From positions 1,116,001 through 1,180,000 of the forward strand of contig NZ_PDIZ01000001.1 in the NCBI RefSeq assembly GCF_002563635.1: a DNA stretch of 64,000 nucleotides, read 5' to 3'. A program made the translations under genes and the position numbers. Positions 1 to 64,000 of this stretch are shown piece after piece. The notes below the pieces were generated by a model. It ran no database searches. It had not been told where the DNA came from and saw only the letters and a list, made by a program, of their open reading frames with translations. Positions within the stretch are counted from its first letter, which is position 1; the number at the start of each line of letters is the position of its first letter. This stretch comes from Bacillus sp. es.036 (GTDB taxonomy: Bacteria; Bacillota; Bacilli; Bacillales; Guptibacillaceae).

Positions 1-1005
1 GGGGCAGTCGGACAACAAATGATCAAAACACTAGAGGAACGAGACTTTCCGATATCGACCTTAACGCTCCTTTCATCATCGCGTTCAGCTGGTAAGAAAG
101 TTACCTTCAAAGGGCAAGAGCTAACCGTAAAGGAAGCAACACCTGAAGCGTTTGAAGGGGTTCAGCTCGCCTTATTTAGTGCTGGTGGCAGTGTATCAAA
201 AGCACTTGCACCAGAAGCTGTTAAACACGGAGCAATCGTTGTGGATAATACAAGCGCATTTCGCATGGACCCGGAAGTCCCTCTTGTTGTACCCGAGGTA
301 AACGAAGGGGACTTAAATGATCATAAGGGAATTATCGCAAATCCCAACTGCTCTACTATTCAGATGGTCGCAGCACTTGAACCACTGAAACAAGCATATG
401 GCCTTACTAAAATTATTGTTTCTACTTATCAAGCCGTTTCAGGTGCAGGTGCAAATGCCGTAACTGAAATGAAAGAGCAGTCTCAAGCGGTGCTAAATGG
501 TGAAAACTATGAACCACAAATATTGCCAGTTAAAGGCGATAAGAAGCACTATCCGATCGCTTTCAATGCCATCCCACAAATCGATGTATTTGAAGAAAAC
601 GGATTTACTTATGAAGAAATGAAAATGATAAATGAAACAAAGAAAATCATGCATGATGCTGAGCTTCATGTTGCAGCGACTTGCGTTCGTCTTCCAATTG
701 AAACGGGCCACGCTGAATCGGTTTATGTTGAAATTGGAAAGGAAGATGTGAGCGTAGAAGATGTAAAAGAGCTCATGAAAAATGCGCCTGGTGTTACGCT
801 GAAAGATGACCCTGCAAACCAGGTTTACCCAATGCCAGTTGATGCGGTAGGCAAATCAGACGTTTTTGTCGGTCGCATCCGAAAAGATTTAAATCAAAAA
901 AATGGCTTCCATATGTGGATTGTCTCTGATAATCTACTGAAGGGGGCGGCATGGAATTCCGTGCAAATTGCTGAAAGCCTATCCGACCTAAATATTTTGA
1001 AATAG
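1..1005 (+). CDS. asd: Aspartate-semialdehyde dehydrogenase, 5' end cut by window edge
   Basis: The enzyme reduces aspartyl-4-phosphate to aspartate 4-semialdehyde with NADPH, the second step of the aspartate pathway to diaminopimelate, lysine, threonine and methionine. The frame is open from base 1 (GAVGQQM...), so the nucleotide-binding start of the gene lies outside the window and only about ten residues are missing. The active-site cysteine is in NPNCSTIQ (codon 349-351). Further family signatures are STYQAVSGAG, the CVRLP stretch and GAAWNSVQIAE near the C terminus. The gene is followed 19 bases later by dapG and then dapA, the same order as in B. subtilis, so it is the visible first gene of a diaminopimelate operon. 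Identity is very secure. Confidence 0.97.
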   Translation, partial: GAVGQQMIKTLEERDFPISTLTLLSSSRSAGKKVTFKGQELTVKEATPEAFEGVQLALFSAGGSVSKALAPEAVKHGAIVVDNTSAFRMDPEVPLVVPEVNEGDLNDHKGIIANPNCSTIQMVAALEPLKQAYGLTKIIVSTYQAVSGAGANAVTEMKEQSQAVLNGENYEPQILPVKGDKKHYPIAFNAIPQIDVFEENGFTYEEMKMINETKKIMHDAELHVAATCVRLPIETGHAESVYVEIGKEDVSVEDVKELMKNAPGVTLKDDPANQVYPMPVDAVGKSDVFVGRIRKDLNQKNGFHMWIVSDNLLKGAAWNSVQIAESLSDLNILK

Positions 1006-1024
1006 ACATAAGAAGGTGTTCTGA

Positions 1025-2278
1025 ATGAAAGTCATCGTGCAGAAGTTTGGCGGTACTTCATTAAAAAGTGAAGACGGCAGACTGAGAGCTGTTAACCATA
1101 TTAAAGACGCAGTGAACGATGGATATAAAGTTGTTGTCGTTGTTTCTGCAATGGGACGTAAAGGCGATCCCTATGCAACCGACACGCTTCTAGGCCTCAT
1201 TGGCGACCGAGATCGAAAAGTAACTTCTAGAGAGTATGATTTGCTTGTATCATGTGGCGAAAGCATCTCCTCTGTTGTTTTTTCCAATCTCCTTTTAAAT
1301 GAAGGTTTGAAAGCAACAGCCTATACTGGTGGTCAGGCTGGATTCATGACAACAGCTGAGCATAGCAAAGCTAGAATTTTGGAAATGAAGTCTGAACGTT
1401 TGATGGAAGAGTTAAAGCTCATGGATGTTGTTGTCGTAACAGGCTTTCAGGGTGTTACAAAAGATGGTGATGTAACGACGCTTGGCCGTGGCGGTAGTGA
1501 CACGTCAGCAGCCGCACTTGGTGCTGCTCTTTCGGCTGAATGGGTTGATATCTTTACCGATGTGGAAGGCATTATGACGGCTGATCCAAGAATTGTGGAA
1601 AAAGCCAGACCGCTTTCGATCGTAACCTATAATGAAGTATGCAACATGGCGTATCAAGGAGCGAAGGTTATTCATCCGCGCGCCGTTGAAATTGCGATGC
1701 AGGCAAAAATCCCGCTAAGAATTCGTTCAACGTATTCCTCGTCGACTGGAACCTTGGTCACATCTGCGACTGGAAAACCCACGGGTGAACAAGTTATAGA
1801 CCGGCTCATTACGGGTATTGCTCATGTGAGTGGCGTTACACAAATTAAAGTGTATGCGAAAGAAGGACAATACGACCTTCAATCGCGTGTATTTAAAGCG
1901 ATGGCACTTGAAGGGATTAGCGTGGACTTTATTAATATTAGCTTAACGGGTGTTGTGTACACCGTCATGGAAGAAATGACGGAGCGCGCCGTGGTCACGC
2001 TAAATAACATGGGTTATGAGCCAGAAGTCATCGAAAATTGTGCAAAGGTTTCAGCAGTTGGTGCTGGCATGAGCGGTGTGCCGGGCGTAACGGCAAAGAT
2101 TGTCGAGTCATTAGCGGTAGAAAACATTGATATTTTGCAATCAGCTGATTCTCATACAACAATCTGGGTGCTCGTGAGACAGCGTGATCTTTCAGCAGCT
2201 GTGAACGCCCTCCATGAAACATTTAACCTTCATCTGGATCCAGCGCAAGAAGTGGAACAGATGATGGATCAGCTTTAA
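1025..2278 (+). CDS. dapG: Aspartate kinase (DapG type)
   Basis: The enzyme phosphorylates aspartate, the committed step of the aspartate pathway. The 417-aa protein opens with the kinase motif KFGGTS, has the GRGGSDTSA substrate loop near residue 155, and ends with two ACT domains (roughly 265-417) that bind the feedback inhibitor. In B. subtilis three isozymes exist; the one encoded between asd and dapA is DapG, inhibited by meso-diaminopimelate. I assign DapG from this position; the inhibitor itself cannot be read from the sequence. The start is ATG after AGAAGG. The gene lies between asd and dapA with short gaps, so the three are probably one transcript. Confidence 0.95.
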   Translation: MKVIVQKFGGTSLKSEDGRLRAVNHIKDAVNDGYKVVVVVSAMGRKGDPYATDTLLGLIGDRDRKVTSREYDLLVSCGESISSVVFSNLLLNEGLKATAYTGGQAGFMTTAEHSKARILEMKSERLMEELKLMDVVVVTGFQGVTKDGDVTTLGRGGSDTSAAALGAALSAEWVDIFTDVEGIMTADPRIVEKARPLSIVTYNEVCNMAYQGAKVIHPRAVEIAMQAKIPLRIRSTYSSSTGTLVTSATGKPTGEQVIDRLITGIAHVSGVTQIKVYAKEGQYDLQSRVFKAMALEGISVDFINISLTGVVYTVMEEMTERAVVTLNNMGYEPEVIENCAKVSAVGAGMSGVPGVTAKIVESLAVENIDILQSADSHTTIWVLVRQRDLSAAVNALHETFNLHLDPAQEVEQMMDQL

Positions 2279-2301
2279 GTGAAAGGCAAGGAGTGAACGA
2301 G

Positions 2302-3168
2302 ATGAATTTTGGAAAAGTACTTACGGCAATGGTGACCCCATTTGATCGTAAAGGATACGTTGATTTTGCTAAAACAGAGCAACTTATCAACTATTTAATC
2401 AATAATGGAACAGATGGACTTGTTGTAGCAGGTACCACTGGTGAATCACCAACGCTTTCTTCGGAAGAGAAAGTAGCGCTCTTTAAGCATTCGGTGAAAG
2501 TGGCGGACGGAAGAGTACCAATTATTGCAGGAACAGGCAGTAATAATACGCATGCGTCGATCGAATTAACGAAAAAAGCAGAAGCTGTAGGTGTCGATGC
2601 GATTATGATCGTAGCGCCTTACTATAGCAAACCTGGCCAAAAAGGTCTTTATGAGCATTTTAAAGCGATCGCTGAGTCAACGAAGCTTCCCGTTATGATC
2701 TATAACATTCCAGGTCGCTCTGTTGTGAACATGACTGCAGACACGATTGTTGAGCTATCAAAAATTAGCAACATTGTCTCAGTAAAAGAAGCGAGCGGTG
2801 ATCTTGATCAAATTACTGACATCATTACCCGTACAGAAGCGTCTTTCTCTGTTTATAGCGGAGACGATGGCTTAACGTTACCGATCTTATCAGTAGGTGG
2901 GGATGGCGTCATTTCAGTAGCTTCACACGTTCTTGGCAATGAAATGCAACAAATGGTTTCTGCTTATGAATCTGGTGAGGTGAAAGAAGCAGCATCGATC
3001 CATCAACGAATTTTACCAATTATGAATGAACTCTTTAAGGCACCAAGCCCATCTCCTGTGAAAACAGCCCTTCAATTAAAAGGAATGGATGTTGGGAGTG
3101 TTCGTTTGCCGATGGTTCCTCTAACAGCAGAAGAACGCTCATCGCTTGCGGCAGCGCTAAATAAATAA
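2302..3168 (+). CDS. dapA: 4-hydroxy-tetrahydrodipicolinate synthase
   Basis: The enzyme condenses pyruvate with aspartate semialdehyde, the first step specific to diaminopimelate, lysine and spore dipicolinate. The 288-aa protein is a TIM-barrel aldolase with the GTTGESPTL motif, the tyrosine of MIYNIPGRS and the Schiff-base lysine in SVKEASGD. A GTG at 2293 is in frame, but it overlaps the AAGGAG ribosome-binding site (2288-2293); the ATG at 2302 is correctly spaced from it and is chosen. Last gene of the asd-dapG-dapA group; a strong terminator follows at once. Confidence 0.96.
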   Translation: MNFGKVLTAMVTPFDRKGYVDFAKTEQLINYLINNGTDGLVVAGTTGESPTLSSEEKVALFKHSVKVADGRVPIIAGTGSNNTHASIELTKKAEAVGVDAIMIVAPYYSKPGQKGLYEHFKAIAESTKLPVMIYNIPGRSVVNMTADTIVELSKISNIVSVKEASGDLDQITDIITRTEASFSVYSGDDGLTLPILSVGGDGVISVASHVLGNEMQQMVSAYESGEVKEAASIHQRILPIMNELFKAPSPSPVKTALQLKGMDVGSVRLPMVPLTAEERSSLAAALNK

Positions 3169-3175
3169 GGAAATG

Positions 3176-3203
3176 AAACGGACGCAGCTGCGTCCGTTTT
3201 TTT
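3176..3203 (+). terminator. Intrinsic terminator after dapA
   Basis: A perfect hairpin, AAACGGACGCAG / CTGCGTCCGTTT with essentially no loop, runs into a row of T. It closes the asd-dapG-dapA transcript. Confidence 0.9.
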
Positions 3204-3311
3204 CGTTATAAAACAGTAAATCGAATTACTCATTGTTTCGCTTTTTCGGATGAATGGTAAAATCACCTCTCGTTCATACTACTAGTACCAGAGTAAGGAA
3301 GGGGTACCAGT

Positions 3312-4061
3312 ATGAACAGTGAGTATCGTAATGAAAACCCGGGGCAGGAGCCCGATCCAAAAAAAGATGATCAATCAAAATCAACGTTAGTGGATAAAAT
3401 CCAGCAGCTAGGACAAACGAACGTCCCTAGTATGGATCAGTCCAATATTCATTGTTTAACGATCATTGGTCAAATAGAAGGGCATGTGCAGCTCCCACCA
3501 CAGAATAAAACAACGAAGTATGAGCACCTTATTCCACAAATTGTCGCGATCGAGCAAAACCCAAAAATCGAAGGCGTGTTAATTCTTCTAAATACAGTAG
3601 GGGGCGATGTGGAAGCAGGACTCGCCATATCTGAGATGATCGCATCTCTCTCAAAACCGTCGGTATCGATCGTTCTCGGAGGCGGACATTCTATTGGTGT
3701 TCCAATCGCGGTTGCGGCGAACCATTCTTTTGTTGCTGAAACGGCAACGATGACGATTCACCCTGTGCGTTTGACCGGCTTAGTGATCGGTGTCCCGCAA
3801 ACATTTGAGTATTTAGATAAGATGCAAGAGCGTGTGGTAAGTTTTGTTACGAGGCATTCGAATATTACTGAAGAGAAATTTAAAGAACTAATGTTTTCAC
3901 GAGGAAATTTGACGAGGGATATTGGAACAAACGTTGTCGGAGATGATGCGGTAAGCTACGGTTTAATTGATGAGGTTGGTGCCGTAGGACCAGCGATGAA
4001 AAAGCTAAATGAGTTAATTGAAGAATACAAAGGCAAACAAGAGGGTGACATTGTCCAATGA
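3312..4061 (+). CDS. tepA: ClpP-like serine protease TepA (translocation-enhancing protein)
   Basis: A 249-aa member of the ClpP/crotonase fold. In B. subtilis the orthologue (YmfB/TepA), encoded just upstream of spoIIIE, is a ClpP-like germination/secretion-associated peptidase. Visible family features are the hydrophobic [16 protein letters not shown] strand, the serine in [14 protein letters not shown] (the nucleophile position of ClpP GxxS), and the histidine-bearing [11 protein letters not shown]. The N-terminal 45 residues are charged and low in complexity. RBS AAGGAAGGGG precedes the ATG. Its stop overlaps the start of ylzJ (ATGA), implying translational coupling. The physiological substrate is not known to me. 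Confidence 0.88.
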
Positions 4062-4285
4062 TTCTTTACACCATTCTCCCGAATGAAGCGGTTTTCCCAC
4101 CGGACCAGAGCGTGTATGAGCAACAAAAGATCATCGAATGGAATGGCGTACAGTTACTCGTTGAGAGAACATCGCTTACCGAGTGTCGCGTCGTTCAGGT
4201 GCTGAGCACAGATCCACAAGACTATTTAAATGACGCTACACAGCCAGGGCAAATGTTAACGTTATCGACCTCTCCGCTGAAATAG
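4058..4285 (+). CDS. ylzJ: YlzJ-like protein of unknown function
   Basis: A 75-aa protein whose ATG overlaps the tepA stop codon. The sequence ([16 protein letters not shown]...) and the position between tepA and spoIIIE match the YlzJ-like family of spore formers. No membrane segment or catalytic motif is visible. The function is unknown; translational coupling to tepA suggests a linked role. Confidence 0.8.
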
Positions 4286-4312
4286 AGCCTATAGGAACAC
4301 GGGAAGATGTGG

Positions 4313-4365
4313 TATACTAGGAATAGATTGGTGAACAAAAAGCAGCCGGAAATGGCTGCTTTTTT
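4313..4365 (+). terminator. Terminator between ylzJ and spoIIIE, directly behind a -10-like TATACT
   Basis: AAAAAGCAGCC (4337-4347), loop, GGCTGCTTTTTT (4354-4365) is a textbook intrinsic terminator. A TATACT at 4313-4318 lies only about 20 bases before it, without a good -35. The hairpin lies inside the long upstream-frame extension of spoIIIE, which argues against the far-upstream start of that gene. Confidence 0.75.
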
Positions 4366-4396
4366 CACCAGCTATGGCTTGTATAGAGGTGAGAAA

Positions 4397-6742
4397 ATGG
4401 CAAAACGTAAAAGAAAAAAAGCAACGAAGAAACAGGCCGCCTGGCAGTCACAGGTCAAAATTGAATTTATCGGTTTAACCGTTCTGGCGTTTACCGTTTT
4501 AGGTGTTTTGAAAATGGGAGTTGTCGGACGAGCCATTTACCATATGTTTCGTTTTTTTGCAGGAGAATGGTATGGCCTTATTATTGCAGGTCTCGTTCTG
4601 TTCGCAGGTTATTTAATTGTGAAGAGGAAGCTCCCGTCGTTCTGGTCAAGGAGATTGGCTGGATTTTATTTGCTTGGAACGTCCTTTTTATTGTTAAGTC
4701 ACGTTGGCTTATTTGAAACGCTGTCTCGTGAAGGACAGTGGGATAGTCCATCGGTTATCGCCAATACATATGAACTCTTCAGAATGGATGTTAGCGATCC
4801 ATCAGAATCTAGTCCGCTCGGCGGTGGCATGATCGGTGCGCTTCTCTTTGCTTTTTGCTACAGACTATTTGACGCAACAGGAACGCAGCTGATGGCGTTT
4901 CTAATGATTTTACTTTCTTTCGTTCTCATTACAGGGAAGTCTTTCAGCGATGTGCTAGGAAAAGCGCTCGACTGGGTAAAGAACTTTGTCCTAAACACAT
5001 ATGATGAAGCGAAATCTCTTCTATCTGAAAGCAAGAATGCAAGGAGAGAAAAGAAAGAACAGCGTGCTGCTTTAAGAGAGCAAGAATCGTCGATTGAGCC
5101 AGAAGAAACGTATGATGTTTCTGAAGCACCAAAGAATGCTCAAGAAGAAGAAGCACCATTTGAACCTGAAATACGAACCTTTACAGAAAGTGCTTATCCA
5201 ACGCAGGCCGAACCACCTGTTGAGAAAGAAGCGACAGAAGGAAGCGAGTCGAATAAGGAAACAGCAGATGGTACGCCAATTCAATCATTAACGGTGGGAG
5301 AATTGGAAAACAAGGATTATCTTCTTCCATCCCTTTCATTACTTCAGCCGCCAAAGAAGGTGTCACAGGACAATGAACGTCAGCAAATTTCTGCGAACGC
5401 ACGTAAATTAGAAAAGACGTTTGAGAGTTTTGGTGTAAAAGCAAAAGTGATGAAAGTTCATTTAGGACCAGCTGTTACCAAATATGAAGTTTACCCCGAT
5501 ACGGGTGTGAAGGTAAGTAAAATTGTGAATTTAACGGATGACCTTGCCCTTGCGCTTGCCGCAAGAGACCTTCGAATTGAAGCACCGATTCCAGGTAAAT
5601 CGGCAATCGGAATTGAAGTGCCGAATTCCGAAGTGGCAATGGTGACATTAAGGGAAGTACTTGAATCAAAGGAATACCAGTCTCATGCTTCAAAAGTTGC
5701 GATTGGATTTGGTCGCGATATTTCTGGTGAAGCCGTCGTCTCCGATTTATCAAAAATGCCTCACTTACTTGTAGCGGGCGCAACTGGTAGTGGTAAAAGT
5801 GTTTGTATTAATGGCATTATTGCAAGCATAATGATGAAAGCGAAGCCGCATGAAGTGAAGATGATGATGATTGACCCTAAGATGGTAGAACTAAATGTCT
5901 ATAATGGAATCCCCCATCTTTTAGCACCGGTTGTAACGGATCCGAAAAAAGCTTCACAGGCGTTGAAGAAAGTAGTAAGTGAAATGGAGCGCCGTTATGA
6001 GCTGTTTTCCCATACTGGTACTAGGAATATTGAAGGCTACAACAATCATATTAAACGCCATAATGAAACGTCAGAAGCGAAGCAACCTTCTTTACCTTAT
6101 ATCGTTGTGATCGTCGATGAGCTAGCAGATTTAATGATGGTAGCTTCTAGTGACGTAGAGGATGCAATTACAAGACTTGCTCAAATGGCGCGTGCAGCGG
6201 GCATCCATTTAATTATTGCAACACAGCGACCGTCTGTTGACGTCATCACCGGAGTCATTAAAGCAAATATCCCGTCACGTATTGCGTTTAGCGTTTCTTC
6301 AATGACGGATTCTCGAACAATTCTCGATATGGGTGGTGCTGAGAAGCTGCTAGGAAAAGGAGATATGCTCTTCCTTCCTGTTGGAGCAAATAAACCTAAG
6401 CGTGTGCAGGGTGCCTTTTTATCAGATGAAGAAGTAGAAGAGCTTGTTGACTTTGTCATCGCCCAGCAAAAAGCGCAGTATCAGGAAGAAATGATTCCGA
6501 CGGATAAACCGGAAGAAGCACAGCCTGAAGTGGACGATGATTTATATGATGATGCGGTTCAGCTCATTACAGAAATGCAAACGGCATCGGTTTCAATGCT
6601 ACAAAGAAGATTTCGAATTGGCTATACCCGAGCAGCTAGACTGATTGATGCGATGGAAGCTCGTGGAATCGTTGGACCATATGAAGGCAGTAAGCCTCGT
6701 GAAGTACTCATAAGTAAGGAAGAAGAAGCGCAATCTAGCTGA
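4397..6742 (+). CDS. spoIIIE: DNA translocase SpoIIIE/FtsK
   Basis: The ATP-driven, membrane-anchored DNA pump that moves the chromosome into the forespore and clears DNA from division septa. The 781-aa protein has four membrane segments in residues 25-190, an acidic linker (about 220-310), and the FtsK motor with Walker A GATGSGKS near residue 460 and Walker [14 protein letters not shown]. The C-terminal gamma winged helix ([21 protein letters not shown]) reads polar DNA signals. An in-frame start at 4307 would translate through a terminator hairpin; the ATG at 4397 has the RBS AGAGGTGAG and gives the family's usual N terminus (MAKRKRKKA). The intervening terminator suggests it is not simply co-transcribed with tepA-ylzJ. 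Confidence 0.96.
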
Positions 6743-6758
6743 TTGCGCTTCTTTTTTT
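6724..6758 (+). terminator. Intrinsic terminator overlapping the spoIIIE stop
   Basis: AGAAGCGCAATC / GATTGCGCTTCT with loop TAGCT followed by seven T. The left arm overlaps the last codons of spoIIIE. Confidence 0.92.
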
Positions 6759-7057
6759 ACGTAAGTACAAATAGCTGGTCTAATGTAAAGTGAAAAGCCT
6801 TACAACGTTAGAAGTCCTATCATTTAAAATATTGGTAATCGAGCTTTTTTTCAAAAAACTATTTCCTTATCTCCTTGAAAATGGTATAGTTATTGTCGAA
6901 ATATGACTATTTTTTCAAAAATATTTCAAGCGTGTTTCAAGCCCAATTTTCATTTATATTATTTTTTTGGGCGCCTTGAAAACGCAACCAAACAAAGCAT
7001 AGCTCGATAGAGAGAAGAGAGAGCGGGCGGCGTTTAAAAAACATGAGGGGGATTAAG
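6759..7057 (+). promoter_or_regulatory. nupN upstream region: extended -10 promoter and weak CodY-like box
   Basis: About 300 bases without a gene. TGGTATAGT at 6882-6890 is an extended -10 element (TGnTATAAT type) with a poor -35 (TTTCCT, 6862-6867). Just downstream of the inferred start, 6910-6924 matches the CodY consensus AATTTTCWGAAAATT at 11 of 15 positions. In B. subtilis nupNOPQ is repressed by CodY, so such a site fits, but four mismatches in an AT-rich stretch is weak evidence. Nothing else is recognisable here. Confidence 0.4.
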
Positions 7058-8155
7058 ATGAAGAAGAAGTACGGTTTTATGTTGTCAGCTGTTTTAGCTG
7101 CTGGAACGCTTTTATCTGCTTGTGGGACAAACGATGCGAACAATGAAAGTTCAGGCGGCGGGAGTAGTGAAGGTGAAAGCAACAACTTTAAAGTGGCTAT
7201 GGTAACAGATACTGGCGGTGTAGATGATAAATCATTTAACCAATCTGCTTGGGAAGGTCTTCAGCAGTTTGGTAAAGATAATGGCCTTGAGGAAGATAAA
7301 GGCTACAAATATGTGCAATCCACTGCAGCAAGTGATTACCAACCAAACCTATCAGGTTTGATTCGTGAAGATTATAACTTGATCTTTGGTATTGGATTCC
7401 TTATGCAGCAAGACATTCAAACGATTGCGACGCAAAAGCCTGAAGCGCAGCTAGCACTTGTTGATAGTGTTGCGGTTAATGAGAATGATGAGCCGATGGA
7501 AAACGTTGCGAGCATTACATTTAAAGAGCATCAAGGATCTTTCCTAGTGGGTGTTATTGCAGGGATGCAGTCTGAATCAAATAAAGTTGGCTTCGTTGGT
7601 GGAGTTGACTCTGAATTAATTAAAAAGTTTGAAAGTGGATTTAAAGCAGGAGTGAAATCAGTTAATCCGGATGCTGAGATTTTCACACAGTATGCAGATG
7701 ATTTCAACGCAGCTGAAAAAGGCCAGCAAATTGCGGCAACGCTTTATGATAAAGGCGCAGATATCATTTATCACGCTGCTGGCGGAACAGGGAATGGCGT
7801 GTTCACAGAAGCGAAGAACCGTGCGAAAAATGGAGAGAAAGTTTGGGTAATCGGTGTAGACCGTGATCAGCACGAAGAAGGTATGCCTGAGAACGTAACG
7901 CTTACTTCTATGGTAAAGCGTGTTGATACAGCGGTTATTGAAGTTTCCAAGCAGACAATGGATGGTAATTTCCCAGGAGGACAAGTAACGGAATTCGGTC
8001 TTGAAGAAGACGGTGTAGGTATTGCTGAAACACAGGAGAACGTTTCTGAAGAAGCACTACAAAAAGTAGAAGAGTATAAAGAGCAAATCCAGAGCGGCGA
8101 ATTGGAAGTGCCAAGCACTGACGAAGACTACGAAGAATTCGAGAGCTCTCTATAA
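7058..8155 (+). CDS. nupN: Nucleoside-binding lipoprotein of an ABC importer (BMP family)
   Basis: Membrane-anchored substrate-binding protein of the guanosine/nucleoside ABC transporter. The 365-aa precursor has a lipoprotein signal: MKKK, hydrophobic core, lipobox LLSACG with the lipidated cysteine near residue 22. A Gly/Ser/Asn/Glu-rich tether follows, then the BMP-family fold with the VTDTGGVDDKSFNQSAWEG signature. The in-frame ATG at 7043 contains the GAGGGGG RBS within its own first codons, so the ATG at 7058 is used. It heads nupN-nupO-nupP-nupQ; an attenuating hairpin after it probably gives more binding protein than membrane parts. The exact nucleoside range is inferred from the B. 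subtilis NupNOPQ system. Confidence 0.9.
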   Translation: MKKKYGFMLSAVLAAGTLLSACGTNDANNESSGGGSSEGESNNFKVAMVTDTGGVDDKSFNQSAWEGLQQFGKDNGLEEDKGYKYVQSTAASDYQPNLSGLIREDYNLIFGIGFLMQQDIQTIATQKPEAQLALVDSVAVNENDEPMENVASITFKEHQGSFLVGVIAGMQSESNKVGFVGGVDSELIKKFESGFKAGVKSVNPDAEIFTQYADDFNAAEKGQQIAATLYDKGADIIYHAAGGTGNGVFTEAKNRAKNGEKVWVIGVDRDQHEEGMPENVTLTSMVKRVDTAVIEVSKQTMDGNFPGGQVTEFGLEEDGVGIAETQENVSEEALQKVEEYKEQIQSGELEVPSTDEDYEEFESSL

Positions 8156-8235
8156 GGGATCGTCGAACACATTTCCTCTAGTAGGAAAGGCGATCAACTG
8201 GAAATCTCACCTACATTATAGCCAAATATGGGACG

Positions 8236-8268
8236 AAGGCTAGTATTTTCATAGACTAGCCTTTGTTT
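8236..8268 (+). terminator. Hairpin between nupN and nupO, probable partial terminator
   Basis: AAGGCTAGT / ACTAGCCTT stem with a ten-base loop, followed only by TGTTT. The weak T tract and the position between a binding-protein gene and its transporter genes suggest partial read-through that sets their ratio. Confidence 0.6.
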
Positions 8269-8297
8269 CATGTTTTGGATAAGGGAGTGGCATCTAC

Positions 8298-9827
8298 ATG
8301 GAATACGTCATTGAAATGAGGAATATCCGTAAAGAATTTCCTGGTATTGTTGCAAACGACAATATTACGCTTCAGCTAAGAAAAGGAGAAATCCATGCCC
8401 TTCTTGGAGAAAACGGCGCTGGGAAATCAACTTTAATGAACGTGCTATTTGGTCTCTATCAACCTGAAAAAGGTGAAATCCACGTTCGAGGTAAAAAGGT
8501 AAATATCACAGATCCCAATGTGGCAAATGAGCTTGGGATTGGGATGGTTCACCAGCACTTTATGCTTGTTGAAAAATTCACAGTTACTGAGAACATTATC
8601 TTAGGGAATGAACCGACTGCTAAAGGTCAGGTTGACGTTAAGAAAGCCGCAAAAGATGTTGAGGCGATATCGAAGCAATATGGCTTGTCGGTAGATCCGA
8701 ATGCAAAAATTGAAGATATCTCCGTAGGGATGCAGCAGCGTGTGGAAATTTTAAAAACGCTTTATCGCGGTGCAGATATTTTGATTTTTGATGAACCAAC
8801 TGCTGTACTAACTCCACAGGAAATCAAAGAGCTTATAGCGATCATGAAAAAGCTGATTTCAGAAGGGAAATCAATTATTCTGATCACTCATAAATTAAAA
8901 GAAATTATGGAAGTAAGCGATCGATGTACCGTTATTCGTCGAGGTGTAGGTATCGGAACAGTGGATGTTGCGGACACGAATCAGGATGAACTAGCATCCA
9001 TGATGGTCGGACGTGAAGTGAACTTTTCAATTCAGAAAAAACCTTCAGAGCCTTCTAATGAAACGCTTGAAATTAGTAGTCTAGTCGTAGAAGATGCTCG
9101 AAAAGTTCCTGCTGTGAACGGTATGAATTTATCGGTGCGTGCAGGTGAGATTGTTGGCATAGCAGGTGTCGATGGAAACGGACAATCTGAGTTAATTGAG
9201 GCTATTACAGGGTTACGTAAAGCGAAGTCAGGGAGCATTAAACTGAATGGAAAAGACGTAACAAACTGGAAACCGCGACGTGTCACTGAAAGCGGTATAG
9301 GACATATTCCCCAGGATAGGCATAAGCACGGGCTTGTTTTAGATTTTTCGATTGGCGAAAATATGGTTCTTCAGACCTATTATAAAAGACCTTTTTCAAG
9401 GAATGGCATTTTAAACTTTTCTACTATTATGGATAAAGCAAAATCATTAATTAAAGAGTATGATGTGCGTACCCCAAGTGAGATGACACCTGCAAGGGCC
9501 CTTTCTGGTGGTAATCAGCAGAAGGCGATTATTGCGCGTGAAATCGATCGGAGTCCGAATCTATTGATTGCAGCTCAACCAACACGCGGGCTTGATGTTG
9601 GGGCGATTGAGTTCATTCACTCGAAACTAGTTGAAGAGCGTGACAAAGGAAAAGCGGTTCTTCTAATTTCCTTTGAACTGGAAGAGATTATGAATGTAAG
9701 TGATCGCATCGCCGTGATTTATGAAGGGAAAATTGTTGCCATTGTAAAGCCGGAAGAAACGACAGAGCAAGAGCTTGGTCTCTTAATGGCTGGCGCAAAG
9801 CGCAAAAAGGCTGGTGAGACAACATGA
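8298..9827 (+). CDS. nupO: Nucleoside ABC transporter, duplicated ATP-binding protein
   Basis: Cytoplasmic motor of the nucleoside importer. The 509-aa protein is a fused pair of ABC domains. The first has Walker A GENGAGKST, signature SVGMQQRVEI and Walker B ILIFDEPTAVL. The second has a degenerate P loop (GVDGNGQSE, lacking the GKS lysine), signature LSGGNQQKAI and LLIAAQPTRGLD in place of a canonical Walker B/Glu. Such an asymmetric pair is normal for this BMP-linked, sugar-like ABC family. Start ATG at 8298 with GGGAG upstream. Its stop overlaps the nupP start (ATGA). Confidence 0.92.
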   Translation: MEYVIEMRNIRKEFPGIVANDNITLQLRKGEIHALLGENGAGKSTLMNVLFGLYQPEKGEIHVRGKKVNITDPNVANELGIGMVHQHFMLVEKFTVTENIILGNEPTAKGQVDVKKAAKDVEAISKQYGLSVDPNAKIEDISVGMQQRVEILKTLYRGADILIFDEPTAVLTPQEIKELIAIMKKLISEGKSIILITHKLKEIMEVSDRCTVIRRGVGIGTVDVADTNQDELASMMVGREVNFSIQKKPSEPSNETLEISSLVVEDARKVPAVNGMNLSVRAGEIVGIAGVDGNGQSELIEAITGLRKAKSGSIKLNGKDVTNWKPRRVTESGIGHIPQDRHKHGLVLDFSIGENMVLQTYYKRPFSRNGILNFSTIMDKAKSLIKEYDVRTPSEMTPARALSGGNQQKAIIAREIDRSPNLLIAAQPTRGLDVGAIEFIHSKLVEERDKGKAVLLISFELEEIMNVSDRIAVIYEGKIVAIVKPEETTEQELGLLMAGAKRKKAGETT

Positions 9828-10882
9828 AGTTATTAAAAGGGAAATGGGCGAGCATTACTGTACCGCTGCTTTCGGTAGCTCTTGGATTACTCGTCGGTGG
9901 GATCATCATGCTTGTGAGTGGCTACAATCCCATTGTAGCGTATGCAGCACTGTTTAACGGGATTTTCTCAAACACGTATGTGTTAGGTGAAACTGTTCGG
10001 CAGATGACTCCGCTCATTTTGTCGGGGTTAGCCGTGGCTTTTGCTTTTCGTACAGGGCTTTTTAATATTGGAGTAGAAGGGCAGCTGCTTGTCGGCTGGC
10101 TAGCATCTGTTTATATCGGGCTTCAATTTGAAGGGTTAAGTCCTGTAGTTCATATTCCTCTTGCAATTATTGCAGCAGCATTGGCTGGAGCGATTTGGGC
10201 CTTTGTACCTGGATTCTTGAAAGCAAAGTATCAAGTTCATGAGGTTATTACAACGATTATGATGAACTACGTTGCTCTTCATGTCGTTAACGCAATTATT
10301 CGGACGTATTTACTCGCTCCTGGTGAGCGTACGGATCAAATTAATGCTTCAGCATCGCTTCAATCGCCGTTCTTAGAAGCCATTACTGATTTCTCACGTC
10401 TTCACTACGGTTTTGTTGTGGCGATTATTGGAGCGATTATTATGTGGTTCCTTCTATGGAAAACGACGACAGGGTATGAACTACGCTCTGTTGGATTTAA
10501 CAAATATGCGTCAGAATATGCTGGAATCAATGTGCAACGAAACATCGTTCTTTCTATGGTCATTTCGGGTGCATTTGCTGGAGCAGCAGGAGCGATGGAA
10601 GGGCTTGGAACATACGGTTATATGACCGTTATGGCTGACTTTACTGGCGTTGGATTTGACGGAATCGCAGTTGCGCTTTTAGGTGCAAATGGGGCGCTTG
10701 GTGTTGTCCTTGCTTCTGCACTGTTTGGTGGGCTTAAAATTGGTGCGCTTAATATGCAGTCAGTTGCTCAGGTGCCAACACAGCTTGTTGAAATCGTGAT
10801 TGCGATGATTATTTTCTTTGTCGCATCCAGTTACTTGATTCACTGGATCAGCAACAGGGTGAGCAAAAGGGGGAAAATTTAA
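9824..10882 (+). CDS. nupP: Nucleoside ABC transporter permease, subunit 1
   Basis: A 352-aa integral membrane permease of the BPD_transp_2 (RbsC-like) family with about nine or ten hydrophobic segments. Recognisable features are LSGLAVAFAFRTGLFNIGVEGQ near the N-terminal third and the late Gly-rich stretch FDGIAVALLGANGALGVVLA. It pairs with NupQ to form the membrane channel of the nucleoside importer. ATG overlaps the nupO stop, and its own stop overlaps the nupQ start (TAATG), so nupO, nupP and nupQ are translationally coupled. Confidence 0.9.
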   Translation: MKLLKGKWASITVPLLSVALGLLVGGIIMLVSGYNPIVAYAALFNGIFSNTYVLGETVRQMTPLILSGLAVAFAFRTGLFNIGVEGQLLVGWLASVYIGLQFEGLSPVVHIPLAIIAAALAGAIWAFVPGFLKAKYQVHEVITTIMMNYVALHVVNAIIRTYLLAPGERTDQINASASLQSPFLEAITDFSRLHYGFVVAIIGAIIMWFLLWKTTTGYELRSVGFNKYASEYAGINVQRNIVLSMVISGAFAGAAGAMEGLGTYGYMTVMADFTGVGFDGIAVALLGANGALGVVLASALFGGLKIGALNMQSVAQVPTQLVEIVIAMIIFFVASSYLIHWISNRVSKRGKI

Positions 10883-11844
10883 TGGATTTCATGCAGATTC
10901 TTCAGCTCATTATTCCTGCCGCTATCTTTTCAGCAGCTCCCCTGATTTTCACGGCTCTTGGAGGAGTATTCAGTGAAAGGTCAGGCGTTGTAAACATCGG
11001 ACTTGAAGGGTTAATGTTAATGGGTGCTTTCACAGGCGCGCTGTTTACAATCCTTGGCGAGCAATGGGGAATGGGAGCCGCTTCTCCCTGGTTTTCACTA
11101 GTCGTTGCGATCATTATCGGCATGCTGTTCTCTTTGCTTCATGCAGTGGCAAGTATTTCGTTTCGAGCCGATCAGGTTGTTAGTGGCGTGGCCCTTAACT
11201 TCCTTGCGGCTGGACTTGCCATCTTCCTTGTGAAGAAAATCTTTGATGCAGGGCAAACGCCGATTATTCAAGAACGTATTTATAAAACGGATGTTCCATT
11301 TTTAAGCGATATCCCATTTATTGGACCTTTGTTTTTTTCGAGCGCGTATTATACATCTTACATTGCGGTTGCGCTTGCCTTCCTCGTATGGTGGGTTCTC
11401 TATAAAACCCCATTCGGTTTACGACTCCGTTCAGTAGGAGAGCACCCTATGGCGGCAGATACGATGGGGATTAATGTGACGAAAATGCGCTATGTAGCGG
11501 TTATGCTAAGTGGTGGATTTGCCGGTCTCGGGGGTGCGGTTTACGCGACGTCGATCGCAGGGAACTTTAGCCATGCAACGATTTCTGGACAGGGCTTTAT
11601 GGCACTAGCCGCGATGATCTTTGGTAAATGGCATCCGCTTGGTGCGATGGGAGCAGCGCTATTCTTTGGTCTTGCTCAATCGCTAAGTATAACCGGCCAA
11701 CAAATTCCGGGATTAAAAGAAATTCCAGAAGTATATCTTCTTATTTCCCCTTACGTGTTAACGATTCTTGCTCTTGCAGGACTTGTTGGACGAGCGGATG
11801 CGCCAAAAGCCATTGGTCAGCCGTATGAAAAAGGGAAGCGATAA
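10882..11844 (+). CDS. nupQ: Nucleoside ABC transporter permease, subunit 2
   Basis: A 320-aa integral membrane permease, second half of the nucleoside importer channel. It shows the family's TALGGVFSERSGVVNIGLEGL at the N terminus, LRSVGEHPMAADTMGI in the cytoplasmic coupling region and the FMALAAMIFGKWHPLGA segment. It is the last gene of the nup operon; a G:U-containing hairpin terminator follows within ten bases. Confidence 0.9.
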   Translation: MDFMQILQLIIPAAIFSAAPLIFTALGGVFSERSGVVNIGLEGLMLMGAFTGALFTILGEQWGMGAASPWFSLVVAIIIGMLFSLLHAVASISFRADQVVSGVALNFLAAGLAIFLVKKIFDAGQTPIIQERIYKTDVPFLSDIPFIGPLFFSSAYYTSYIAVALAFLVWWVLYKTPFGLRLRSVGEHPMAADTMGINVTKMRYVAVMLSGGFAGLGGAVYATSIAGNFSHATISGQGFMALAAMIFGKWHPLGAMGAALFFGLAQSLSITGQQIPGLKEIPEVYLLISPYVLTILALAGLVGRADAPKAIGQPYEKGKR

Positions 11845-11853
11845 CGTTTAGAG

Positions 11854-11890
11854 AAAAGCTCTTCGTGAAAACGGAGGGCTTTTTGTTTTT
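11854..11890 (+). terminator. Intrinsic terminator after nupQ
   Basis: AGCTCTTCGT, GAAA loop, ACGGAGGGCT (two G:U pairs), then TTTTGTTTTT. Confidence 0.88.
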
Positions 11891-11936
11891 AGGTAGTGTT
11901 TTGTGGTGGGGGAAGGAGCGGTACCAAGAGTATAAA

Positions 11937-12480
11937 GAACGTGTTCAAATGAAATGCCTCCAGCGCTTGTCGAGGCTAAGCGGGCGCTTCCGCTTTTCTT
12001 GATCCAGCTGCAGCCTCCAGACCCTCGGTCACTTCACCTTTCAACCTGAACACAAAGGGCGTGTTCAGGTTGAAAGGCTCCAGTGCCTGCCGGGTCTAAC
12101 CGGAGGCTTCCGCTTTTCTTGTCCAGCTGCGACTCGCAGAAACTACGATATTTCGCTCTTTCACCAGAACGCAAAAAGCGCGTTCTAGTTCAAGAGCTCC
12201 AATATCTCCGTTTCTAACCGCTCGTCTCCGCTTTTCGTTAGATCCAGCTGCAGTGGGCAGACACTCGGTCACTTCACCCTATAACTCGAACACAAAGGGC
12301 GTGTTCAATTTATAGGGCTCCAGTGCCTACCGTGTCTAACCGCCCACTTTCGCTTTTCATGATCCAGCTGCAGTGGGCAGGGTCTCGATCGCTTCACCAT
12401 TTCAAATGAACACAAAGACCGTGTTCTCTTGAAATGCCTCCAGCGCTTGTCGACCCTAACCGCCAACTTTCGCTTTTCTT
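11937..12480 (+). repeat. Head-to-tail array of 4.5 structured 120-nt repeats
   Basis: Four complete units begin at 12001, 12121, 12241 and 12361, each exactly 120 bases, preceded by a right-half unit (11937-12000). Each starts near GATCCAGCTGCAG, has a central CACAAAGGGCGTG-like loop and ends in YGCTTTTC. The two halves of a unit pair with each other through three stems. Between units the stem sequences change while pairing is kept: AGACCC/GGGTCT, AGACAC/GTGTCT, AGGGTC/GACCCT and AGAAAC/GTTTCT in one stem; TTTCAACCTGAACAC/GTGTTCAGGTTGAAA, perfect over 15 bp, in another. No ORF is conserved through it. The array fills the gap between the nup operon and ymfF. I recall related CAGCTGCAG-type elements in other Bacillaceae but know no formal name. 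It is not a CRISPR array: units are long, diverged and self-complementary. Confidence 0.9.
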
Positions 12481-12498
12481 TTAAAAAGTACTAATTGC

Positions 12499-12527
12499 TT
12501 ACACTATGACACATACTATGGTATAAA
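12499..12527 (+). promoter_or_regulatory. Probable sigma-A promoter of ymfF
   Basis: TTACAC (12499-12504), 17-base spacer, TATAAA (12522-12527), lying between the repeat array and ymfF. Confidence 0.55.
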
Positions 12528-12587
12528 GGGGGTAAGTTTTACTTTCCTCTAATGGTAAGTAATGGATTTAAAAAAGGAGTGAGGTCA

Positions 12588-13865
12588 ATGGCGATTATCC
12601 CTCATGAGAAAACCTCGTGCGGCGGTTTGACGCTACATAGGATCCAGACGGATAAATATAAAACAACGACGGTTGTGGTTCAATTTAAAGCGCGTTTGAC
12701 GAAGGAGACTGTGACGGAGAGGGCTCTTTTGCCATATGTGTTGCAAAGCGGTACGGAAAACTATTCTTCTTCGAAAGCGGTTCGTACGGAACTTGAGAAG
12801 CTTTACGGGGCGACGCTAGGTGTGGATCTTGCCAAGAAGGGTGATTTTCATGTGATGACGTTCCGGATGGACTTCGCGAATGAAAAGTTCCTTTCTGAAG
12901 ATGAGCCTTTGTTTAAGAAAGCCCTTTCTTTACTTTCAGAAGTGATCATGAATCCTAAGACGGATGGATCTGGCTTCGATTCTTCGATTGTTGATAAAGA
13001 AAAGCGGACGATGAAACAGCGTATTCAATCGATTTATGATGATAAAATGCGCTATTCGAACATGAGACTAACGCAAGAAATGTTCCCGAATGAGGCTTTT
13101 GGATTGCATATTTACGGAGAAAAAGAAGAAGTGGATCGCGTGACAGCGCAGTCTCTTTATGATTACTATAAAAAAGTTTGTGCAGAAGATGAAATTGACT
13201 TTTATTTAGTTGGTGACTTAGAAGGCGTTAATGCTGAAGAAGTTGTAAAAGAGCTTTTCCCGTTTCAAGAACGTAGCGATCGAAAGTCTGAAACAACTGA
13301 AAAAGCCTCTCTTGATGTGGAAGAAAAAGAGATCCTTGAAACACAGGAAATCAAGCAAGGGAAGCTTCATATGGGCTTTCGCTCTGGCGTTGGTTATGCG
13401 GATGATGAATACTTCGCCCTTCAAGTATTTAATGGCATGTTTGGAGGTTTCTCACACTCCAAGCTTTTTCGGAACGTACGGGAAAAAGAAAGCCTTGCTT
13501 ATTACGCCGCGTCCCGCTATGAAAGTCATAAAGGCTTAATCATTGTGATGTCTGGCATTGAGTTTAAAAACTTTAAAAAGACTGTTGATATTATTCAAGA
13601 GCAGCTTACGGCTATGAGAGAAGGCGACTTCAACGAGGAAGAAATGAAGCAAACAAAAACCATGATTCGCAATCAGCTCCTTGAGACGGTCGATGACGCA
13701 AAAGGAATGGTCGAGCTGCTTTATCACGGTGTTGTCTCTCAAAAGCTACGTACAATTGAAGAGTGGCTTGATGGTGTGGAAGCTGTGACAAAAGAAGATA
13801 TTTTAGCGGTTGCGGATAAGGTTAAGCTTGATACCGTTTATTTCTTAAAAGGCGAGGAGGCTTAA
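12588..13865 (+). CDS. ymfF: YmfF, M16-family peptidase-like protein without the zinc motif
   Basis: A 425-aa member of the M16 (insulinase/processing peptidase) superfamily. The HxxEH zinc-binding motif is absent, as in its B. subtilis counterpart, so it is probably the non-catalytic partner of YmfH, which does have the motif. The second M16 half is visible at GKLHMGFRSGVGYADDEYFALQ. The in-frame start at 12552 is less likely than the ATG at 12588, which follows AAAAAGGAGTGAGG. ymfH begins two bases after its stop, so the pair is one operon. The substrate is unknown to me. Confidence 0.88.
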   Translation: MAIIPHEKTSCGGLTLHRIQTDKYKTTTVVVQFKARLTKETVTERALLPYVLQSGTENYSSSKAVRTELEKLYGATLGVDLAKKGDFHVMTFRMDFANEKFLSEDEPLFKKALSLLSEVIMNPKTDGSGFDSSIVDKEKRTMKQRIQSIYDDKMRYSNMRLTQEMFPNEAFGLHIYGEKEEVDRVTAQSLYDYYKKVCAEDEIDFYLVGDLEGVNAEEVVKELFPFQERSDRKSETTEKASLDVEEKEILETQEIKQGKLHMGFRSGVGYADDEYFALQVFNGMFGGFSHSKLFRNVREKESLAYYAASRYESHKGLIIVMSGIEFKNFKKTVDIIQEQLTAMREGDFNEEEMKQTKTMIRNQLLETVDDAKGMVELLYHGVVSQKLRTIEEWLDGVEAVTKEDILAVADKVKLDTVYFLKGEEA

Positions 13866-13867
13866 TC

Positions 13868-15154
13868 ATGAAAACTATTCCATTTAATCAGTTGCAGGAA
13901 ACGCTGTATCACCAAACGATGGATAACGGACTTGACGTGTATGTTCTCCCTAAAAAGGGTTTCAATAAAACGTACGCAACGTTTACAACAAAGTACGGAT
14001 CAGTAGACAATCACTTTGTCCCTTTAAACGGTTCAGAGAATGTGCAAGTGCCAGATGGCATTGCTCACTTTCTTGAGCATAAAATGTTTGAAAAAGAAGA
14101 CCGTGATGTATTTCAAGATTTTAGTAAGCAGGGTGCGTCTTCGAATGCATTTACATCGTTTACAAGAACCGCTTACTTGTTTTCAACAACTCAGAACGTG
14201 ATGCAGAACCTTGAAACGCTTGTGAACTTTGTTCAAGATCCGTACTTTAGTGACCAAAGTGTTGAAAAGGAAAAGGGTATTATCGGTCAAGAAATTGAAA
14301 TGTATAATGATAATTCTGATTGGCGTGCGTATTTTGGTGTCATTGAAAATATGTTCCACCACCATCCGGTTAAAATAGATATTGCTGGAACAATTGAATC
14401 TATCGCAAAAATCACGAAAGAATCACTCTATACGTGTTATGAAACGTTCTACCATCCTTCGAACATGGTGTTATTTGTAGTAGGTGCTGTGGAGCCGAAT
14501 GAAATTATGTCATTTGTGGAGAAAAACCAGGCAGCGAAATCGTATAAAGACCAGCCACCAATTGAACGTTTCTTTGATTCAGAACCAAAGACAGTAGCAG
14601 AGAAGAAGAAAGTGTTGCCGATGTCTGTTCAAGTGGCAAAATGCCTCGTTGGATTTAAAGAACCAAATCCAGGACGCCAGGGAAAGGATCTTCTTAAACA
14701 TGAGCTATCCATCAATCTTGCGCTCGATTTAATGTTTGGTCAGAGTTCAGAGAACTATGAGAAGCTTTACAATGAAGGGCTCATCGATCAAAGTTTTTCA
14801 TATGATTTTACTGAAGAAGAGAAGTTCGGTTTTTCGATCGTCGGAAGTAACACAAGCTCACCTGATGAGCTTGCGAATCGATTATATGAGATGATTCAAT
14901 CATTTAAAAATGAATCAGTGGATACCGATCAGCTTGAGCGTATACGCAAGAAAAAAATCGGTAGTTTCTTAAGAGCGTTAAATTCACCAGAGTTTATTGC
15001 AAACCAATTTACTCGCTATCGTTTTAACGATATGGATTTATTTGAAGTTGTCCCAATGCTTGAGTCCATTACGGCAAAAGATATTGAAGAGACAATGAAA
15101 GGGCACTTTGCAGAAGATTCATTTACTGTCTGTCAAGTCGTTCCAAAAGGTTAA
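13868..15154 (+). CDS. ymfH: YmfH, M16-family zinc metallopeptidase
   Basis: A 428-aa M16 peptidase with the inverted zinc motif HFLEH (about residue 67) and a downstream EIEMYNDNSDW helix that carries the third zinc ligand glutamate. It is probably active as a complex with the motif-less YmfF encoded immediately upstream. Peptidases of this pair sit in the same cluster in many Bacilli. RBS GGCGAGGAGG lies at the end of ymfF. A terminator begins inside the stop codon. Confidence 0.9.
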   Translation: MKTIPFNQLQETLYHQTMDNGLDVYVLPKKGFNKTYATFTTKYGSVDNHFVPLNGSENVQVPDGIAHFLEHKMFEKEDRDVFQDFSKQGASSNAFTSFTRTAYLFSTTQNVMQNLETLVNFVQDPYFSDQSVEKEKGIIGQEIEMYNDNSDWRAYFGVIENMFHHHPVKIDIAGTIESIAKITKESLYTCYETFYHPSNMVLFVVGAVEPNEIMSFVEKNQAAKSYKDQPPIERFFDSEPKTVAEKKKVLPMSVQVAKCLVGFKEPNPGRQGKDLLKHELSINLALDLMFGQSSENYEKLYNEGLIDQSFSYDFTEEEKFGFSIVGSNTSSPDELANRLYEMIQSFKNESVDTDQLERIRKKKIGSFLRALNSPEFIANQFTRYRFNDMDLFEVVPMLESITAKDIEETMKGHFAEDSFTVCQVVPKG

Positions 15155-15178
15155 AAAGCACCCAATCGGGTGCTTTTT
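15153..15178 (+). terminator. Intrinsic terminator after ymfH
   Basis: AAAAAGCACCC AATC GGGTGCTTTTT, a perfect 11-bp stem. Confidence 0.92.
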
Positions 15179-15212
15179 CATTGAAAGATTTAACGGGAGA
15201 GGAAGAGAAGTT

Positions 15213-15923
15213 ATGAAAGAAATATTAATCACTGGAGCGAGTGGGGGTATAGGAAGAGCGATAGTAAAGGATTATGTAAAAAACGGTAACCGTGTTTATG
15301 CTCATTACAATACGAATGCTGCCTCTATACAAGAGCTACAAAAGGATGATCCAGAAGCAGATATTTTCCCGGTTCAAGCTAACTTAGCGGAAAAAGATGG
15401 CGTAGAAGGTTTAACCGAGAAGGTTGTGAAAGTTGATACGCTTATTCTTAATGCTGGAAATAGCTACTTTGGTTTATTAACCGATATGGCAGGGGAAGAA
15501 ATTGATGCAATGATTCAACTCCACCTCACATCGTCCATTAAACTTGCGAAGCACTACATTTCCTCGATGGTGCAAAAAAAACAAGGGTCCATTATTGTTG
15601 TCTCTTCTGTCTTCGGTGTAACAGGAGCTTCTTGTGAAGTCGTTTATTCTTCCGTAAAAGGTGGTTTAAATGCCTTTGTGAAGGGATTAGCGAAGGAATT
15701 AGGGCCAAGCGGTATTCGGGTGAATGCCGTAGCACCAGGTTATATTTCGACGGAGATGAACGCACGGATGACAGAGGACGATGAACACGATTTAATGAAC
15801 GAAATTCCGATGGGACGATCGGGTGTGCCTGAAGAGGTAGCTTCTTTGATTTCTTTTTTAGATTCGAATCAAGCTTCTTACATAAGCGGTCAAATTATTT
15901 CCATTGATGGGGCCTGGCAATAA
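15213..15923 (+). CDS. ymfI: Short-chain dehydrogenase/reductase YmfI
   Basis: A 236-aa classical SDR oxidoreductase. It has the nucleotide-binding TGASGGIG at the N terminus, LNAG, the catalytic serine in IVVSSVFG and the YSSVK pair (Tyr and Lys of YxxxK). The end (YISGQIISIDGAWQ) resembles FabG-type 3-oxoacyl-ACP reductases, but the substrate is not determined. A longer in-frame ORF beginning at 15108 would start inside ymfH and run through its terminator; the ATG at 15213 after GAGAGGAAGAG is used. Confidence 0.88.
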   Translation: MKEILITGASGGIGRAIVKDYVKNGNRVYAHYNTNAASIQELQKDDPEADIFPVQANLAEKDGVEGLTEKVVKVDTLILNAGNSYFGLLTDMAGEEIDAMIQLHLTSSIKLAKHYISSMVQKKQGSIIVVSSVFGVTGASCEVVYSSVKGGLNAFVKGLAKELGPSGIRVNAVAPGYISTEMNARMTEDDEHDLMNEIPMGRSGVPEEVASLISFLDSNQASYISGQIISIDGAWQ

Positions 15924-15992
15924 AAAACGATGCATAATGTCCACTCCTTCGAGACAACATATAGGTGATGACTTGATAAAGGAGGGACATAG

Positions 15993-16244
15993 ATGTCTGT
16001 ACTAGATAATTTTGAATCATGGAAAGGGTTCTTGCATGACCGCTTAAGTCAAGGCGAACAGCAAGGGCTTTCTCAAGAAGTTGTCTCAGATGTTGCTTAT
16101 CAGATCGGCGGATACCTTGCTGATGGCGTGAAAGCGAAGAATGAGCAAGAACAGCTTCTTGCCGACCTATGGCATGTAGCAAGTCAAGAAGAACAGCACG
16201 CGATCGCAAATATGATGGTTAAGCTTGTTCAAAACGAAAGATAA
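15993..16244 (+). CDS. ymfJ: DUF3243 protein YmfJ
   Basis: An 83-aa acidic, helical protein of the DUF3243 family, recognised by its sequence and its place between ymfI and ymfK. RBS AAAGGAGGG precedes the ATG. No catalytic motif is visible and its role is unknown. A terminator follows. Confidence 0.85.
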   Translation: MSVLDNFESWKGFLHDRLSQGEQQGLSQEVVSDVAYQIGGYLADGVKAKNEQEQLLADLWHVASQEEQHAIANMMVKLVQNER

Positions 16245-16260
16245 ATGTCGCTTCTAAAGA

Positions 16261-16289
16261 AGAAGGGTGAACCAACACCCTTCTTTTTC
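16261..16289 (+). terminator. Intrinsic terminator after ymfJ
   Basis: AGAAGGGTG AACCAA CACCCTTCT followed by TTTT. Confidence 0.9.
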
Positions 16290-16411
16290 TATGAAAATGT
16301 TCAAAAGTTGTAAGAAAAGTAAACAAAATCCCTATTCATCTCTTTTAACCTTTATGAAAATCATTTATGATTAAAGGAACATAGGAAATTTGTGGCTAAA
16401 GGAGTTGGCGT

Positions 16412-17194
16412 ATGGAGAAGAAGGAATGGTATCTGGAGTATGAAATACATAAAAATAGGCCGGGTCTTTTAGGCGACGTCGCTTCCCTACTAGGGATGCT
16501 CGGTATTAATATCATTACGATCAATGGTGTTGACGATATGCGAAGAGGCCTGCTTCTCCTCGTTGATGAAATTGAGCAAATCGAGCGACTTGAGTCCATT
16601 TTAAATACAATGGATAACATTACAGTGACAAAAATGAGAGAACCAAAGTTACGCGATCGTCTTGCAGTACGACACGGAAGATATATCCAGCGTGATGCGG
16701 ACGATAAAAAAACGTTTCGATTTATTCGAGATGAGCTTGGTTTGCTTGTTGATTTTCTAGCTGAAATCTTTAAACAGGATGGCCACAAACTCGTTGGAAT
16801 TCGTGGAATGCCGCGAGTTGGAAAAACAGAATCAATTGTTGCTTCTAGCGTTTGTGCAAACAAACGATGGGTATTTTTATCTTCTACGATGTTAAAACAA
16901 ACAGTTCGCACGCAAATTGCCGACGATGAATTTAATAGCGATCATATTTTTTTAATTGATGGTATCGTGTCTGCCAGAAGAGCTTCAGAGCGGCACTGGC
17001 AGGTGCTTCGTGATATTATGAGATTACCGGCAACGAAGGTTGTCGAGCATCCTGATATATTTGTTCAAGAAACAGAGTATACGATGAACGATTTTGATTA
17101 TATAATTGAATTGCGAGACGATCCGGAACAAGAAATTACATATCAGGTAATTGAGAATCGATCTTCTGGATTTTCAAACTTAGACTTTAACTAA
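16412..17194 (+). CDS. ymfK: DUF3388 protein YmfK with N-terminal ACT-like domain
   Basis: A 260-aa protein. The N-terminal 75 residues (EYEIHKNRPGLLGDVASLLG...) look like an ACT fold, followed by a part with GMPRVGKTES, which resembles a P loop. The family (DUF3388, YmfK) is conserved next to ymfM/rodZ in Bacilli, but its biochemical role is not established. ATG at 16412 after AAAGGAG. rodZ starts 18 bases downstream with a TTG. Confidence 0.85.
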   Translation: MEKKEWYLEYEIHKNRPGLLGDVASLLGMLGINIITINGVDDMRRGLLLLVDEIEQIERLESILNTMDNITVTKMREPKLRDRLAVRHGRYIQRDADDKKTFRFIRDELGLLVDFLAEIFKQDGHKLVGIRGMPRVGKTESIVASSVCANKRWVFLSSTMLKQTVRTQIADDEFNSDHIFLIDGIVSARRASERHWQVLRDIMRLPATKVVEHPDIFVQETEYTMNDFDYIIELRDDPEQEITYQVIENRSSGFSNLDFN

Positions 17195-17211
17195 TTGGTA
17201 GGTGTTTTTCA

Positions 17212-18159
17212 TTGACAGAGCTAGGTCAACGTCTGAAGGACGCTCGAAATGATAAGGGATTATCGCTCGAGGAAATTCAGTCCATCACTAAGATTCAAAA
17301 ACGCTATCTTCATGCCATTGAAGAAGGAAATTACGAACTGCTTCCAGGTAATTTTTATACGCGTGCATTCATTAAAAACTATGCGGAAGCAGTTGGCCTT
17401 CACGGAGATGAATTGCTTGAGGAGTACGCTTCTGAAATTCCAAAAGCAAACGCAGATGTGCCTGAAAGTTTACCACCAAGGAAAATGAGAAGGCCTCAAG
17501 CGCCGAGTAAGTCATCTTCTGTATCATCAAAATGGTCTTCCGTGTTTCCATCTGTTCTTGTCGTGTTACTCATTGTAGGTGTCGCAGCGTTAATCTGGTA
17601 TGTTGTTCAAAGTGGTGACCAGAAGACGAATCAGAACGCAACGACGAATCAGGCGGAGGAGCAAGTGACAAGCGATGAAAACAGCGGCAGTGCTCCAGAC
17701 TCAGATGAAGTAAGTAACGAAGGTGATGCTTCAAAAGAAGCAACGACTTCTGAAGAAGAGGCAACATCAAAAGAAGATGAAAAAGCAGAGGAAGAAAAAG
17801 CTGCTGAAGAAGAAAAAGAGCCAGAAGAAGAAGAAGCCCCTAAGATGGAAATTAAGAAAGTAAAGAGTGATACTGATAATTCTACGTTTGAAATCACAAA
17901 CGCAGATAAATTTGAAGTAAAGTTAGAAGCATCTGGATCTAGCTGGGTAGGTTTAACGGGGGCGAGTGACAAAAAGTATGTATACGAAAGTCTTGCTAAA
18001 GGGAAAAGCGTGACGCAAGATTTATCAAAAGAGTCTTCTGCTACGCTTCGACTCGGAAGTTCTCCTAGCATTGAAGTGTTTGTGAATGGCGAAAAAATTG
18101 ACATACCAAAAGAACCAGTTGTTCAAAATGTAACCTTTACTTTTGAAAAAGCAGAATAA
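17212..18159 (+). CDS. rodZ: RodZ-like cell-shape protein (YmfM)
   Basis: A 315-aa single-pass membrane protein linking the MreB cytoskeleton to the wall-synthesis machinery. It has an N-terminal Xre-type HTH_25 domain (GQRLKDARNDKGLSLEEIQ, about residues 1-75) that in homologues binds MreB. A membrane segment (VLVVLLIVGVAALIWYV) lies near residue 115-135, then a long Glu/Ala/Ser/Lys-rich linker and a C-terminal DUF4115 beta domain. Start is TTG at 17212 with GGTAGGTG upstream; no better start gives the complete HTH. It precedes pgsA as in B. subtilis. Confidence 0.9.
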   Translation: MTELGQRLKDARNDKGLSLEEIQSITKIQKRYLHAIEEGNYELLPGNFYTRAFIKNYAEAVGLHGDELLEEYASEIPKANADVPESLPPRKMRRPQAPSKSSSVSSKWSSVFPSVLVVLLIVGVAALIWYVVQSGDQKTNQNATTNQAEEQVTSDENSGSAPDSDEVSNEGDASKEATTSEEEATSKEDEKAEEEKAAEEEKEPEEEEAPKMEIKKVKSDTDNSTFEITNADKFEVKLEASGSSWVGLTGASDKKYVYESLAKGKSVTQDLSKESSATLRLGSSPSIEVFVNGEKIDIPKEPVVQNVTFTFEKAE

Positions 18160-18168
18160 ATCCACAAG

Positions 18169-18198
18169 GAGTCATCTTTTCAGATGGCTCTTTTCTTT
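18169..18198 (+). terminator. Intrinsic terminator after rodZ
   Basis: GAGTCATCT TTTC AGATGGCTC (one G:U) followed by TTTTCTTT. Confidence 0.85.
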
Positions 18199-18324
18199 CA
18201 ATTTTCATTGGTGAAGTTTTCCTTTCTGCATGAAGGAAACAGTGATAGAATAGAATACGATTTAGTGGGGTTGTGACGATCAGCGCACGATCAATAGGTT
18301 ACATAACATTTAGGAGGAAGACAC

Positions 18325-18903
18325 GTGAATTTGCCTAATAAAATTACCGTTTCACGCATTTTTTTAATTCCTGTTTTTCTAATTTTTCTCCTCGCGCCAC
18401 TGCCGCTTGGTGAAACTGAAATTGCAGGCACCGTCTTATTGAATTCCCAATTAATTGCAACAGCGATTTTTATTTTCGCATCGGTAACCGATTGGATTGA
18501 CGGTTACATAGCTAGAAAACATAACCTAGTTACGAATCTTGGGAAATTCCTCGATCCGCTTGCCGATAAACTACTCGTTACTTCAGCGTTTGTTTCACTC
18601 GTTGAGCTTGGGGCTGCGCCTGCTTGGATTGTTGTGGTTATTCTTAGCCGTGAATTTGCTGTTACAGGGCTAAGATTAGTTGCTTCTTCTGAAGGAGAAG
18701 TACTTGCAGCAAGCAACCTTGGGAAATTGAAAACCTGGATTCAAATCATCGCGATCATTATGCTATTGATTGAGAATGTTCCATTTGAAGCCATTGGCTT
18801 TCCTTTTGCAACGATTTCCCTGTGGGCAGCGCTCATTATTACCGTCTATTCGGGATGGGATTACTTCTCGAAGAATAAAGAGGTCCTACTTAAATCACGT
18901 TAA
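18325..18903 (+). CDS. pgsA: CDP-diacylglycerol-glycerol-3-phosphate 3-phosphatidyltransferase
   Basis: The membrane enzyme that makes phosphatidylglycerol phosphate from CDP-diacylglycerol and glycerol 3-phosphate. The 192-aa protein has the CDP-alcohol phosphotransferase signature with all four aspartates (DWIDGYIAR...GKFLDPLADK, about residues 56-83) and four to five membrane helices. RBS AGGAGGAAG. It sits between rodZ and cinA, separated from both by terminators, so it is probably transcribed alone. Confidence 0.95.
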   Translation: MNLPNKITVSRIFLIPVFLIFLLAPLPLGETEIAGTVLLNSQLIATAIFIFASVTDWIDGYIARKHNLVTNLGKFLDPLADKLLVTSAFVSLVELGAAPAWIVVVILSREFAVTGLRLVASSEGEVLAASNLGKLKTWIQIIAIIMLLIENVPFEAIGFPFATISLWAALIITVYSGWDYFSKNKEVLLKSR

Positions 18904-18910
18904 CACCTTT

Positions 18911-18937
18911 AGGGAACAGATTATTCTGTTCCCTTTT
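18911..18937 (+). terminator. Intrinsic terminator after pgsA
   Basis: AGGGAACAG ATTATT CTGTTCCCT followed by TTT. Confidence 0.88.
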
Positions 18938-19017
18938 GAGCCCTCATAAGGCAATTAAATTTAAGCGTATCTTTGTTTCTTCAGTGCGCATTCTTATACG
19001 TAAAGGCAAAACCATTG

Positions 19018-19023
19018 TATAAT
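19018..19023 (+). promoter_or_regulatory. Possible -10 element of the cinA promoter
   Basis: A consensus TATAAT stands 64 bases before the cinA start, but I see no convincing -35 at the right distance. Confidence 0.35.
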
Positions 19024-19087
19024 GGAAGTGGAAGAATTATGAGCTATTGAATCAGAATCTTGATTCAAATAGAGGGGATGGTTACAA

Positions 19088-20317
19088 ATGAATGCTGAAA
19101 TCATTGGAATCGGTTCAGAGTTATTACTCGGACAAATCGCAAACACGAACGCACAGTTCATCTCACAACGCCTAGCTGATCTTGGAATTAATGTTTTCTA
19201 TCACACGGTAGTTGGCGATAATAATGAGCGTTTAAAACAGGCGATTGAAGTCGCTCAGACGCGCTCAGACCTACTCGTTTTCACAGGTGGACTTGGTCCG
19301 ACGAAAGATGATCTTACGAAAGAAACGATCGCAGAAACTCTTAATAAACAGCTTGTTTATAACGAAGAGGCGATGAAAACGATTCAAGCTTATTATGACA
19401 AAACAGGTGCTCCTATGTCGGAAAATAACCGTAAACAGGCACTAGTCCTAGAAGGTGCTGCCGTTCTTCGAAATGATAATGGCATGGCTCCCGGTATGGC
19501 GCTTACGGAGAACAACCACACGTACATGCTTTTCCCAGGTCCTCCGAAAGAACTTTACCCGATGTTTACAAACTATGCAGAGCCCTATTTACTTGGCCAG
19601 CTGAAGCAAGGAGATACGATTGTCTCACGTGTTCTTCGGTTTTTTGGTATTGGAGAATCGAGGCTTGAAACAGAACTTGAAGACTTAATTGATCAGCAAA
19701 CGAACCCTACAATTGCGCCGCTTGCAGGAGAGTGGGAAGTGACGCTTCGTTTAACCGCAAAAGCTGACTCAAAAGAAGAAGCAAACAAGTTGATTGATGA
19801 AACTGAAAAGAAAATTCATGCACGCGTTGGAACTTTTTTGTATGGGTATGGAGAGACATCACTTCCAAAAGAAGTCTTTTTAATGCTAAAGGATCGGAAC
19901 TGGTCGATCTCAACAGCAGAGAGTCTAACAGGCGGGATGTTTAGTCAGGAGTTAACAGATCTCCCTGGAGTATCATCACTTTTCTACGGTGGGGTTGTGT
20001 GTTACTCTAACGAAGTAAAGCGAGAGATCGGCGTATCAAAAGAGACACTGGAAGCATACGGTGCCGTAAGTGAAGAATGTGCGATTGAACTCGCTAGAAG
20101 CGTAAAAGCGAAATATAAAACAGACGTCGGCATCAGTTTTACAGGGGTTGCAGGCCCTGATCCTAGTGAAGGGAAAGACGCTGGCACTGTTTATATCGGT
20201 GTCGCCGCACCATCTGGTGAAAAAGTGGTTGCCCTGAATCTTGCTGGGAACCGCAATGCGATTCGCAAACGTACTGTGAAACATGGATTTAATACATTAT
20301 TGAAGTTAGAAAGGTGA
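19088..20317 (+). CDS. cinA: CinA family protein (competence/damage-inducible; nicotinamide-nucleotide amidase domain)
   Basis: A 409-aa two-domain protein. The N-terminal half is a molybdopterin-binding-like (COG1058) domain beginning [13 protein letters not shown] with [15 protein letters not shown]; such domains hydrolyse ADP-ribose-type pyrophosphates. The C-terminal half (from about residue 250, [15 protein letters not shown]...[14 protein letters not shown]) is the PncC-type NMN deamidase. In naturally competent Firmicutes cinA is usually followed by recA; here a DEAD-box helicase gene starts only 12 bases after its stop and separates the two. Confidence 0.93.
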
Positions 20318-20329
20318 ATGTCCTAAGTT

Positions 20330-21898
20330 ATGAAGAATTTTGAAGACTTTGCACTATCAAACGAAGTGAAAAAAGCTGTGCTCGAGCTTGGCTTTAAAGA
20401 AGCCACTCCCATCCAGGAAAAAGCTCTTGAACCAATTTTAGAAGGAAGAGATATGATTGGTCAGGCACAGACGGGTACAGGGAAAACAGCCGCTTTTGGT
20501 ATTCCTGTGATTGAGAAAGTAAAGAAAATTGGTGGTCCTGAAGCGATCATCTTAACTCCAACACGTGAGCTTGCGATGCAGGTAGCGATTGAACTGCAGA
20601 AGCTTTCAAAATACAAAGGCTTAAATGTTCTCGCGGTATATGGCGGAGAACCAATCTATCATCAAATTCGCGCTTTAAAAAGAGGCGTTAACATTGTGGT
20701 TGGAACACCGGGACGTATGCTTGACCATCTGAAGCGCAAGACGCTTCGCACGGATAATATTCATACAGCGATTCTTGATGAAGCAGATGAAATGCTTGAT
20801 ATGGGCTTTATTGATGATATTGAACTGATTTTTAAGCAGCTTCCTGTTAAGCGTCAGTCACTTTTATTTTCCGCTACTATTCCTGCACCAATTCGTAAGC
20901 TTTCAAGTAAGTATTTGAAAGATCCGATTACCATTTCCGTTTCTAAAGGGGATGTCACCGCTGATACAGTGGAGCAAGTGTATTACCGCACGTTCGAAAG
21001 TGACAAATTTGATACGCTCTGTCGCGTGATTGAAAGCGAAGATATTCGCCTTGGTATTATTTTCACTAAGACGAAAAAAGGAGCTGCGCAAGTTACGGAA
21101 TCATTGAAAAAGCGTGGGTACCGAGCAGAAGAGCTTCATGGTGACTTGACACAGCAACAGCGATCTAAAGTCATGAATCTCTTTAGACGATCACAAGTGA
21201 ACTTCCTTGTCGCCACAGATATCGCTGCAAGGGGCATCGATGTGGCACATGTAAGCCACGTCATTAACTATGATATCCCTGAGGATCCAGAACGCTATGT
21301 CCATCGTATTGGACGCACGGGTCGCGCTGGAAACAAAGGGATTGCGCTAACGCTTGTAACGCCAAAGGATATGCGCTTCCTTCAGTCAATTGAATCAAAG
21401 ATCAAGTTAAATCTTTCAGCTGAGCCTCTCCAAGATGAGACGGTAGATCTTGATAACATCGTCAAATCTGTTGAAAAGCAGCTGAAAAAACAGAAAACTG
21501 ATTCAACGGCCAGAGAAACGGCTGATCTTCTACTTGCAAAATACAACGCTGAAGATCTTGTTCAAGCATTCCTTGAAAATGCCATACAAGAGAAGCAAAA
21601 CACGACGCCTTCTGAATATAACTTCGGTGAAACTGGAGGACAGAACGGAATGGTTCGTTTCTTCTTGAATGTGGGTCGTAACATTGATCTTCATCCTAAA
21701 AAACTGCTAAGTGAGCTTTCAGCTATGGCTGGTGTTGAGACAGAATCAGTAGGCCGCATTGATATCTTTGAGAAATTCTCATTCTTTGAAGTGCATGAAG
21801 ACGTGGCACCGTTCGTCTATGAAGCGCTTCGAGCTGGTGGTGTTGATGGTAAATCAATCCACTTAGAACCTGCAAAACCACAAAAAAGCAGAGTGTAA
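20330..21898 (+). CDS. DEAD-box RNA helicase with C-terminal DbpA-type RNA-binding domain
   Basis: An ATP-dependent RNA helicase of 522 aa. Motifs in order: Q motif (FKEATPIQEKAL), I AQTGTGKT, Ia PTRELA, GG, II DEAD, III SAT, IV IIFTKTK, V ARGID, VI HRIGRTGRAG. After an acidic/lysine linker the last ~80 residues (MVRFFLNVGRNIDLHPKKLLSELSA...) match the DbpA RNA-recognition domain, which in B. subtilis YxiN/DbpA directs the enzyme to 23S rRNA. A ribosome-assembly role is therefore likely but not proven. The spacing from AAAGGTG to the ATG is long (about 13 bases). It sits between cinA and recA, where B. subtilis has no gene. Confidence 0.9.
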   Translation: MKNFEDFALSNEVKKAVLELGFKEATPIQEKALEPILEGRDMIGQAQTGTGKTAAFGIPVIEKVKKIGGPEAIILTPTRELAMQVAIELQKLSKYKGLNVLAVYGGEPIYHQIRALKRGVNIVVGTPGRMLDHLKRKTLRTDNIHTAILDEADEMLDMGFIDDIELIFKQLPVKRQSLLFSATIPAPIRKLSSKYLKDPITISVSKGDVTADTVEQVYYRTFESDKFDTLCRVIESEDIRLGIIFTKTKKGAAQVTESLKKRGYRAEELHGDLTQQQRSKVMNLFRRSQVNFLVATDIAARGIDVAHVSHVINYDIPEDPERYVHRIGRTGRAGNKGIALTLVTPKDMRFLQSIESKIKLNLSAEPLQDETVDLDNIVKSVEKQLKKQKTDSTARETADLLLAKYNAEDLVQAFLENAIQEKQNTTPSEYNFGETGGQNGMVRFFLNVGRNIDLHPKKLLSELSAMAGVETESVGRIDIFEKFSFFEVHEDVAPFVYEALRAGGVDGKSIHLEPAKPQKSRV

Positions 21899-21906
21899 AA
21901 AATGTG

Positions 21907-21944
21907 ACGATCAGCTCCAATAGGGGGCTGGTCGTTCTTCTTTC
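21907..21944 (+). terminator. Intrinsic terminator after the DEAD-box gene
   Basis: ACGATCAGCTCC, short loop, GGGGCTGGTCGT (two G:U pairs) then TCTTCTTTC. It isolates recA from the upstream transcript. Confidence 0.8.
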
Positions 21945-22000
21945 ATCGTTCATTCATAGAGCGAAAGAAAAAGTCAATAGACTCTTGAAATAAAAAAAGA

Positions 22001-22014
22001 CGAATAAATGTTCG
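22001..22014 (+). promoter_or_regulatory. LexA (SOS) box of recA
   Basis: CGAATAAATGTTCG matches the Bacillus SOS consensus CGAACRNRYGTTCG except for T at position 5, a variant also found at B. subtilis recA. It lies nine bases before the -35 of the recA promoter, placing recA under damage control. Confidence 0.85.
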
Positions 22015-22022
22015 GTTTTCTA

Positions 22023-22051
22023 TTGGCAAATGACCTAAAAAGAGATATGAT
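22023..22051 (+). promoter_or_regulatory. Sigma-A promoter of recA
   Basis: TTGGCA (22023-22028), 17-base spacer, TATGAT (22046-22051); start expected near 22058. Confidence 0.8.
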
Positions 22052-22084
22052 AGTGATAGCTTAATAACGAGGAGGAATTCATTC

Positions 22085-23131
22085 GTGAGTGATCGTAAAG
22101 CTGCCTTAGATATGGCACTTAGACAAATAGAAAAACAATTCGGTAAAGGTTCAATCATGAAACTCGGCGAACAAGCTGAGCAAAGAGTCTCTACGGTATC
22201 CACTGGTTCACTGGCTCTTGATATTGCTCTTGGTGTAGGAGGGTATCCAAGAGGCCGTGTCATCGAAGTTTACGGCCCGGAATCTTCTGGTAAAACTACC
22301 GTTGCTCTTCATGCCATTGCAGAAGTTCAGCGTAACGGCGGTCAGGCCGCATTTATCGATGCTGAGCACGCACTTGATCCGGTTTATGCAGAAAAGCTTG
22401 GTGTTAACATTGATGAGCTATTGCTTTCTCAACCTGACACAGGAGAGCAAGCCCTAGAAATCGCTGAAGCGCTCGTACGAAGTGGAGCAGTTGATATGGT
22501 CGTTGTTGACTCCGTTGCTGCCCTTGTACCAAAGGCTGAAATCGAAGGTGAAATGGGAGATGCACACGTTGGTTTGCAGGCGCGTTTAATGTCTCAAGCG
22601 CTTCGTAAGCTTTCTGGTGCGATTAATAAATCCAAAACAACCGCGGTCTTTATTAACCAAATTCGTGAAAAAGTTGGGGTTATGTTCGGAAATCCAGAAA
22701 CAACTCCAGGCGGACGTGCACTGAAATTCTATTCATCTGTTCGATTAGAAGTTCGTCGTGCTGAGACGCTGAAACAGGGTAATGATATGGTCGGTAACAA
22801 AACGCGTATTAAAGTTGTAAAGAACAAGGTGGCTCCGCCGTTTAAACAGGCAGAAGTCGACATCATGTACGGGGAAGGTATTTCCAAGCAGGGTGAGATC
22901 CTTGATATTGGTTCTAACCTTGAAATCGTTCAGAAGAGCGGCGCATGGTTCTCATTCGAAGGCGAACGCCTTGGACAGGGTCGCGAAAATGCGAAACAAT
23001 TCTTGAAAGAAAACCCGGCAATGGAAGCTGAGATTGAAGGGCGTATTCGCGCTCATCATAATCTTGATGCCGATAAGCAAGTGGATGAAGCGGCTGCAGG
23101 TAAAGAAACGCTTCTTCCTGACGAAGAATAA
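22085..23131 (+). CDS. recA: Recombinase RecA
   Basis: Central homologous-recombination and SOS co-protease protein. The 348-aa sequence has Walker [10 protein letters not shown] (about 66-74), Walker [12 protein letters not shown], loop L1 [10 protein letters not shown] and the loop L2 region around [16 protein letters not shown]. The C terminus is acidic. Start is GTG at 22085 after AGGAGG. It has its own SOS promoter and a strong terminator, so it is a single-gene unit here. Confidence 0.99.
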
Positions 23132-23139
23132 AAGCTTTG

Positions 23140-23170
23140 AAAAAGCCGGTCACTAAGACCGGCTTTTTCT
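23140..23170 (+). terminator. Intrinsic terminator after recA
   Basis: AAAAAGCCGGTC ACTAA GACCGGCTTTTT, a perfect stem. Confidence 0.93.
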
Positions 23171-23508
23171 CTAACTACATAGTCTTTGTATACTAGTCTT
23201 TTCACCATAAAACTTACTGGATTTCCATGATCAGGCAGTGAATGACCATTCAATTACAAAGTTATCACGAGAAGTTTAAGGCGTAAAAATGAGCTAGAAA
23301 GAGATATTTAAAGGGATTTTGCCTCTATGTGCTCTCTTGACAACCTTTACGCTGAAAGATACAATATTAATTGTATAATTATAATTTTCTAGTAAAATTA
23401 TACTTTACTCTTAAAAGATGACATGTGCTGGATTGAAATCTTGCAAGTGGTACTAAGAATTAACATGACAGCAAACCAACAAGTTGATAGCAGGAGGAGG
23501 TGAGTTCG
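23171..23508 (+). promoter_or_regulatory. recA-rny intergenic region with consensus promoter
   Basis: About 340 bases without a gene. TTGACA (23337-23342), 17-base spacer and TACAAT (23360-23365) form a near-consensus sigma-A promoter for rny, implying a leader of roughly 135 bases. The AT-rich stretch around 23370-23400 carries more TATAAT-like words. The GGAGGAGG RBS is at 23493-23500. I see no riboswitch or ORF in the rest. Confidence 0.75.
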
Positions 23509-25071
23509 ATGGATATAGTGATCATCATCTCCACTATGCTGGTCTCTGCAGTAGTCGGAGCAGTTGTTGGATTTCTTGTTCGCAAAACGATTGCTGAAGC
23601 GAAAATCTCCAGTGCAGAAATGGAAGCGCAACGGATTATCAAAGAGGGTAAAAACGACGCTGAAGCTTTGAAAAAGGAAGCTATGCTTGAAGCGAAGGAC
23701 GAGAATCATAATCTTCGTGTTGAAGCTGAGCGTGAAATTCGTGAACGCAGAAATGAGTTACAAAAACAAGAGAATCGTTTGGTACAAAAAGAAGAGGTCC
23801 TTGATCGTAAAAGTGAGACTCTTGACAAAAAAGAGGATTCCCTCGAAAGAAGAGAGGACTCTCTCACCAAAAAACAACGACAAATTGAAGAGATGGAAGG
23901 CAAAGTGGAGGAGTTGCTTCAAGAGCAACAACACGAGCTTCAGCGAATTTCCGGTTTAACGAGGGAAGAAGCGAAGCAAATCATCTTCCGTGAAAGCGAG
24001 CAGGAACTTGAGCATGAATTAGCGCAGATGGTGAAAGAGCGCGAGAACTTTGCGAAAGAAGAAGCTGATAAGAAAGCGAGAGAAGTCCTATCGCTTGCGA
24101 TTCAGCGCTGTGCTGCGGATCATGTTGCAGAAACAACGGTTTCCGTTGTTAACCTGCCTAATGATGAGATGAAAGGTCGGATCATTGGTCGTGAAGGCCG
24201 AAACATTCGAACTCTTGAAACGCTAACGGGGATTGACCTAATTATCGATGATACACCTGAGGCAGTTATTTTGTCCGGTTTTGATCCGATTCGAAGAGAA
24301 ATTGCTCGTAATGCCCTGGATAAACTCGTACAGGATGGTAGAATTCACCCTGCACGAATTGAAGAAATGGTTGAGAAATCACGCAGGGAAGTGGATGAAT
24401 ACATTCGCGAAGTGGGAGAACAATCCACATTTGAAATTGGAGTTCACGGACTCCACCCAGATCTTATTAAGATTCTGGGCCGATTGAAGTTCCGTACAAG
24501 TTATGGACAGAATGTCTTGAAGCATTCTATGGAAGTAGCTTATTTAACCGGTCTAATGGCCGCAGAGCTTGGAGAAGATGTACAGCTTGCACGTCGCGCT
24601 GGTCTCCTTCACGATCTCGGTAAAGCGATTGACCACGAAGTTGAAGGTAGCCACGTTGAAATTGGCGTCGAGCTTGCAACGAAGTATAAAGAGCATCCGG
24701 TTGTTATTAATGCAATCGCATCTCACCATGGTGATACGGAAGCAACATCAGTAATCTCCACGCTTGTGGCAGCAGCCGACGCTCTATCAGCTGCACGTCC
24801 AGGAGCGCGTCGTGAAACGCTTGAGACGTACATTCGTCGTCTTGAGAAGCTTGAAGAAATTTCTGAGTCGTTTGAAGGCGTTGAGAAATCATTCGCTATT
24901 CAAGCAGGTCGAGAAATTCGGATTATGGTAAAACCTGATCTAGTCGATGACGTTTCATCGTATCGTCTTGCACGAGAGATTACAAAGAAAATCGAAAATG
25001 AACTGGACTACCCTGGGCACATTAAGGTCACGGTCATCCGTGAAACAAGGGCAGTTGAGTATGCAAAATAA
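23509..25071 (+). CDS. rny: Ribonuclease Y
   Basis: Membrane-anchored endoribonuclease that starts bulk and site-specific mRNA decay. The 520-aa protein has an N-terminal membrane helix (about 2-25), a long charged coiled coil (about 30-190), a KH domain with [11 protein letters not shown] and an HD domain with [14 protein letters not shown] at 23500 overlaps the RBS; the ATG at 23509 is eight bases from AGGAGG. In B. subtilis RNase Y works with the YaaT/YlbF/YmcA complex, and ymcA (ricA) is also in this window. Confidence 0.96.
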
Positions 25072-25098
25072 AGCGATGCCGCGCGCATCGCTTTATTT
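25066..25098 (+). terminator. Intrinsic terminator after rny
   Basis: AAATAAAGCGATG / CATCGCTTTATTT stem with loop CCGCGCG; the left arm covers the stop codon. Confidence 0.88.
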
Positions 25099-25176
25099 AA
25101 TTTCACCAAAAACTTACGAATGATACTTTCTTTTGATAAACTGATAAAGAATGAAAACAGAGATTGGAGCATTAAT

Positions 25177-25971
25177 ATGAAGATTTTATTTATTGGAGAC
25201 GTTGTCGGTTCTCCTGGACGCAATATGGTTTCAACCTATTTACCTCGCTTAAAGAAAAAATATAAACCTACCTTTACAATTGTAAATGGAGAAAATGCTG
25301 CAAGTGGGCGTGGCATTACAGAAAAAATTTATCGTGGCTTTCTTGAGTCAGGTGCTCAAGTCATTACAATGGGGAACCATACGTGGGATAACCGAGAGAT
25401 TTTTGAATTTATTGATCGTGCTCCGAAGCTCGTCAGACCTGCAAATTATCCAGAAGGAACACCTGGAAATGGATCAACGATTGTAAACATAAATGGCATT
25501 GAAGTTGGCGTCATTAACCTGCAAGGTCGAACGTTTCTTCCTGCAATGGATGATCCCTTCCGTAAAGCGGATGAACTGATTGAAGAAATGAGAGAAAGGA
25601 CACCAGTTATTTTTGTTGATTTTCATGCAGAAACAACAAGTGAAAAACAAGCGATGGGCTGGTACCTTGATGGAAGAGTAACCGCGGTTGTTGGAACGCA
25701 CACTCATGTGCAAACGGCTGATGAGCGTATTTTGCCTGGCGGGACAGCTTACTTAACAGATGCTGGGATGACAGGACCTTACGATGGCATTCTAGGTATG
25801 GAGCGAGAAGCTGTTATCAATAAGTTCCTGACAACGATGCCTGTGAGGTTTGAAGTAACGAAAGGGCGGGAACAACTTAGTGGGGTCTTTTTAACACTAG
25901 ATCCAAAAACTGGTAAGGCCACCAAGATTGAACGGATTGCCATTAACGACGACCATCCATTCTATGATTAA
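25177..25971 (+). CDS. ymdB: YmdB metallophosphoesterase
   Basis: A 264-aa calcineurin-like phosphoesterase of the YmdB family, which hydrolyses 2',3'-cyclic nucleotides and in B. subtilis affects biofilm and motility decisions. Metal-binding motifs are FIGDVVGSPGR, NGENAA, GNHTWDNRE, DFHAETTSEK and GTHTHVQTADE. The in-frame start at 25120 overlaps the rny terminator region; the ATG at 25177 gives the family N terminus (MKILFIGDVVG). It lies between rny and spoVS as in B. subtilis. Confidence 0.94.
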   Translation: MKILFIGDVVGSPGRNMVSTYLPRLKKKYKPTFTIVNGENAASGRGITEKIYRGFLESGAQVITMGNHTWDNREIFEFIDRAPKLVRPANYPEGTPGNGSTIVNINGIEVGVINLQGRTFLPAMDDPFRKADELIEEMRERTPVIFVDFHAETTSEKQAMGWYLDGRVTAVVGTHTHVQTADERILPGGTAYLTDAGMTGPYDGILGMEREAVINKFLTTMPVRFEVTKGREQLSGVFLTLDPKTGKATKIERIAINDDHPFYD

Positions 25972-26072
25972 AGAACGTTTGGAAAAAATGGCGGAAACAG
26001 CAGGAATACAAGCTTCTTACAAGGAATATAGTCTAGAGTGGTAATGGATGATCAAATTAAGGAGGGGCTATA

Positions 26073-26333
26073 ATGGATATATTAAAAGTTTCAGCAAAAT
26101 CCAATCCTAATTCTGTAGCTGGTGCACTTGCGGGCGTCCTTCGGGAACGCGGAAATGCCGAGATTCAAGCGATTGGAGCAGGTGCACTAAATCAGGCTGT
26201 GAAGGCAGTAGCCATCGCAAGAGGGTTTGTAGCACCTAGTGGCGTTGACCTCATTTGTATCCCTGCTTTCACTGATATATTAATTGATGGTGAAGAGCGT
26301 ACCGCAATTAAGCTTATTGTAGAGCCTCGCTAA
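26073..26333 (+). CDS. spoVS: Stage V sporulation protein S
   Basis: An 86-aa Alba-fold protein (MDILKVSAKSNPNSVAGALAG...) essentially identical across spore formers. In B. subtilis it is needed for coat assembly and heat resistance and is under sigma-H. RBS AAGGAGGGG. It is flanked by ymdB and, after a terminator, by accessory metabolic genes. Identity is very secure. Confidence 0.97.
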   Translation: MDILKVSAKSNPNSVAGALAGVLRERGNAEIQAIGAGALNQAVKAVAIARGFVAPSGVDLICIPAFTDILIDGEERTAIKLIVEPR

Positions 26334-26346
26334 ATAGTTCCGTCAG

Positions 26347-26379
26347 AAAAACCTGTTTGTTTTTACAAACAGGTTTTTT
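26347..26379 (+). terminator. Intrinsic terminator after spoVS
   Basis: AAAAACCTGTTTGT TTTT ACAAACAGGTTTTTT, perfect stem. Confidence 0.93.
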
Positions 26380-26421
26380 ATACTTTTATTTGAACCATAG
26401 GAAGCATGAAGGAGGATCATC

Positions 26422-27345
26422 ATGAATATAGTAGATGCACATTGTGACGTGCTATGTAAAATGTGGCTTAACCCGTCTCTCTCATTTGAGAATGGTCAAA
26501 GCCTTCATACGAATCTTGAACAAATGAGGAAAGCGGGAGCAAAGCTACAGCTCTTTGCGATTTACGTTCCAGAAAACGTGCCAGATTCCGCTAAATTTGA
26601 TTGTGCGCTAGAGATGGTGGATATTTTCCATGAGAAAATTGTAAAACCTTATGATGACGTCGTAGCAGTCTATTCAAAAAAAGAAGCAGAACAGCTTCCT
26701 AAAGGGAAAATAGGTGTGATGCTAACACTAGAGGGTGTTGATGCGATTGGGCGCGAAGCAACAAGGTTAAAAACATTGATCAGACTCGGCGTGCGATCAG
26801 TTGGTTTAACATGGAACTATGGGAATGCAACGGCTGACGGTATCCTTGAATCGCGAGGCGCAGGATTAACCGATTTTGGTAGAAGCGTTGTTGATTTACA
26901 TAACCAGCATCGGATTTGGACAGATGTTTCCCATCTTTCTGTACGGGCCTTCTGGGATGTCGTCGAACATGGACGATATGTACTCGCAAGTCATTCCAAT
27001 GCAAAAGCGATTTGCACGCACCCAAGGAACCTTGATAACCAGCAGTTAACGTCTTTAATCGAAAAGGATGCCTTAATCGGTGTTACTTTTGTACCAAAGT
27101 TTTTGCGTAATGACCGCAATGCTAGTGTTTCGGATATTATCCATCATATTGAACACATTTGTAGCCTCGGGGGTGCGGAAAATATAGGACTTGGCTCTGA
27201 TTTTGATGGTATTGATCAAGTTCCGAAAGATCTAACATGTTACAGCGACTATCCTCGACTTATTGAGGAGCTACATCGCTATTACAATGACGACCAGGTA
27301 AAGGGCTTTTTAGGTGAAAATTTGATTGCTAGAGTCCCTAGCTAA
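26422..27345 (+). CDS. Membrane (renal-type) dipeptidase, peptidase family M19
   Basis: A 307-aa zinc dipeptidase of the amidohydrolase superfamily. It begins with the metal ligand motif DAHCD, has the bridging glutamate in MLTLEGVDA, the late histidine of LASHSNAKAICTHPRN and GLGSDFDGID near the end. Family members cleave dipeptides, including those with D-residues. No signal peptide is visible, so it is probably cytoplasmic. ATG after GGAGG. It precedes the korAB genes with a gap of about 110 bases; co-transcription is possible. Confidence 0.88.
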   Translation: MNIVDAHCDVLCKMWLNPSLSFENGQSLHTNLEQMRKAGAKLQLFAIYVPENVPDSAKFDCALEMVDIFHEKIVKPYDDVVAVYSKKEAEQLPKGKIGVMLTLEGVDAIGREATRLKTLIRLGVRSVGLTWNYGNATADGILESRGAGLTDFGRSVVDLHNQHRIWTDVSHLSVRAFWDVVEHGRYVLASHSNAKAICTHPRNLDNQQLTSLIEKDALIGVTFVPKFLRNDRNASVSDIIHHIEHICSLGGAENIGLGSDFDGIDQVPKDLTCYSDYPRLIEELHRYYNDDQVKGFLGENLIARVPS

Positions 27346-27454
27346 GTAAGAATTTAGGAATTGTCAGTTTTAAGAGCAGGGAATTATCATCCTATTTCGA
27401 ACTAGTAATATAAGCAAGCGGTTTCAGGTACTAGATTAGAAAGGGTGGGACGTT

Positions 27455-29206
27455 ATGATCGAACAACTTTCGTGGAAAGTTGGAGGACAGCAGGGTGAAG
27501 GAATAGACAGTACAGGAGAAATATTTGCAATTGCATTAAATCGACTTGGCTACTATTTATACGGTTACCGGCATTTCTCGTCCCGTATTAAAGGCGGGCA
27601 TACGAATAATAAAATTCGCGTTAGCACGAAAGAAGTTCGAGCGGTTTCAGATGACCTCGACATGCTGATTGCGTTTGATCAAGAAACGATCGACGTCAAT
27701 GCACATGAACTTCATAGTAGAGGAATCATTATAGCCGATGCCAAATTTAAACCAGTAAAGCCTGATCATTGTCAGGCGACACTTGTTATCATTCCCTTTA
27801 CTGAAATCGCGACTGAACTTGGCACTTCTTTAATGAAAAACATGGTAGCAATCGGGGCTACGAGTGCTGCTCTAGGTATAGAGACTGCGACGTATCAAGC
27901 CGTAGTAGAAGAAATTTTTGGGCGAAAAGGCGAAAAAGTCGTCAACAATAACATGGAGGCTATTCAGCGTGGTGCCGATGCTTATACAGCTTCTGCTGGG
28001 GAAAGTGTCCAAACACTTTCTCTTAAAAAAGCAGATGGGAAAAATCGCCTGTTCATGATTGGCAATGACGCGATTGCACTAGGGGCGCTTGCAGGTGGAG
28101 CAAGGTTAATGGCAGCTTACCCAATCACCCCAGCATCAGAAATCATGGAATACTTAATTAAGAAGCTTCCGGAATTTGGTGGCACCGTTGTGCAAACAGA
28201 GGATGAAATCGCGGCGGCAACGATGGCTATAGGTTCAAACTATGCGGGGGTTAGAACGTTAACGGCATCTGCCGGACCGGGGTTATCGCTCATGATGGAA
28301 GCCATCGGGTTATCTGGTATTACCGAAACGCCGCTCGTCATCGTCGACACCCAGCGCGGTGGGCCAAGTACTGGACTTCCAACGAAGCAGGAGCAGTCGG
28401 ATTTGCTGGCGATGATTTATGGCACGCATGGGGAGATTCCTAAGATTGTCATTGCGCCGAGTACGGTTGAGGAAGCATTCTATGATGCGATTGAAGCGTT
28501 TAATCTCGCAGAGGAATATCAGTGTCCCGTTATTTTACTCTCAGATCTTCAATTATCTCTTGGCAAGCAATCCGTTGAGCCGCTTGATTACAATAAAATC
28601 AACATTCGAAGGGGTAAGCTGAACGATCAAGAAATCGCTGAAAGAGAAGATAAGTCGTACTATAAACGTTTTGAAATTACGGATGATGGCGTTTCAAATC
28701 GTGTCATTCCAGGAACGAAAAATGGTATTTTTCACGTAACCGGTGTTGAGCACGATGAAACAGGTAAACCGTCAGAAGTTCCGCAAAATCGAAAAAATCA
28801 GATGGAGAAAAGACTTCGTAAAATTCAAAACATCTCCTTTCAAAATCCGATTTACACAGTAGCGCCGCATGAAGCGCCTGATTTGCTGCTAATTGGTTTT
28901 AACTCGACGAGAGGAAGTATCGAGGAAGTTATCCCAAGACTTGAAGCAGATGGCTTAAAAGTCAATCATGCTCAAATTCGTCTTGTACATCCATTTCCAG
29001 CAGATGAGCTTAAGCCATTGTTACAAGCGGCGAAGAAAGTGATTGTGATTGAACACAATGCAACCGGCCAGCTGGCAAGTCTCGTAAAAATGAACGCGGG
29101 GTACGGTGAAAAGATTGAAAGTATATTAAAATACGACGGCAATCCATTCTTACCAGGTGATATCCATCAACAATGTAAGGAGATGTTCGCGAATGGCCAC
29201 ATTTAA
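27455..29206 (+). CDS. korA: 2-oxoacid:ferredoxin oxidoreductase, fused gamma-alpha subunit
   Basis: A 583-aa subunit of the CoA-dependent enzyme that oxidatively decarboxylates 2-oxoglutarate or a related 2-oxoacid and reduces ferredoxin. The gamma domain comes first (GGQQGEGIDSTGEIF, about residues 10-180), followed by the alpha domain (AAYPITPASEIMEYL; TEDEIAAATMAIGS; SAGPGLSLMMEAIG). No ferredoxin domain is fused. The beta subunit gene overlaps its 3' end by 14 bases. In other Bacilli this pair also lies near spoVS and tdh. The 2-oxoglutarate preference is the usual annotation but is not evident from the sequence. Confidence 0.85.
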   Translation: MIEQLSWKVGGQQGEGIDSTGEIFAIALNRLGYYLYGYRHFSSRIKGGHTNNKIRVSTKEVRAVSDDLDMLIAFDQETIDVNAHELHSRGIIIADAKFKPVKPDHCQATLVIIPFTEIATELGTSLMKNMVAIGATSAALGIETATYQAVVEEIFGRKGEKVVNNNMEAIQRGADAYTASAGESVQTLSLKKADGKNRLFMIGNDAIALGALAGGARLMAAYPITPASEIMEYLIKKLPEFGGTVVQTEDEIAAATMAIGSNYAGVRTLTASAGPGLSLMMEAIGLSGITETPLVIVDTQRGGPSTGLPTKQEQSDLLAMIYGTHGEIPKIVIAPSTVEEAFYDAIEAFNLAEEYQCPVILLSDLQLSLGKQSVEPLDYNKINIRRGKLNDQEIAEREDKSYYKRFEITDDGVSNRVIPGTKNGIFHVTGVEHDETGKPSEVPQNRKNQMEKRLRKIQNISFQNPIYTVAPHEAPDLLLIGFNSTRGSIEEVIPRLEADGLKVNHAQIRLVHPFPADELKPLLQAAKKVIVIEHNATGQLASLVKMNAGYGEKIESILKYDGNPFLPGDIHQQCKEMFANGHI

Positions 29207-30059
29207 AGATTTTCGTAATCAGGTAAAGCCAAACTGGTGCCCTGGCTGTGGAGATTTCTCCGTACAAGCAGCCATTCAACGAGCGGCTGCGAATGTGGGA
29301 CTAGAACCAGACGATCTTGCCGTCATTTCTGGAATTGGCTGCTCGGGTCGTATTAGTGGCTACATCAATGCGTATGGTTTCCATGGGATTCATGGGCGTT
29401 CGCTACCAATTGCACAGGGCGTGAAAATGGCAAATCGCGATTTAACCGTGATTGCGTCCGGGGGAGATGGCGATGGCTTTGCGATCGGAATGGGGCACAC
29501 GATCCATGCGATGAGGCGAAATATAGACATCACGTATATCGTGATGGACAATCAAATCTATGGTTTAACGAAAGGGCAGACCTCTCCAACGAGTGCAGAA
29601 GGGTTTAAAACGAAAAGTACGCCTTCTGGATCAATTGAATCTTCTCTCTCCATCATGGAACTCGCGCTCTCAAGCGGCTGTGGTTTTGTAGCACAAAGCT
29701 TTTCAACCGATTTAAAGGACCTCGTAGCGATCATTGAACAAGGAATTCAACATAAAGGCTTTTCATTGATTAATGTGTTTAGCCCGTGCGTGACGTTCAA
29801 TAAAGTGAATACGTATGACTGGTTTAAACAAAATCTTATTAGTTTAAATGATATTGAAGGCTATGATCCACACAATCGGATGATGGCGATGCAAACATTA
29901 ATGGAGCACAATGGACTTGTAAAAGGATTAATTTACGAGAATCCAACTCGTCCATCGTACCAAGAATCAGTTCGAGGATATAGTTCTAGTGCGTTATCAA
30001 AACAAGACTTAAATCTTCCTGAAGAAAAATTTACAGAGTTAATGGCTGAGTTTATGTAA
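29193..30059 (+). CDS. korB: 2-oxoacid:ferredoxin oxidoreductase, beta subunit
   Basis: A 288-aa thiamine-diphosphate-binding subunit. WCPGCGDF at the N terminus carries cluster cysteines, and the ThDP motif GDGDGFAIGMGHTIHAMRRN follows. Further conserved parts are NQIYGLTKGQTSPTS and FSPCVTFN. An in-frame start at 29157 exists, but the ATG at 29193 follows TAAGGAG and gives the family N terminus (MATFKDFRN). It overlaps korA by 14 bases, so the subunits are translationally coupled. Confidence 0.87.
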   Translation: MATFKDFRNQVKPNWCPGCGDFSVQAAIQRAAANVGLEPDDLAVISGIGCSGRISGYINAYGFHGIHGRSLPIAQGVKMANRDLTVIASGGDGDGFAIGMGHTIHAMRRNIDITYIVMDNQIYGLTKGQTSPTSAEGFKTKSTPSGSIESSLSIMELALSSGCGFVAQSFSTDLKDLVAIIEQGIQHKGFSLINVFSPCVTFNKVNTYDWFKQNLISLNDIEGYDPHNRMMAMQTLMEHNGLVKGLIYENPTRPSYQESVRGYSSSALSKQDLNLPEEKFTELMAEFM

Positions 30060-30066
30060 GGCGACG

Positions 30067-30094
30067 AACCCTTCAAGTAATGAAGGGTTTTTTT
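30067..30094 (+). terminator. Intrinsic terminator after korB
   Basis: AACCCTTCA AGTAA TGAAGGGTT followed by a T run. Confidence 0.92.
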
Positions 30095-30246
30095 ATGCTG
30101 AAAAGGATGAACGAATCTTTTCCATAAATAAAACTATAAGTGTCCTTGTATGGAGGACATATCACCTTTACGTTATAAGTGATAAATGATACGATGTTTG
30201 TGATAACAGTGTTTGAAGAACGTTTTGAAAAAGTGAGGTGTACGCT

Positions 30247-31287
30247 GTGGAAGGAAAAATGAAGGCGATTGTGAAACACGAACGTAGCAAAGGTGCTCAG
30301 CTGCAAACCGTCGATATTCCACAAATTAATGATAATGAAGTATTAATTCAAGTAAAGGCAACTTCGATTTGCGGTACGGATGTACATATTTATACGTGGG
30401 ATGAATGGTCCCAGAGTCGCGTCAATCCTCCTTATGTTTTTGGACATGAGTTTGCGGGAGTTGTCGTAGAAAAAGGAAAGAACGTAACGAACCTGGAGGT
30501 TGGAGACCATGTTTCAGCAGAAACACATATTGTTTGCAACCAATGTCCACAATGTTTAACAGGGAAGTTTCATATTTGCGAAAATACTAAAATTATTGGT
30601 GTCGACACGGATGGCTGCTTTGCAGAATACGTCGCGCTCCCATCTCAAAACATCTGGAAAAATCCTGAGTCACTATCATTTGATGTGGCTTCTGTACAAG
30701 AGCCGATGGGTAACGCCGTTCATACAGTACTCGCTGGAGACGTAGCTGGAAAGACAGTAGCGATTATCGGTTGTGGCCCGATTGGGATTATGGCTGTAGG
30801 GGTTGCGAAGGCAGCTGGTGCTTCACAGGTTATCGCACTTGATTTAAATGATTATCGTCTGAACCTTGCGAAAGAAATGGGCGCAACGACTGTCATTAAT
30901 TCTCGAAACGAAGATCCACTTCACGTTGTGAAAGAGCTGACTAACGGGCACGGTGTTGACGTTGTTTGTGAAATGTCAGGACATCCAATCGCGATGAACC
31001 AGGGCTTTAAAATGGTAACAAACGGTGGACGTGTTTCCATCCTTAGTTTGCCAGTCCGTCCTGTTGAAATTGATGTTACGAATGACATTGTTTTTAAAGG
31101 CATAACCGTTCAAGGCATTACAGGAAGAAAAATGTTCGAAACTTGGCGCCAGGTGTCCGGGCTTTTGCAGTCAGGACAGGTAGATGTGGAGCCGATGATT
31201 ACGCATCACTTCCCGCTTGAAGACTTTGAAAAAGGCTTCGAATTAATGATTGAAGGTAAATGTGGTAAGGTAGTATTACATCCATAA
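30247..31287 (+). CDS. tdh: L-threonine 3-dehydrogenase
   Basis: Zinc-dependent NAD enzyme that oxidises threonine to 2-amino-3-ketobutyrate. The 346-aa medium-chain dehydrogenase has SICGTDVHIY (catalytic zinc cysteine), GHEFAGVV, the four-cysteine structural zinc site in CNQCPQCLTGKFHIC and the Rossmann GCGPIGIMAVG. Start choice: GTG at 30238, GTG at 30247 or ATG at 30259. I take 30247, preceded by GTGAGGTG, because B. subtilis Tdh has a few residues before GKMKA. kbl follows 43 bases later and completes the pathway to glycine and acetyl-CoA. Confidence 0.93.
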   Translation: MEGKMKAIVKHERSKGAQLQTVDIPQINDNEVLIQVKATSICGTDVHIYTWDEWSQSRVNPPYVFGHEFAGVVVEKGKNVTNLEVGDHVSAETHIVCNQCPQCLTGKFHICENTKIIGVDTDGCFAEYVALPSQNIWKNPESLSFDVASVQEPMGNAVHTVLAGDVAGKTVAIIGCGPIGIMAVGVAKAAGASQVIALDLNDYRLNLAKEMGATTVINSRNEDPLHVVKELTNGHGVDVVCEMSGHPIAMNQGFKMVTNGGRVSILSLPVRPVEIDVTNDIVFKGITVQGITGRKMFETWRQVSGLLQSGQVDVEPMITHHFPLEDFEKGFELMIEGKCGKVVLHP

Positions 31288-31330
31288 GGCTCACACGTGA
31301 GCCATTACATACTAATGAGGAGGCCGATCA

Positions 31331-32506
31331 ATGAAAGGTTTTGAATATCTCCAAGAAGAGCTTGATCAAATGCAGGAGGAAGGTGTTTTTCGTAACTTGA
31401 TTCCACTTGAGTCTGCTCAAGGGTCACGCGTTACGATTAAAGGAAAAAACGTTATTCAGCTATCTTCAAACAACTATCTCGGACTGACGGACCATCCGAA
31501 AATGAAGCAAGCAGCGATTGAAGCCGTTGAAAAATACGGTGCAGGAACAGGCTCTGTTCGAACCATTGCTGGAACGCTCTCCATGCACGAACAGTTTGAA
31601 GAAAAGCTTGCTGAATTTAAACATACGGAAGCGGCACTCGTTCTTCAATCAGGATTTGCTACAAATCAGGCGGTCCTTTCAGCGATCCTAACAAAAGAAG
31701 ATGTCGTTATTTCTGATGAACTAAACCACGCTTCGATTATCGATGGCATTCGCTTAACAAAAGCGGGACGTCGTATTTACAAGCATACGGATATGGAAGA
31801 TCTCGAGAGCGCATTGAAAGAAACGCAAGATTATCGCACGCGTCTTGTTGTCACAGACGGGGTCTTCTCAATGGACGGAAACATTGCGCCGCTAACTGAA
31901 ATTGTCGAGCTATGTGAAAAGTATGATGCACTTGTCATGGTTGATGACGCTCATGCAAGTGGCGTACTTGGTGAGAACGGCCGTGGAACGGTTGACCACT
32001 TTGGCTTAAACGGACGCGTTCACATTCAGGTTGGGACACTTAGTAAGGCGATTGGCGTTCTTGGTGGTTACATTGCAAGTACGAAAACACTTCGCGATTA
32101 CTTGATTCATAAAGGTCGTCCGTTCTTATTTAGTACATCTCATCCTCCTGCAGTAACAGCAGCTTGCTCAGCAGCAATTGATGTTCTTGTAGAAGAGCCT
32201 GAATTGATTGAGAAGCTTTGGGACAACACAAAATTCTTTAAAGCTGGGTTAAAAGAGCTTGGTTTTGATACAGGGATTAGTGAAACACCAGTAACACCTG
32301 TCATCATTGGTGATGAGGCACTTACGCATAAGTTTTCCGATAAGCTATTTGAAAACGGCGTGTTTGCGCAGGGGATTGCTTTTCCAACTGTTGCAAAAGG
32401 AAAAGGCCGCGTGCGTACGATCGTAACGGCTCAGCATTCAAAAGAAGACCTTCAAGAAGCATTAGACGCATTTGAGAAGTCTGCAAAAGAGCTTGGAATA
32501 CTATAA
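31331..32506 (+). CDS. kbl: Glycine C-acetyltransferase (2-amino-3-ketobutyrate CoA ligase)
   Basis: Pyridoxal-phosphate enzyme that splits 2-amino-3-ketobutyrate with CoA into glycine and acetyl-CoA. The 391-aa alpha-oxoamine synthase has [32 protein letters not shown] and the PLP lysine in [24 protein letters not shown]. It forms a two-gene threonine-degradation operon with tdh. Confidence 0.94.
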
Positions 32507-32510
32507 AAGA

Positions 32511-32543
32511 AAGAGAGAGGGGGCTGATCCTCCTCTTTTTTTT
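32511..32543 (+). terminator. Intrinsic terminator after kbl
   Basis: Imperfect AGAGAGAGGGGG / CCTCCTCTT stem followed by eight T. Confidence 0.75.
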
Positions 32544-32606
32544 CGGCTAATGGGGTCATTCTTTATTTGTTCACCTAATCGTGCTCTGAGGCTTTTCCAG
32601 GTTTTA

Positions 32607-32635
32607 TTGATTAAATACTCTGAACCCCTTATAAT
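32607..32635 (+). promoter_or_regulatory. Sigma-A promoter of miaB with long leader
   Basis: TTGATT (32607-32612), 17-base spacer, TATAAT (32630-32635). The leader to the miaB ATG is about 165 bases, AT-rich and without an ORF or an obvious riboswitch. This accounts for the ~300-base gap between kbl and miaB. Confidence 0.75.
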
Positions 32636-32805
32636 AAAGGAATGTCCATTAGTTACACATTTCTTAATTGACAATAAAGGATAACGAATAAAACGGAAGC
32701 TTTTATAGAATTTATTTCTATTAGCGAGGTTTTTCTAAGTTTAGGAGCATTGAGCTCTTTTTCATAGCAGGGTCATCCTTTTTAATTAGAAAGGAGTCGA
32801 ACGAC

Positions 32806-34338
32806 ATGAACGAACAGCAGCGCCTGGATTCGCAAATCAATGTAAAGAAAACAGAGAAAACGACCGAAGATTACGCGAAGTATTTCCAGACAACGTACCA
32901 GGCACCTAACTTAAAAGATGCCAAGCGCAGAGGAAAAGAAAATGTAAACGTTCATTACGATTTTGAAATTCCAGAGAATATTAAAAACCTTGGGAAAGAT
33001 AAGAAGTTTTTGATTCGCACGTACGGATGTCAAATGAATGAACACGATACAGAAGTAATGGCAGGGATTTTTGAAGAAATGGGTTTTGAAGCTACAACGG
33101 AGGTCACAGAGGCGGATGTTGTTCTCCTCAATACGTGTGCGATTCGTGAAAATGCGGAGAACAAAGTATTTGGTGAGCTTGGCCATTTAAAACCATTAAA
33201 GATGGAAAATCCGGATTTGATCATTGGTGTATGTGGCTGTATGTCACAGGAAGAATCTGTGGTCAATCGCATCATGCAAAAGCATCAGTTCGTTGATTTA
33301 ATCTTTGGTACACATAACATTCACCGCCTTCCAGAACTGATGGAGCAAGCAGTCTTTGGTAAAGAAATGGTGATGGAAGTATGGTCAAAAGAAGGTGACA
33401 TTATTGAAAACCTTCCGCGGACAAGAAAAGGCGAAATCAAAGCATGGGTTAACATCATGTACGGCTGTGATAAATTCTGTACATATTGCATCGTGCCTTA
33501 TACGCGAGGTAAAGAAAGAAGCCGTCGCCCTGAAGATATTATTCAGGAAGTACGCCACTTAGCAGCAAAAGGCTATAAAGAAGTGACGCTCCTTGGACAG
33601 AATGTAAACGCCTACGGGAAAGATTTAGAAGATATTGAGTACGGCCTCGGTGATCTTATGAACGAGATTCATAAGATTGATATTCCTAGAGTTCGTTTCA
33701 CGACGAGTCATCCACGTGACTTTGATGATCGTCTTGTGGAAGTACTTGGCCAGGGAGGCAATCTTGTCGATCATATCCATCTTCCTGTTCAAAGTGGAAG
33801 CAATGAGGTTCTGAAGTTGATGAACCGTCGCTATACGCGCGAGACGTATTTAGAGCTAGTTCGTAAGATTAAAAAGGTTATGCCAAACGCAACCTTTACA
33901 ACAGATATTATCGTTGGTTTCCCGAATGAAACGGACGAACAGTTCGAAGAAACGATGCAACTTGTAAAAGAAGTAGAGTATGACAGTGCGTATACCTTTA
34001 TTTACTCCCAACGTGATGGCACGCCAGCAGCTAAAATGACAGATAACGTACCAATGGAAGTGAAGAAAGAACGCCTTCAGCGCTTGAATGCCCTTGTGAA
34101 TGAAATGGCTGCGAAAAACAACGCTGTTTTTGAAGGGCAAATCGTGGAAGTTCTTGTAGAAGGTGAAAGTAAGAAAAATGCGGATGTTCTTTCTGGCTAT
34201 ACGAGCAAGAACAAAGTGGTTAACTTTAGAGGTCCTAAATCATTAGTTGGTCAAATTGTCCAGGTGAAAATCACAAAAGCAAAAACGTGGTCACTTGATG
34301 GCGAATATATTGAAAAAACGGCTGAGGTGAATGCATAA
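32806..34338 (+). CDS. miaB: tRNA-2-methylthio-N6-dimethylallyladenosine synthase
   Basis: Radical-SAM methylthiotransferase that converts i6A37 of tRNA into ms2i6A37. The 510-aa protein has an N-terminal UPF0004 domain with cluster cysteines ([28 protein letters not shown]), the radical-SAM CDKFCTYC motif and a C-terminal TRAM domain. The N-terminal extension of about 65 residues is typical of Bacillus MiaB (YmcB). Its substrate is made by MiaA, also encoded in this window. The stop overlaps the ricA start. Confidence 0.95.
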
Positions 34339-34754
34339 TGATATCAAGAATGGAAGTTATTGCAAAAGCAAAAGATCTTGCGAAACTCGTTTCAGAAACA
34401 GAAGAAGTCGATTTCTTCAAACGGGCAGAAGAAAAGATCAATGAAAATAAAAAAGTGCAAAGCTTAATTGCGCGAATTAAGTTAGAGCAAAAAGAAGCGG
34501 TAAATCTTCAGCACTACAGCAAGCATGAAGCGTTGAAAGAGAAAGATGAGCGGATTGATAAGCTCATGCAGCAGCTGGATGAAATTCCTGTCGTGCAGGA
34601 ATTCAAACGCTCGCAGTCTGATGTAAATGACCTTCTTCAGCTAGTAGCTAACACGATTTCGAATACAGTGACAGATGAAATTATTGAATCAACTGGTGGG
34701 AACGTCCTTGAAGGAACAACAGGCTCAACCCAGCAGGGACCTGGTTGTAAGTAA
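34338..34754 (+). CDS. ricA: RicA/YmcA, RNase Y-associated Y-complex subunit
   Basis: A 138-aa helical protein of the YlbF/YmcA family. In B. subtilis YmcA, YlbF and YaaT form a complex that steers RNase Y and is needed for biofilm, competence and sporulation. The start overlaps the miaB stop (TAATG), implying coupling. A single cysteine remains in the C-terminal tail (GPGCK). In B. subtilis cotE follows directly; here about 3.7 kb of accessory genes intervenes. Confidence 0.88.
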   Translation: MISRMEVIAKAKDLAKLVSETEEVDFFKRAEEKINENKKVQSLIARIKLEQKEAVNLQHYSKHEALKEKDERIDKLMQQLDEIPVVQEFKRSQSDVNDLLQLVANTISNTVTDEIIESTGGNVLEGTTGSTQQGPGCK

Positions 34755-34776
34755 CGGCATAATATGAATACGAAAG

Positions 34777-34807
34777 CCTTCCAATCGTGAATTGGAAGGT
34801 TTTTTTA
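34777..34807 (+). terminator. Intrinsic terminator after ricA
   Basis: CCTTCCAAT CGTGA ATTGGAAGG followed by seven T. Confidence 0.93.
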
Positions 34808-34951
34808 ATGCCATGGGACCTCTTCTTTCGAAATATTCTCTTAATTATCTGGGGTATTATGCTAATATAAGCAGAGAGACGATATAATTTCTAACACGAT
34901 AGGTGAAAAAGTTGCTTATCTTGCGAGTAGAGAGGTTCGGGGAGTTGACAG

Positions 34952-35785
34952 ATGAAAAGGTATTTTCTAAAGGATGAAACAATTCACGTTCATCTTACTG
35001 AATGGGGAGAAAAAGAGCTTCCAGTTATTTTTTGTTTGCACGGTTTAGGGAGCACAAGCTTATCCTTTGTCGAAATAGGGGAGAAGCTTAAAAATCGCTA
35101 TCGAGTTATTGCAATAGATGCGCCTGGTCATGGGAGAACGCCTCCTTTTAAGCGTGCAGAACAATATGAAATGCCTCAAATGGCTCGGTGGCTGAACGAG
35201 ATCATCGATCATCTCCAAATCGATCGTTTTTACTTTCTATCACATTCTTGGGGAAGTTTTGTTGCTTTATTTTATCTTCATGATTATGGAGACCGCGTTT
35301 TAGGAAGTATTCTAATCGATGGAGGTTACCAAACAAAGCGTTTGGGAAATCAGTCGATGGAAGAAGAAATTGCTTTTTATGAAAAGGATTTTGAAGAGTA
35401 TGTGGAAACGTGGGATTCTTTTTTAGAAGAAGCGGTATATGGAGGCGTATCTCGCCGTTCATCGTTATTGGATTTAGCTGCTAACGATCTCGCTTTAGAG
35501 AAGGACGGTAAATTCTACTGGCATGCGAGAGGCAAGACCGCCGGGTACATCATTCAAGCGATGCACAAACATGAGACGATTGATATCTACGAAGCGTTAC
35601 CTTCAACGATCATTCTATTAAGAGCAACATTGCCTGAAAGTATGCAAGTTCAGCGGAACCGAATCTCAACCATTTTCAAAGAGAAAACAGGCAGTACGGT
35701 TAAATGCATCTCAAACACCACCCACATGCTGCACTGGGATAACCCTGAGATCGTTGTAAATGAAATAAAAACAAGCTGGGAGTAG
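34952..35785 (+). CDS. Alpha/beta-fold hydrolase
   Basis: A 277-aa alpha/beta hydrolase: oxyanion-hole LHGLGSTS near residue 30, the nucleophile elbow SHSWGS near residue 98, and the late histidine in TTHMLHWDNPE. The substrate is not predictable. No signal peptide is visible. ATG after GGGGAGTTGAC. It opens the accessory patch between ricA and cotE; a decayed methyltransferase follows without a gap. Confidence 0.82.
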   Translation: MKRYFLKDETIHVHLTEWGEKELPVIFCLHGLGSTSLSFVEIGEKLKNRYRVIAIDAPGHGRTPPFKRAEQYEMPQMARWLNEIIDHLQIDRFYFLSHSWGSFVALFYLHDYGDRVLGSILIDGGYQTKRLGNQSMEEEIAFYEKDFEEYVETWDSFLEEAVYGGVSRRSSLLDLAANDLALEKDGKFYWHARGKTAGYIIQAMHKHETIDIYEALPSTIILLRATLPESMQVQRNRISTIFKEKTGSTVKCISNTTHMLHWDNPEIVVNEIKTSWE

Positions 35786-36092
35786 GTGAATGATACCCCA
35801 CAGGATGAGAAGGTTCGAGGGGTCATTGAGGCAGGAGAATATTCGAATAATCCTGGCTGGATCGAAACGCAGGAATCGGATCTTGATTGATTAAATCGAG
35901 AACATTGACGTTAGCAGTTTAGTACTTTATCGATAGAAGCCATTCTATCAGAGCATGTCTATGAGCACTTTACTTATGAGGAAGGAAAAGAAGCGGCTCT
36001 AAATTGCTATTTGTACTCGATTTGATCAAAGTAATGCGCGAGGAAAGTTGGGGTTTGTTTCGCTGATTGTTGATGCCGTTAAATCGGAATAG
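35786..36092 (+). pseudogene. Remnant of a SAM-dependent methyltransferase
   Basis: No intact ORF is present, but translation in pieces gives recognisable family segments in order. The first is KVRGVIEAGEYSNNPGWIE then TQESDLD, followed by a stop, then LNREH (about 35819-35907). The second is ILSEHVYEHFTYEEGKEAA then LNCY in another frame (about 35945-36013). The third is RFDQSNARGKLGFVSLIVDA then VKSE ending in TAG at 36090-36092. These correspond to the start, middle (EHVxEHLT) and end (DTRNxNGxLGMVSIILDA) of a class I methyltransferase family I recall from Bacillus. At least two stops and a large internal deletion (central part between CY and the tail) make it non-functional. Confidence 0.7.
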
Positions 36093-36131
36093 AACAAATA
36101 ACCACCTCTATGATTGGAGCGTGAACTTATC

Positions 36132-36926
36132 ATGTCTAACTGGCATACTTGCTCTGCTGAAGTAGCTGAATTTGTTAAGAAATTGATGGTAGAGACGAAA
36201 AGGATACTTGGTAGTCATTATGTAGGTTTTTATTTACACGGTTCGTTAGCGATGGGTGGATTTAATCCAAAACGAAGCGATATTGATGTTTTGGTCATTA
36301 CCAAAAAGGGAGTTACCGTTCAAACGAAAAAACAGTTAGCACAATTGTATTTATCAACTTCAAGAAAGCCATTTCCATTCGAAATGAGTATGCTTCGTGA
36401 AAAACACCTGAGGATTAGGGAACACCCGAGTTCCTATGATTTTCATTTTAGCGAATTTTGGAGAGAGCGGTATGAACGTGATTTAGAAACAAATTCCAGT
36501 GAATATATAAATGCAGAAGTCCACAAAGACCCAGATCTTGCTGCTCATATTACGATTACGACAGAGCGAGGAATTTGTATCGATGGGCGACCGATTAATC
36601 AAACGTTTCCGGGAATCCCAAGGGAACATTATTTATCTTCTATTTTAGTGGATTTCAAAGAATGTGTGGAAGGAATGACCAGGAAGCCTGTTTATAGTAT
36701 TTTAAACACGATAAGGGTTTATAGGTATGTGAAAGATGGAGTGATTTCATCAAAGAAAGAAGCGGGGATTTGGGGATTAGACTCTTTGCCAAGAGAGATT
36801 AAATTAACTGTTCAAAAAGCACTTCATTGTTATGTCGATGGAGAGAGCCCCTATGAATTTAAGCGAGAAGAGTTAATCGTGTTTACTCATTACATAACGA
36901 AAGAAGTTCAAGCCTACTTGGTATGA
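36132..36926 (+). CDS. Aminoglycoside nucleotidyltransferase-like protein (AadA/ANT family)
   Basis: A 264-aa nucleotidyltransferase. The N-terminal domain has the Pol-beta-type active site GFYLHGSLAMGGF followed by SDIDVLV (about residues 35-60), and a C-terminal helical domain follows, the layout of AadA (streptomycin/spectinomycin adenylyltransferase). Chromosomal homologues are common in soil Bacillaceae and do not always confer resistance, so the substrate is inferred. A TTG at 36114 is in frame; I use the ATG at 36132. It leads a tight three-gene group with a DUF6886-like gene and a phosphotransferase-like gene. Confidence 0.78.
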   Translation: MSNWHTCSAEVAEFVKKLMVETKRILGSHYVGFYLHGSLAMGGFNPKRSDIDVLVITKKGVTVQTKKQLAQLYLSTSRKPFPFEMSMLREKHLRIREHPSSYDFHFSEFWRERYERDLETNSSEYINAEVHKDPDLAAHITITTERGICIDGRPINQTFPGIPREHYLSSILVDFKECVEGMTRKPVYSILNTIRVYRYVKDGVISSKKEAGIWGLDSLPREIKLTVQKALHCYVDGESPYEFKREELIVFTHYITKEVQAYLV

Positions 36927-36953
36927 CAACTTATTCGTGGAGGGGGTGATCGT

Positions 36954-37472
36954 TTGCGCATTTTTCATGTCAGTGAAGAAGACGATATTCATGAATTTCA
37001 GCCAAGAATTCCTACGCGTCAAGATCTTGACCAATCAAAAGGGCTTGTATGGGCGGTTAATGAAACCTGTTTACCGAACTTTTTAACACCACGAAATTGT
37101 CCGCGCGTTTGCTTTCATGTTGGGCCAAATACGTCAGATGCAGATAAGCAAACGTATTTATCTTCGAGTTGTCAACATGCTGTTGTTATTGAAAATAGAT
37201 GGTTTGAAACGATAACGAAAACAAAACTTTATTTAAATGAGTTCGATCCGATCCATTTTAAACTACAAGACGACAATGCCGGCTACTATGTGAGTGATAC
37301 AGCCCAAGTTCCAATAAAAAAGATTAAGATTGATCATCCCATTCAGGAGTTATTCCGTCGTCAGGTAGAAGTGAGATTTGTTGATCAGCTGTGGGATATA
37401 CATGATGAGATCCAACATACAACATTTCATTGGTCAATGTGTCGGATGAAGTTTGCCGTTTCGAAGAGGTAA
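36954..37472 (+). CDS. DUF6886-like protein
   Basis: A 172-aa protein starting MRIFHVSEEDDIHEFQPRIP, which I recognise as the DUF6886 family of Bacillaceae. Conserved features are the N-terminal HVSEE, the WAVNETCLPNFLTPR stretch and a C-terminal LWDIHDE...WSMCRM. The start is TTG at 36954, preceded by GGAGGGGGTGATCG. The biochemical role is unknown to me. It lies 27 bases after the AadA-like gene and 23 bases before the phosphotransferase. Confidence 0.7.
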   Translation: MRIFHVSEEDDIHEFQPRIPTRQDLDQSKGLVWAVNETCLPNFLTPRNCPRVCFHVGPNTSDADKQTYLSSSCQHAVVIENRWFETITKTKLYLNEFDPIHFKLQDDNAGYYVSDTAQVPIKKIKIDHPIQELFRRQVEVRFVDQLWDIHDEIQHTTFHWSMCRMKFAVSKR

Positions 37473-37495
37473 AAAAGGTAAGAGGAGAGAAGAAG

Positions 37496-38233
37496 ATGAA
37501 GCTAGGAAATCCAATTGCTTCTGGAAATACTGCGGAAATCTACTCTGTTCAAAATCAAATTGTGAAGGTATTCCGGAAAGACCTTCCAGATGGAACCTCT
37601 TTCTATGAAGCTGAGAAACAACGTTACGCTTTATCAAAAGGTCTTCCGGTCCCAAAAATTATGGATGTAACGAAAATAGACGGTAGACAGGCGATCATCA
37701 TGGAAAAAATTAGCGGACGCACATTAGGTGAGCGTCTTTTAGAGAATAAGAATCTAGCAAATTATTATATGGAAATGTCAGTTAACATTCAACAAAACAT
37801 TCATCAGATCAACGCCGATGCGTTTGAACCGATGACTAAAAAGCTAACACGCCAAATAGGTACAGCGGATCGATTAAGCCAATCTCAAAAAACAGCATTA
37901 CTCTTTAAGTTAAGTGAAATGCCAGTCAAGAAGCAGCTTTGCCATGGGGATTTTCATCTATTTAATCTGATAATGGGCGATCATGTGACGATTATTGATT
38001 GGGTTGATGCAAGTGCGGGGGATAGCCGAGCAGACGTTTACAGAACGTATCTATTATATACTCAATTTTCAAGTGAGTTAGCGGATCTGTATTTAAAGCT
38101 CTATTGCATGAAAACCGGCGTATCAAAAGAAGAGATCATGGAGTGGGCACCGATTATTGCTGGTGCAGGCTTATCCGAAGGAGTATTAACAGAAGACAGT
38201 GGTCGCTTGTTAGAAATTGTTGATGAAGGCTAA
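37496..38233 (+). CDS. Aminoglycoside phosphotransferase-family kinase
   Basis: A 245-aa small-molecule kinase of the APH/choline-kinase fold. The nucleotide-binding N lobe includes IVKVFRKD (lysine) and an EAEKQ helix; the catalytic loop is LCHGDFHLFNLIM (HGDxxxxN) and the metal-binding aspartate is in TIIDWVDAS. The 22-codon in-frame extension upstream overlaps the preceding gene; the ATG at 37496 follows AGAGGAGAG. It is the third gene of an apparent operon with two other small-molecule-modification genes. Antibiotic resistance is possible but not demonstrated. Confidence 0.8.
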   Translation: MKLGNPIASGNTAEIYSVQNQIVKVFRKDLPDGTSFYEAEKQRYALSKGLPVPKIMDVTKIDGRQAIIMEKISGRTLGERLLENKNLANYYMEMSVNIQQNIHQINADAFEPMTKKLTRQIGTADRLSQSQKTALLFKLSEMPVKKQLCHGDFHLFNLIMGDHVTIIDWVDASAGDSRADVYRTYLLYTQFSSELADLYLKLYCMKTGVSKEEIMEWAPIIAGAGLSEGVLTEDSGRLLEIVDEG

Positions 38234-38487
38234 GAGGATAAAGCGTTTAGGCTTAACTTATTTTAATATATAATTTTCACGTACCATACTTTTTTAAAAA
38301 AATCACAAAAGGTTGTAAAGCATTGGACATTCGAGACATAGACTGATAGTGGAACAGCCTTTATATATAAAAAAACTTTTATTCTATGGTGTTGGTTATG
38401 TTCTTTTGCTGTGAAGAAAAAAAGAGGAACACTGGTCGTTTGTCTTGCATAGGATGAGAATGAAGATTGGAAGAGGAGGTATGATCG

Positions 38488-39042
38488 ATGTCAGAGGAAT
38501 ATAATTACAGAGAGATATTCGCCAAAGCTGTTTGCGGAAAAGGGCGTAAATTTACACAGGATACAAACACAGTAACACCAACTCATAAGCCTTCTAGTAT
38601 TCTGGGTTGCTGGATTATTAACAATCAATTCACTGCCAAGAAGCGTGGTGACGTTGTCCAAGTGGAAGGCTCTTACGACATTAATATCTGGTATTCTTAC
38701 AGCCATAATACCAAAACAGAAGTTGTAACAGAAACAGTTAAATACCATGAAGAAATTCCTCTTCGCTACAAAGACAAAGACTGTGTTGCTGATGAAGTGG
38801 TCGCAAAAGCAATTCAGGAGCCTAACTGTCTCGAAGCGACCATTGCGCCGAGCGGTCATAAGGTGATTGTACAAGTGGAAAGAGAGTTTCTTGTAGAAGT
38901 TATCGGTGAAACGAAGATTTGCGTATACGTCAATCCTGACGGCTGTGGAGATGACGACGATGATGATTGGGATTATGATGTAGATGATGAAGAGTTTGAG
39001 GATTTAGATCCGAACTTCTTAATTGGTGATCTTGAAGAATAG
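38488..39042 (+). CDS. cotE: Spore coat morphogenetic protein CotE
   Basis: The outer-coat organiser of spore formers. The 184-aa protein matches B. subtilis CotE over its length: [44 protein letters not shown], the [12 protein letters not shown] stretch and the very acidic C-terminal tail (Asp/Glu-rich, ending FLIGDLEE) used for partner binding. RBS AGAGGAGG. It lies upstream of mutS as in B. subtilis. The 250-base upstream region probably holds sporulation promoters, but I could not identify a convincing sigma-E or sigma-K pair. Confidence 0.95.
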
Positions 39043-39047
39043 TGCGT

Positions 39048-39083
39048 CCAGGGAGAAGCAATCCTTCTTCCTGGTTTTTATTT
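39048..39083 (+). terminator. Intrinsic terminator after cotE
   Basis: CCAGGGAGAAG, short loop, CTTCTTCCTGG (one G:U) then TTTTTATTTT. Confidence 0.85.
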
Positions 39084-39128
39084 TGTTATTATGCGCTTGT
39101 TCTGTTCAAACAAAGGCTAACGCTTTAC

Positions 39129-39245
39129 AGATCAAGCTCCAACCCCCAGACACTCGGTCACTTCACCTTTTCCTCTGAATACAAAGAGCGTATTCAAATG
39201 AAAAGGTTCCAGTGCCATGCCTAAACGGAGGCTTCCGCTTTACTG
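39129..39245 (+). repeat. Solo copy of the 120-nt structured repeat
   Basis: About 117 bases with the same layout as the array at 11937-12480. It has the shared blocks CAGACACTCGGTCACTTCACC-like left half, AATACAAAGAGCGTATTC loop and GGCTTCCGCTTT right end. The central stem CCTTTTCCTCTGAATAC pairs with GTATTCAAATGAAAAGG apart from two mismatches. The outer stem is less well kept than in the array. It lies between the cotE terminator and mutS. An ORF across it (39042-39224) is not credible. Confidence 0.85.
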
Positions 39246-39294
39246 ATATGCTATACTGTTAGGTGACTAGATTTAAGATTGGTGGAGAAGAAAC

Positions 39295-41895
39295 ATGGCT
39301 CGATATACCCCGATGATGGAACAATATTTGCGAATTAAGGCAGAGTATCAGGATGCCTTTTTATTTTTTCGTTTAGGCGATTTTTATGAAATGTTCTTCG
39401 ATGATGCGATGCGCGCATCGAAGGAATTGGAAATTACATTAACGAGCAGAGATGGTGGGGGAGAAGACCGCATTCCGATGTGTGGTGTGCCTTATCATGC
39501 TGCTGAAAATTATATATCACAGCTCGTAACAAAAGGTTACAAAATAGCGATTTGTGAGCAAACGGAAGATCCGAAACAGGCGAAAGGCGTTGTTCGAAGA
39601 GAAGTTGTTCAGCTCATTACACCAGGAACGGTTATGTCAGACCATTTAATTAAAGAAAAAGAAAACAACTACATCGTTGCGATCTCATCGTTTGATGATG
39701 AGACATTTGCGCTTGCAGCAAATGATTTAACGACTGGAGAATCGATGGCAACGATTTTAGCTGGTGATCATCATGAAGTGATCGGTGAGCTTTCAAATCT
39801 TGCCCCACGTGAAGTGATTCTTGCGAACGACAGCGAAGCGCTATCGAACGCCATTCAAGAACGCATGACTGTGACCGTATCCATTGAAGATGATGTGACG
39901 ATTCCGGACGCATTAAAGACGTTAAGTGACCATATTGACCAGCCGAAGCTCCTGCAAGTGTTTGGCAGATTGCTTCAATATTTAATTCGTACACAAAAGC
40001 GATCGATGGATCACCTCCAGCCGCTTCGTCACTACCACGTTTCTCAATACATGAAGCTAGATGTGAACTCAAAACGAAACCTAGAGCTCGTTGAAACGAT
40101 TCGCGATAAAAAGCGGACAGGCTCTCTCGTCTGGTTCTTAGATAGTTCCGTAACGGCAATGGGTGGGCGTTTGTTAAAGCAATGGGTCGAGCGACCACTC
40201 TTACAGCAGCGAGAAATCGAGAAGCGTCAGGAGCTTGTTGAGACGCTTATGAAACAGTTTTTTGAACGTGAGACAATTCGCGAACAGCTTCAAGGCGTCT
40301 ATGATTTGGAGCGACTTGCAGGGAAAGTAGCGTTTGGTAACCTAAATGCGCGTGACCTCGTGCAGCTACGCAAATCGCTAGAGAAAATTCCAGAGATTAA
40401 GCAAGCGGTGGGATCTCTTGATAATCCGTATGCGAATGAGCTTGCAGAAGAAATCCTTCCATGTGATGATCTTGTTCAGCTTCTCCAAGAAGCGATAGAA
40501 GACAACCCACCGCTTTCTGTGAAAGATGGGCAAATGATCCGAGACGGCTATCATGCCGATCTTGATAAATACCGAGATGCAAGCCGGAACGGGAAAGACT
40601 GGATCGCGGCACTTCAAATGCAGGAACGTGAGCGAACGGGTATCAAATCACTTAAAATTGGCTACAACAAAGTGTTCGGCTATTATATCGAAATAACGCG
40701 ATCAAACCTTGCAAACCTCCCAGAAGGTCGCTATGAGCGGAAACAGACGCTTTCCAATGCGGAGCGTTTTATTACCCCTGAATTAAAAGAAAAAGAAACG
40801 CTTATTTTGGAAGCTGAAGAAAAAATTGTTGATTTGGAGTATAGCTTGTTTACTAAACTGCGTGAAGAAGTAAAGGCCTACATCCCTGAGCTTCAGCAGC
40901 TTGCCAGAAAAATTAGTGAGCTTGATGTTCTTCAGTCATTTGCGGTTGTTAGTGAAGAGAATCGCTTCACAAAACCCATTTTTTCAAAAGAGCGTAAAGT
41001 GGCTGTCGAAGGTGGCCGTCACCCGGTTGTTGAGAAAATGTTAAAAGGCAGAGAGTATGTCGCGAACGACGTGATGATGGATCGCGACCGTGAAATTCTC
41101 TTAATTACTGGGCCAAACATGAGTGGTAAGAGTACGTACATGCGCCAGCTTGCGCTCATTTCCATTCTTGGGCAAATCGGCTGCTTCGTTCCGGCAGAAT
41201 CGGCGGTGCTTCCTGTGTTTGACCAAATCTTTACGCGAATTGGGGCGGCGGATGACCTCGCGGCAGGGCAAAGTACGTTTATGGTTGAAATGCTTGAAGC
41301 GAACTACGCGATAACGCGTGCTACGCAAGATAGCTTGATCTTATTAGATGAAATTGGTCGCGGCACCTCAACGTATGACGGTATGGCGCTTGCACAGTCA
41401 ATCATTGAATATGTGCATAGCGAAGTACGAGCGAAAACGCTGTTTTCCACGCACTACCATGAGCTGACAACGCTTGAGGAAGATCTTGATCGCTTAAAGA
41501 ATGTACACGTTAAAGCGGTAGAAGAAAAGGGAAGAGTTGTTTTCCTACACCGCGTGCATGATGGATCTGCTGATAAAAGTTACGGCATTCACGTGGCGCA
41601 GCTTGCGAACTTACCTGATGCGCTCATTCAGCGTGCGGAAGCGATATTAGCTGAATTTGAAGCAGAGCCAGATGTTGCGAAAGCGCCAAAAGCACCTGTG
41701 GAGAAGAAAGAAACGGTGGAAGAAGACGAAGCGCAGCTTGCCTTCTTCGATCAAGCGGAAGATAAGAAAAAGCCTGCCCGTACGTCATGTGAAAAAGCGA
41801 TTCTCGATCGCTTGAAGTCAGTAGATATTATGGAAATGACGCCGATGGATGCGATCAATACGCTTTATGAATTAAAGAAGCACTTAAAGTCTTAG
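39295..41895 (+). CDS. mutS: DNA mismatch repair protein MutS
   Basis: Mismatch sensor of DNA repair. The 866-aa protein has the mismatch-wedge motif [10 protein letters not shown] (phenylalanine/glutamate finger, about residues 22-31), the core/clamp domains, Walker [11 protein letters not shown] near residue 606, Walker [14 protein letters not shown] and the STHYHELT dimer motif. A basic/acidic linker leads to the C-terminal helix-turn-helix. It forms a pair with mutL, whose start is 17 bases downstream. Confidence 0.98.
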
Positions 41896-41911
41896 AGAAA
41901 GGGTGAGGAAG

Positions 41912-43795
41912 ATGGGAAAGATCGTACAGCTTGATGATCAGCTTTCAAACAAAATAGCTGCCGGTGAAGTGGTGGAAAGGCCGGCCTCTGTTGTGAAGGA
42001 ACTCGTGGAGAATGCGATTGATGCAGAAAGCAGTGAAATCACAATTGAAATTGAAGAGGGCGGTCTTTCCAAAATTCGCATCGTAGATAATGGAAGTGGC
42101 ATGGATGAGGAAGACTGCAAACTTGCTTTCTTTCGTCATGCGACGAGTAAAATCAAGAATGAGCGTGACTTGTTTCAAATTGAAACGCTCGGTTTCCGTG
42201 GAGAAGCTCTTCCTAGTATCGCAGCGGTTTCTCACTTAGAATTGAAAACTTCCACGGGAGATGCGGCCGGAACGTACGTTAAAATTGAAGCAGGAAAAGT
42301 AGCTGAATTTAAAGCAACGGACAGTCGAAAAGGAACGGAAATGACGATTACGGGTTTGTTTTACAACACCCCAGCTCGCTTGAAACACATGAAAACCGTT
42401 CATACCGAGCTTGCGAACGTCGCGGACGTCATAAACCGTCAGGCAATGGCTCATCCTGAGATCGCTTTTCGCTTCTTTCATAATGGGAAGAAGCTGTTAT
42501 CAACGACAGGAAACGGCGATCTTCTGCAAGTGATTGCAGCAATCTATGGCTATAACACGGCGCGTAAAATGCTCCCGTTAAAGGCAGAGACAATTGATTT
42601 TTCTGTTAGTGGCTATGCGGCAAAGCCAGAGTTAACGCGCGCTTCTCGTCAATACATTTCACTCATTATTAACGGGCGATACATTAAGAACTTTCCGATA
42701 TCAAAAGGAATACAGCAGGGCTACCATACGCTGCTTCCAATCGGACGCTATCCGATCGTTGTACTTCATATTAAAATGAATCCAACGCTCATTGATGTGA
42801 ACGTACATCCGTCAAAGTTGGAAGCGCGGATCAGTAAAGAACAGGACCTTGCGCTCGCCATTGAAAATGCGATTAAAGGGATATTCAAACAAATTGAACT
42901 GATTCCTGAGCAAGCTCCTCCAAAGAAAAAAGAGGAGGAAAGCGAGCAGCCGGCATTCCAGTTTCAACACAATGTTCAGGAGAAAGGGCCGGAAGAAATA
43001 CCGATTCGGCGGGAATGGACGACAGAGAAGGTGGAACATTCGGAAGAGCAGTCGAAGCCACAGAAAGATTTTCTTCAACCTTTTAGCGTAAAGGAAGAAA
43101 TTCAAACAGAGCAATACGAGTCGATGGCTCCTACAAAACATTCCCCGCCACCCGAAACCCGAGACGAGCTTGAGATGGCCATGGACTATGTAAAGGAGAC
43201 CAATAGTGATTCACGTATTCCGCCGCTTTATCCGATCGGTCAAATGCACGGAACGTATATCCTAGCTCAGAATGAGAATGGGCTCTACATTATTGATCAG
43301 CACGCCGCGCAGGAGCGGATAAAGTACGAGTTCTATCGGGAAAAAGTTGGCGAGATCGACCCGGTTGTACAGGAGCTTCTCGTTCCGATTACGCTCGAAT
43401 ACAACACATCAGAGTCTGCGATCATTGATAGTCGGATGGATGATCTTGCGAAGGTGGGCGTTTTCTTAGAATCATTTGGACCGAATAGCTATATGGTGAG
43501 CGCTCATCCAGTTTGGTTCCCTAAAGGGGCTGAACAAAATACGATTGAGGAATTGATTCAGGAAGTCGTTGATAACCGTCGAATTGACGTGAAGAAGCTA
43601 CGTGAGGAAGCGGCGATCATGATGTCCTGTAAAAAGTCGATTAAAGCCAATCGTCATTTACGTGATGACGAAGTGTTTACGTTATTAGAGACGCTTAGAC
43701 AATCCATTGATCCGTATACCTGTCCACACGGACGGCCGATCATTATTCATTACTCCACCTATGAGATGGAAAAAATGTTTAAGCGGGTTATGTAA
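41912..43795 (+). CDS. mutL: DNA mismatch repair endonuclease MutL
   Basis: Partner of MutS. The 627-aa protein has the GHKL ATPase domain ([38 protein letters not shown]) and a C-terminal dimerisation domain with the endonuclease metal motif [12 protein letters not shown], typical of bacteria without MutH. The middle linker (about 345-430) is charged and variable. GTG at 41903 overlaps the RBS GGGTGAGG; the ATG at 41912 is used. Confidence 0.97.
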
Positions 43796-43833
43796 CGAGC
43801 ACAATGAAATGAGAAAAGAATGCAGGAAAGTAC

Positions 43834-44778
43834 GTGAGAGTGATGACTAAACAAAAACTAGTAACGGTTTTAGGTCCTACAGCGGTTGGGAAAACAAAAA
43901 CAAGCATTGAACTTGCGAAGGCGCTTGACGGTGAAATTATTAGCGGCGACTCGATGCAAATTTACCGTGGCATGGACATTGGGACAGCGAAAGTAACAGA
44001 AGAAGAGATGGAAGGCATTCCTCATTATTTAATTGATATTAAGGAGCCAACGGAAAGTTTTTCAGCTGCTGAATTTCAAAAGCTTGCCACCGAGCTTGTT
44101 ACGGATATTAATCGCCGCGGAAAAGTGCCGATTATTGCTGGGGGTACGGGTCTTTACGTGAAATCCGTTACCCATCAGTACGCTTTTTCAGAAGCAAAGG
44201 AAGATCCGGCATACCGCCAGCAGCTTGAGCAACAAGCGGAAGAAGAAGGGCCGGTCATGTTTCACGCGCGCCTAAAAGACGTTGATCCTGTGAGTTACGA
44301 AGCGATTCATCCAAACAATGTGCGAAGAGTGATTCGAGCATTAGAAGTGTATCACGTAACGGGTGAACCGGTCTCTGCTTCAAAAGATGCATTACCTGAG
44401 GAGTCTCCTTACAATCTTGTCAATGTCGGTCTTACGATGGATCGCGATGTGCTTTATGAGCGCATTAACAAGCGTGTCGATCTGATGATGGAGGCTGGAC
44501 TACTTGAAGAAGCCCAGCAACTTTATCATGATGGCGTTCGTCACTGTCAATCGGTACAGGCAATTGGCTACAAGGAAATCTACAATTATCTTGAAGAGCG
44601 TGTTTCATTAGAAGATGCGGTCCTCGAGTTAAAGCAGAACTCAAGGCGATATGCAAAGCGGCAATTAACGTGGTTTCGTCATCAGATGGGCATGGACTGG
44701 TACAACATGACCGCGCATCCTGAAGAAAAAATTCAAGAAATCTTGAAAGTTGTTGCAGGAAAGTTAGCAGAAAGATAG
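43834..44778 (+). CDS. miaA: tRNA dimethylallyltransferase
   Basis: Transfers dimethylallyl to A37 of UNN-decoding tRNAs, producing the substrate of MiaB. The 314-aa protein has the P loop GPTAVGKT, SGDSMQIYRGMDIGTAK, GGTGLYV and the YAKRQLTWFR motif. Start GTG at 43834, six bases after AGGA; ATG at 43843 is the alternative. It sits between mutL and hfq, as in most bacteria. Confidence 0.95.
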   Translation: MRVMTKQKLVTVLGPTAVGKTKTSIELAKALDGEIISGDSMQIYRGMDIGTAKVTEEEMEGIPHYLIDIKEPTESFSAAEFQKLATELVTDINRRGKVPIIAGGTGLYVKSVTHQYAFSEAKEDPAYRQQLEQQAEEEGPVMFHARLKDVDPVSYEAIHPNNVRRVIRALEVYHVTGEPVSASKDALPEESPYNLVNVGLTMDRDVLYERINKRVDLMMEAGLLEEAQQLYHDGVRHCQSVQAIGYKEIYNYLEERVSLEDAVLELKQNSRRYAKRQLTWFRHQMGMDWYNMTAHPEEKIQEILKVVAGKLAER

Positions 44779-44824
44779 AAATGTAGTTAAGGAATGCCTT
44801 TAGAGAAAAAGAGGAGGACTGACA

Positions 44825-45058
44825 ATGAAGCAGCAAATTAACATCCAGGATCAATTCCTGAACCAATTAAGAAAAGACAACGTTTTTGTAACGGTGTACC
44901 TGCTTAACGGATTTCAGCTAAAAGGGACAATTAAAGGATTTGATAATTTCACGATTATCCTTGAGTCCGATGGAAAACAGCAGTTGATTTACAAACACGC
45001 CATTTCTACGTTCGCTCCACAGCGATCCGTTGAAATAAATTTTGAATCTGACAAGTAA
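44825..45058 (+). CDS. hfq: RNA-binding protein Hfq
   Basis: A 77-aa Sm-like hexameric RNA chaperone: [19 protein letters not shown] in Sm1 with the proximal-face residues, and [11 protein letters not shown] (the YKHA of Sm2). RBS AGAGGAGGA. The C-terminal tail is short, as usual in Bacilli. It is the last gene of the mutS-mutL-miaA-hfq run before a terminator shared with a convergent gene. Confidence 0.96.
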
Positions 45059-45064
45059 ACACAT

Positions 45065-45103
45065 AGTCCCTCGTTCTGGTAAAAGCAGGATGAGGGACTT
45101 TTT
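45065..45103 (+). terminator. Terminator after hfq, probably bidirectional
   Basis: AGTCCCTCGTTCTG, loop, CAGGATGAGGGACT then TTTTT. It lies between hfq and the stop of the convergent recombinase-like gene. Confidence 0.88.
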
Positions 45104-45110
45104 CATATTA

Positions 45111-46091
45111 CTATGATGAGATTTGTTGTTTTTCCATGTAATCGAAGTAGCGTTTCAGTGTGAGATCGGCTTTTAATCCAAACTGCGTGCGCAGCTGGTC
45201 GACGGAAAGATCATTTTCAATGGCTTTAATGACGCATGTTCGTCTCATATGCTGAGCAGATACGCCTTTTCGCAAGCCAGCACGCTGAACTTCAAGGCGA
45301 ATCATTTTTTGAATCGCGATTTCGGTTAGCCGCTTCGGACGATCCACTTCATAACTCCACCGATACGTTTGGCGCTGAAAATCAAATGAAACAAACAGCG
45401 GATCATCGCTATGCAGCCTTGGTCTAACGGGTGCGGGAATCGTATGATAATAATCGAACAAGATTTTTTTGTGCTCAGGATTTAGATGAACGGTGCGTTT
45501 TCCGGAAGCCGAAGTGACGATTAGTTCATTTTGTTCGAAAGAAAGATCTTTCATAGAAAGAGCAGATAGCTCTTGTAACGTTAAACCATAATTGAGGAAA
45601 AGCCTGGCGATGATCAAATTCCGATCAATCAGAAATTCTCGTGCTCTTAGCTGGTTGTCCGTTAAATCTTCAAGTGACACGATCGTCTCAAGAAGTTTTT
45701 GCGCTTCTTCTTCTTTGAGAAAATCGGTCTCGATATAACCGGCATCTTCATTGGTAGGTAGGACGACTTCTTTCATTGGATTGGTCTTTGTTCGATTTAA
45801 CGACATATAATAACGATATACTTGATTTAGTACAGTCATAATTCTCTTTAATGTTCGTTCTGAATAGTGACGCTCAAGGTGCAAATAGCGAATATACTCC
45901 TGTAGCTGCTCCGTTGTGAGATTACGAAAATTCTCGAAATCGACCTTTCGATGGAGAGTACGATGCCAGACGGTAAAATCAACGAGGTCATAGCGATAGC
46001 GGCGGAGTGTAGATGCCTTGCGTCCTTTTCGTTCGAGCGACTGCAGGTACGCTTCTAGAAAGTCTGGAAGCGGCTGATTAAAAAGCTCCAT
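45111..46091 (-). CDS. Tyrosine-recombinase (XerD-like) family protein with altered catalytic residues
   Basis: A 326-aa protein with the two-domain layout of phage integrases: SAM-like N-terminal DNA-binding domain (about 10-100) and a C-terminal recombinase domain. The Arg I position reads NYGLTLQEL (Thr171 where XerD has Arg). The box II HxxR is kept (H281-x-x-R284), but the second histidine (LGH in XerD) is Leu306. A tyrosine remains at RYFDY (315/318), and the beta-strand lysine is Lys198. It may be a non-catalytic DNA-binding relative. Start ATG at 46091 (minus strand) has GAGAGGTGG upstream; 46109 lies before that RBS. No other mobile-element gene or repeats flank it. Confidence 0.8.
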   Translation of the reverse strand: MELFNQPLPDFLEAYLQSLERKGRKASTLRRYRYDLVDFTVWHRTLHRKVDFENFRNLTTEQLQEYIRYLHLERHYSERTLKRIMTVLNQVYRYYMSLNRTKTNPMKEVVLPTNEDAGYIETDFLKEEEAQKLLETIVSLEDLTDNQLRAREFLIDRNLIIARLFLNYGLTLQELSALSMKDLSFEQNELIVTSASGKRTVHLNPEHKKILFDYYHTIPAPVRPRLHSDDPLFVSFDFQRQTYRWSYEVDRPKRLTEIAIQKMIRLEVQRAGLRKGVSAQHMRRTCVIKAIENDLSVDQLRTQFGLKADLTLKRYFDYMEKQQISS

Positions 46092-46219
46092 TCGATGACC
46101 ACCTCTCATTTTGTTCCATTATAACAAAATCAGTGCACGTGTTGTTTTACATTGGGTTACATGTTTTTGGGATAATTGGAAATACTATTGATAACCAAAT
46201 CGTAAAGGAGCGGTTAGAC

Positions 46220-46405
46220 ATGGCCTTTTTTTCAAAACAGCAGCAGGAACCTATTCCAGAAGTAGATACGGACGTCTGGTCTTGTGCGAGTGGAGATTGT
46301 GCTGGCTGGATGCGAGCCGATTACTCGTTTTCTGATACACCAGCTTGCCCTTTGTGTGGCGCTGAGATGATGAGTGAAGTTCGAAACCTACCAGAAATTA
46401 AATAA
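46220..46405 (+). CDS. YdjO-like cold-inducible small zinc-ribbon protein
   Basis: A 61-aa protein with a four-cysteine zinc ribbon (WSCASGDCAGWMR, then CPLCGAEM), matching the cold-inducible YdjO family of Bacilli. The ATG at 46220 follows AAAGGAG; the longer frame from 46133 has no RBS. The role is unknown. The next gene starts 14 bases downstream. Confidence 0.8.
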   Translation: MAFFSKQQQEPIPEVDTDVWSCASGDCAGWMRADYSFSDTPACPLCGAEMMSEVRNLPEIK

Positions 46406-46419
46406 TCATGGGGGAACAC

Positions 46420-46776
46420 ATGAATAAAATTGTTGAGAAAATTAGGGATAAAGCTGAACAAATTGTTAGCGTGACGAAAGCAGCGGGAAAAGGGAAGCAC
46501 GTTGCCTCCATGCAGCACTTTTATGACGTTTTTACCGAACTTCCTGAAGTGCAAAAGAAAGAGGTTTCTTATTTAAGAAGTCGTTTTGTTTTATATACGC
46601 TCCACGAAGACGATATATTCATGAAGATGCTCGAACGTTCAGATGGGCATGTGCTTGAGATTGACGTCGTTGAAAAGGGTGATGTGCTCACTCGGTACAG
46701 ATCGTATGAAGCGAAGAGAGGCGAACAGAAAATTCATATTCCTGAATCCTTTGTTGATCGGATCGGAACAAGTTAA
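46420..46776 (+). CDS. Conserved-looking protein of unknown function
   Basis: A 118-aa, mostly helical and charged cytoplasmic protein (MNKIVEKIRDKAEQIVS...). I do not recognise the family. An ATG at 46408 is also in frame; the second ATG, five bases after GGGGG, is preferred. It probably forms a two-gene transcript with the ydjO-like gene and is closed by a terminator. Confidence 0.65.
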   Translation: MNKIVEKIRDKAEQIVSVTKAAGKGKHVASMQHFYDVFTELPEVQKKEVSYLRSRFVLYTLHEDDIFMKMLERSDGHVLEIDVVEKGDVLTRYRSYEAKRGEQKIHIPESFVDRIGTS

Positions 46777-46800
46777 ACACTCTTAAGGAGTGTTTTTCTT
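46775..46800 (+). terminator. Intrinsic terminator after 46420-46776
   Basis: AAACACTC TTAA GGAGTGTTT followed by TTCTTTT. Confidence 0.85.
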
Positions 46801-46869
46801 TTGGGCGTTTGTCACGGATTCTGGGCAGGTGCGTATACTATCGTGTCAGATTAAAGCGAGGTGAGCATC

Positions 46870-47793
46870 GTGCAGCAAACCGTAACGCAGCGAAAAGGTC
46901 AAATTAATATCGTCCTTCGTCAGACGGAAGGACTACAAGAGACGGCGGATGGCGCACTAAGTCAAGCAACGAAAAAGCATATGCCGCTTGAGCGAATTCA
47001 GCAGGAAATGGAACAGCTAATCGGGTTAAAAGAAATGAAATACTTACTAAAAGAAGTGTATGCATGGCTTTATGTGAACAAGTGCAGAGAGGAAAATGGC
47101 TTAAAACAAAATACGCAGGCGCTTCATATGATGTTCAAAGGAAATCCCGGCACAGGGAAAACAACGGTAGCCCGCCTGTTAGGAACGCTTTTTCTTGAGA
47201 TGAACGTTCTTTCTAAGGGACATCTGATTGAAGTGGAGCGGGCCGATCTTGTTGGGGAATACATTGGTCATACCGCTCAAAAAACGAGAGAGCTTGTTAA
47301 GAAAGCAAAAGGCGGCATTCTATTTATTGATGAAGCGTATTCACTTGCGCGTGGTGGCGAGAAAGATTTTGGAAAAGAAGCGATCGATACGCTTGTAAAG
47401 GCGATGGAAGATCACCACAAAGACTTTATCCTGATTCTAGCGGGCTATTCAGATGAAATGGAGCACTTTCTCTCGCTAAATCCTGGCTTGCCGTCGCGGT
47501 TTCCACTTGTGATTGATTTTCCGGATTATTCAAATGAGCAGCTGCTTGAGATCGCAAAAAAGATGGCGGCAGAGAGACAGTACCGGTTTTCAAGAGAGAC
47601 GGAGTGGAAGCTAAAGCAAAGCTTTGTGAAAAAGCGTGAGCGAGAAACAAGTGCATTTAGCAACGGTCGCTTTGTTCGGAACATTATTGAAAAAGCAATC
47701 CGAAAGCAAGCGGTCCGCTTGCTTCAGGCAGACGTCATTGATCGCTCAGCGCTCGAGCTGCTCTTACCAGAAGACATCCCTATAGAAGATTAA
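46870..47793 (+). CDS. spoVK: Stage V sporulation protein K (AAA+ ATPase)
   Basis: A 307-aa CbxX/CfxQ-type AAA+ ATPase required late in sporulation. It has Walker A GNPGTGKTT near residue 95, Walker B GGILFIDEAYSLARG and the arginine-finger region NPGLPSRFP. A GTG at 46861 is in frame, but the GTG at 46870 is better spaced from GCGAGGTG and is used. It lies upstream of hflX (ynbA) as in B. subtilis. Confidence 0.92.
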   Translation: MQQTVTQRKGQINIVLRQTEGLQETADGALSQATKKHMPLERIQQEMEQLIGLKEMKYLLKEVYAWLYVNKCREENGLKQNTQALHMMFKGNPGTGKTTVARLLGTLFLEMNVLSKGHLIEVERADLVGEYIGHTAQKTRELVKKAKGGILFIDEAYSLARGGEKDFGKEAIDTLVKAMEDHHKDFILILAGYSDEMEHFLSLNPGLPSRFPLVIDFPDYSNEQLLEIAKKMAAERQYRFSRETEWKLKQSFVKKRERETSAFSNGRFVRNIIEKAIRKQAVRLLQADVIDRSALELLLPEDIPIED

Positions 47794-47848
47794 ATGCGCA
47801 TCTGGTATGATGGGAACAGACTGATTGATAAAGGCAGGGAACGTACAT

Positions 47849-49111
47849 TTGAATAAAGAACGAATTGAAGCAGCTGAACCGGCGATTTTGATCGGCATTC
47901 AGCTTCAAAATCAAACAGATGAACAGTTTGCATATACGATGGATGAACTTGCGGCTTTAACAGAGACGGCAGGTGGCGTCGTGGAAGGAACGCTCTCACA
48001 AAAGCGGGAGCGTATTCATTCGGCAACGTTTATAGGAAAAGGGAAAGTGGAAGAGCTGGCGTCGTTCATTGAAGAAAAAGAAGCAACGATCGTGATCTTC
48101 AATAGTGAGCTCTCTCCAAGTCAGCTTCGAAACTTATCAGAAGCGTTAGACGCAAGAGTCATTGACCGTACACAGCTCATTTTAGATATTTTCGCACAGC
48201 GAGCGAGATCACGAGAAGGCATGCTTCAGGTTGAGCTCGCTCAGCTTCAATACATGCTGCCGCGCCTTGCAGGACAGGGTACGTCCTTATCAAGGCTTGG
48301 AGGCGGTATTGGTACAAGAGGCCCAGGTGAAACGAAGCTTGAAACGGATCGTCGTTACATCAGGAACCGCATCACAGATCTGAAGCGTCAACTTGACAAT
48401 ACGGTGAAACACCGTGATCAGTACCGCGCGCGACGAAAGCGGAACGAAACGCTTCAAGTGGCGTTGGTCGGGTATACGAACGCAGGGAAATCAACGATTT
48501 TTAATCGACTCACGAAAGCCGATTCCTATGAAGAGGACAAGCTATTTGCGACACTTGATCCGATGACAAGACAGCTGAAGCTTCCGAATGGTTACAATGT
48601 GTTGTTAACAGACACGGTAGGGTTCATTCAGGACCTCCCAACAACGCTTGTCGCTTCGTTTAAATCAACGCTTGAAGAAGCAACAGAAGCGGATTTAATT
48701 CTGCATGTCATTGATGCGTCCCATCCCGATCGGGAACGTCATGAAGAAATCGTGCTAAAGCTATTAAAGGATTTAAAAGCGTCGCACATTCCCGTCCTTA
48801 CCGTCTTTAATAAAATCGATCGAGCGGATCCGTCTGTGCAAAGTAGCGTGAATGAACAGATTCTCATCTCAGCTCTAAAGCAAGCTGATTTAAAGCGATT
48901 AAACGACCGTCTACAAAGCGAAGTGTTAAAGCAGATGGAGTATTTCTCGATTTCGATTAATGCGGACCAGGGCGACAAGCTCGCTTACTTGCAGCGTAAT
49001 ACTGTTTTGATTGAGCGGAAGTGGGATGAAGAAAAAGATCACTACAGATGTAAGGGATACGCTCCGGAACATTTATACAAGAGGATCATTAACGAGTGGA
49101 ACAACGACTAG
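47849..49111 (+). CDS. hflX: Ribosome-associated GTPase HflX
   Basis: A 420-aa GTPase that splits stalled or hibernating ribosomes in homologues. It has the N-terminal HflX domain with the glycine-rich GGGIGTRGPGETKLE, then the G domain: G1 GYTNAGKST, G3 DTVGFIQDLP and G4 NKID. Start is TTG at 47849, eight bases after GGCAGGGA; the longer frame from 47825 starts in the spacer. In B. subtilis the gene is ynbA, between spoVK and ynbB. Confidence 0.93.
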   Translation: MNKERIEAAEPAILIGIQLQNQTDEQFAYTMDELAALTETAGGVVEGTLSQKRERIHSATFIGKGKVEELASFIEEKEATIVIFNSELSPSQLRNLSEALDARVIDRTQLILDIFAQRARSREGMLQVELAQLQYMLPRLAGQGTSLSRLGGGIGTRGPGETKLETDRRYIRNRITDLKRQLDNTVKHRDQYRARRKRNETLQVALVGYTNAGKSTIFNRLTKADSYEEDKLFATLDPMTRQLKLPNGYNVLLTDTVGFIQDLPTTLVASFKSTLEEATEADLILHVIDASHPDRERHEEIVLKLLKDLKASHIPVLTVFNKIDRADPSVQSSVNEQILISALKQADLKRLNDRLQSEVLKQMEYFSISINADQGDKLAYLQRNTVLIERKWDEEKDHYRCKGYAPEHLYKRIINEWNND

Positions 49112-49123
49112 GAGTAGAAAACT

Positions 49124-50392
49124 ATGTTTATGAATTTTACACATCAAGAAGAACTAAAAACACTATCACATCAGGCTGAAGAAAAAATTCAGCCGGTTTT
49201 AAGAGAAATCGATGCGCGAGTTGAAGCAAATCAATACCGCGTTCTTGAGGCATTTCACAAAAATCGCATTAGCGACTTTCATTTCACACCATCTACAGGC
49301 TACGGCTATGACGATACAGGAAGAGATACGCTTGAACAGCTTTATGCGGACGTATTCGGCGGCGAAGCAGGACTCGTAAGACCTCAAATCGTCTCTGGTA
49401 CGCATGCGATCTCAACCGCGCTATTCGGCGTACTGCGTCCAAACGATGAGCTTCTCTATATCACCGGTGCACCGTACGATACGTTAGAAGAAATCGTTGG
49501 CACTCGTGGAGAAGGTAATGGTTCATTGAAGGACTTTCACATTGGCTATCAAGCGATTCCTTTATTGGATGAAGCAGTGGATTTTGATGCTGTTCGAAAC
49601 GCGATCACAGCCCAAACAAAAATGATTGGCATTCAGCGTTCGAAAGGCTATGCGAACCGTCCATCGTTTACGATCTCTGAAATCGAAGAGATGATTGCTT
49701 TTGTAAAATCAATCAAAGAAGATGTGATCGTTTTCGTTGATAACTGTTACGGTGAGTTTGTGGAAGAGCAGGAGCCATGTCATGTTGGGGCCGATCTTAT
49801 TGCAGGATCACTAATTAAAAACCCTGGCGCAGGTATCGTCAAAACGGGCGGTTACCTTGTAGGGAGAGAAGATTTAATTGAGCTTTGCGGTTATCGCTTA
49901 ACGTCTCCTGGAATCGGGAGAGAAGTAGGGGCATCGCTTTATTCCCTGCAGGAAATGTATCAAGGCATCTTCCTCGCACCACACACGGTTGGTCAAGCGG
50001 TCAAAGGCGCTGTGTATAGCTCAGCCCTACTTGAAGAAGCTGGATTTAATACAACGCCACATTGGAACAGCAAGCGAACCGACCTCATTCAATCGGTTCA
50101 GTTCGATGACAGAGAGCGAATGGTTGCGTTTTGTCAGGCGATCCAGGCGGCATCTCCGGTCAATGCACATGTTCGTCCTGAACCTGCCTATATGCCAGGG
50201 TACGAGGATGATGTCATCATGGCAGCGGGAACATTTATTCAAGGAGCGAGCCTTGAATTATCAGCTGACGGACCGTTAAGACCACCTTACGTTGCGTACG
50301 TTCAAGGCGGCCTAACGTTTGAACACGTGAAAATCAGCGTGCTTCGTGCCGTTGATGATTTGTTGAAAAAAGGTTTGATTACTGTTTCATAA
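49124..50392 (+). CDS. ynbB: YnbB, PLP-dependent methionine gamma-lyase-family protein
   Basis: A 422-aa fold-type I PLP enzyme of the YnbB / 'aluminium resistance' family. FVDNCYGEF carries the PLP-contacting aspartate and GSLIKNPGAGI the likely Schiff-base lysine. The reaction in vivo is not established. It follows hflX by 12 bases and is closed by a terminator. In B. subtilis glnR follows; here it does not. Confidence 0.87.
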   Translation: MFMNFTHQEELKTLSHQAEEKIQPVLREIDARVEANQYRVLEAFHKNRISDFHFTPSTGYGYDDTGRDTLEQLYADVFGGEAGLVRPQIVSGTHAISTALFGVLRPNDELLYITGAPYDTLEEIVGTRGEGNGSLKDFHIGYQAIPLLDEAVDFDAVRNAITAQTKMIGIQRSKGYANRPSFTISEIEEMIAFVKSIKEDVIVFVDNCYGEFVEEQEPCHVGADLIAGSLIKNPGAGIVKTGGYLVGREDLIELCGYRLTSPGIGREVGASLYSLQEMYQGIFLAPHTVGQAVKGAVYSSALLEEAGFNTTPHWNSKRTDLIQSVQFDDRERMVAFCQAIQAASPVNAHVRPEPAYMPGYEDDVIMAAGTFIQGASLELSADGPLRPPYVAYVQGGLTFEHVKISVLRAVDDLLKKGLITVS

Positions 50393-50400
50393 GGGTAAAA

Positions 50401-50429
50401 GGTAGGGATTTCATTCCCTATCTTTTTTT
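50401..50429 (+). terminator. Intrinsic terminator after ynbB
   Basis: GGTAGGGA, loop, TCCCTATC (one G:U) followed by seven T. Confidence 0.88.
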
Positions 50430-50442
50430 GCGCGAAAAAGCA

Positions 50443-50495
50443 TGTGAGATTATCTCACGTACGTTAACACGATAACGTAAACATTCGTGTATGAT
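50443..50495 (+). promoter_or_regulatory. glnA promoter region with GlnR/TnrA-type operator
   Basis: TGTGAGATTATCTCACG (50443-50459) fits the GlnR/TnrA consensus TGTNAN7TNACA except for the last base. A second, degenerate dyad CGTTAACACGATAACG follows at 50462-50477 with spacing one short. TATAAT-like TATGAT (50490-50495) is the likely -10; the second dyad overlaps its -35 region, the arrangement known from the B. subtilis glnRA promoter. The leader from here to glnA is about 165 bases, with a small ATTCT/AGAAT hairpin and no credible ORF. Confidence 0.7.
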
Positions 50496-50668
50496 GAGAG
50501 TAAGTGAAGAAGGGAGCGGCAATTTCGAATGTTAATGCGATTCTGAATTTTAGAATTGCTTGAAACTGTCCTCAAGTGGAGAGAGCAAAAGAGCGTTAAG
50601 ACGTGAAGCACTCGGTTATCCAAAGCATTCACTAAATCTTTTTATTTCTTAAGGAGGATTCATTTTAC

Positions 50669-52006
50669 ATGGCGAACAAATTCACAACAGACGATATTAA
50701 GAAAATGGCGCAGGACGAGAACGTTAAGTTCATTCGCTTGCAGTTTACTGACCTACTAGGGATTATTAAGAACGTTGAAATTCCAGTTGATCAGCTTGAG
50801 AAAGCTCTTGATAATAAAATGATGTTTGACGGTTCTTCGATCGAAGGTTTCGTACGCATCGAGGAATCCGATATGTATCTTTACCCGGATCTTGATTCAT
50901 GGGTAGTCTTCCCATGGTCATCTGAAAAAGGAAGAGTCGCTCGTCTAATTTGTGACATCTACAGCCCGGATGGCACGCCATTCGAAGGGGATCCTCGTTC
51001 AGTTCTAAAACGCGTTCTTAAAGAAATGGAAGACCTTGGATTCTCTGACTTCAACATTGGACCTGAGCCAGAATTCTTCTTATTCAAAATGGACGAAAAC
51101 GGTGAACCAACGCTTGAACTTAACGACAAAGGCGGATACTTCGACCTCGCACCAACAGACCTTGGTGAAAACTGCCGTCGTGATATCGTTCTTGAGCTTG
51201 AAGACATGGGCTTTGAAATCGAAGCATCTCACCATGAAGTAGCGCCAGGACAGCACGAAATTGACTTTAAATACGCTGATGCTCTTACAACATGTGACAA
51301 CATCCAGACGTTTAAGCTAGCAGTTAAAACAATTGCTCGTCAGCACGGCCTGCACGCAACGTTCATGCCGAAGCCACTATTCGGTGTTAACGGATCTGGG
51401 ATGCATGCAAACATGTCCCTCTTTAAAGACGGCGAAAATGCATTCTACGAGCCGAAAGATGAGATTGGTCTAAGCGAAACAGCACGTCAATTCATTGCTG
51501 GAACAATGAAGCATGCTGAAGCATTCACAGCGATCACAAACCCAACAATTAACTCTTACAAGCGTCTAGTACCTGGTTACGAAGCTCCATGCTACGTAGC
51601 ATGGTCTCTTCGTAACCGTAGCCCGCTTATCCGTGTTCCTGCTTCCCGCGGAATCAGCACACGTATCGAAGTGCGTAGCGTAGATCCATCTGCGAACCCG
51701 TACCTTGCAATGGCAGCCCTACTTGCAGCTGGACTTGACGGCATCAAGAACAAAATGACGCCACCAGCTCCAACAGAGCGCAACATCTACGTGATGGATA
51801 AGCAAGAACGCGTTGAAGAAGGCATCACAGACCTTCCAGCAACACTACACGATGCGCTTGAACTTCTTAAGAAAGACGAAGTCATGATGAAAGCACTAGG
51901 CGAGCACGCAGCTGAGCACTTCATCGAAGCAAAAGAGATCGAATGGGATATGTTCCGTACGCAAGTACACCCTTGGGAACGCGAACAGTATATGACGACT
52001 TACTAA
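50669..52006 (+). CDS. glnA: Glutamine synthetase, type I alpha
   Basis: Makes glutamine from glutamate, ammonia and ATP; in Bacilli it also signals nitrogen state to GlnR and TnrA. The 445-aa length and lack of an adenylylation loop fit GSI-alpha. Visible motifs are [32 protein letters not shown] and the [14 protein letters not shown] substrate loop. RBS AAGGAGG. It stands alone: no glnR precedes it. The phage-derived island begins just after its terminator, and the coding sequence is intact. Confidence 0.98.
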
Positions 52007-52011
52007 GAGCC

Positions 52012-52046
52012 AAACCCCTTGATACGACTAGTATTAAGGGGTTTTT
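52012..52046 (+). terminator. Intrinsic terminator after glnA
   Basis: AAACCCCTTGATAC GACTA GTATTAAGGGGTTT followed by TTCTT. It is the last clearly host feature before the island. Confidence 0.9.
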
Positions 52047-52050
52047 CTTA

Positions 52051-52149
52051 TTTTGGTCAAAACCACTTTTTCTTGAAAGTGGTTGTTTTGACCAAAAAAT
52101 GACCAAAAAAAGTTCAAAAAAAAGATTTTGACCAAAAGATTGGCCAAAA
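52051..52149. repeat. Cluster of GACCAAAA repeats beside the integrase, candidate integrase arm sites / island end
   Basis: TTTTGGTCAAAACCACTTT (52051-52069) and its complement with one extra base (52076-52097) form a long inverted repeat. GACCAAAA recurs in direct orientation at 52090, 52101 and 52130 (within TTTTGACCAAAA), and GGCCAAAA at 52142. Repeats of this kind between an integrase gene and the chromosome junction are often arm-type binding sites for the recombinase. The attachment core itself cannot be fixed because the other end of the island is outside the window. Confidence 0.6.
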
Positions 52150-53292
52150 TCATTTCAATATATTCTTCATGTATTCCTCATATCTCTCCAGTGTATCTGT
52201 CTCGATTTTTTTACTAACGTGTGCATAAACGTTTGATGTAATTTCCATACTTCCATGACCCAAACGATTCTGGACATATTTCATATCTGCACCAGCTTCT
52301 AAAAGTAATACAGCATGTGTATGGCGGAGAGAGTGGATAGGCAACTTCGTTTTGTTCGTTCTTTTTAGTATCCGATTAAATGCATTAAACAAACTAGACT
52401 TCGGCATAATGTTCCCGTTATTACGACAGAGGACCAGGTTCAAATCGTGGTGATAAATTTCATTAAGTGCTAATTTATTTTGATTTTGTTGTTTCTTATG
52501 AAAGTGGAGATCATTGATTAAACTCTTACTTATTGTAATAGTTCTCTTTGAATTAAAGGTTTTAGTGTCTCCAAACAATTCTTCTTTTGAACGTGCTTTG
52601 AAATCTAGTGTCTTATTAATAGTAATAGTTCCTACTTTTAAGTCGAGATCTGTCCACTGGAGAGCAGCAGCTTCACCTTTTCGCATCCCAGTCTCTATGA
52701 GTACCTTAAAGAAGATCCAATACTCATAGCCATACTTATAAGCTTCTTGTAAAAAATCATGAATATCTTCAGAATCCATATATTTTAATTCAGATCTCTC
52801 TTTTTCCTTCCCTTTGATATCAACTCCTTCGCAAGGACTTCTCTCAATCTTACCTAGCGTTACTGCTTTCTTCATCGCATTTGCCATTGTTGTATGGATA
52901 ATTTCAATCGTACGCTTACTATATCCGTAGTTTGTAAGACTGTTTAAGAATTTTTGATACATTACCGGCTTCAAATCTACTAAATTAATCTTTTTAAAAT
53001 AAGGTAATATGTGCTTATTTATATTTCTTTCATGAATATCATAAGTATTTTTCCTCACCACTCCAGATTTGTAATTAACCAGCCAGTCGTTAAGATAATG
53101 CTCTAGAAGAAGAGAAGTGTTGTCTACTTCAAATCCAGCATTAAGTTTGGCTTTTTCTTGTGAGGCAGCATGCTGTGCTTCCCGTTTTGTTTTAAAGCCT
53201 CCTTTAGATTTTAATTTATGTTTTTGTGTAAAGGGGTCTTTGTATGAAATTCTGTACTCCCATTTTTCTCCTCGTTTACGATATGTAGCCAT
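52150..53292 (-). CDS. int: Phage-type tyrosine integrase
   Basis: A 380-aa site-specific recombinase. It has an N-terminal arm-binding AP2-like domain (MATYRKRGEKWEYRISYKDP...), a SAM-like core-binding domain (about 60-160) and a catalytic domain with Arg204 (TGMRKGE), His320-x-x-Arg323 (HSLRHTHA), His346 (LGH) and the nucleophile Tyr356 (NVYAHV). All catalytic residues are present, so it should be active. It points toward glnA and lies next to the GACCAAAA repeats, consistent with insertion here. Its start overlaps the end of the peptidase gene by 17 bases. Confidence 0.95.
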   Translation of the reverse strand: MATYRKRGEKWEYRISYKDPFTQKHKLKSKGGFKTKREAQHAASQEKAKLNAGFEVDNTSLLLEHYLNDWLVNYKSGVVRKNTYDIHERNINKHILPYFKKINLVDLKPVMYQKFLNSLTNYGYSKRTIEIIHTTMANAMKKAVTLGKIERSPCEGVDIKGKEKERSELKYMDSEDIHDFLQEAYKYGYEYWIFFKVLIETGMRKGEAAALQWTDLDLKVGTITINKTLDFKARSKEELFGDTKTFNSKRTITISKSLINDLHFHKKQQNQNKLALNEIYHHDLNLVLCRNNGNIMPKSSLFNAFNRILKRTNKTKLPIHSLRHTHAVLLLEAGADMKYVQNRLGHGSMEITSNVYAHVSKKIETDTLERYEEYMKNILK

Positions 53293-53776
53293 GACAACCC
53301 CTCCTTGAATGAAACGTTTTCTTTTTTATTTGTAATAACCGTTCTACACATAGTTCTTGTGAAACCTTAAATGTAGAAGACATTTGCTCAATAATATTAG
53401 GACTATCGAGATCAAGATCTGAGATCATATGATGTGGAATAGAAGCGTATTTCGTAAAATGCCTGGCATCTCGTTCTTGAAGCTCTCTAAAAGCTTCAGG
53501 CATCATTCCTTGCATTCCTGCATGGCGAAGGATATGACAGAGCTCATGAAATGCTACTTCATGCTGCTTTTCAATGGATAATCGACTATCAACAGAAATG
53601 ATTTTAAAGTTTCCATTCTGTTTTGAGTATGAGGGTAGAGGCTTCTCAGAATAAAAAATTCTGTGAATCTTACAAATATTATGGATACTAATGTCTGATG
53701 GTTTGTAAATGTTCATTTTTAGATACCAGTTGGAAACCCATGACTCGAGTGGGGAGGATGTATACGATATAGACAT
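53276..53776 (-). CDS. ImmA/IrrE-family metallopeptidase
   Basis: A 166-aa zinc peptidase of the ImmA/IrrE family with HELCH (His77-Glu78...His81). In ICEBs1 ImmA cleaves the element's repressor ImmR to switch excision on; a matching role against the neighbouring repressor is an inference from the adjacent genes. RBS AGGAGTG on the minus strand. Its 3' end overlaps the integrase start, so peptidase and integrase are probably made together. Confidence 0.87.
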   Translation of the reverse strand: MSISYTSSPLESWVSNWYLKMNIYKPSDISIHNICKIHRIFYSEKPLPSYSKQNGNFKIISVDSRLSIEKQHEVAFHELCHILRHAGMQGMMPEAFRELQERDARHFTKYASIPHHMISDLDLDSPNIIEQMSSTFKVSQELCVERLLQIKKKTFHSRRGCHGYIS

Positions 53777-53793
53777 TTTAACACTCCTACAAT

Positions 53794-53880
53794 TAAGCGA
53801 ATATATGTTCGCTTTAAGATTAAAAATAAATTATACATACGAACGCTTAAAAACGAGTTATATGTATAATTTATTTTTAA
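53794..53880. repeat. Inverted repeats between repressor and peptidase genes
   Basis: TTAAAAATAAATTATACATA (53820-53839) and its perfect complement (53861-53880) make a 20-bp stem with a 21-base loop. A shorter dyad, AAGCGAA/TTCGCTT, lies at 53794-53813. The long stem touches the stop codon of the repressor gene and could end or attenuate leftward transcription; the short dyad may be an operator for the peptidase-integrase pair. Confidence 0.6.
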
Positions 53881-54314
53881 CTTTTCTTATTTGAAGAATC
53901 GTCATCAGAATTAGATCGCATTTTCTTTGCTTCAAAAGCTTTATACTCTAGAAAAGATTCAAAATCCTTTCTAAGTTCTTCTACCTGTACAGGTGTTAGG
54001 TTCTTCCAATCATCAATATTGTGCATAAAAAAATCTGTAACGCCCAAATCAGTTAGTATCTTATTAATTTCACTAAGTGAATCAAAGTTTGGCTTATTTG
54101 AAGCAGTTGATTTATAATCATCTGTTCTTCCCAAAAGATAATCTGTCGTTACTTCAAAGTACTCAGCGATTTTTTGAAGAGTTTCATAATCAGCTTGGCG
54201 CTTTCCTGCTTCATAGTTTGAATATGTACTTCGAGGAATGCCAAGTTTCTTAGCCAAATCAACTTGTGTTATTTTATTTAATTTACGTAAAGAAGCTAGT
54301 CTTTCACCAAACAT
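53877..54314 (-). CDS. Xre/cI-like repressor of the island
   Basis: A 145-aa protein with an N-terminal Xre helix-turn-helix (RLASLRKLNKITQVDLAKKLGIPRSTYSNYEAGKRQ, about 5-40) and a charged C-terminal part. The start at 54314 has GGAGG on the minus strand; the 24-codon extension upstream runs into the operator region and is not used. It is divergent from the Cro-like gene across a set of GCTTCA-type dyads, one of which sits in its own promoter. It is most likely the lysogeny repressor. Confidence 0.88.
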   Translation of the reverse strand: MFGERLASLRKLNKITQVDLAKKLGIPRSTYSNYEAGKRQADYETLQKIAEYFEVTTDYLLGRTDDYKSTASNKPNFDSLSEINKILTDLGVTDFFMHNIDDWKNLTPVQVEELRKDFESFLEYKAFEAKKMRSNSDDDSSNKKS

Positions 54315-54335
54315 TGTACACCTCCTACATAAAGT

Positions 54336-54447
54336 ATTATAACGCTTCAAATTGAAACACTGAACAATTGCTTCAAAACGGGACAAAAAGTGTTGACTTC
54401 TTCATAAAGAAGCATTATATTGTACTTAAGATGCTTCATTATGAAGC
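54336..54447. promoter_or_regulatory. Divergent promoters and operators of the island switch
   Basis: Rightward promoter: TTGACT (54393-54398), 17 bases, TATATT (54416-54421). Leftward promoter: TATAAT on the minus strand at 54337-54342. Dyads: GCTTCAAATTGAAAC (54344-54358) within the leftward promoter spacer, CTTCTTCATAAAGAAG (54397-54412) overlapping the rightward -35, and the perfect GCTTCATTATGAAGC (54433-54447) just after the rightward -10. A half-site GCTTCA lies at 54370-54375. This is the layout of a repressor/Cro switch with autoregulation. Confidence 0.75.
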
Positions 54448-54462
54448 GTAGGAGGTGAGCAA

Positions 54463-54699
54463 ATGAGAAATTGGTTAATTAATAAAAGAAAAAAATTAAA
54501 AATGACTCAAGAAGAAGTGTCAACTTTATCTGGCGTAAGTCGCAGCGCTTATTCTAATATTGAAGTAGGGACAAGAGATCCGAGCGTTGAGACTGCAAAG
54601 AAAATTGCTTTCGTATTAAAGTTTAAATGGACTATTTTTTTTGATCTGTATTGTCCCGAAATGAAGCATAAACAAACTAAATTAAAAGAGGTGAACTAA
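54463..54699 (+). CDS. Cro-like Xre-family regulator
   Basis: A 78-aa single-domain helix-turn-helix protein (INKRKKLKMTQEEVSTLSGVSRSAYSNIE...). It is the first gene rightward of the operator region, with a GGAGGTGAG RBS, the Cro position of temperate phages. The last perfect GCTTCA dyad ends 15 bases before its start codon. Confidence 0.85.
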   Translation: MRNWLINKRKKLKMTQEEVSTLSGVSRSAYSNIEVGTRDPSVETAKKIAFVLKFKWTIFFDLYCPEMKHKQTKLKEVN

Positions 54700-54969
54700 G
54701 TGCTAAACATCCAAATAGATGATCAGGAAGCAAAACAGCTTTATCTTCAAAAAGTTGAAGAAAAGATAAAACAAATTGATGCTGAGCGAGTTTTCTGGGA
54801 TGCAAAAGAGCTTCAAAAGCGAACTTGTATGTCCTGGGGATCGATCCAGGAGAAGTTCTTCTTTGACCCACGCTTTAAGAAATACAAAGTAGGGCAAAAG
54901 TGGTACTTTCCATCTGGAGATACAAAAGATTTCTTGCTCATGTGGTTGAGTGAACAAAACACTCGTTAA
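54700..54969 (+). CDS. DUF771-like phage protein
   Basis: An 89-aa protein starting with GTG directly after the Cro-like stop. The middle (FWDAKELQKRTCMSWGSIQEKFFFDPRFKKY) resembles the DNA-binding-like DUF771 family found in the early region of Gram-positive phages. Its function is unknown; an excisionase or early regulator role is possible from position only. Confidence 0.65.
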   Translation: MLNIQIDDQEAKQLYLQKVEEKIKQIDAERVFWDAKELQKRTCMSWGSIQEKFFFDPRFKKYKVGQKWYFPSGDTKDFLLMWLSEQNTR

Positions 54970-55033
54970 ATACTTTCTAAGTTTATTTTATCCATTAACA
55001 ACATAAATATTGGGAGAAAGGTGGTCAATTTTA

Positions 55034-55555
55034 ATGTCAAATGGTAGGTCAGCTTCTGAAGTGCGATCTGCAAGAAAAGAAACCGGTATGACGCAATTGG
55101 CATTATCCATGGATTTGCATACTTCTCGTGAAGCAGTTTCTAAACAAGAGAATGGAGAATATCGTGTACAGCCTGATTTGGTGAAATATTTTGCTGAAAG
55201 TCATAACAACCCATTTGTGGGGATGACTGCTGCAGCAGAATATACAGGCTGGGGAAGCGGAAGGCTTGATGGTGAGGATATTGATCTTCATCGATCAAGT
55301 GTTAAATGTAAGGCCCAGGAAGAGTTACAAGAGGCTCTAATTGCGATTAATAAAACAAATCTAGTAAACCATCCGAGAAAAGTAGAGCCATTTCAATTTA
55401 ATGATGTGAAGGAATCAGTCATTCAAGCGATGGATGCCATTATCGCATTGAATCACTATATTGCTGTTATTTGTAAGGAATATTCTATTTCATGGGCTGA
55501 AATGTGGCTAACTCATAAAAAGAAACTCATTTCTCGTGGATATATGAAAGGTTAG
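55034..55555 (+). CDS. XRE-family early-region regulator
   Basis: A 173-aa protein with an N-terminal helix-turn-helix (VRSARKETGMTQLALSMDLHTSREAVSKQE, about 10-40) and an uncharacterised C-terminal part. The in-frame TTG at 55010 precedes the RBS AAAGGTGG; the ATG at 55034 is used. It is the third DNA-binding protein of the island's control region. Confidence 0.7.
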   Translation: MSNGRSASEVRSARKETGMTQLALSMDLHTSREAVSKQENGEYRVQPDLVKYFAESHNNPFVGMTAAAEYTGWGSGRLDGEDIDLHRSSVKCKAQEELQEALIAINKTNLVNHPRKVEPFQFNDVKESVIQAMDAIIALNHYIAVICKEYSISWAEMWLTHKKKLISRGYMKG

Positions 55556-55576
55556 AAGAATTAGGGGGCGTACTGA

Positions 55577-55729
55577 TTGAAGGCATTTTCTGAAAGCATT
55601 TTTTATTACACAAAAAAAGTAGCTGAATATACAGCAATTCATCCAACGCGTTATCAAAATCCATACAGATATAACCGATTGCTTAGTTATAAAAAAGAGC
55701 TAAATCATCGAATTAAGGAGGTTAAATAA
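55577..55729 (+). CDS. Small phage protein, 50 aa
   Basis: An ORF of 50 codons from TTG at 55577 (MKAFSESIFYYTKKVAEYTA...RIKEVK). AGGGGG stands about eight bases upstream, and its TAA overlaps the ATG of the next gene. The tyrosine- and lysine-rich sequence and the tight coupling suggest it is real. I do not recognise a family. Confidence 0.55.
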   Translation: MKAFSESIFYYTKKVAEYTAIHPTRYQNPYRYNRLLSYKKELNHRIKEVK

Positions 55730-56067
55730 TGGAGACTAAAGCTAGTTTTAGATTATTGCCAGTAGAGAGAAACATGGCTGTTGAAGCTATGTGTGAGTAT
55801 AGAGATAAGTTAAAGGGATGGGCTCTGAAACAGTTTGACATTGCATACAACAAAATGAAAGAAAGCTCTAATGGAGTCATAAAGTTTGATGGGATGGAAT
55901 TAGAGTATCTAAAAAGAGCATTAAACTTTCGAGGATGGCAGTTTTACCAGGAACGAAGAAAGATCAAGGCGGATACTTATTTTACCCTAGCTTTTTGGAT
56001 AAAAGAGCAAAAGCGAATATTTCAATACAATAACAATCCATTGAAACAAAAAAATACAGCAAGCTAA
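55729..56067 (+). CDS. Phage early-region protein of unknown function
   Basis: A 112-aa basic protein (METKASFRLLPVERNMAVEAM...) coupled by TAATG to the 50-aa ORF before it. I do not recognise the family. No membrane segment or metal site is visible. Its place between regulators and replication genes is typical of small phage accessory genes. Confidence 0.65.
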   Translation: METKASFRLLPVERNMAVEAMCEYRDKLKGWALKQFDIAYNKMKESSNGVIKFDGMELEYLKRALNFRGWQFYQERRKIKADTYFTLAFWIKEQKRIFQYNNNPLKQKNTAS

Positions 56068-56158
56068 AAGCTCACTGTCAATCTTTGACGTAATTAATTA
56101 TCAATAAAATACCACTAATTGAATTTATTGTAAATACAAAAATTTGAAAGGTGTTGAA

Positions 56159-56356
56159 ATGATGTTAGGACAAGCTGAGTTGTCAGGATGTATACAGCTA
56201 AAAACGTTCTGTAATGAAACAAGAGCGAATTGCTGGCTAAAAGAAAATCCTGATCTTGAAATCGTAGATATAAAGTTTTCTACGACAGAAGCGGATGACT
56301 GTATTTTGCTAATTTATCGTATAGATGAGCTAGATTTACCTGCAAACAAAAAATGA
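56159..56356 (+). CDS. Small protein, possibly Cse60-like
   Basis: A 65-aa acidic protein. The stretch LEIVDIKFSTTEADDCILLIYR resembles the VDIKY...IYR ending of the Cse60 family (small proteins of spore formers and their phages); this is a weak resemblance. Start ATG at 56159 after AAAGGTG; the TTG at 56144 is an alternative. A small CGCG hairpin follows the stop. Confidence 0.5.
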   Translation: MMLGQAELSGCIQLKTFCNETRANCWLKENPDLEIVDIKFSTTEADDCILLIYRIDELDLPANKK

Positions 56357-56458
56357 CCGCGCTGCAACGCGATCATTCAGGGTCTTGTGATTAATCATCT
56401 TATTTTAATTTTACTCCAAGACCCTATCAAAATCAAATACACTCTGGGAGGCATATAT

Positions 56459-56668
56459 GTGAAGTCTGGAAAAACAGAGATTGCCATTCCTATACCCCTT
56501 CATTATTTATCAGTTGTTAGACGTATCCATAAAAAGCAAACTCAAAGGCAATATTTTAAGTCCTATGTATCAAATTACATTAAGAAAAACTACCCTGAGC
56601 TTACCTTTGTACGAATTAAAGGTATGTATGCTTCGTGTTATATCAAATCAGGAACAAAAACTAAATAA
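56459..56668 (+). CDS. Small basic phage protein
   Basis: A 69-aa lysine-rich protein from GTG at 56459, preceded by GGGAGG. The longer frame from 56387 has no RBS and crosses an inverted repeat (GGGTCTTG near 56380 / CAAGACCC near 56417). No family is recognised. It lies 27 bases before the replication-initiation-like gene. Confidence 0.5.
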   Translation: MKSGKTEIAIPIPLHYLSVVRRIHKKQTQRQYFKSYVSNYIKKNYPELTFVRIKGMYASCYIKSGTKTK

Positions 56669-56695
56669 TCGTCAGTCCATGTAAGGAGGAGGAAA

Positions 56696-57517
56696 ATGTC
56701 TGAGAGTTATCCGTTTTCTACTTATTCTGGCATATTGGATCCGACACATTATCAAAACATCGGCTCAAGCTTGTGGCTCTTTCTTTGGGCTGTGAGCTCA
56801 ACCACAGATGAAATAGATAGAGAAGGAACTGTGTGGGGTGTTGTTTTAGGAAATAAGCCTATGAAGCTAGGAGAACTTTCAATTGTGTTTGGAGTTAGTG
56901 ATAAGACGATACGTCGATGGTTAGACGTACTGGAAAAGCACGAATATATAAAAGTAACTAGAGCCCCATATGGGTTAATTTTAACAGTTAAAAATTCAAA
57001 AAGAGGATTTATTCAAAAGAAAAAGAGGTTGGACAAAAATGTCCAATCTGAAAATAGTGATAAGACAAAAGTGTCTCCTCTTAATAAGAGAGAGGACATA
57101 AATGACCACTCTGGAATGGACAAAAGTGTCCAATCTAATAAAGATATTAGTAATGTTGTTGTAGTTAATAATAAACCTCAAAAAAACGAATCACAGTCCA
57201 ATGCTGATTACTTGCTAGATTATTACATGGTAGTACGAGGGAAACCGGGCATGCCTCCCAAGGTCTCCGATTACCAACACGTTCAAGCAGTATTAAAAGC
57301 AGGTGTTTCGATCGAAGAAGCAGTACAGGGAATTGACCAAGCTTTTAGGGATTTTACAGCTGCCTATCATGGTGATGAGATAAATTCGTTCGCTTATTGC
57401 AAGAAGGTTATCCTTGCCCATCATTATCGATTGCAACAATCTGAAAAAGTGAGTAATGTTCGCCCGTTTCGAAAGCCAGAACAGCAAGATGAGCAAAAAT
57501 ATGATTATGGATTTTGA
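56696..57517 (+). CDS. Phage replication-initiation-like protein (winged HTH)
   Basis: A 273-aa protein. Residues about 25-100 form a winged helix-turn-helix (MKLGELSIVFGVSDKTIRRWLDVLEKHEYI), followed by a low-complexity linker (about 110-165) and a C-terminal helical region (about 170-250). It is directly followed by a DnaC-like ATPase, the usual order of origin-binding protein and helicase loader in temperate phages of Firmicutes. RBS AAGGAGGAGG. DNA binding is inferred; any origin sequence may lie inside the linker region, where repeated GTCCAATCT words occur at 57041 and 57127. Confidence 0.75.
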   Translation: MSESYPFSTYSGILDPTHYQNIGSSLWLFLWAVSSTTDEIDREGTVWGVVLGNKPMKLGELSIVFGVSDKTIRRWLDVLEKHEYIKVTRAPYGLILTVKNSKRGFIQKKKRLDKNVQSENSDKTKVSPLNKREDINDHSGMDKSVQSNKDISNVVVVNNKPQKNESQSNADYLLDYYMVVRGKPGMPPKVSDYQHVQAVLKAGVSIEEAVQGIDQAFRDFTAAYHGDEINSFAYCKKVILAHHYRLQQSEKVSNVRPFRKPEQQDEQKYDYGF

Positions 57518-57531
57518 TTGGAGGGAGAGTT

Positions 57532-58344
57532 ATGAAAGAAACATCATCTTTGTTAAAAACAAAAATAGCCCCGATGAAGGTGCTTCGCCAAATTAAATGT
57601 TCAGGTTGTGGTGAGATAGTTAACGAAGTGGAAGGAACCGTTGCACTTGGACCTGAAGCAGGAAAGCTTTTCAGAGCTTTCAAAGGGTGCAAATGTGAAG
57701 AAAAGCGATTGGCTAAAGAAAGCAGAAAAGTCCAGTCAGCTATGCTTGAACGGAAAACAAAAGCAATTTTCAATCAAAACTCTCTAGTAAACCGTAGTTT
57801 ACAAAGAGCTACTTTTGAAAACTATGAACCTACTAACAAACAGCTTATAGATGCAAAGGAAACCGTAGAAGAATTTGTTAAGGAATTCAAAAGTTCCAAT
57901 CCTGAAAACCTTCTTCTTGCAGGTTCATATGGAACGGGGAAAAGTCACTTATCATATGCAGCAGTTCGAGCGCTATTAGATAAAGGCTATTCAGGACTTT
58001 TTCTCTCAGTTCCAAAGCTTCTTACAAAAATTAAGGACACATATAACAGTCACAGTGAATTTTCAGAAGCAGAACTGTTAGAAGCTGTTGAAAAGGTAGA
58101 TTTACTGGTACTAGATGATATTGGTACAGAATATACGAACGCCAAGAATAAGAATGACAACTGGACTCAAACCAAGTTATTTGAGGTCATGGATAGTCGA
58201 GCAGGTAAGCATACGATATTTACGACCAATTTATCTAGTGATGAACTTTCTAAAAAGGTAAATGAACGGAACTTTTCCCGCATGATGGATGGCACGACCG
58301 TACTTAAAATGACTGGTAAAGATTATCGAAGAAAATCATTTTGA
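57532..58344 (+). CDS. DnaC/DnaI-like helicase loader ATPase
   Basis: A 270-aa protein with an N-terminal zinc-binding region (KCSGCGEI...GCKCEEK), then an AAA+ domain: Walker A GSYGTGKSH, Walker B VDLLVLDDIGTE, sensor TTNLS and a late arginine RMMDG. It loads the replicative helicase at the phage origin in homologues. ATG at 57532 after GGAGGGAG; the TTG at 57514 overlaps the preceding stop. It probably works with the protein encoded just upstream. Confidence 0.87.
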   Translation: MKETSSLLKTKIAPMKVLRQIKCSGCGEIVNEVEGTVALGPEAGKLFRAFKGCKCEEKRLAKESRKVQSAMLERKTKAIFNQNSLVNRSLQRATFENYEPTNKQLIDAKETVEEFVKEFKSSNPENLLLAGSYGTGKSHLSYAAVRALLDKGYSGLFLSVPKLLTKIKDTYNSHSEFSEAELLEAVEKVDLLVLDDIGTEYTNAKNKNDNWTQTKLFEVMDSRAGKHTIFTTNLSSDELSKKVNERNFSRMMDGTTVLKMTGKDYRRKSF

Positions 58345-58358
58345 AAGGGGTATTTTCA

Positions 58359-58526
58359 ATGGTATGTTCCTACTGTTTCAATCGAGGCGTCACTTATAAA
58401 AAAAGCTTTGCTGGTACCGAGGTTAATCCTTGTAAGAAATGTGACTCTGCAAGTCACTCTAAACAAGAATTTGAAGAGTGGAAGAAACGGTTCTCTCAAA
58501 AGCACTTTAACCAGGAGGCAAGTTAA
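58359..58526 (+). CDS. Small zinc-ribbon phage protein
   Basis: A 55-aa protein with two CxxC pairs (CSYCFNRG and CKKCD) and a basic C-terminal helix. ATG after GAAAGGGG. Its TAA overlaps the ATG of the next small ORF. Function unknown. Confidence 0.65.
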   Translation: MVCSYCFNRGVTYKKSFAGTEVNPCKKCDSASHSKQEFEEWKKRFSQKHFNQEAS

Positions 58527-58663
58527 TGAGTCAACTGAGGAATGCAGTAACAAAACGAAAAGAATTTTTAGTAAACAAGCTGAAGAAAAGTGGGCATAAT
58601 TCTAACTGGTTGCTGAAGCAAACACTTACAACACTTGAGAACTTATGGGCCAATGAAAAATAG
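58526..58663 (+). CDS. FbpA-like small basic protein, 45 aa
   Basis: A 45-codon ORF (MSQLRNAVTKRKEFLVNKLK...) with CCAGGAGG upstream and a TAATG overlap with the zinc-ribbon gene. The N-terminal LRxAVxxRKxFLxxKL pattern resembles the Fur-regulated basic protein FbpA family; in B. subtilis FbpA-C are small partners of the iron-sparing response. The phage role is unknown. Confidence 0.6.
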   Translation: MSQLRNAVTKRKEFLVNKLKKSGHNSNWLLKQTLTTLENLWANEK

Positions 58664-58700
58664 ATTAATAATTTCTATGATTAATTAAGGTGGTGTTTTC

Positions 58701-58865
58701 ATGAGTTCAGCTCATGGAGAAGTTATAACTTACTATTTATCAGATAGTGGACTCGAGTACTATCGCAATCTTCCAAGTAAATATGATCCTGAAGATCGAC
58801 CAAAGATAAATTGGAAATGGGAAAGAGGAAATTCAAGACAGAGAGAAGAACAGAATACAAAGTAA
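58701..58865 (+). CDS. Small phage protein, 54 aa
   Basis: ORF from ATG 58701 with AAGGTGG upstream (MSSAHGEVITYYLSDSGLEYY...QNTK). It overlaps in another frame the long 5' extension of the next ORF, which argues that the next gene starts later. No family is recognised. Confidence 0.5.
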   Translation: MSSAHGEVITYYLSDSGLEYYRNLPSKYDPEDRPKINWKWERGNSRQREEQNTK

Positions 58866-58954
58866 CTTTGAAAAATTTCATAAAAAAACCACCTGAGCGT
58901 CCAGGCGGTAAAAGTTCCCTTACTTCTTATTTTACCACAAAAGGGGCGCTTAGG

Positions 58955-59143
58955 ATGGACAGAAACCATAAACAAATTAGTGATATTGAGAATCTATCAA
59001 AGGTTCTTGAAGAAGATCATTGTTATATCGTTAAAGATGGTAACTTAATTTCAAAACAATTGCCATCACATGGAAAAACAACGATTTTCACATATCAAGG
59101 AAAGATAGATCGGTTCGAATTCCAAACGTCTGAGAAGGTTTGA
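58955..59143 (+). CDS. Small phage protein, 62 aa
   Basis: ORF from ATG 58955, eight or so bases after AAAAGGGG (MDRNHKQISDIENLSKVLEE...). The frame is open upstream to 58811, but that part overlaps the 54-aa ORF and crosses a hairpin-like ACCACCTG/CAGGCGGT. Function unknown. Confidence 0.5.
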   Translation: MDRNHKQISDIENLSKVLEEDHCYIVKDGNLISKQLPSHGKTTIFTYQGKIDRFEFQTSEKV

Positions 59144-59159
59144 GAAAGGAGCTATAGGA

Positions 59160-59279
59160 GTGATTGAATACTACTGTCCTGATTGCAAAGTTTCTGAGGT
59201 TTTACCTAATATTATTCCTCAAAAGAAATGCAGCAAATGTTCTTTTATTATGGATGCTCATGAGTGGGAAGGAGAATGA
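59160..59279 (+). CDS. Zinc-ribbon micro-protein, 39 aa
   Basis: ORF from GTG 59160, eight bases after AAAGGAG, with two CxxC knuckles (YYCPDCKV, KKCSKCSF). The stop overlaps the next start (ATGA). Probably a small metal-binding phage protein; its role is unknown. Confidence 0.55.
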   Translation: MIEYYCPDCKVSEVLPNIIPQKKCSKCSFIMDAHEWEGE

Positions 59280-59413
59280 AAAGCGCTTTTCATTTCGTTC
59301 TTTACCACTTTCATCATTTTCTATATGAATACCAGGTAAACGGCAAATGTATTGACTACCATTATGTACGGATGCAAAAGCATTACGTAAAAATCAAGGA
59401 TCGTCACAAATAA
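59276..59413 (+). CDS. Histidine-rich micro-protein, 45 aa
   Basis: ORF from ATG 59276 overlapping the previous stop by four bases, with GGGAAGGAG upstream. The sequence is unusually rich in His and aromatic residues (SAFHFVLYHFHHFLYEY). A terminator follows at 59437. Function unknown. Confidence 0.5.
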   Translation: MKSAFHFVLYHFHHFLYEYQVNGKCIDYHYVRMQKHYVKIKDRHK

Positions 59414-59436
59414 TATAAGTCCTGAGCCATAACGCA

Positions 59437-59487
59437 GGGGCACCAACTACACAGAAGTTTTTTCTGTTTGGTTGGTGTTCCTTTTTT
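59437..59487 (+). terminator. Terminator of the island's early operon
   Basis: GG.ACCAAC...ACAGAA / TTCTGT...GTTGGT..CC, a long stem with internal mismatches, followed by six T. It separates the early genes from the ArpU-like regulator. Confidence 0.8.
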
Positions 59488-59510
59488 ATATAAATCAACG
59501 GAGGTGGCAT

Positions 59511-59966
59511 ATGGCAAAACAAATTGATTTTAATCTACCAGAAATTAATCGTGAGCAAACTAAAGCAGCTGTTGAAGGAGCTCTTGAAAAATACACCATT
59601 TACTTACTTATGGAACCAGATGAACATTTGCCTAAAGTGACTCAAACCTTCTCTATCGTGCCTCCAACTCATACAAATGAATTTCATTCATCTACAGAAA
59701 ATGTAGCAATCAAAAATATAGACCAGGTAGTTGCTCGTAGGAAGTATCTTAGTAAAATTAGAAAGGCTGTCAATCGCCTCTCCTATCAAGAAAGGTCGAT
59801 CATTATTCAACGCTATATGAACGAAGAAGATGTATTTGATTACGAAGTTTATAATGAGCTGGGCATGAGTGAAAGGAAGTACTATAGAGTAAAGGCAAGA
59901 GCCTTTTATAAGTTGGCATTTATTTTGCACATTGAAGTGACAAAAGAGAAGGTGTTCGTTGGATGA
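59511..59966 (+). CDS. ArpU-family phage transcriptional regulator
   Basis: A 151-aa sigma-like regulator. The C-terminal two-thirds (ARRKYLSKIRKAVNRLSYQERSIIIQRYM...ELGMSERKYYRVKARAFYKLA) carry a sigma region 4-type helix-turn-helix, as in ArpU proteins that control late genes of Firmicute phages. ATG at 59511 after GGAGGTGG. Its stop overlaps the start of the small recombinase (ATGA). In phages terminase genes usually come soon after; none are visible here. Confidence 0.8.
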   Translation: MAKQIDFNLPEINREQTKAAVEGALEKYTIYLLMEPDEHLPKVTQTFSIVPPTHTNEFHSSTENVAIKNIDQVVARRKYLSKIRKAVNRLSYQERSIIIQRYMNEEDVFDYEVYNELGMSERKYYRVKARAFYKLAFILHIEVTKEKVFVG

Positions 59967-60505
59967 ATTTTGTACAGCCCATTCGAGATCCTGAAGTGAT
60001 CAGAGCTATTAAACGTTATCTTAAAGAAAAAAATGAAAGGGACTATATGATGTTTATTCTAGGAATCAATAGCGGGCTTCGCATTTCTGATATTTTACCT
60101 CTTCGTGTAAGTGATGCAAAAAGACCTTATTTTAGTATGAGAGAAAAGAAAACCGGGAAGCAGAAGCGATTGGATATGACACCGGTTCTAAAAAAGGAGT
60201 TAAAGATATATGTAGAAGATAAGAAAGACCATGAGTTCCTATTTAAAAGTAGAGAGGGAATTAATAAGCCAATTGGTAGAAGTATGGCTTACAAAATTCT
60301 AAGGGATGCAGCAGAACACGTTCGTATAACTGAAATAGGAACTCATACTCTTAGAAAAACCTTTGGCTACCATTTTTACCAACAAACGAAAGATGTAGCA
60401 ATACTTCAAAAAATATTTAACCATACTAGCCCTTCTTTGACCTTAAGGTACATTGGAATTGAGCAAGATGGAATTGACAAAGCAATAAAAGAATTTAAAA
60501 TTTAG
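59963..60505 (+). CDS. Small tyrosine recombinase (XerC-like), 180 aa
   Basis: A catalytic-domain-only tyrosine recombinase: GLRISDILPL (Arg I), EKKTGKQKR (Lys), HTLRKTFGYH (His-x-x-Arg), IFNHTS (second His) and TLRYIGI (Tyr). The N-terminal arm- and core-binding domains are missing. Such short recombinases are commonly encoded right after ArpU in Bacillus prophages, and their role there is not clear to me. It is translationally coupled to the ArpU-like gene. Confidence 0.82.
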   Translation: MNFVQPIRDPEVIRAIKRYLKEKNERDYMMFILGINSGLRISDILPLRVSDAKRPYFSMREKKTGKQKRLDMTPVLKKELKIYVEDKKDHEFLFKSREGINKPIGRSMAYKILRDAAEHVRITEIGTHTLRKTFGYHFYQQTKDVAILQKIFNHTSPSLTLRYIGIEQDGIDKAIKEFKI

Positions 60506-60799
60506 AGAGAAACATTTATGAGTTTCATGTTGCATCAATGTTTAAATAGACTTCACTCATAACAACTCATGCTAATTCAAAATAATAGTTAAGCTGAAAT
60601 AAATATTTCAGCTTAAAATAAGATGTGATTTCGTTTGTGAATTCAAACGACTCTCCAGTGGTTATTATGTTAAAATATAAAAGATATTCATAAAGTTAAT
60701 TTTAATATAAGCGGTTAGAAGTTATATGATAGACATAGGTTCCATAAAGTAATTTGAAATATTTTAAACTTCTAGAAATAAATAGAAAGAGGGTATTAT
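60506..60799. other. AT-rich gap between the phage regulator genes and the HNH gene
   Basis: About 290 bases without an ORF. TAAGCTGAAAT AAAT ATTTCAGCTTA (60590-60615) is an 11-bp hairpin without a clear T run, perhaps a weak terminator. The rest is AT-rich and presumably holds the promoter of the HNH gene, but no clean -35/-10 pair stands out. This gap is where the phage-like gene order stops. Confidence 0.6.
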
Positions 60800-61630
60800 G
60801 TGGTCAATTTGAATCGTAAATATTCTTGGAATGGTAATGAAGCATTGATTAATGCTGCTCATATGGTACATGAATTACAAGGTGTAAATGATTTACAAGT
60901 AGAAAAATGGTTAGAATATGATGATGTTGACTTGTTAACTAAAATTTCAAAGCCTCACAAAGAAACTTTGTTACATGACTACATTGACTTTATTAATTTC
61001 ACAATGTATGAATATTTACTAGACAAACATTTACCTATGTCTGTGATTAATCCTATAGTGGAGATCATGAATATATACGATGTGGATTATTCTCATTTAG
61101 GTATACCTCCTTTTATTGGTTTGGACGAAGAAGAGGTATATGAGTATGATCATAATGATGTAGAGCAATATGCACACCAGATTTTAAACCTCTATATAGA
61201 AAAATTAGCACCTACTTTCAACAGTGATATATTTACAGTGATTTTTTCCAATAAGCAATTTCTATTTGAATTTAACAAGCAGCTCCAAGAAGTGATTGAA
61301 GATCTAAAATTGAAAGACTATCCAGACTATTTAAAAAAAGACGGGGTTTTAAAAAGGTCTAAGTACTTGCCTAAGTGGCTACAACGTGGTGTTTTCATGA
61401 GAGATAAAGGTAGATGTCAAATTTGTGGAACAGACTTGAGTAAGGTGTTACATTTAGACAATAAAGAGAATTATGATCATATTATCCCATTGGAATCTGG
61501 CGGGACTAATGATCCTACTAACTTCCAATTAACTTGCGAACATTGCAACAAGTCTAAAGGGCATAGAAGCACAATTTATAACAGTTTTGGAGCTAGATTC
61601 TGGGAAATCGAAAGTCTTCTTCCAAAGTAA
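60800..61630 (+). CDS. HNH endonuclease-domain protein with large N-terminal helical domain
   Basis: A 276-aa protein. The C-terminal 80 residues are an HNH nuclease: GVFMRDKGRCQICG (Cys206, Cys209), YDHIIPLESGGTNDPTNFQL (Asp226-His227, Asn241) and CEHCNKSKG (Cys246, Cys249). The first ~190 residues are predicted mostly helical and acidic, and I do not recognise them. Start GTG at 60800 after AAGAGGG; no other start fits. It is much longer than the ~100-aa HNH proteins of phage packaging modules and is AT-rich. It converges on an SF2 helicase unit. A defence or mobile-nuclease role is inference only. Confidence 0.8.
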   Translation: MVNLNRKYSWNGNEALINAAHMVHELQGVNDLQVEKWLEYDDVDLLTKISKPHKETLLHDYIDFINFTMYEYLLDKHLPMSVINPIVEIMNIYDVDYSHLGIPPFIGLDEEEVYEYDHNDVEQYAHQILNLYIEKLAPTFNSDIFTVIFSNKQFLFEFNKQLQEVIEDLKLKDYPDYLKKDGVLKRSKYLPKWLQRGVFMRDKGRCQICGTDLSKVLHLDNKENYDHIIPLESGGTNDPTNFQLTCEHCNKSKGHRSTIYNSFGARFWEIESLLPK

Positions 61631-61643
61631 TATTTGAATGAAA

Positions 61644-61677
61644 AAAAGCTTGGAATGCATTACGCCTCCAAGCTTTT
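61644..61677. terminator. Bidirectional terminator between the HNH gene and the leftward unit
   Basis: AAAAGCTTGGA, 12-base loop, TCCAAGCTTTT, with A- and T-rich flanks, so it can serve both converging transcripts. Confidence 0.8.
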
Positions 61678-61777
61678 AGTGTATGATTTTAGATGTGAAA
61701 TTCTTTAATAATTGGTTTACGATTTTGCATTTAGCAGCCATAAAGTAAACCAGTAAAAAAATTATAGATATTTCATA

Positions 61778-62104
61778 TTATACTGCTGAAGTTTTATTTG
61801 ATTTACTTGACGAGTATTTATTAAGGTGTTTAGATAGTTCATCTTCTCTTTCAAACAATTGTTCTTGTTTCCCGTCACTTGTTTTCATTAGCACTTTAAA
61901 GAGGTGGTCTTGTTTGTCAAATAAGTAGTAATAAATTACTTCCCCTTCAATATCAACACACTTCATTTCAGAAATAACACCTGACTCACCCATGTAATAA
62001 TTTACATACTTGTAATTATCCAATTTAACGTTTTCAAGTAAATTATAGGGGGTTAAAACTGGGGAGTGTAATAATTCGAAAATGTTTTTTATATCACTCT
62101 TCAC
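61778..62104 (-). CDS. Unknown 108-aa protein downstream of the helicase
   Basis: An acidic, tyrosine-rich protein (VKSDIKNIFELLHSPVL...) with a Lys/Ser-rich tail. Start is taken as GTG at 62104, eight bases after GGAGGG on the minus strand; a TTG one codon earlier is possible. It begins 53 bases after the helicase stop in the same direction, so the two are probably one operon. No family is recognised. Confidence 0.6.
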   Translation of the reverse strand: MKSDIKNIFELLHSPVLTPYNLLENVKLDNYKYVNYYMGESGVISEMKCVDIEGEVIYYYLFDKQDHLFKVLMKTSDGKQEQLFEREDELSKHLNKYSSSKSNKTSAV

Positions 62105-62157
62105 CAAAATACCCTCCTTTTCATTATATTATTTATTTCTTATAATACATTATTAAT

Positions 62158-64000
62158 TTACTGGTTTAAATAGTCATCAAGAATTTTTTCTACATAATCA
62201 ACCATTGGAGGGAGTTTTTCATATGCAATATCGTAGTCATCTATTGTCCATTTGTCCTTACTAGCACCTATCTCATTCTTTAAGTAGGTCATGAAATATA
62301 CAGCTAACATACCACCGTTGTCACGTATCCGAGTCTTAATCCAGGAATATTTGTTTTTGAATAAACCACAATCCTGAATTGTAGCGGTTGTTTTATCAAT
62401 ATCAAATTTCATTAAAATATTTGGTACAATATTTTCCTTAATACTTACATCGATATCTTTTCTTTTACTTGCAAAATATAAATCTGGACGTTTAATATTT
62501 GATTGTGAACTAGCAGTAGTATCTACAATACTTTCAGCTTCTTCTCTATTAATTTCCAATACGCTCTGTAGTTCTATTATTTTCTTTTCACGAGCTCTAT
62601 CCTCTGATTTTTTTTGTTTTATTAATTCAGTAGTTAAATATACGTCCCCAATGATTTTACCTTCACCTATTTCTGTAGCCGTTCCCAAATCTAATTCTCT
62701 AGTACCCGAACTTCCGGGAACATCTGAGATTATAGGTTTGAGAATGTCAAAATCTTTTAGATGCTTAATTATTTCACTTTCTTGAATTTCTACTTTATAA
62801 AAATCCCAAAGTTGTTCTATTGCTAAGTGCTTATGCGAAATGATTTGTCCTATGTTATCATCTGCTTTTTTTACTTCATCATCAGGAATAGATCTTAAAA
62901 TTCGGCCAACGAATTGAGCATAAGGTAGGGGATTTCTAAAAGCACGGAAAACTGCAGCAATTGATAAATATGGATGATCATATCCTTCACCTAACATAGA
63001 GACATTGATTACTACTTTAGTTCTATGATTTTTAATATCTGAAAATGCTTTCTCCCTTTCTTGTTCATTTAAATCACTATGCACAATAGTTGTAGGAAGG
63101 TCATACTCATTGTATAATCCTTGGATTATTTTTGCTTGTTTAATATCTGAAGCCACTGCAATGATTTTATGAGGGACTGTAGTTCCTCTTAATTTAGTTT
63201 CGAGCATTTTTACGCTCATATTGACTACGCTTCTAGCGCATTCTTCTGAATACGCGACTGATCTACTTACCCAATCCTCGTCTTTAATACCCATCTGGTA
63301 TATTTCGTCTATAGAGTACTTTTTGGATGAATCATCGTCAATAGTTAGCATTAGTTTTTCTGGGATGTATGTTAGGTTTTCCAACGATTTCACATATTTA
63401 TTTGCCATAGCTTGACTTAATTTGTATTTATATGCTAGGTCACCAGTAATTTTTTCTTTGTCAGTTCTAAAAGGAGTACCTGTTACTTTAATAACTTTTG
63501 CTTGAGAAAAATGTTGTATTGTTTCTACCCAAGTCCTTGCAGTAGAATGATGAGCTTCATCAATAATAATCATATCGAAAAAGTCCTCTGGCAAATGGTT
63601 AAGAGGTGAAGAGTCTAATCGTCCCTGTAACTTCTGAATATTGACTACAACAACATTAGCAGCTTCTAAAACTTCTTTACTAGTTTTTGAACCTTCAAAT
63701 TCAATTAGGGCAGGTAATTGTTGAGGTCTGTCAAATACATGTCTTTTAATCCAAAAGTTTTCTGGTTTATCAGGGTTAAGAGCATCTATAACAGTTTCCT
63801 TAATTACAATTTGAGGAGCAATTATTAATACTCTACCTTGACTGATACTGTACGGAAGAATTGACATAAGCCCGGTTTTTCCTACGCCGGTAGGTAAAAC
63901 AATAACTGCATGAGATTTCTTTTGTTTTACAACAAAATGGTCGTATACATGATAGTAACCTTGTACCTGAGGTTCTCTTAAGTTTTCATTTCCATAAATA
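62158..64000 (-). CDS. SF2 DEAD/DEAH-like helicase, 5' end beyond window
   Basis: The frame stays open to base 64000 on the minus strand, so the start of the gene is outside the window; about 613 residues are visible. The visible N terminus reads NLREPQVQGYYHVYDHF, then Walker A LPTGVGKTG, motif II IIIDEAHHS, motif III VTGTPFR and, in the second RecA domain, VSMLGEGYDHP and QFVGRILR (motif VI). The layout resembles type III restriction Res-subunit or UvrB-like helicases. The C-terminal ~230 residues are not recognisable to me. Many such stand-alone helicases belong to anti-phage systems, but nothing here identifies a known one. Confidence 0.85.
   Translation of the reverse strand, partial: IYGNENLREPQVQGYYHVYDHFVVKQKKSHAVIVLPTGVGKTGLMSILPYSISQGRVLIIAPQIVIKETVIDALNPDKPENFWIKRHVFDRPQQLPALIEFEGSKTSKEVLEAANVVVVNIQKLQGRLDSSPLNHLPEDFFDMIIIDEAHHSTARTWVETIQHFSQAKVIKVTGTPFRTDKEKITGDLAYKYKLSQAMANKYVKSLENLTYIPEKLMLTIDDDSSKKYSIDEIYQMGIKDEDWVSRSVAYSEECARSVVNMSVKMLETKLRGTTVPHKIIAVASDIKQAKIIQGLYNEYDLPTTIVHSDLNEQEREKAFSDIKNHRTKVVINVSMLGEGYDHPYLSIAAVFRAFRNPLPYAQFVGRILRSIPDDEVKKADDNIGQIISHKHLAIEQLWDFYKVEIQESEIIKHLKDFDILKPIISDVPGSSGTRELDLGTATEIGEGKIIGDVYLTTELIKQKKSEDRAREKKIIELQSVLEINREEAESIVDTTASSQSNIKRPDLYFASKRKDIDVSIKENIVPNILMKFDIDKTTATIQDCGLFKNKYSWIKTRIRDNGGMLAVYFMTYLKNEIGASKDKWTIDDYDIAYEKLPPMVDYVEKILDDYLNQ

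Follow-up and report, generated by a model that had tools for sequence, protein, structure and literature searches.

Between a permease gene and a gene of the YfmF family in Bacillus sp. es.036 lies a series of head-to-tail hairpins whose stem sequences differ from copy to copy while their arms remain complementary. This locus raises the question of what is being kept: a structured RNA, a mobile element or a hairpin that acts as DNA. We addressed this question in the window (the whole stretch of 64,000 nucleotides that was analysed), in its source genome (G000) and in genomes of its relatives.

The array and its repeat family

Tandem Repeats Finder (TRF) reported an array at 11940-12480 of the window with a period of 120 and 4.5 copies. 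Using nhmmer, we resolved it into a leading 3′ half unit (11925..11998, model positions 43-116), which spans from near the hairpin tip to the unit end CGCTTTTC, and four full units with a matched length of 115-116 bases each, all on the plus strand: unit 1 (12003..12118, with arms AGCCTCC/GGAGGCT and AGACCC/GGGTCT), unit 2 (12122..12236, AGAAAC/GTTTCT and GATATT/AATATC), unit 3 (12243..12358, AGTGGGC/GCCCACT and AGACAC/GTGTCT) and unit 4 (12363..12478, AGGGTC/GACCCT), whose end CGCTTTTC is also the end of the array. The preliminary description of four tandem units and a half is borne out, and the arm pairs that it quoted are found in the sequence; its exact spacing of 120 is not, as the unit starts lie 119, 121 and 120 apart, nor is the loop constant, since unit 2 differs and carries CGCAAAAAGCGCG. 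Upstream on the plus strand lies a gene for an ABC transporter permease (BPD_transp_2; 10882..11844), with NCBIfam matches below the cut-off only, and 3′ of it, just before the array, a terminator-like hairpin with a T tract (11854..11885, plus strand; AAAAGCTCTTCGTGAAAACGGAGGGCTTTT followed by T). The downstream gene (12552..13865, plus strand) belongs to the YfmF family (M16 peptidase-like). A single unit of the same repeat family is found between the cotE gene and mutS (39132..39243, plus strand). TRF also reported two short tandem repeats elsewhere in the window (17786-17837 and 23373-23409).

Each of the four full units folded better than all 200 of its dinucleotide shuffles, both as RNA (z of -7.4, -4.2, -5.7 and -4.4 for units 1 to 4) and as DNA (z of -6.4, -2.7, -4.9 and -3.6), with unit 2 folded on nearly the same stretch as 12122..12236. 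The half unit at 11925-11998 had no fold excess (RNA z of -0.15, with 80 of 200 shuffles equally good).

BLAST with one unit yielded 66 matches in the source genome. Profile searches across 27 fetched regions and the window resulted in 97 hits, of which 82 spanned nearly the whole unit; 81 of these form the free alignment A1, in which some unit ends were extended by one to three bases and from which the partial L033:2251-2355 was left out. The model R1, built from A1, found 88 matches in the genome (E up to 0.001) and added single units to the profile set, including a pair in rRNA spacers and another at C1:2670393. By profile hits, there are 30 arrays of one to six full units each. Units are ~118 nt long, their spacing is mostly 118-122 genome-wide, and the listed matches within an array share one strand, head to tail; the tandem arrangement remarked on at the first locus is a property of the repeat family across this genome. 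Eight arrays fall within ~122 kb at G000:C1:677-800 kb, a higher density than the genome-wide mean of about one array in 140 kb. Short repeated words, TTCCGCGAAAT-like or TTGGCTAATAAAA- or ATTGGCCAAAA-like, occur just 5′ of several arrays (L031, L034, L038, L051 and L053; L117, L118 and L336).

R1 matched 63 of 81 genomes of relatives (own genome included), representing 42 of 57 genera. Each of the 14 genomes of the genus held at least 45 units, the maximum scored in any genome. We also drew 299 Bacilli, own genome included, and, scoring 12 candidates per genome under strict filters, found matches in 42 genomes and 23 of 119 genera. The pattern of a tandem junction was found in at least 119 stretches in named genomes. 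Among the 80 of these stretches that were listed, all names belong to Bacillales in the wide sense; these include Pseudalkalibacillus, Rossellomorea, Planococcus, Anoxybacillus, Lysinibacillus and Psychrobacillus. One unit used as a query against a plasmid collection and a different one against a phage collection gave no match.

As had been proposed, we compared the sequences with Rfam: neither the window nor 14 loci from other genomes had a gathering match, and relaxed thresholds gave chance-level hits alone. Neither six literal consensus strings nor a matching description was found in the literature searched, a scope outside which most subscription papers fall, and PMC12306157 and PMC2229807 yielded nothing specific on the repeat family. 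A match to a named repeat, which would have spoken against the proposal, was not found in these searches, with bcr1 and the B. halodurans families compared by description. As far as these searches show, this is a large, unnamed repeat family of Bacillales, with the nearest Bacillus repeats compared by description.

Covariation and the balance of mismatches

The units fold into a structure of four helices with 29 pairs, 24 of which change on both sides. We found 93.6% of cells paired, versus 74.5% after shuffling and 26.7-42.3% with partners slid; as the structure was derived from the same units, it is favoured over the slid versions. The number of further pair types was unremarkable, with 62 of 500 shuffles as high. 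The compensatory change proposed from four units is thus real and far above controls, and covariation, whose absence would have spoken against the proposal, is strong across many copies relative to shuffles. Units of other genera have the same structural plan with different stem sequences. The unpaired bulges are conserved among units, as are the consensus ends, TCYAGCTnC and CCGCTTTTC (TCCAGCT and CGCTTTTC in A1), and some units are chimeric between two types. About 1 in 11 distinct units has arms that are less than 80% Watson-Crick (7 of 77 in A1; 9 of 116 in A3, the distinct units of other congeners; 8 of 79 in A2, the distinct units of other genomes).

Strong covariation is what a structured RNA, read from either strand and selected for its fold, would leave. 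An RNA that folds as one strand tolerates G.U but not A.C in its covarying helices. The ratio of GT to AC mismatches was 29:36 in A1, 41:41 in A3 and 41:42 in A2 without filtering, where cells are not independent and A2 and A3, having been fitted to the model, are biased towards pairing. By comparison, a tRNA control with fixed stem geometry (38 distinct tRNAs of the source genome, scored in their acceptor and T stems) gave 38:1. The near equality of GT and AC in the arms, set against the tRNAs, argues for pairing that is maintained at the DNA level, although symmetric mismatches would also be expected with neutral decay of units after recent copying. Restricting the sets to units with at least 80% Watson-Crick arms gave 8:16 (A1, P 0.15), 13:26 (A3, P 0.05) and, for other genera, 24:29 (A2, P 0.58). 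In well-paired congener units, the mild A.C excess would correspond to some G.U excess when the other strand is read, and it is this other strand that convergent genes and rRNA transcribe. This allows for a weak constraint on a minus-strand RNA, although a ratio of 2:1 with P no lower than 0.05 is well short of 38:1. A structured RNA of the ordinary kind is unlikely.

How the arms come to match can be followed by comparing copies. Among pairs of copies, so that a single change is counted several times, stem differences at up to 3% divergence were one-sided in 23 cases and two-sided in 1 (A1 and A3 together); above 20% divergence, 78-79% were two-sided. Close copies therefore carry single mutations, with selection or correction re-establishing complementarity afterwards. 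That covariation arises when one arm is copied from the other in a single step is disfavoured, as 23 of 24 changed stem pairs were one-sided at 3% or less.

Array sites and the turnover of their content

We surveyed the sites of the 30 arrays of the source genome with mechanically called open reading frames of at least 90 codons and a simple test for a hairpin plus T tract, using 1200 random intergenic points in three fetched chromosome stretches as a control. The upstream gene was on the same strand for 24 of 30 arrays (control 42%), and a terminator-like hairpin lay no more than 130 nt ahead of the array in 21 of 30 cases (control 15%), 2 of these 21 hairpins resembling repeat remnants. At the 3′ end, an opposing stop codon lay within -4 to +4 nt of 12 of 30 arrays (control 1.5%), two of the 12 opposing frames being merely 90 and 93 codons long. 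An excess of convergent neighbours was not significant (16 of 30 versus 42%, P 0.15).

Two single units lie in 23S-5S rRNA spacers of the source genome (L342:1223-1338, equal to G000:C3:133722-133837, and L343:2521-2636, equal to G000:C3:172520-172635; both minus strand), antisense and 4 nt past the modelled 23S end, and, judged by eye from the neighbouring 23S sequence, rRNA-spacer units occupy the corresponding position in five further genomes (L073, L082, L090, L094 and L101). Units in 23S-5S spacers must be transcribed, which fits a structured RNA, as do the covariation and the A.C excess; the position of 21 of 30 arrays behind a terminator-like hairpin, the mismatch balance and the lack of an Rfam match speak against it, and we judge selection for an RNA fold to be improbable on either strand. 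The interpretation offered at the outset is partly supported: its options included a DNA hairpin and exchange between copies, and a structured RNA of one strand, another of them, is not supported.

Individual sites vary in content. The proposed comparison of the syntenic gap between the permease gene and yfmF among 14 congeners revealed 0 to 5 full units: G013 and G012 are unit-free, G008 has a partial unit only, and others have up to five. At the L049 site (L328-L341), the distant congeners L340 and L341 are empty and L338 has a half unit directly behind the T tract; by eye, the T tract of L340 leads straight into the opposing stop. Arrays at this site end in CTTTAC and not CTTTTC, and TTTAC is also present at the host stop codon of the empty L340, which makes it possible that an array's final letters belong to the host. 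The L036 site holds remnants alone in L312 and L315, and no unit was detected there in L314, L319 and L320, of which L319 and L320 carry other flanking sequence. Across 48 arrays (the source genome plus fetched parts of G009 and G007), 19 start with a partial unit whose first model position ranges from 17 to 82, and 25 start with a full unit that is preceded by a unit-end remnant. The script assigned the other 4 to neither class, although one of these shows such a remnant by eye. The array end reaches the last model position in 44 of 48. Breakage at the hairpin tip is our guess for the source of the leading half units, which often begin close to that tip.

In contrast to their content, the sites themselves are stable among near relatives. 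Each of the 8 array sites of G000:C1:660-820 kb also carries repeats in the congeners G009 and G007 (two of them only partial units in G007), with flanks ~92-99% identical, whereas unit numbers and types differ among the three genomes. Turnover is so rapid that, counting types by 3′ halves, orthologous arrays exceeded chance only slightly in two of three comparisons, with 9 of at most 20 types in common (expected 7.75, P 0.35) and 5 of 15 (expected 4.24, P 0.41). The third comparison gave 10 of 17 (expected 6.15, P 0.008), which means that some vertical inheritance of unit types remains. The same unit types recur at many sites.

Junctions behave differently from bodies. Identical junctions made up 32 of 92 pairs within arrays versus 77 of 2609 between arrays in the source genome, 11 of 40 versus 7 of 338 in the G009 part and 7 of 26 versus 3 of 184 in the G007 part. 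Bodies more than 90% alike made up 15 of 107 pairs within arrays versus 185 of 3214 between (source genome; reached by 0 of 300 permutations), an excess that is also present in G009 and not clear in G007, and from which it follows that local duplication contributes. The array at G000:C1:730402 has five bodies in five type combinations, and 4 of its 5 scored junctions are GCATTTCGTG. In the genome G027, where 15 of 30 matches were examined, two different body types sit at nearly identical flanks in rRNA spacers, a distant pair of units is 93% alike, and in one array two body types are framed by the same array-specific variant junction. A local junction with a travelling body is the core of our finding. 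As a pattern, a large family of palindromic DNA cassettes that swap bodies at stable sites has good support.

Plain tandem duplication of a decaying palindrome, in which pairing is the leftover of an ancestral perfect inverted repeat, would produce tandem units and leading partial units, and it fits the greater frequency of like junctions, less so of like bodies, within arrays. Neighbours are nevertheless mostly of different types (only the 15 of 107 pairs above are alike), the arms diverge in step, the unpaired bulges remain conserved, and types common to many sites and to different species are hard to reconcile with it. We regard this explanation as very improbable, and the least probable of those considered.

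Our own reading is that the units are dispersed, non-coding, imperfect palindromes of Bacillales that act as DNA and whose bodies are swapped between arrays, to which we give an even chance. The pattern is that bodies are drawn from a genus-wide pool while junctions are largely local to the array. We infer that they may be swapped and copied between arrays via recombination or replication template switching at hairpins, for which the conserved ends and unpaired bulges would provide common sequence. Unequal exchange would alter the number of units, and hairpins in single-stranded or cruciform DNA would at once promote the exchange and maintain the pairing of the arms. As a mechanism, such body swapping at stable sites is only moderately supported. 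The flanks of the compared genomes differ by 1-8%, so that rates and single exchange steps are deduced. More specifically, and more tentatively, the family may be a gene-free cassette system in which long-lived docking sites behind terminators receive hairpin cassettes that are swapped genome-wide without an enzyme of their own, the folded DNA strand being recognised and maintained; we consider this possible, short of an even chance.

Mobility and comparison with known systems

The main rival to exchange between DNA cassettes is a non-autonomous mobile hairpin, similar to a MITE or REPIN, that inserts behind T tracts and T-rich unit ends through a transposase acting in trans. It would account for the dispersal over many genera, for one site holding 0 to 5 full units, for L340 and L341 being empty where other congeners are filled, for the terminator-like hairpins before 21 of 30 arrays (control 15%) and same-strand upstream genes at 24 of 30 (control 42%), and for the complete final unit in 44 of 48 arrays. 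Candidate enzymes are less consistently present. The Y1 transposase domain (PF01797), which does not distinguish RAYT from IS200-like proteins, was found in 72 of 81 genomes and is absent from 5 of the 63 carriers (G026, G027, G057, G068 and G080), all but G027 being drafts of 30 to 210 contigs. Reverse transcriptase (PF00078) is absent from 10 of the 14 genomes of the genus, and both domains are absent from three carriers (G026, G027 and G057). These absences speak against the two obvious enzyme families only, and loss after spread is possible, as is a mobilising enzyme outside the two. A test for target duplication, weakened by decayed 5′ boundaries, revealed none (4.90 flank words in common versus 4.65 in shuffled pairings, sd 0.18). 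Taken together, we consider a mobile hairpin doubtful, though far from implausible.

Y1 transposase and reverse transcriptase were each rejected as mobilisers because they are not in every carrier. Target-primed reverse transcription, suggested by truncated 5′ and complete 3′ ends, was dropped, as RVT_1 is absent from 10 of 14 genus genomes. Four proteins with a Y1 transposase domain (frames of 181-285 aa) are encoded within 100 kb at G000:C1:3208739-3306370; no array comes within 21 kb of their genes, and frames of similar length occur in many relatives.

Should the exchange of DNA cassettes be true, cassette-like turnover at fixed sites would serve as a natural test system for hairpin-driven exchange on bacterial chromosomes. 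On the gene-free reading, the observed covariation would reflect the structure of DNA and not of RNA. Covariation by itself is no proof of RNA, and the balance of G.U and A.C helps to separate pairing at the DNA level from pairing at the RNA level.

Several known systems share features with this family. Group IIC introns insert behind terminators. Integrons recombine at sites in a folded strand and hold arrays in a fixed place with shuffled content; by contrast, the Bacillales cassettes are gene-free and no integrase was identified. BOX elements of Streptococcus pneumoniae have a three-part A-B-C build with variable tandem middle modules. Both they and the Bacillales family are structured and intergenic with variable tandem modules, whereas the Bacillales units are full hairpins of one plan. 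By the title of the paper describing it, bcr1 is reportedly specific to the B. cereus group; we compared it by description. Like the present units, bcr1 is an intergenic Bacillus repeat of similar size, and it is listed as structure-forming in the passages concerned (PMC2267715, PMC3733652). Bhal-1 and Bhal-2 of B. halodurans, given there as 74 and 76 nt long with 36 and 50 copies (PMC2267715), are likewise stem-loop repeats of a Bacillus relative; we compared them by description, and an overlap with the Bacillales family is possible. REP and BIME elements are short tagged palindromes associated with RAYT genes, and the passages on them in PMC2817692 and PMC3733652 contain none on this Bacillales family. 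REP, BIME and REPIN elements resemble our units in being intergenic palindromic DNA with many copies and tandem mosaics. As noted above, a Y1 protein was not found in every carrier here. REPs are 20-40 bp long, bear a GTAG or CGTC tag and occur in alternating orientation within BIMEs, whereas the Bacillales units are ~118 nt long, have consensus ends without such a tag and run head to tail on one strand.
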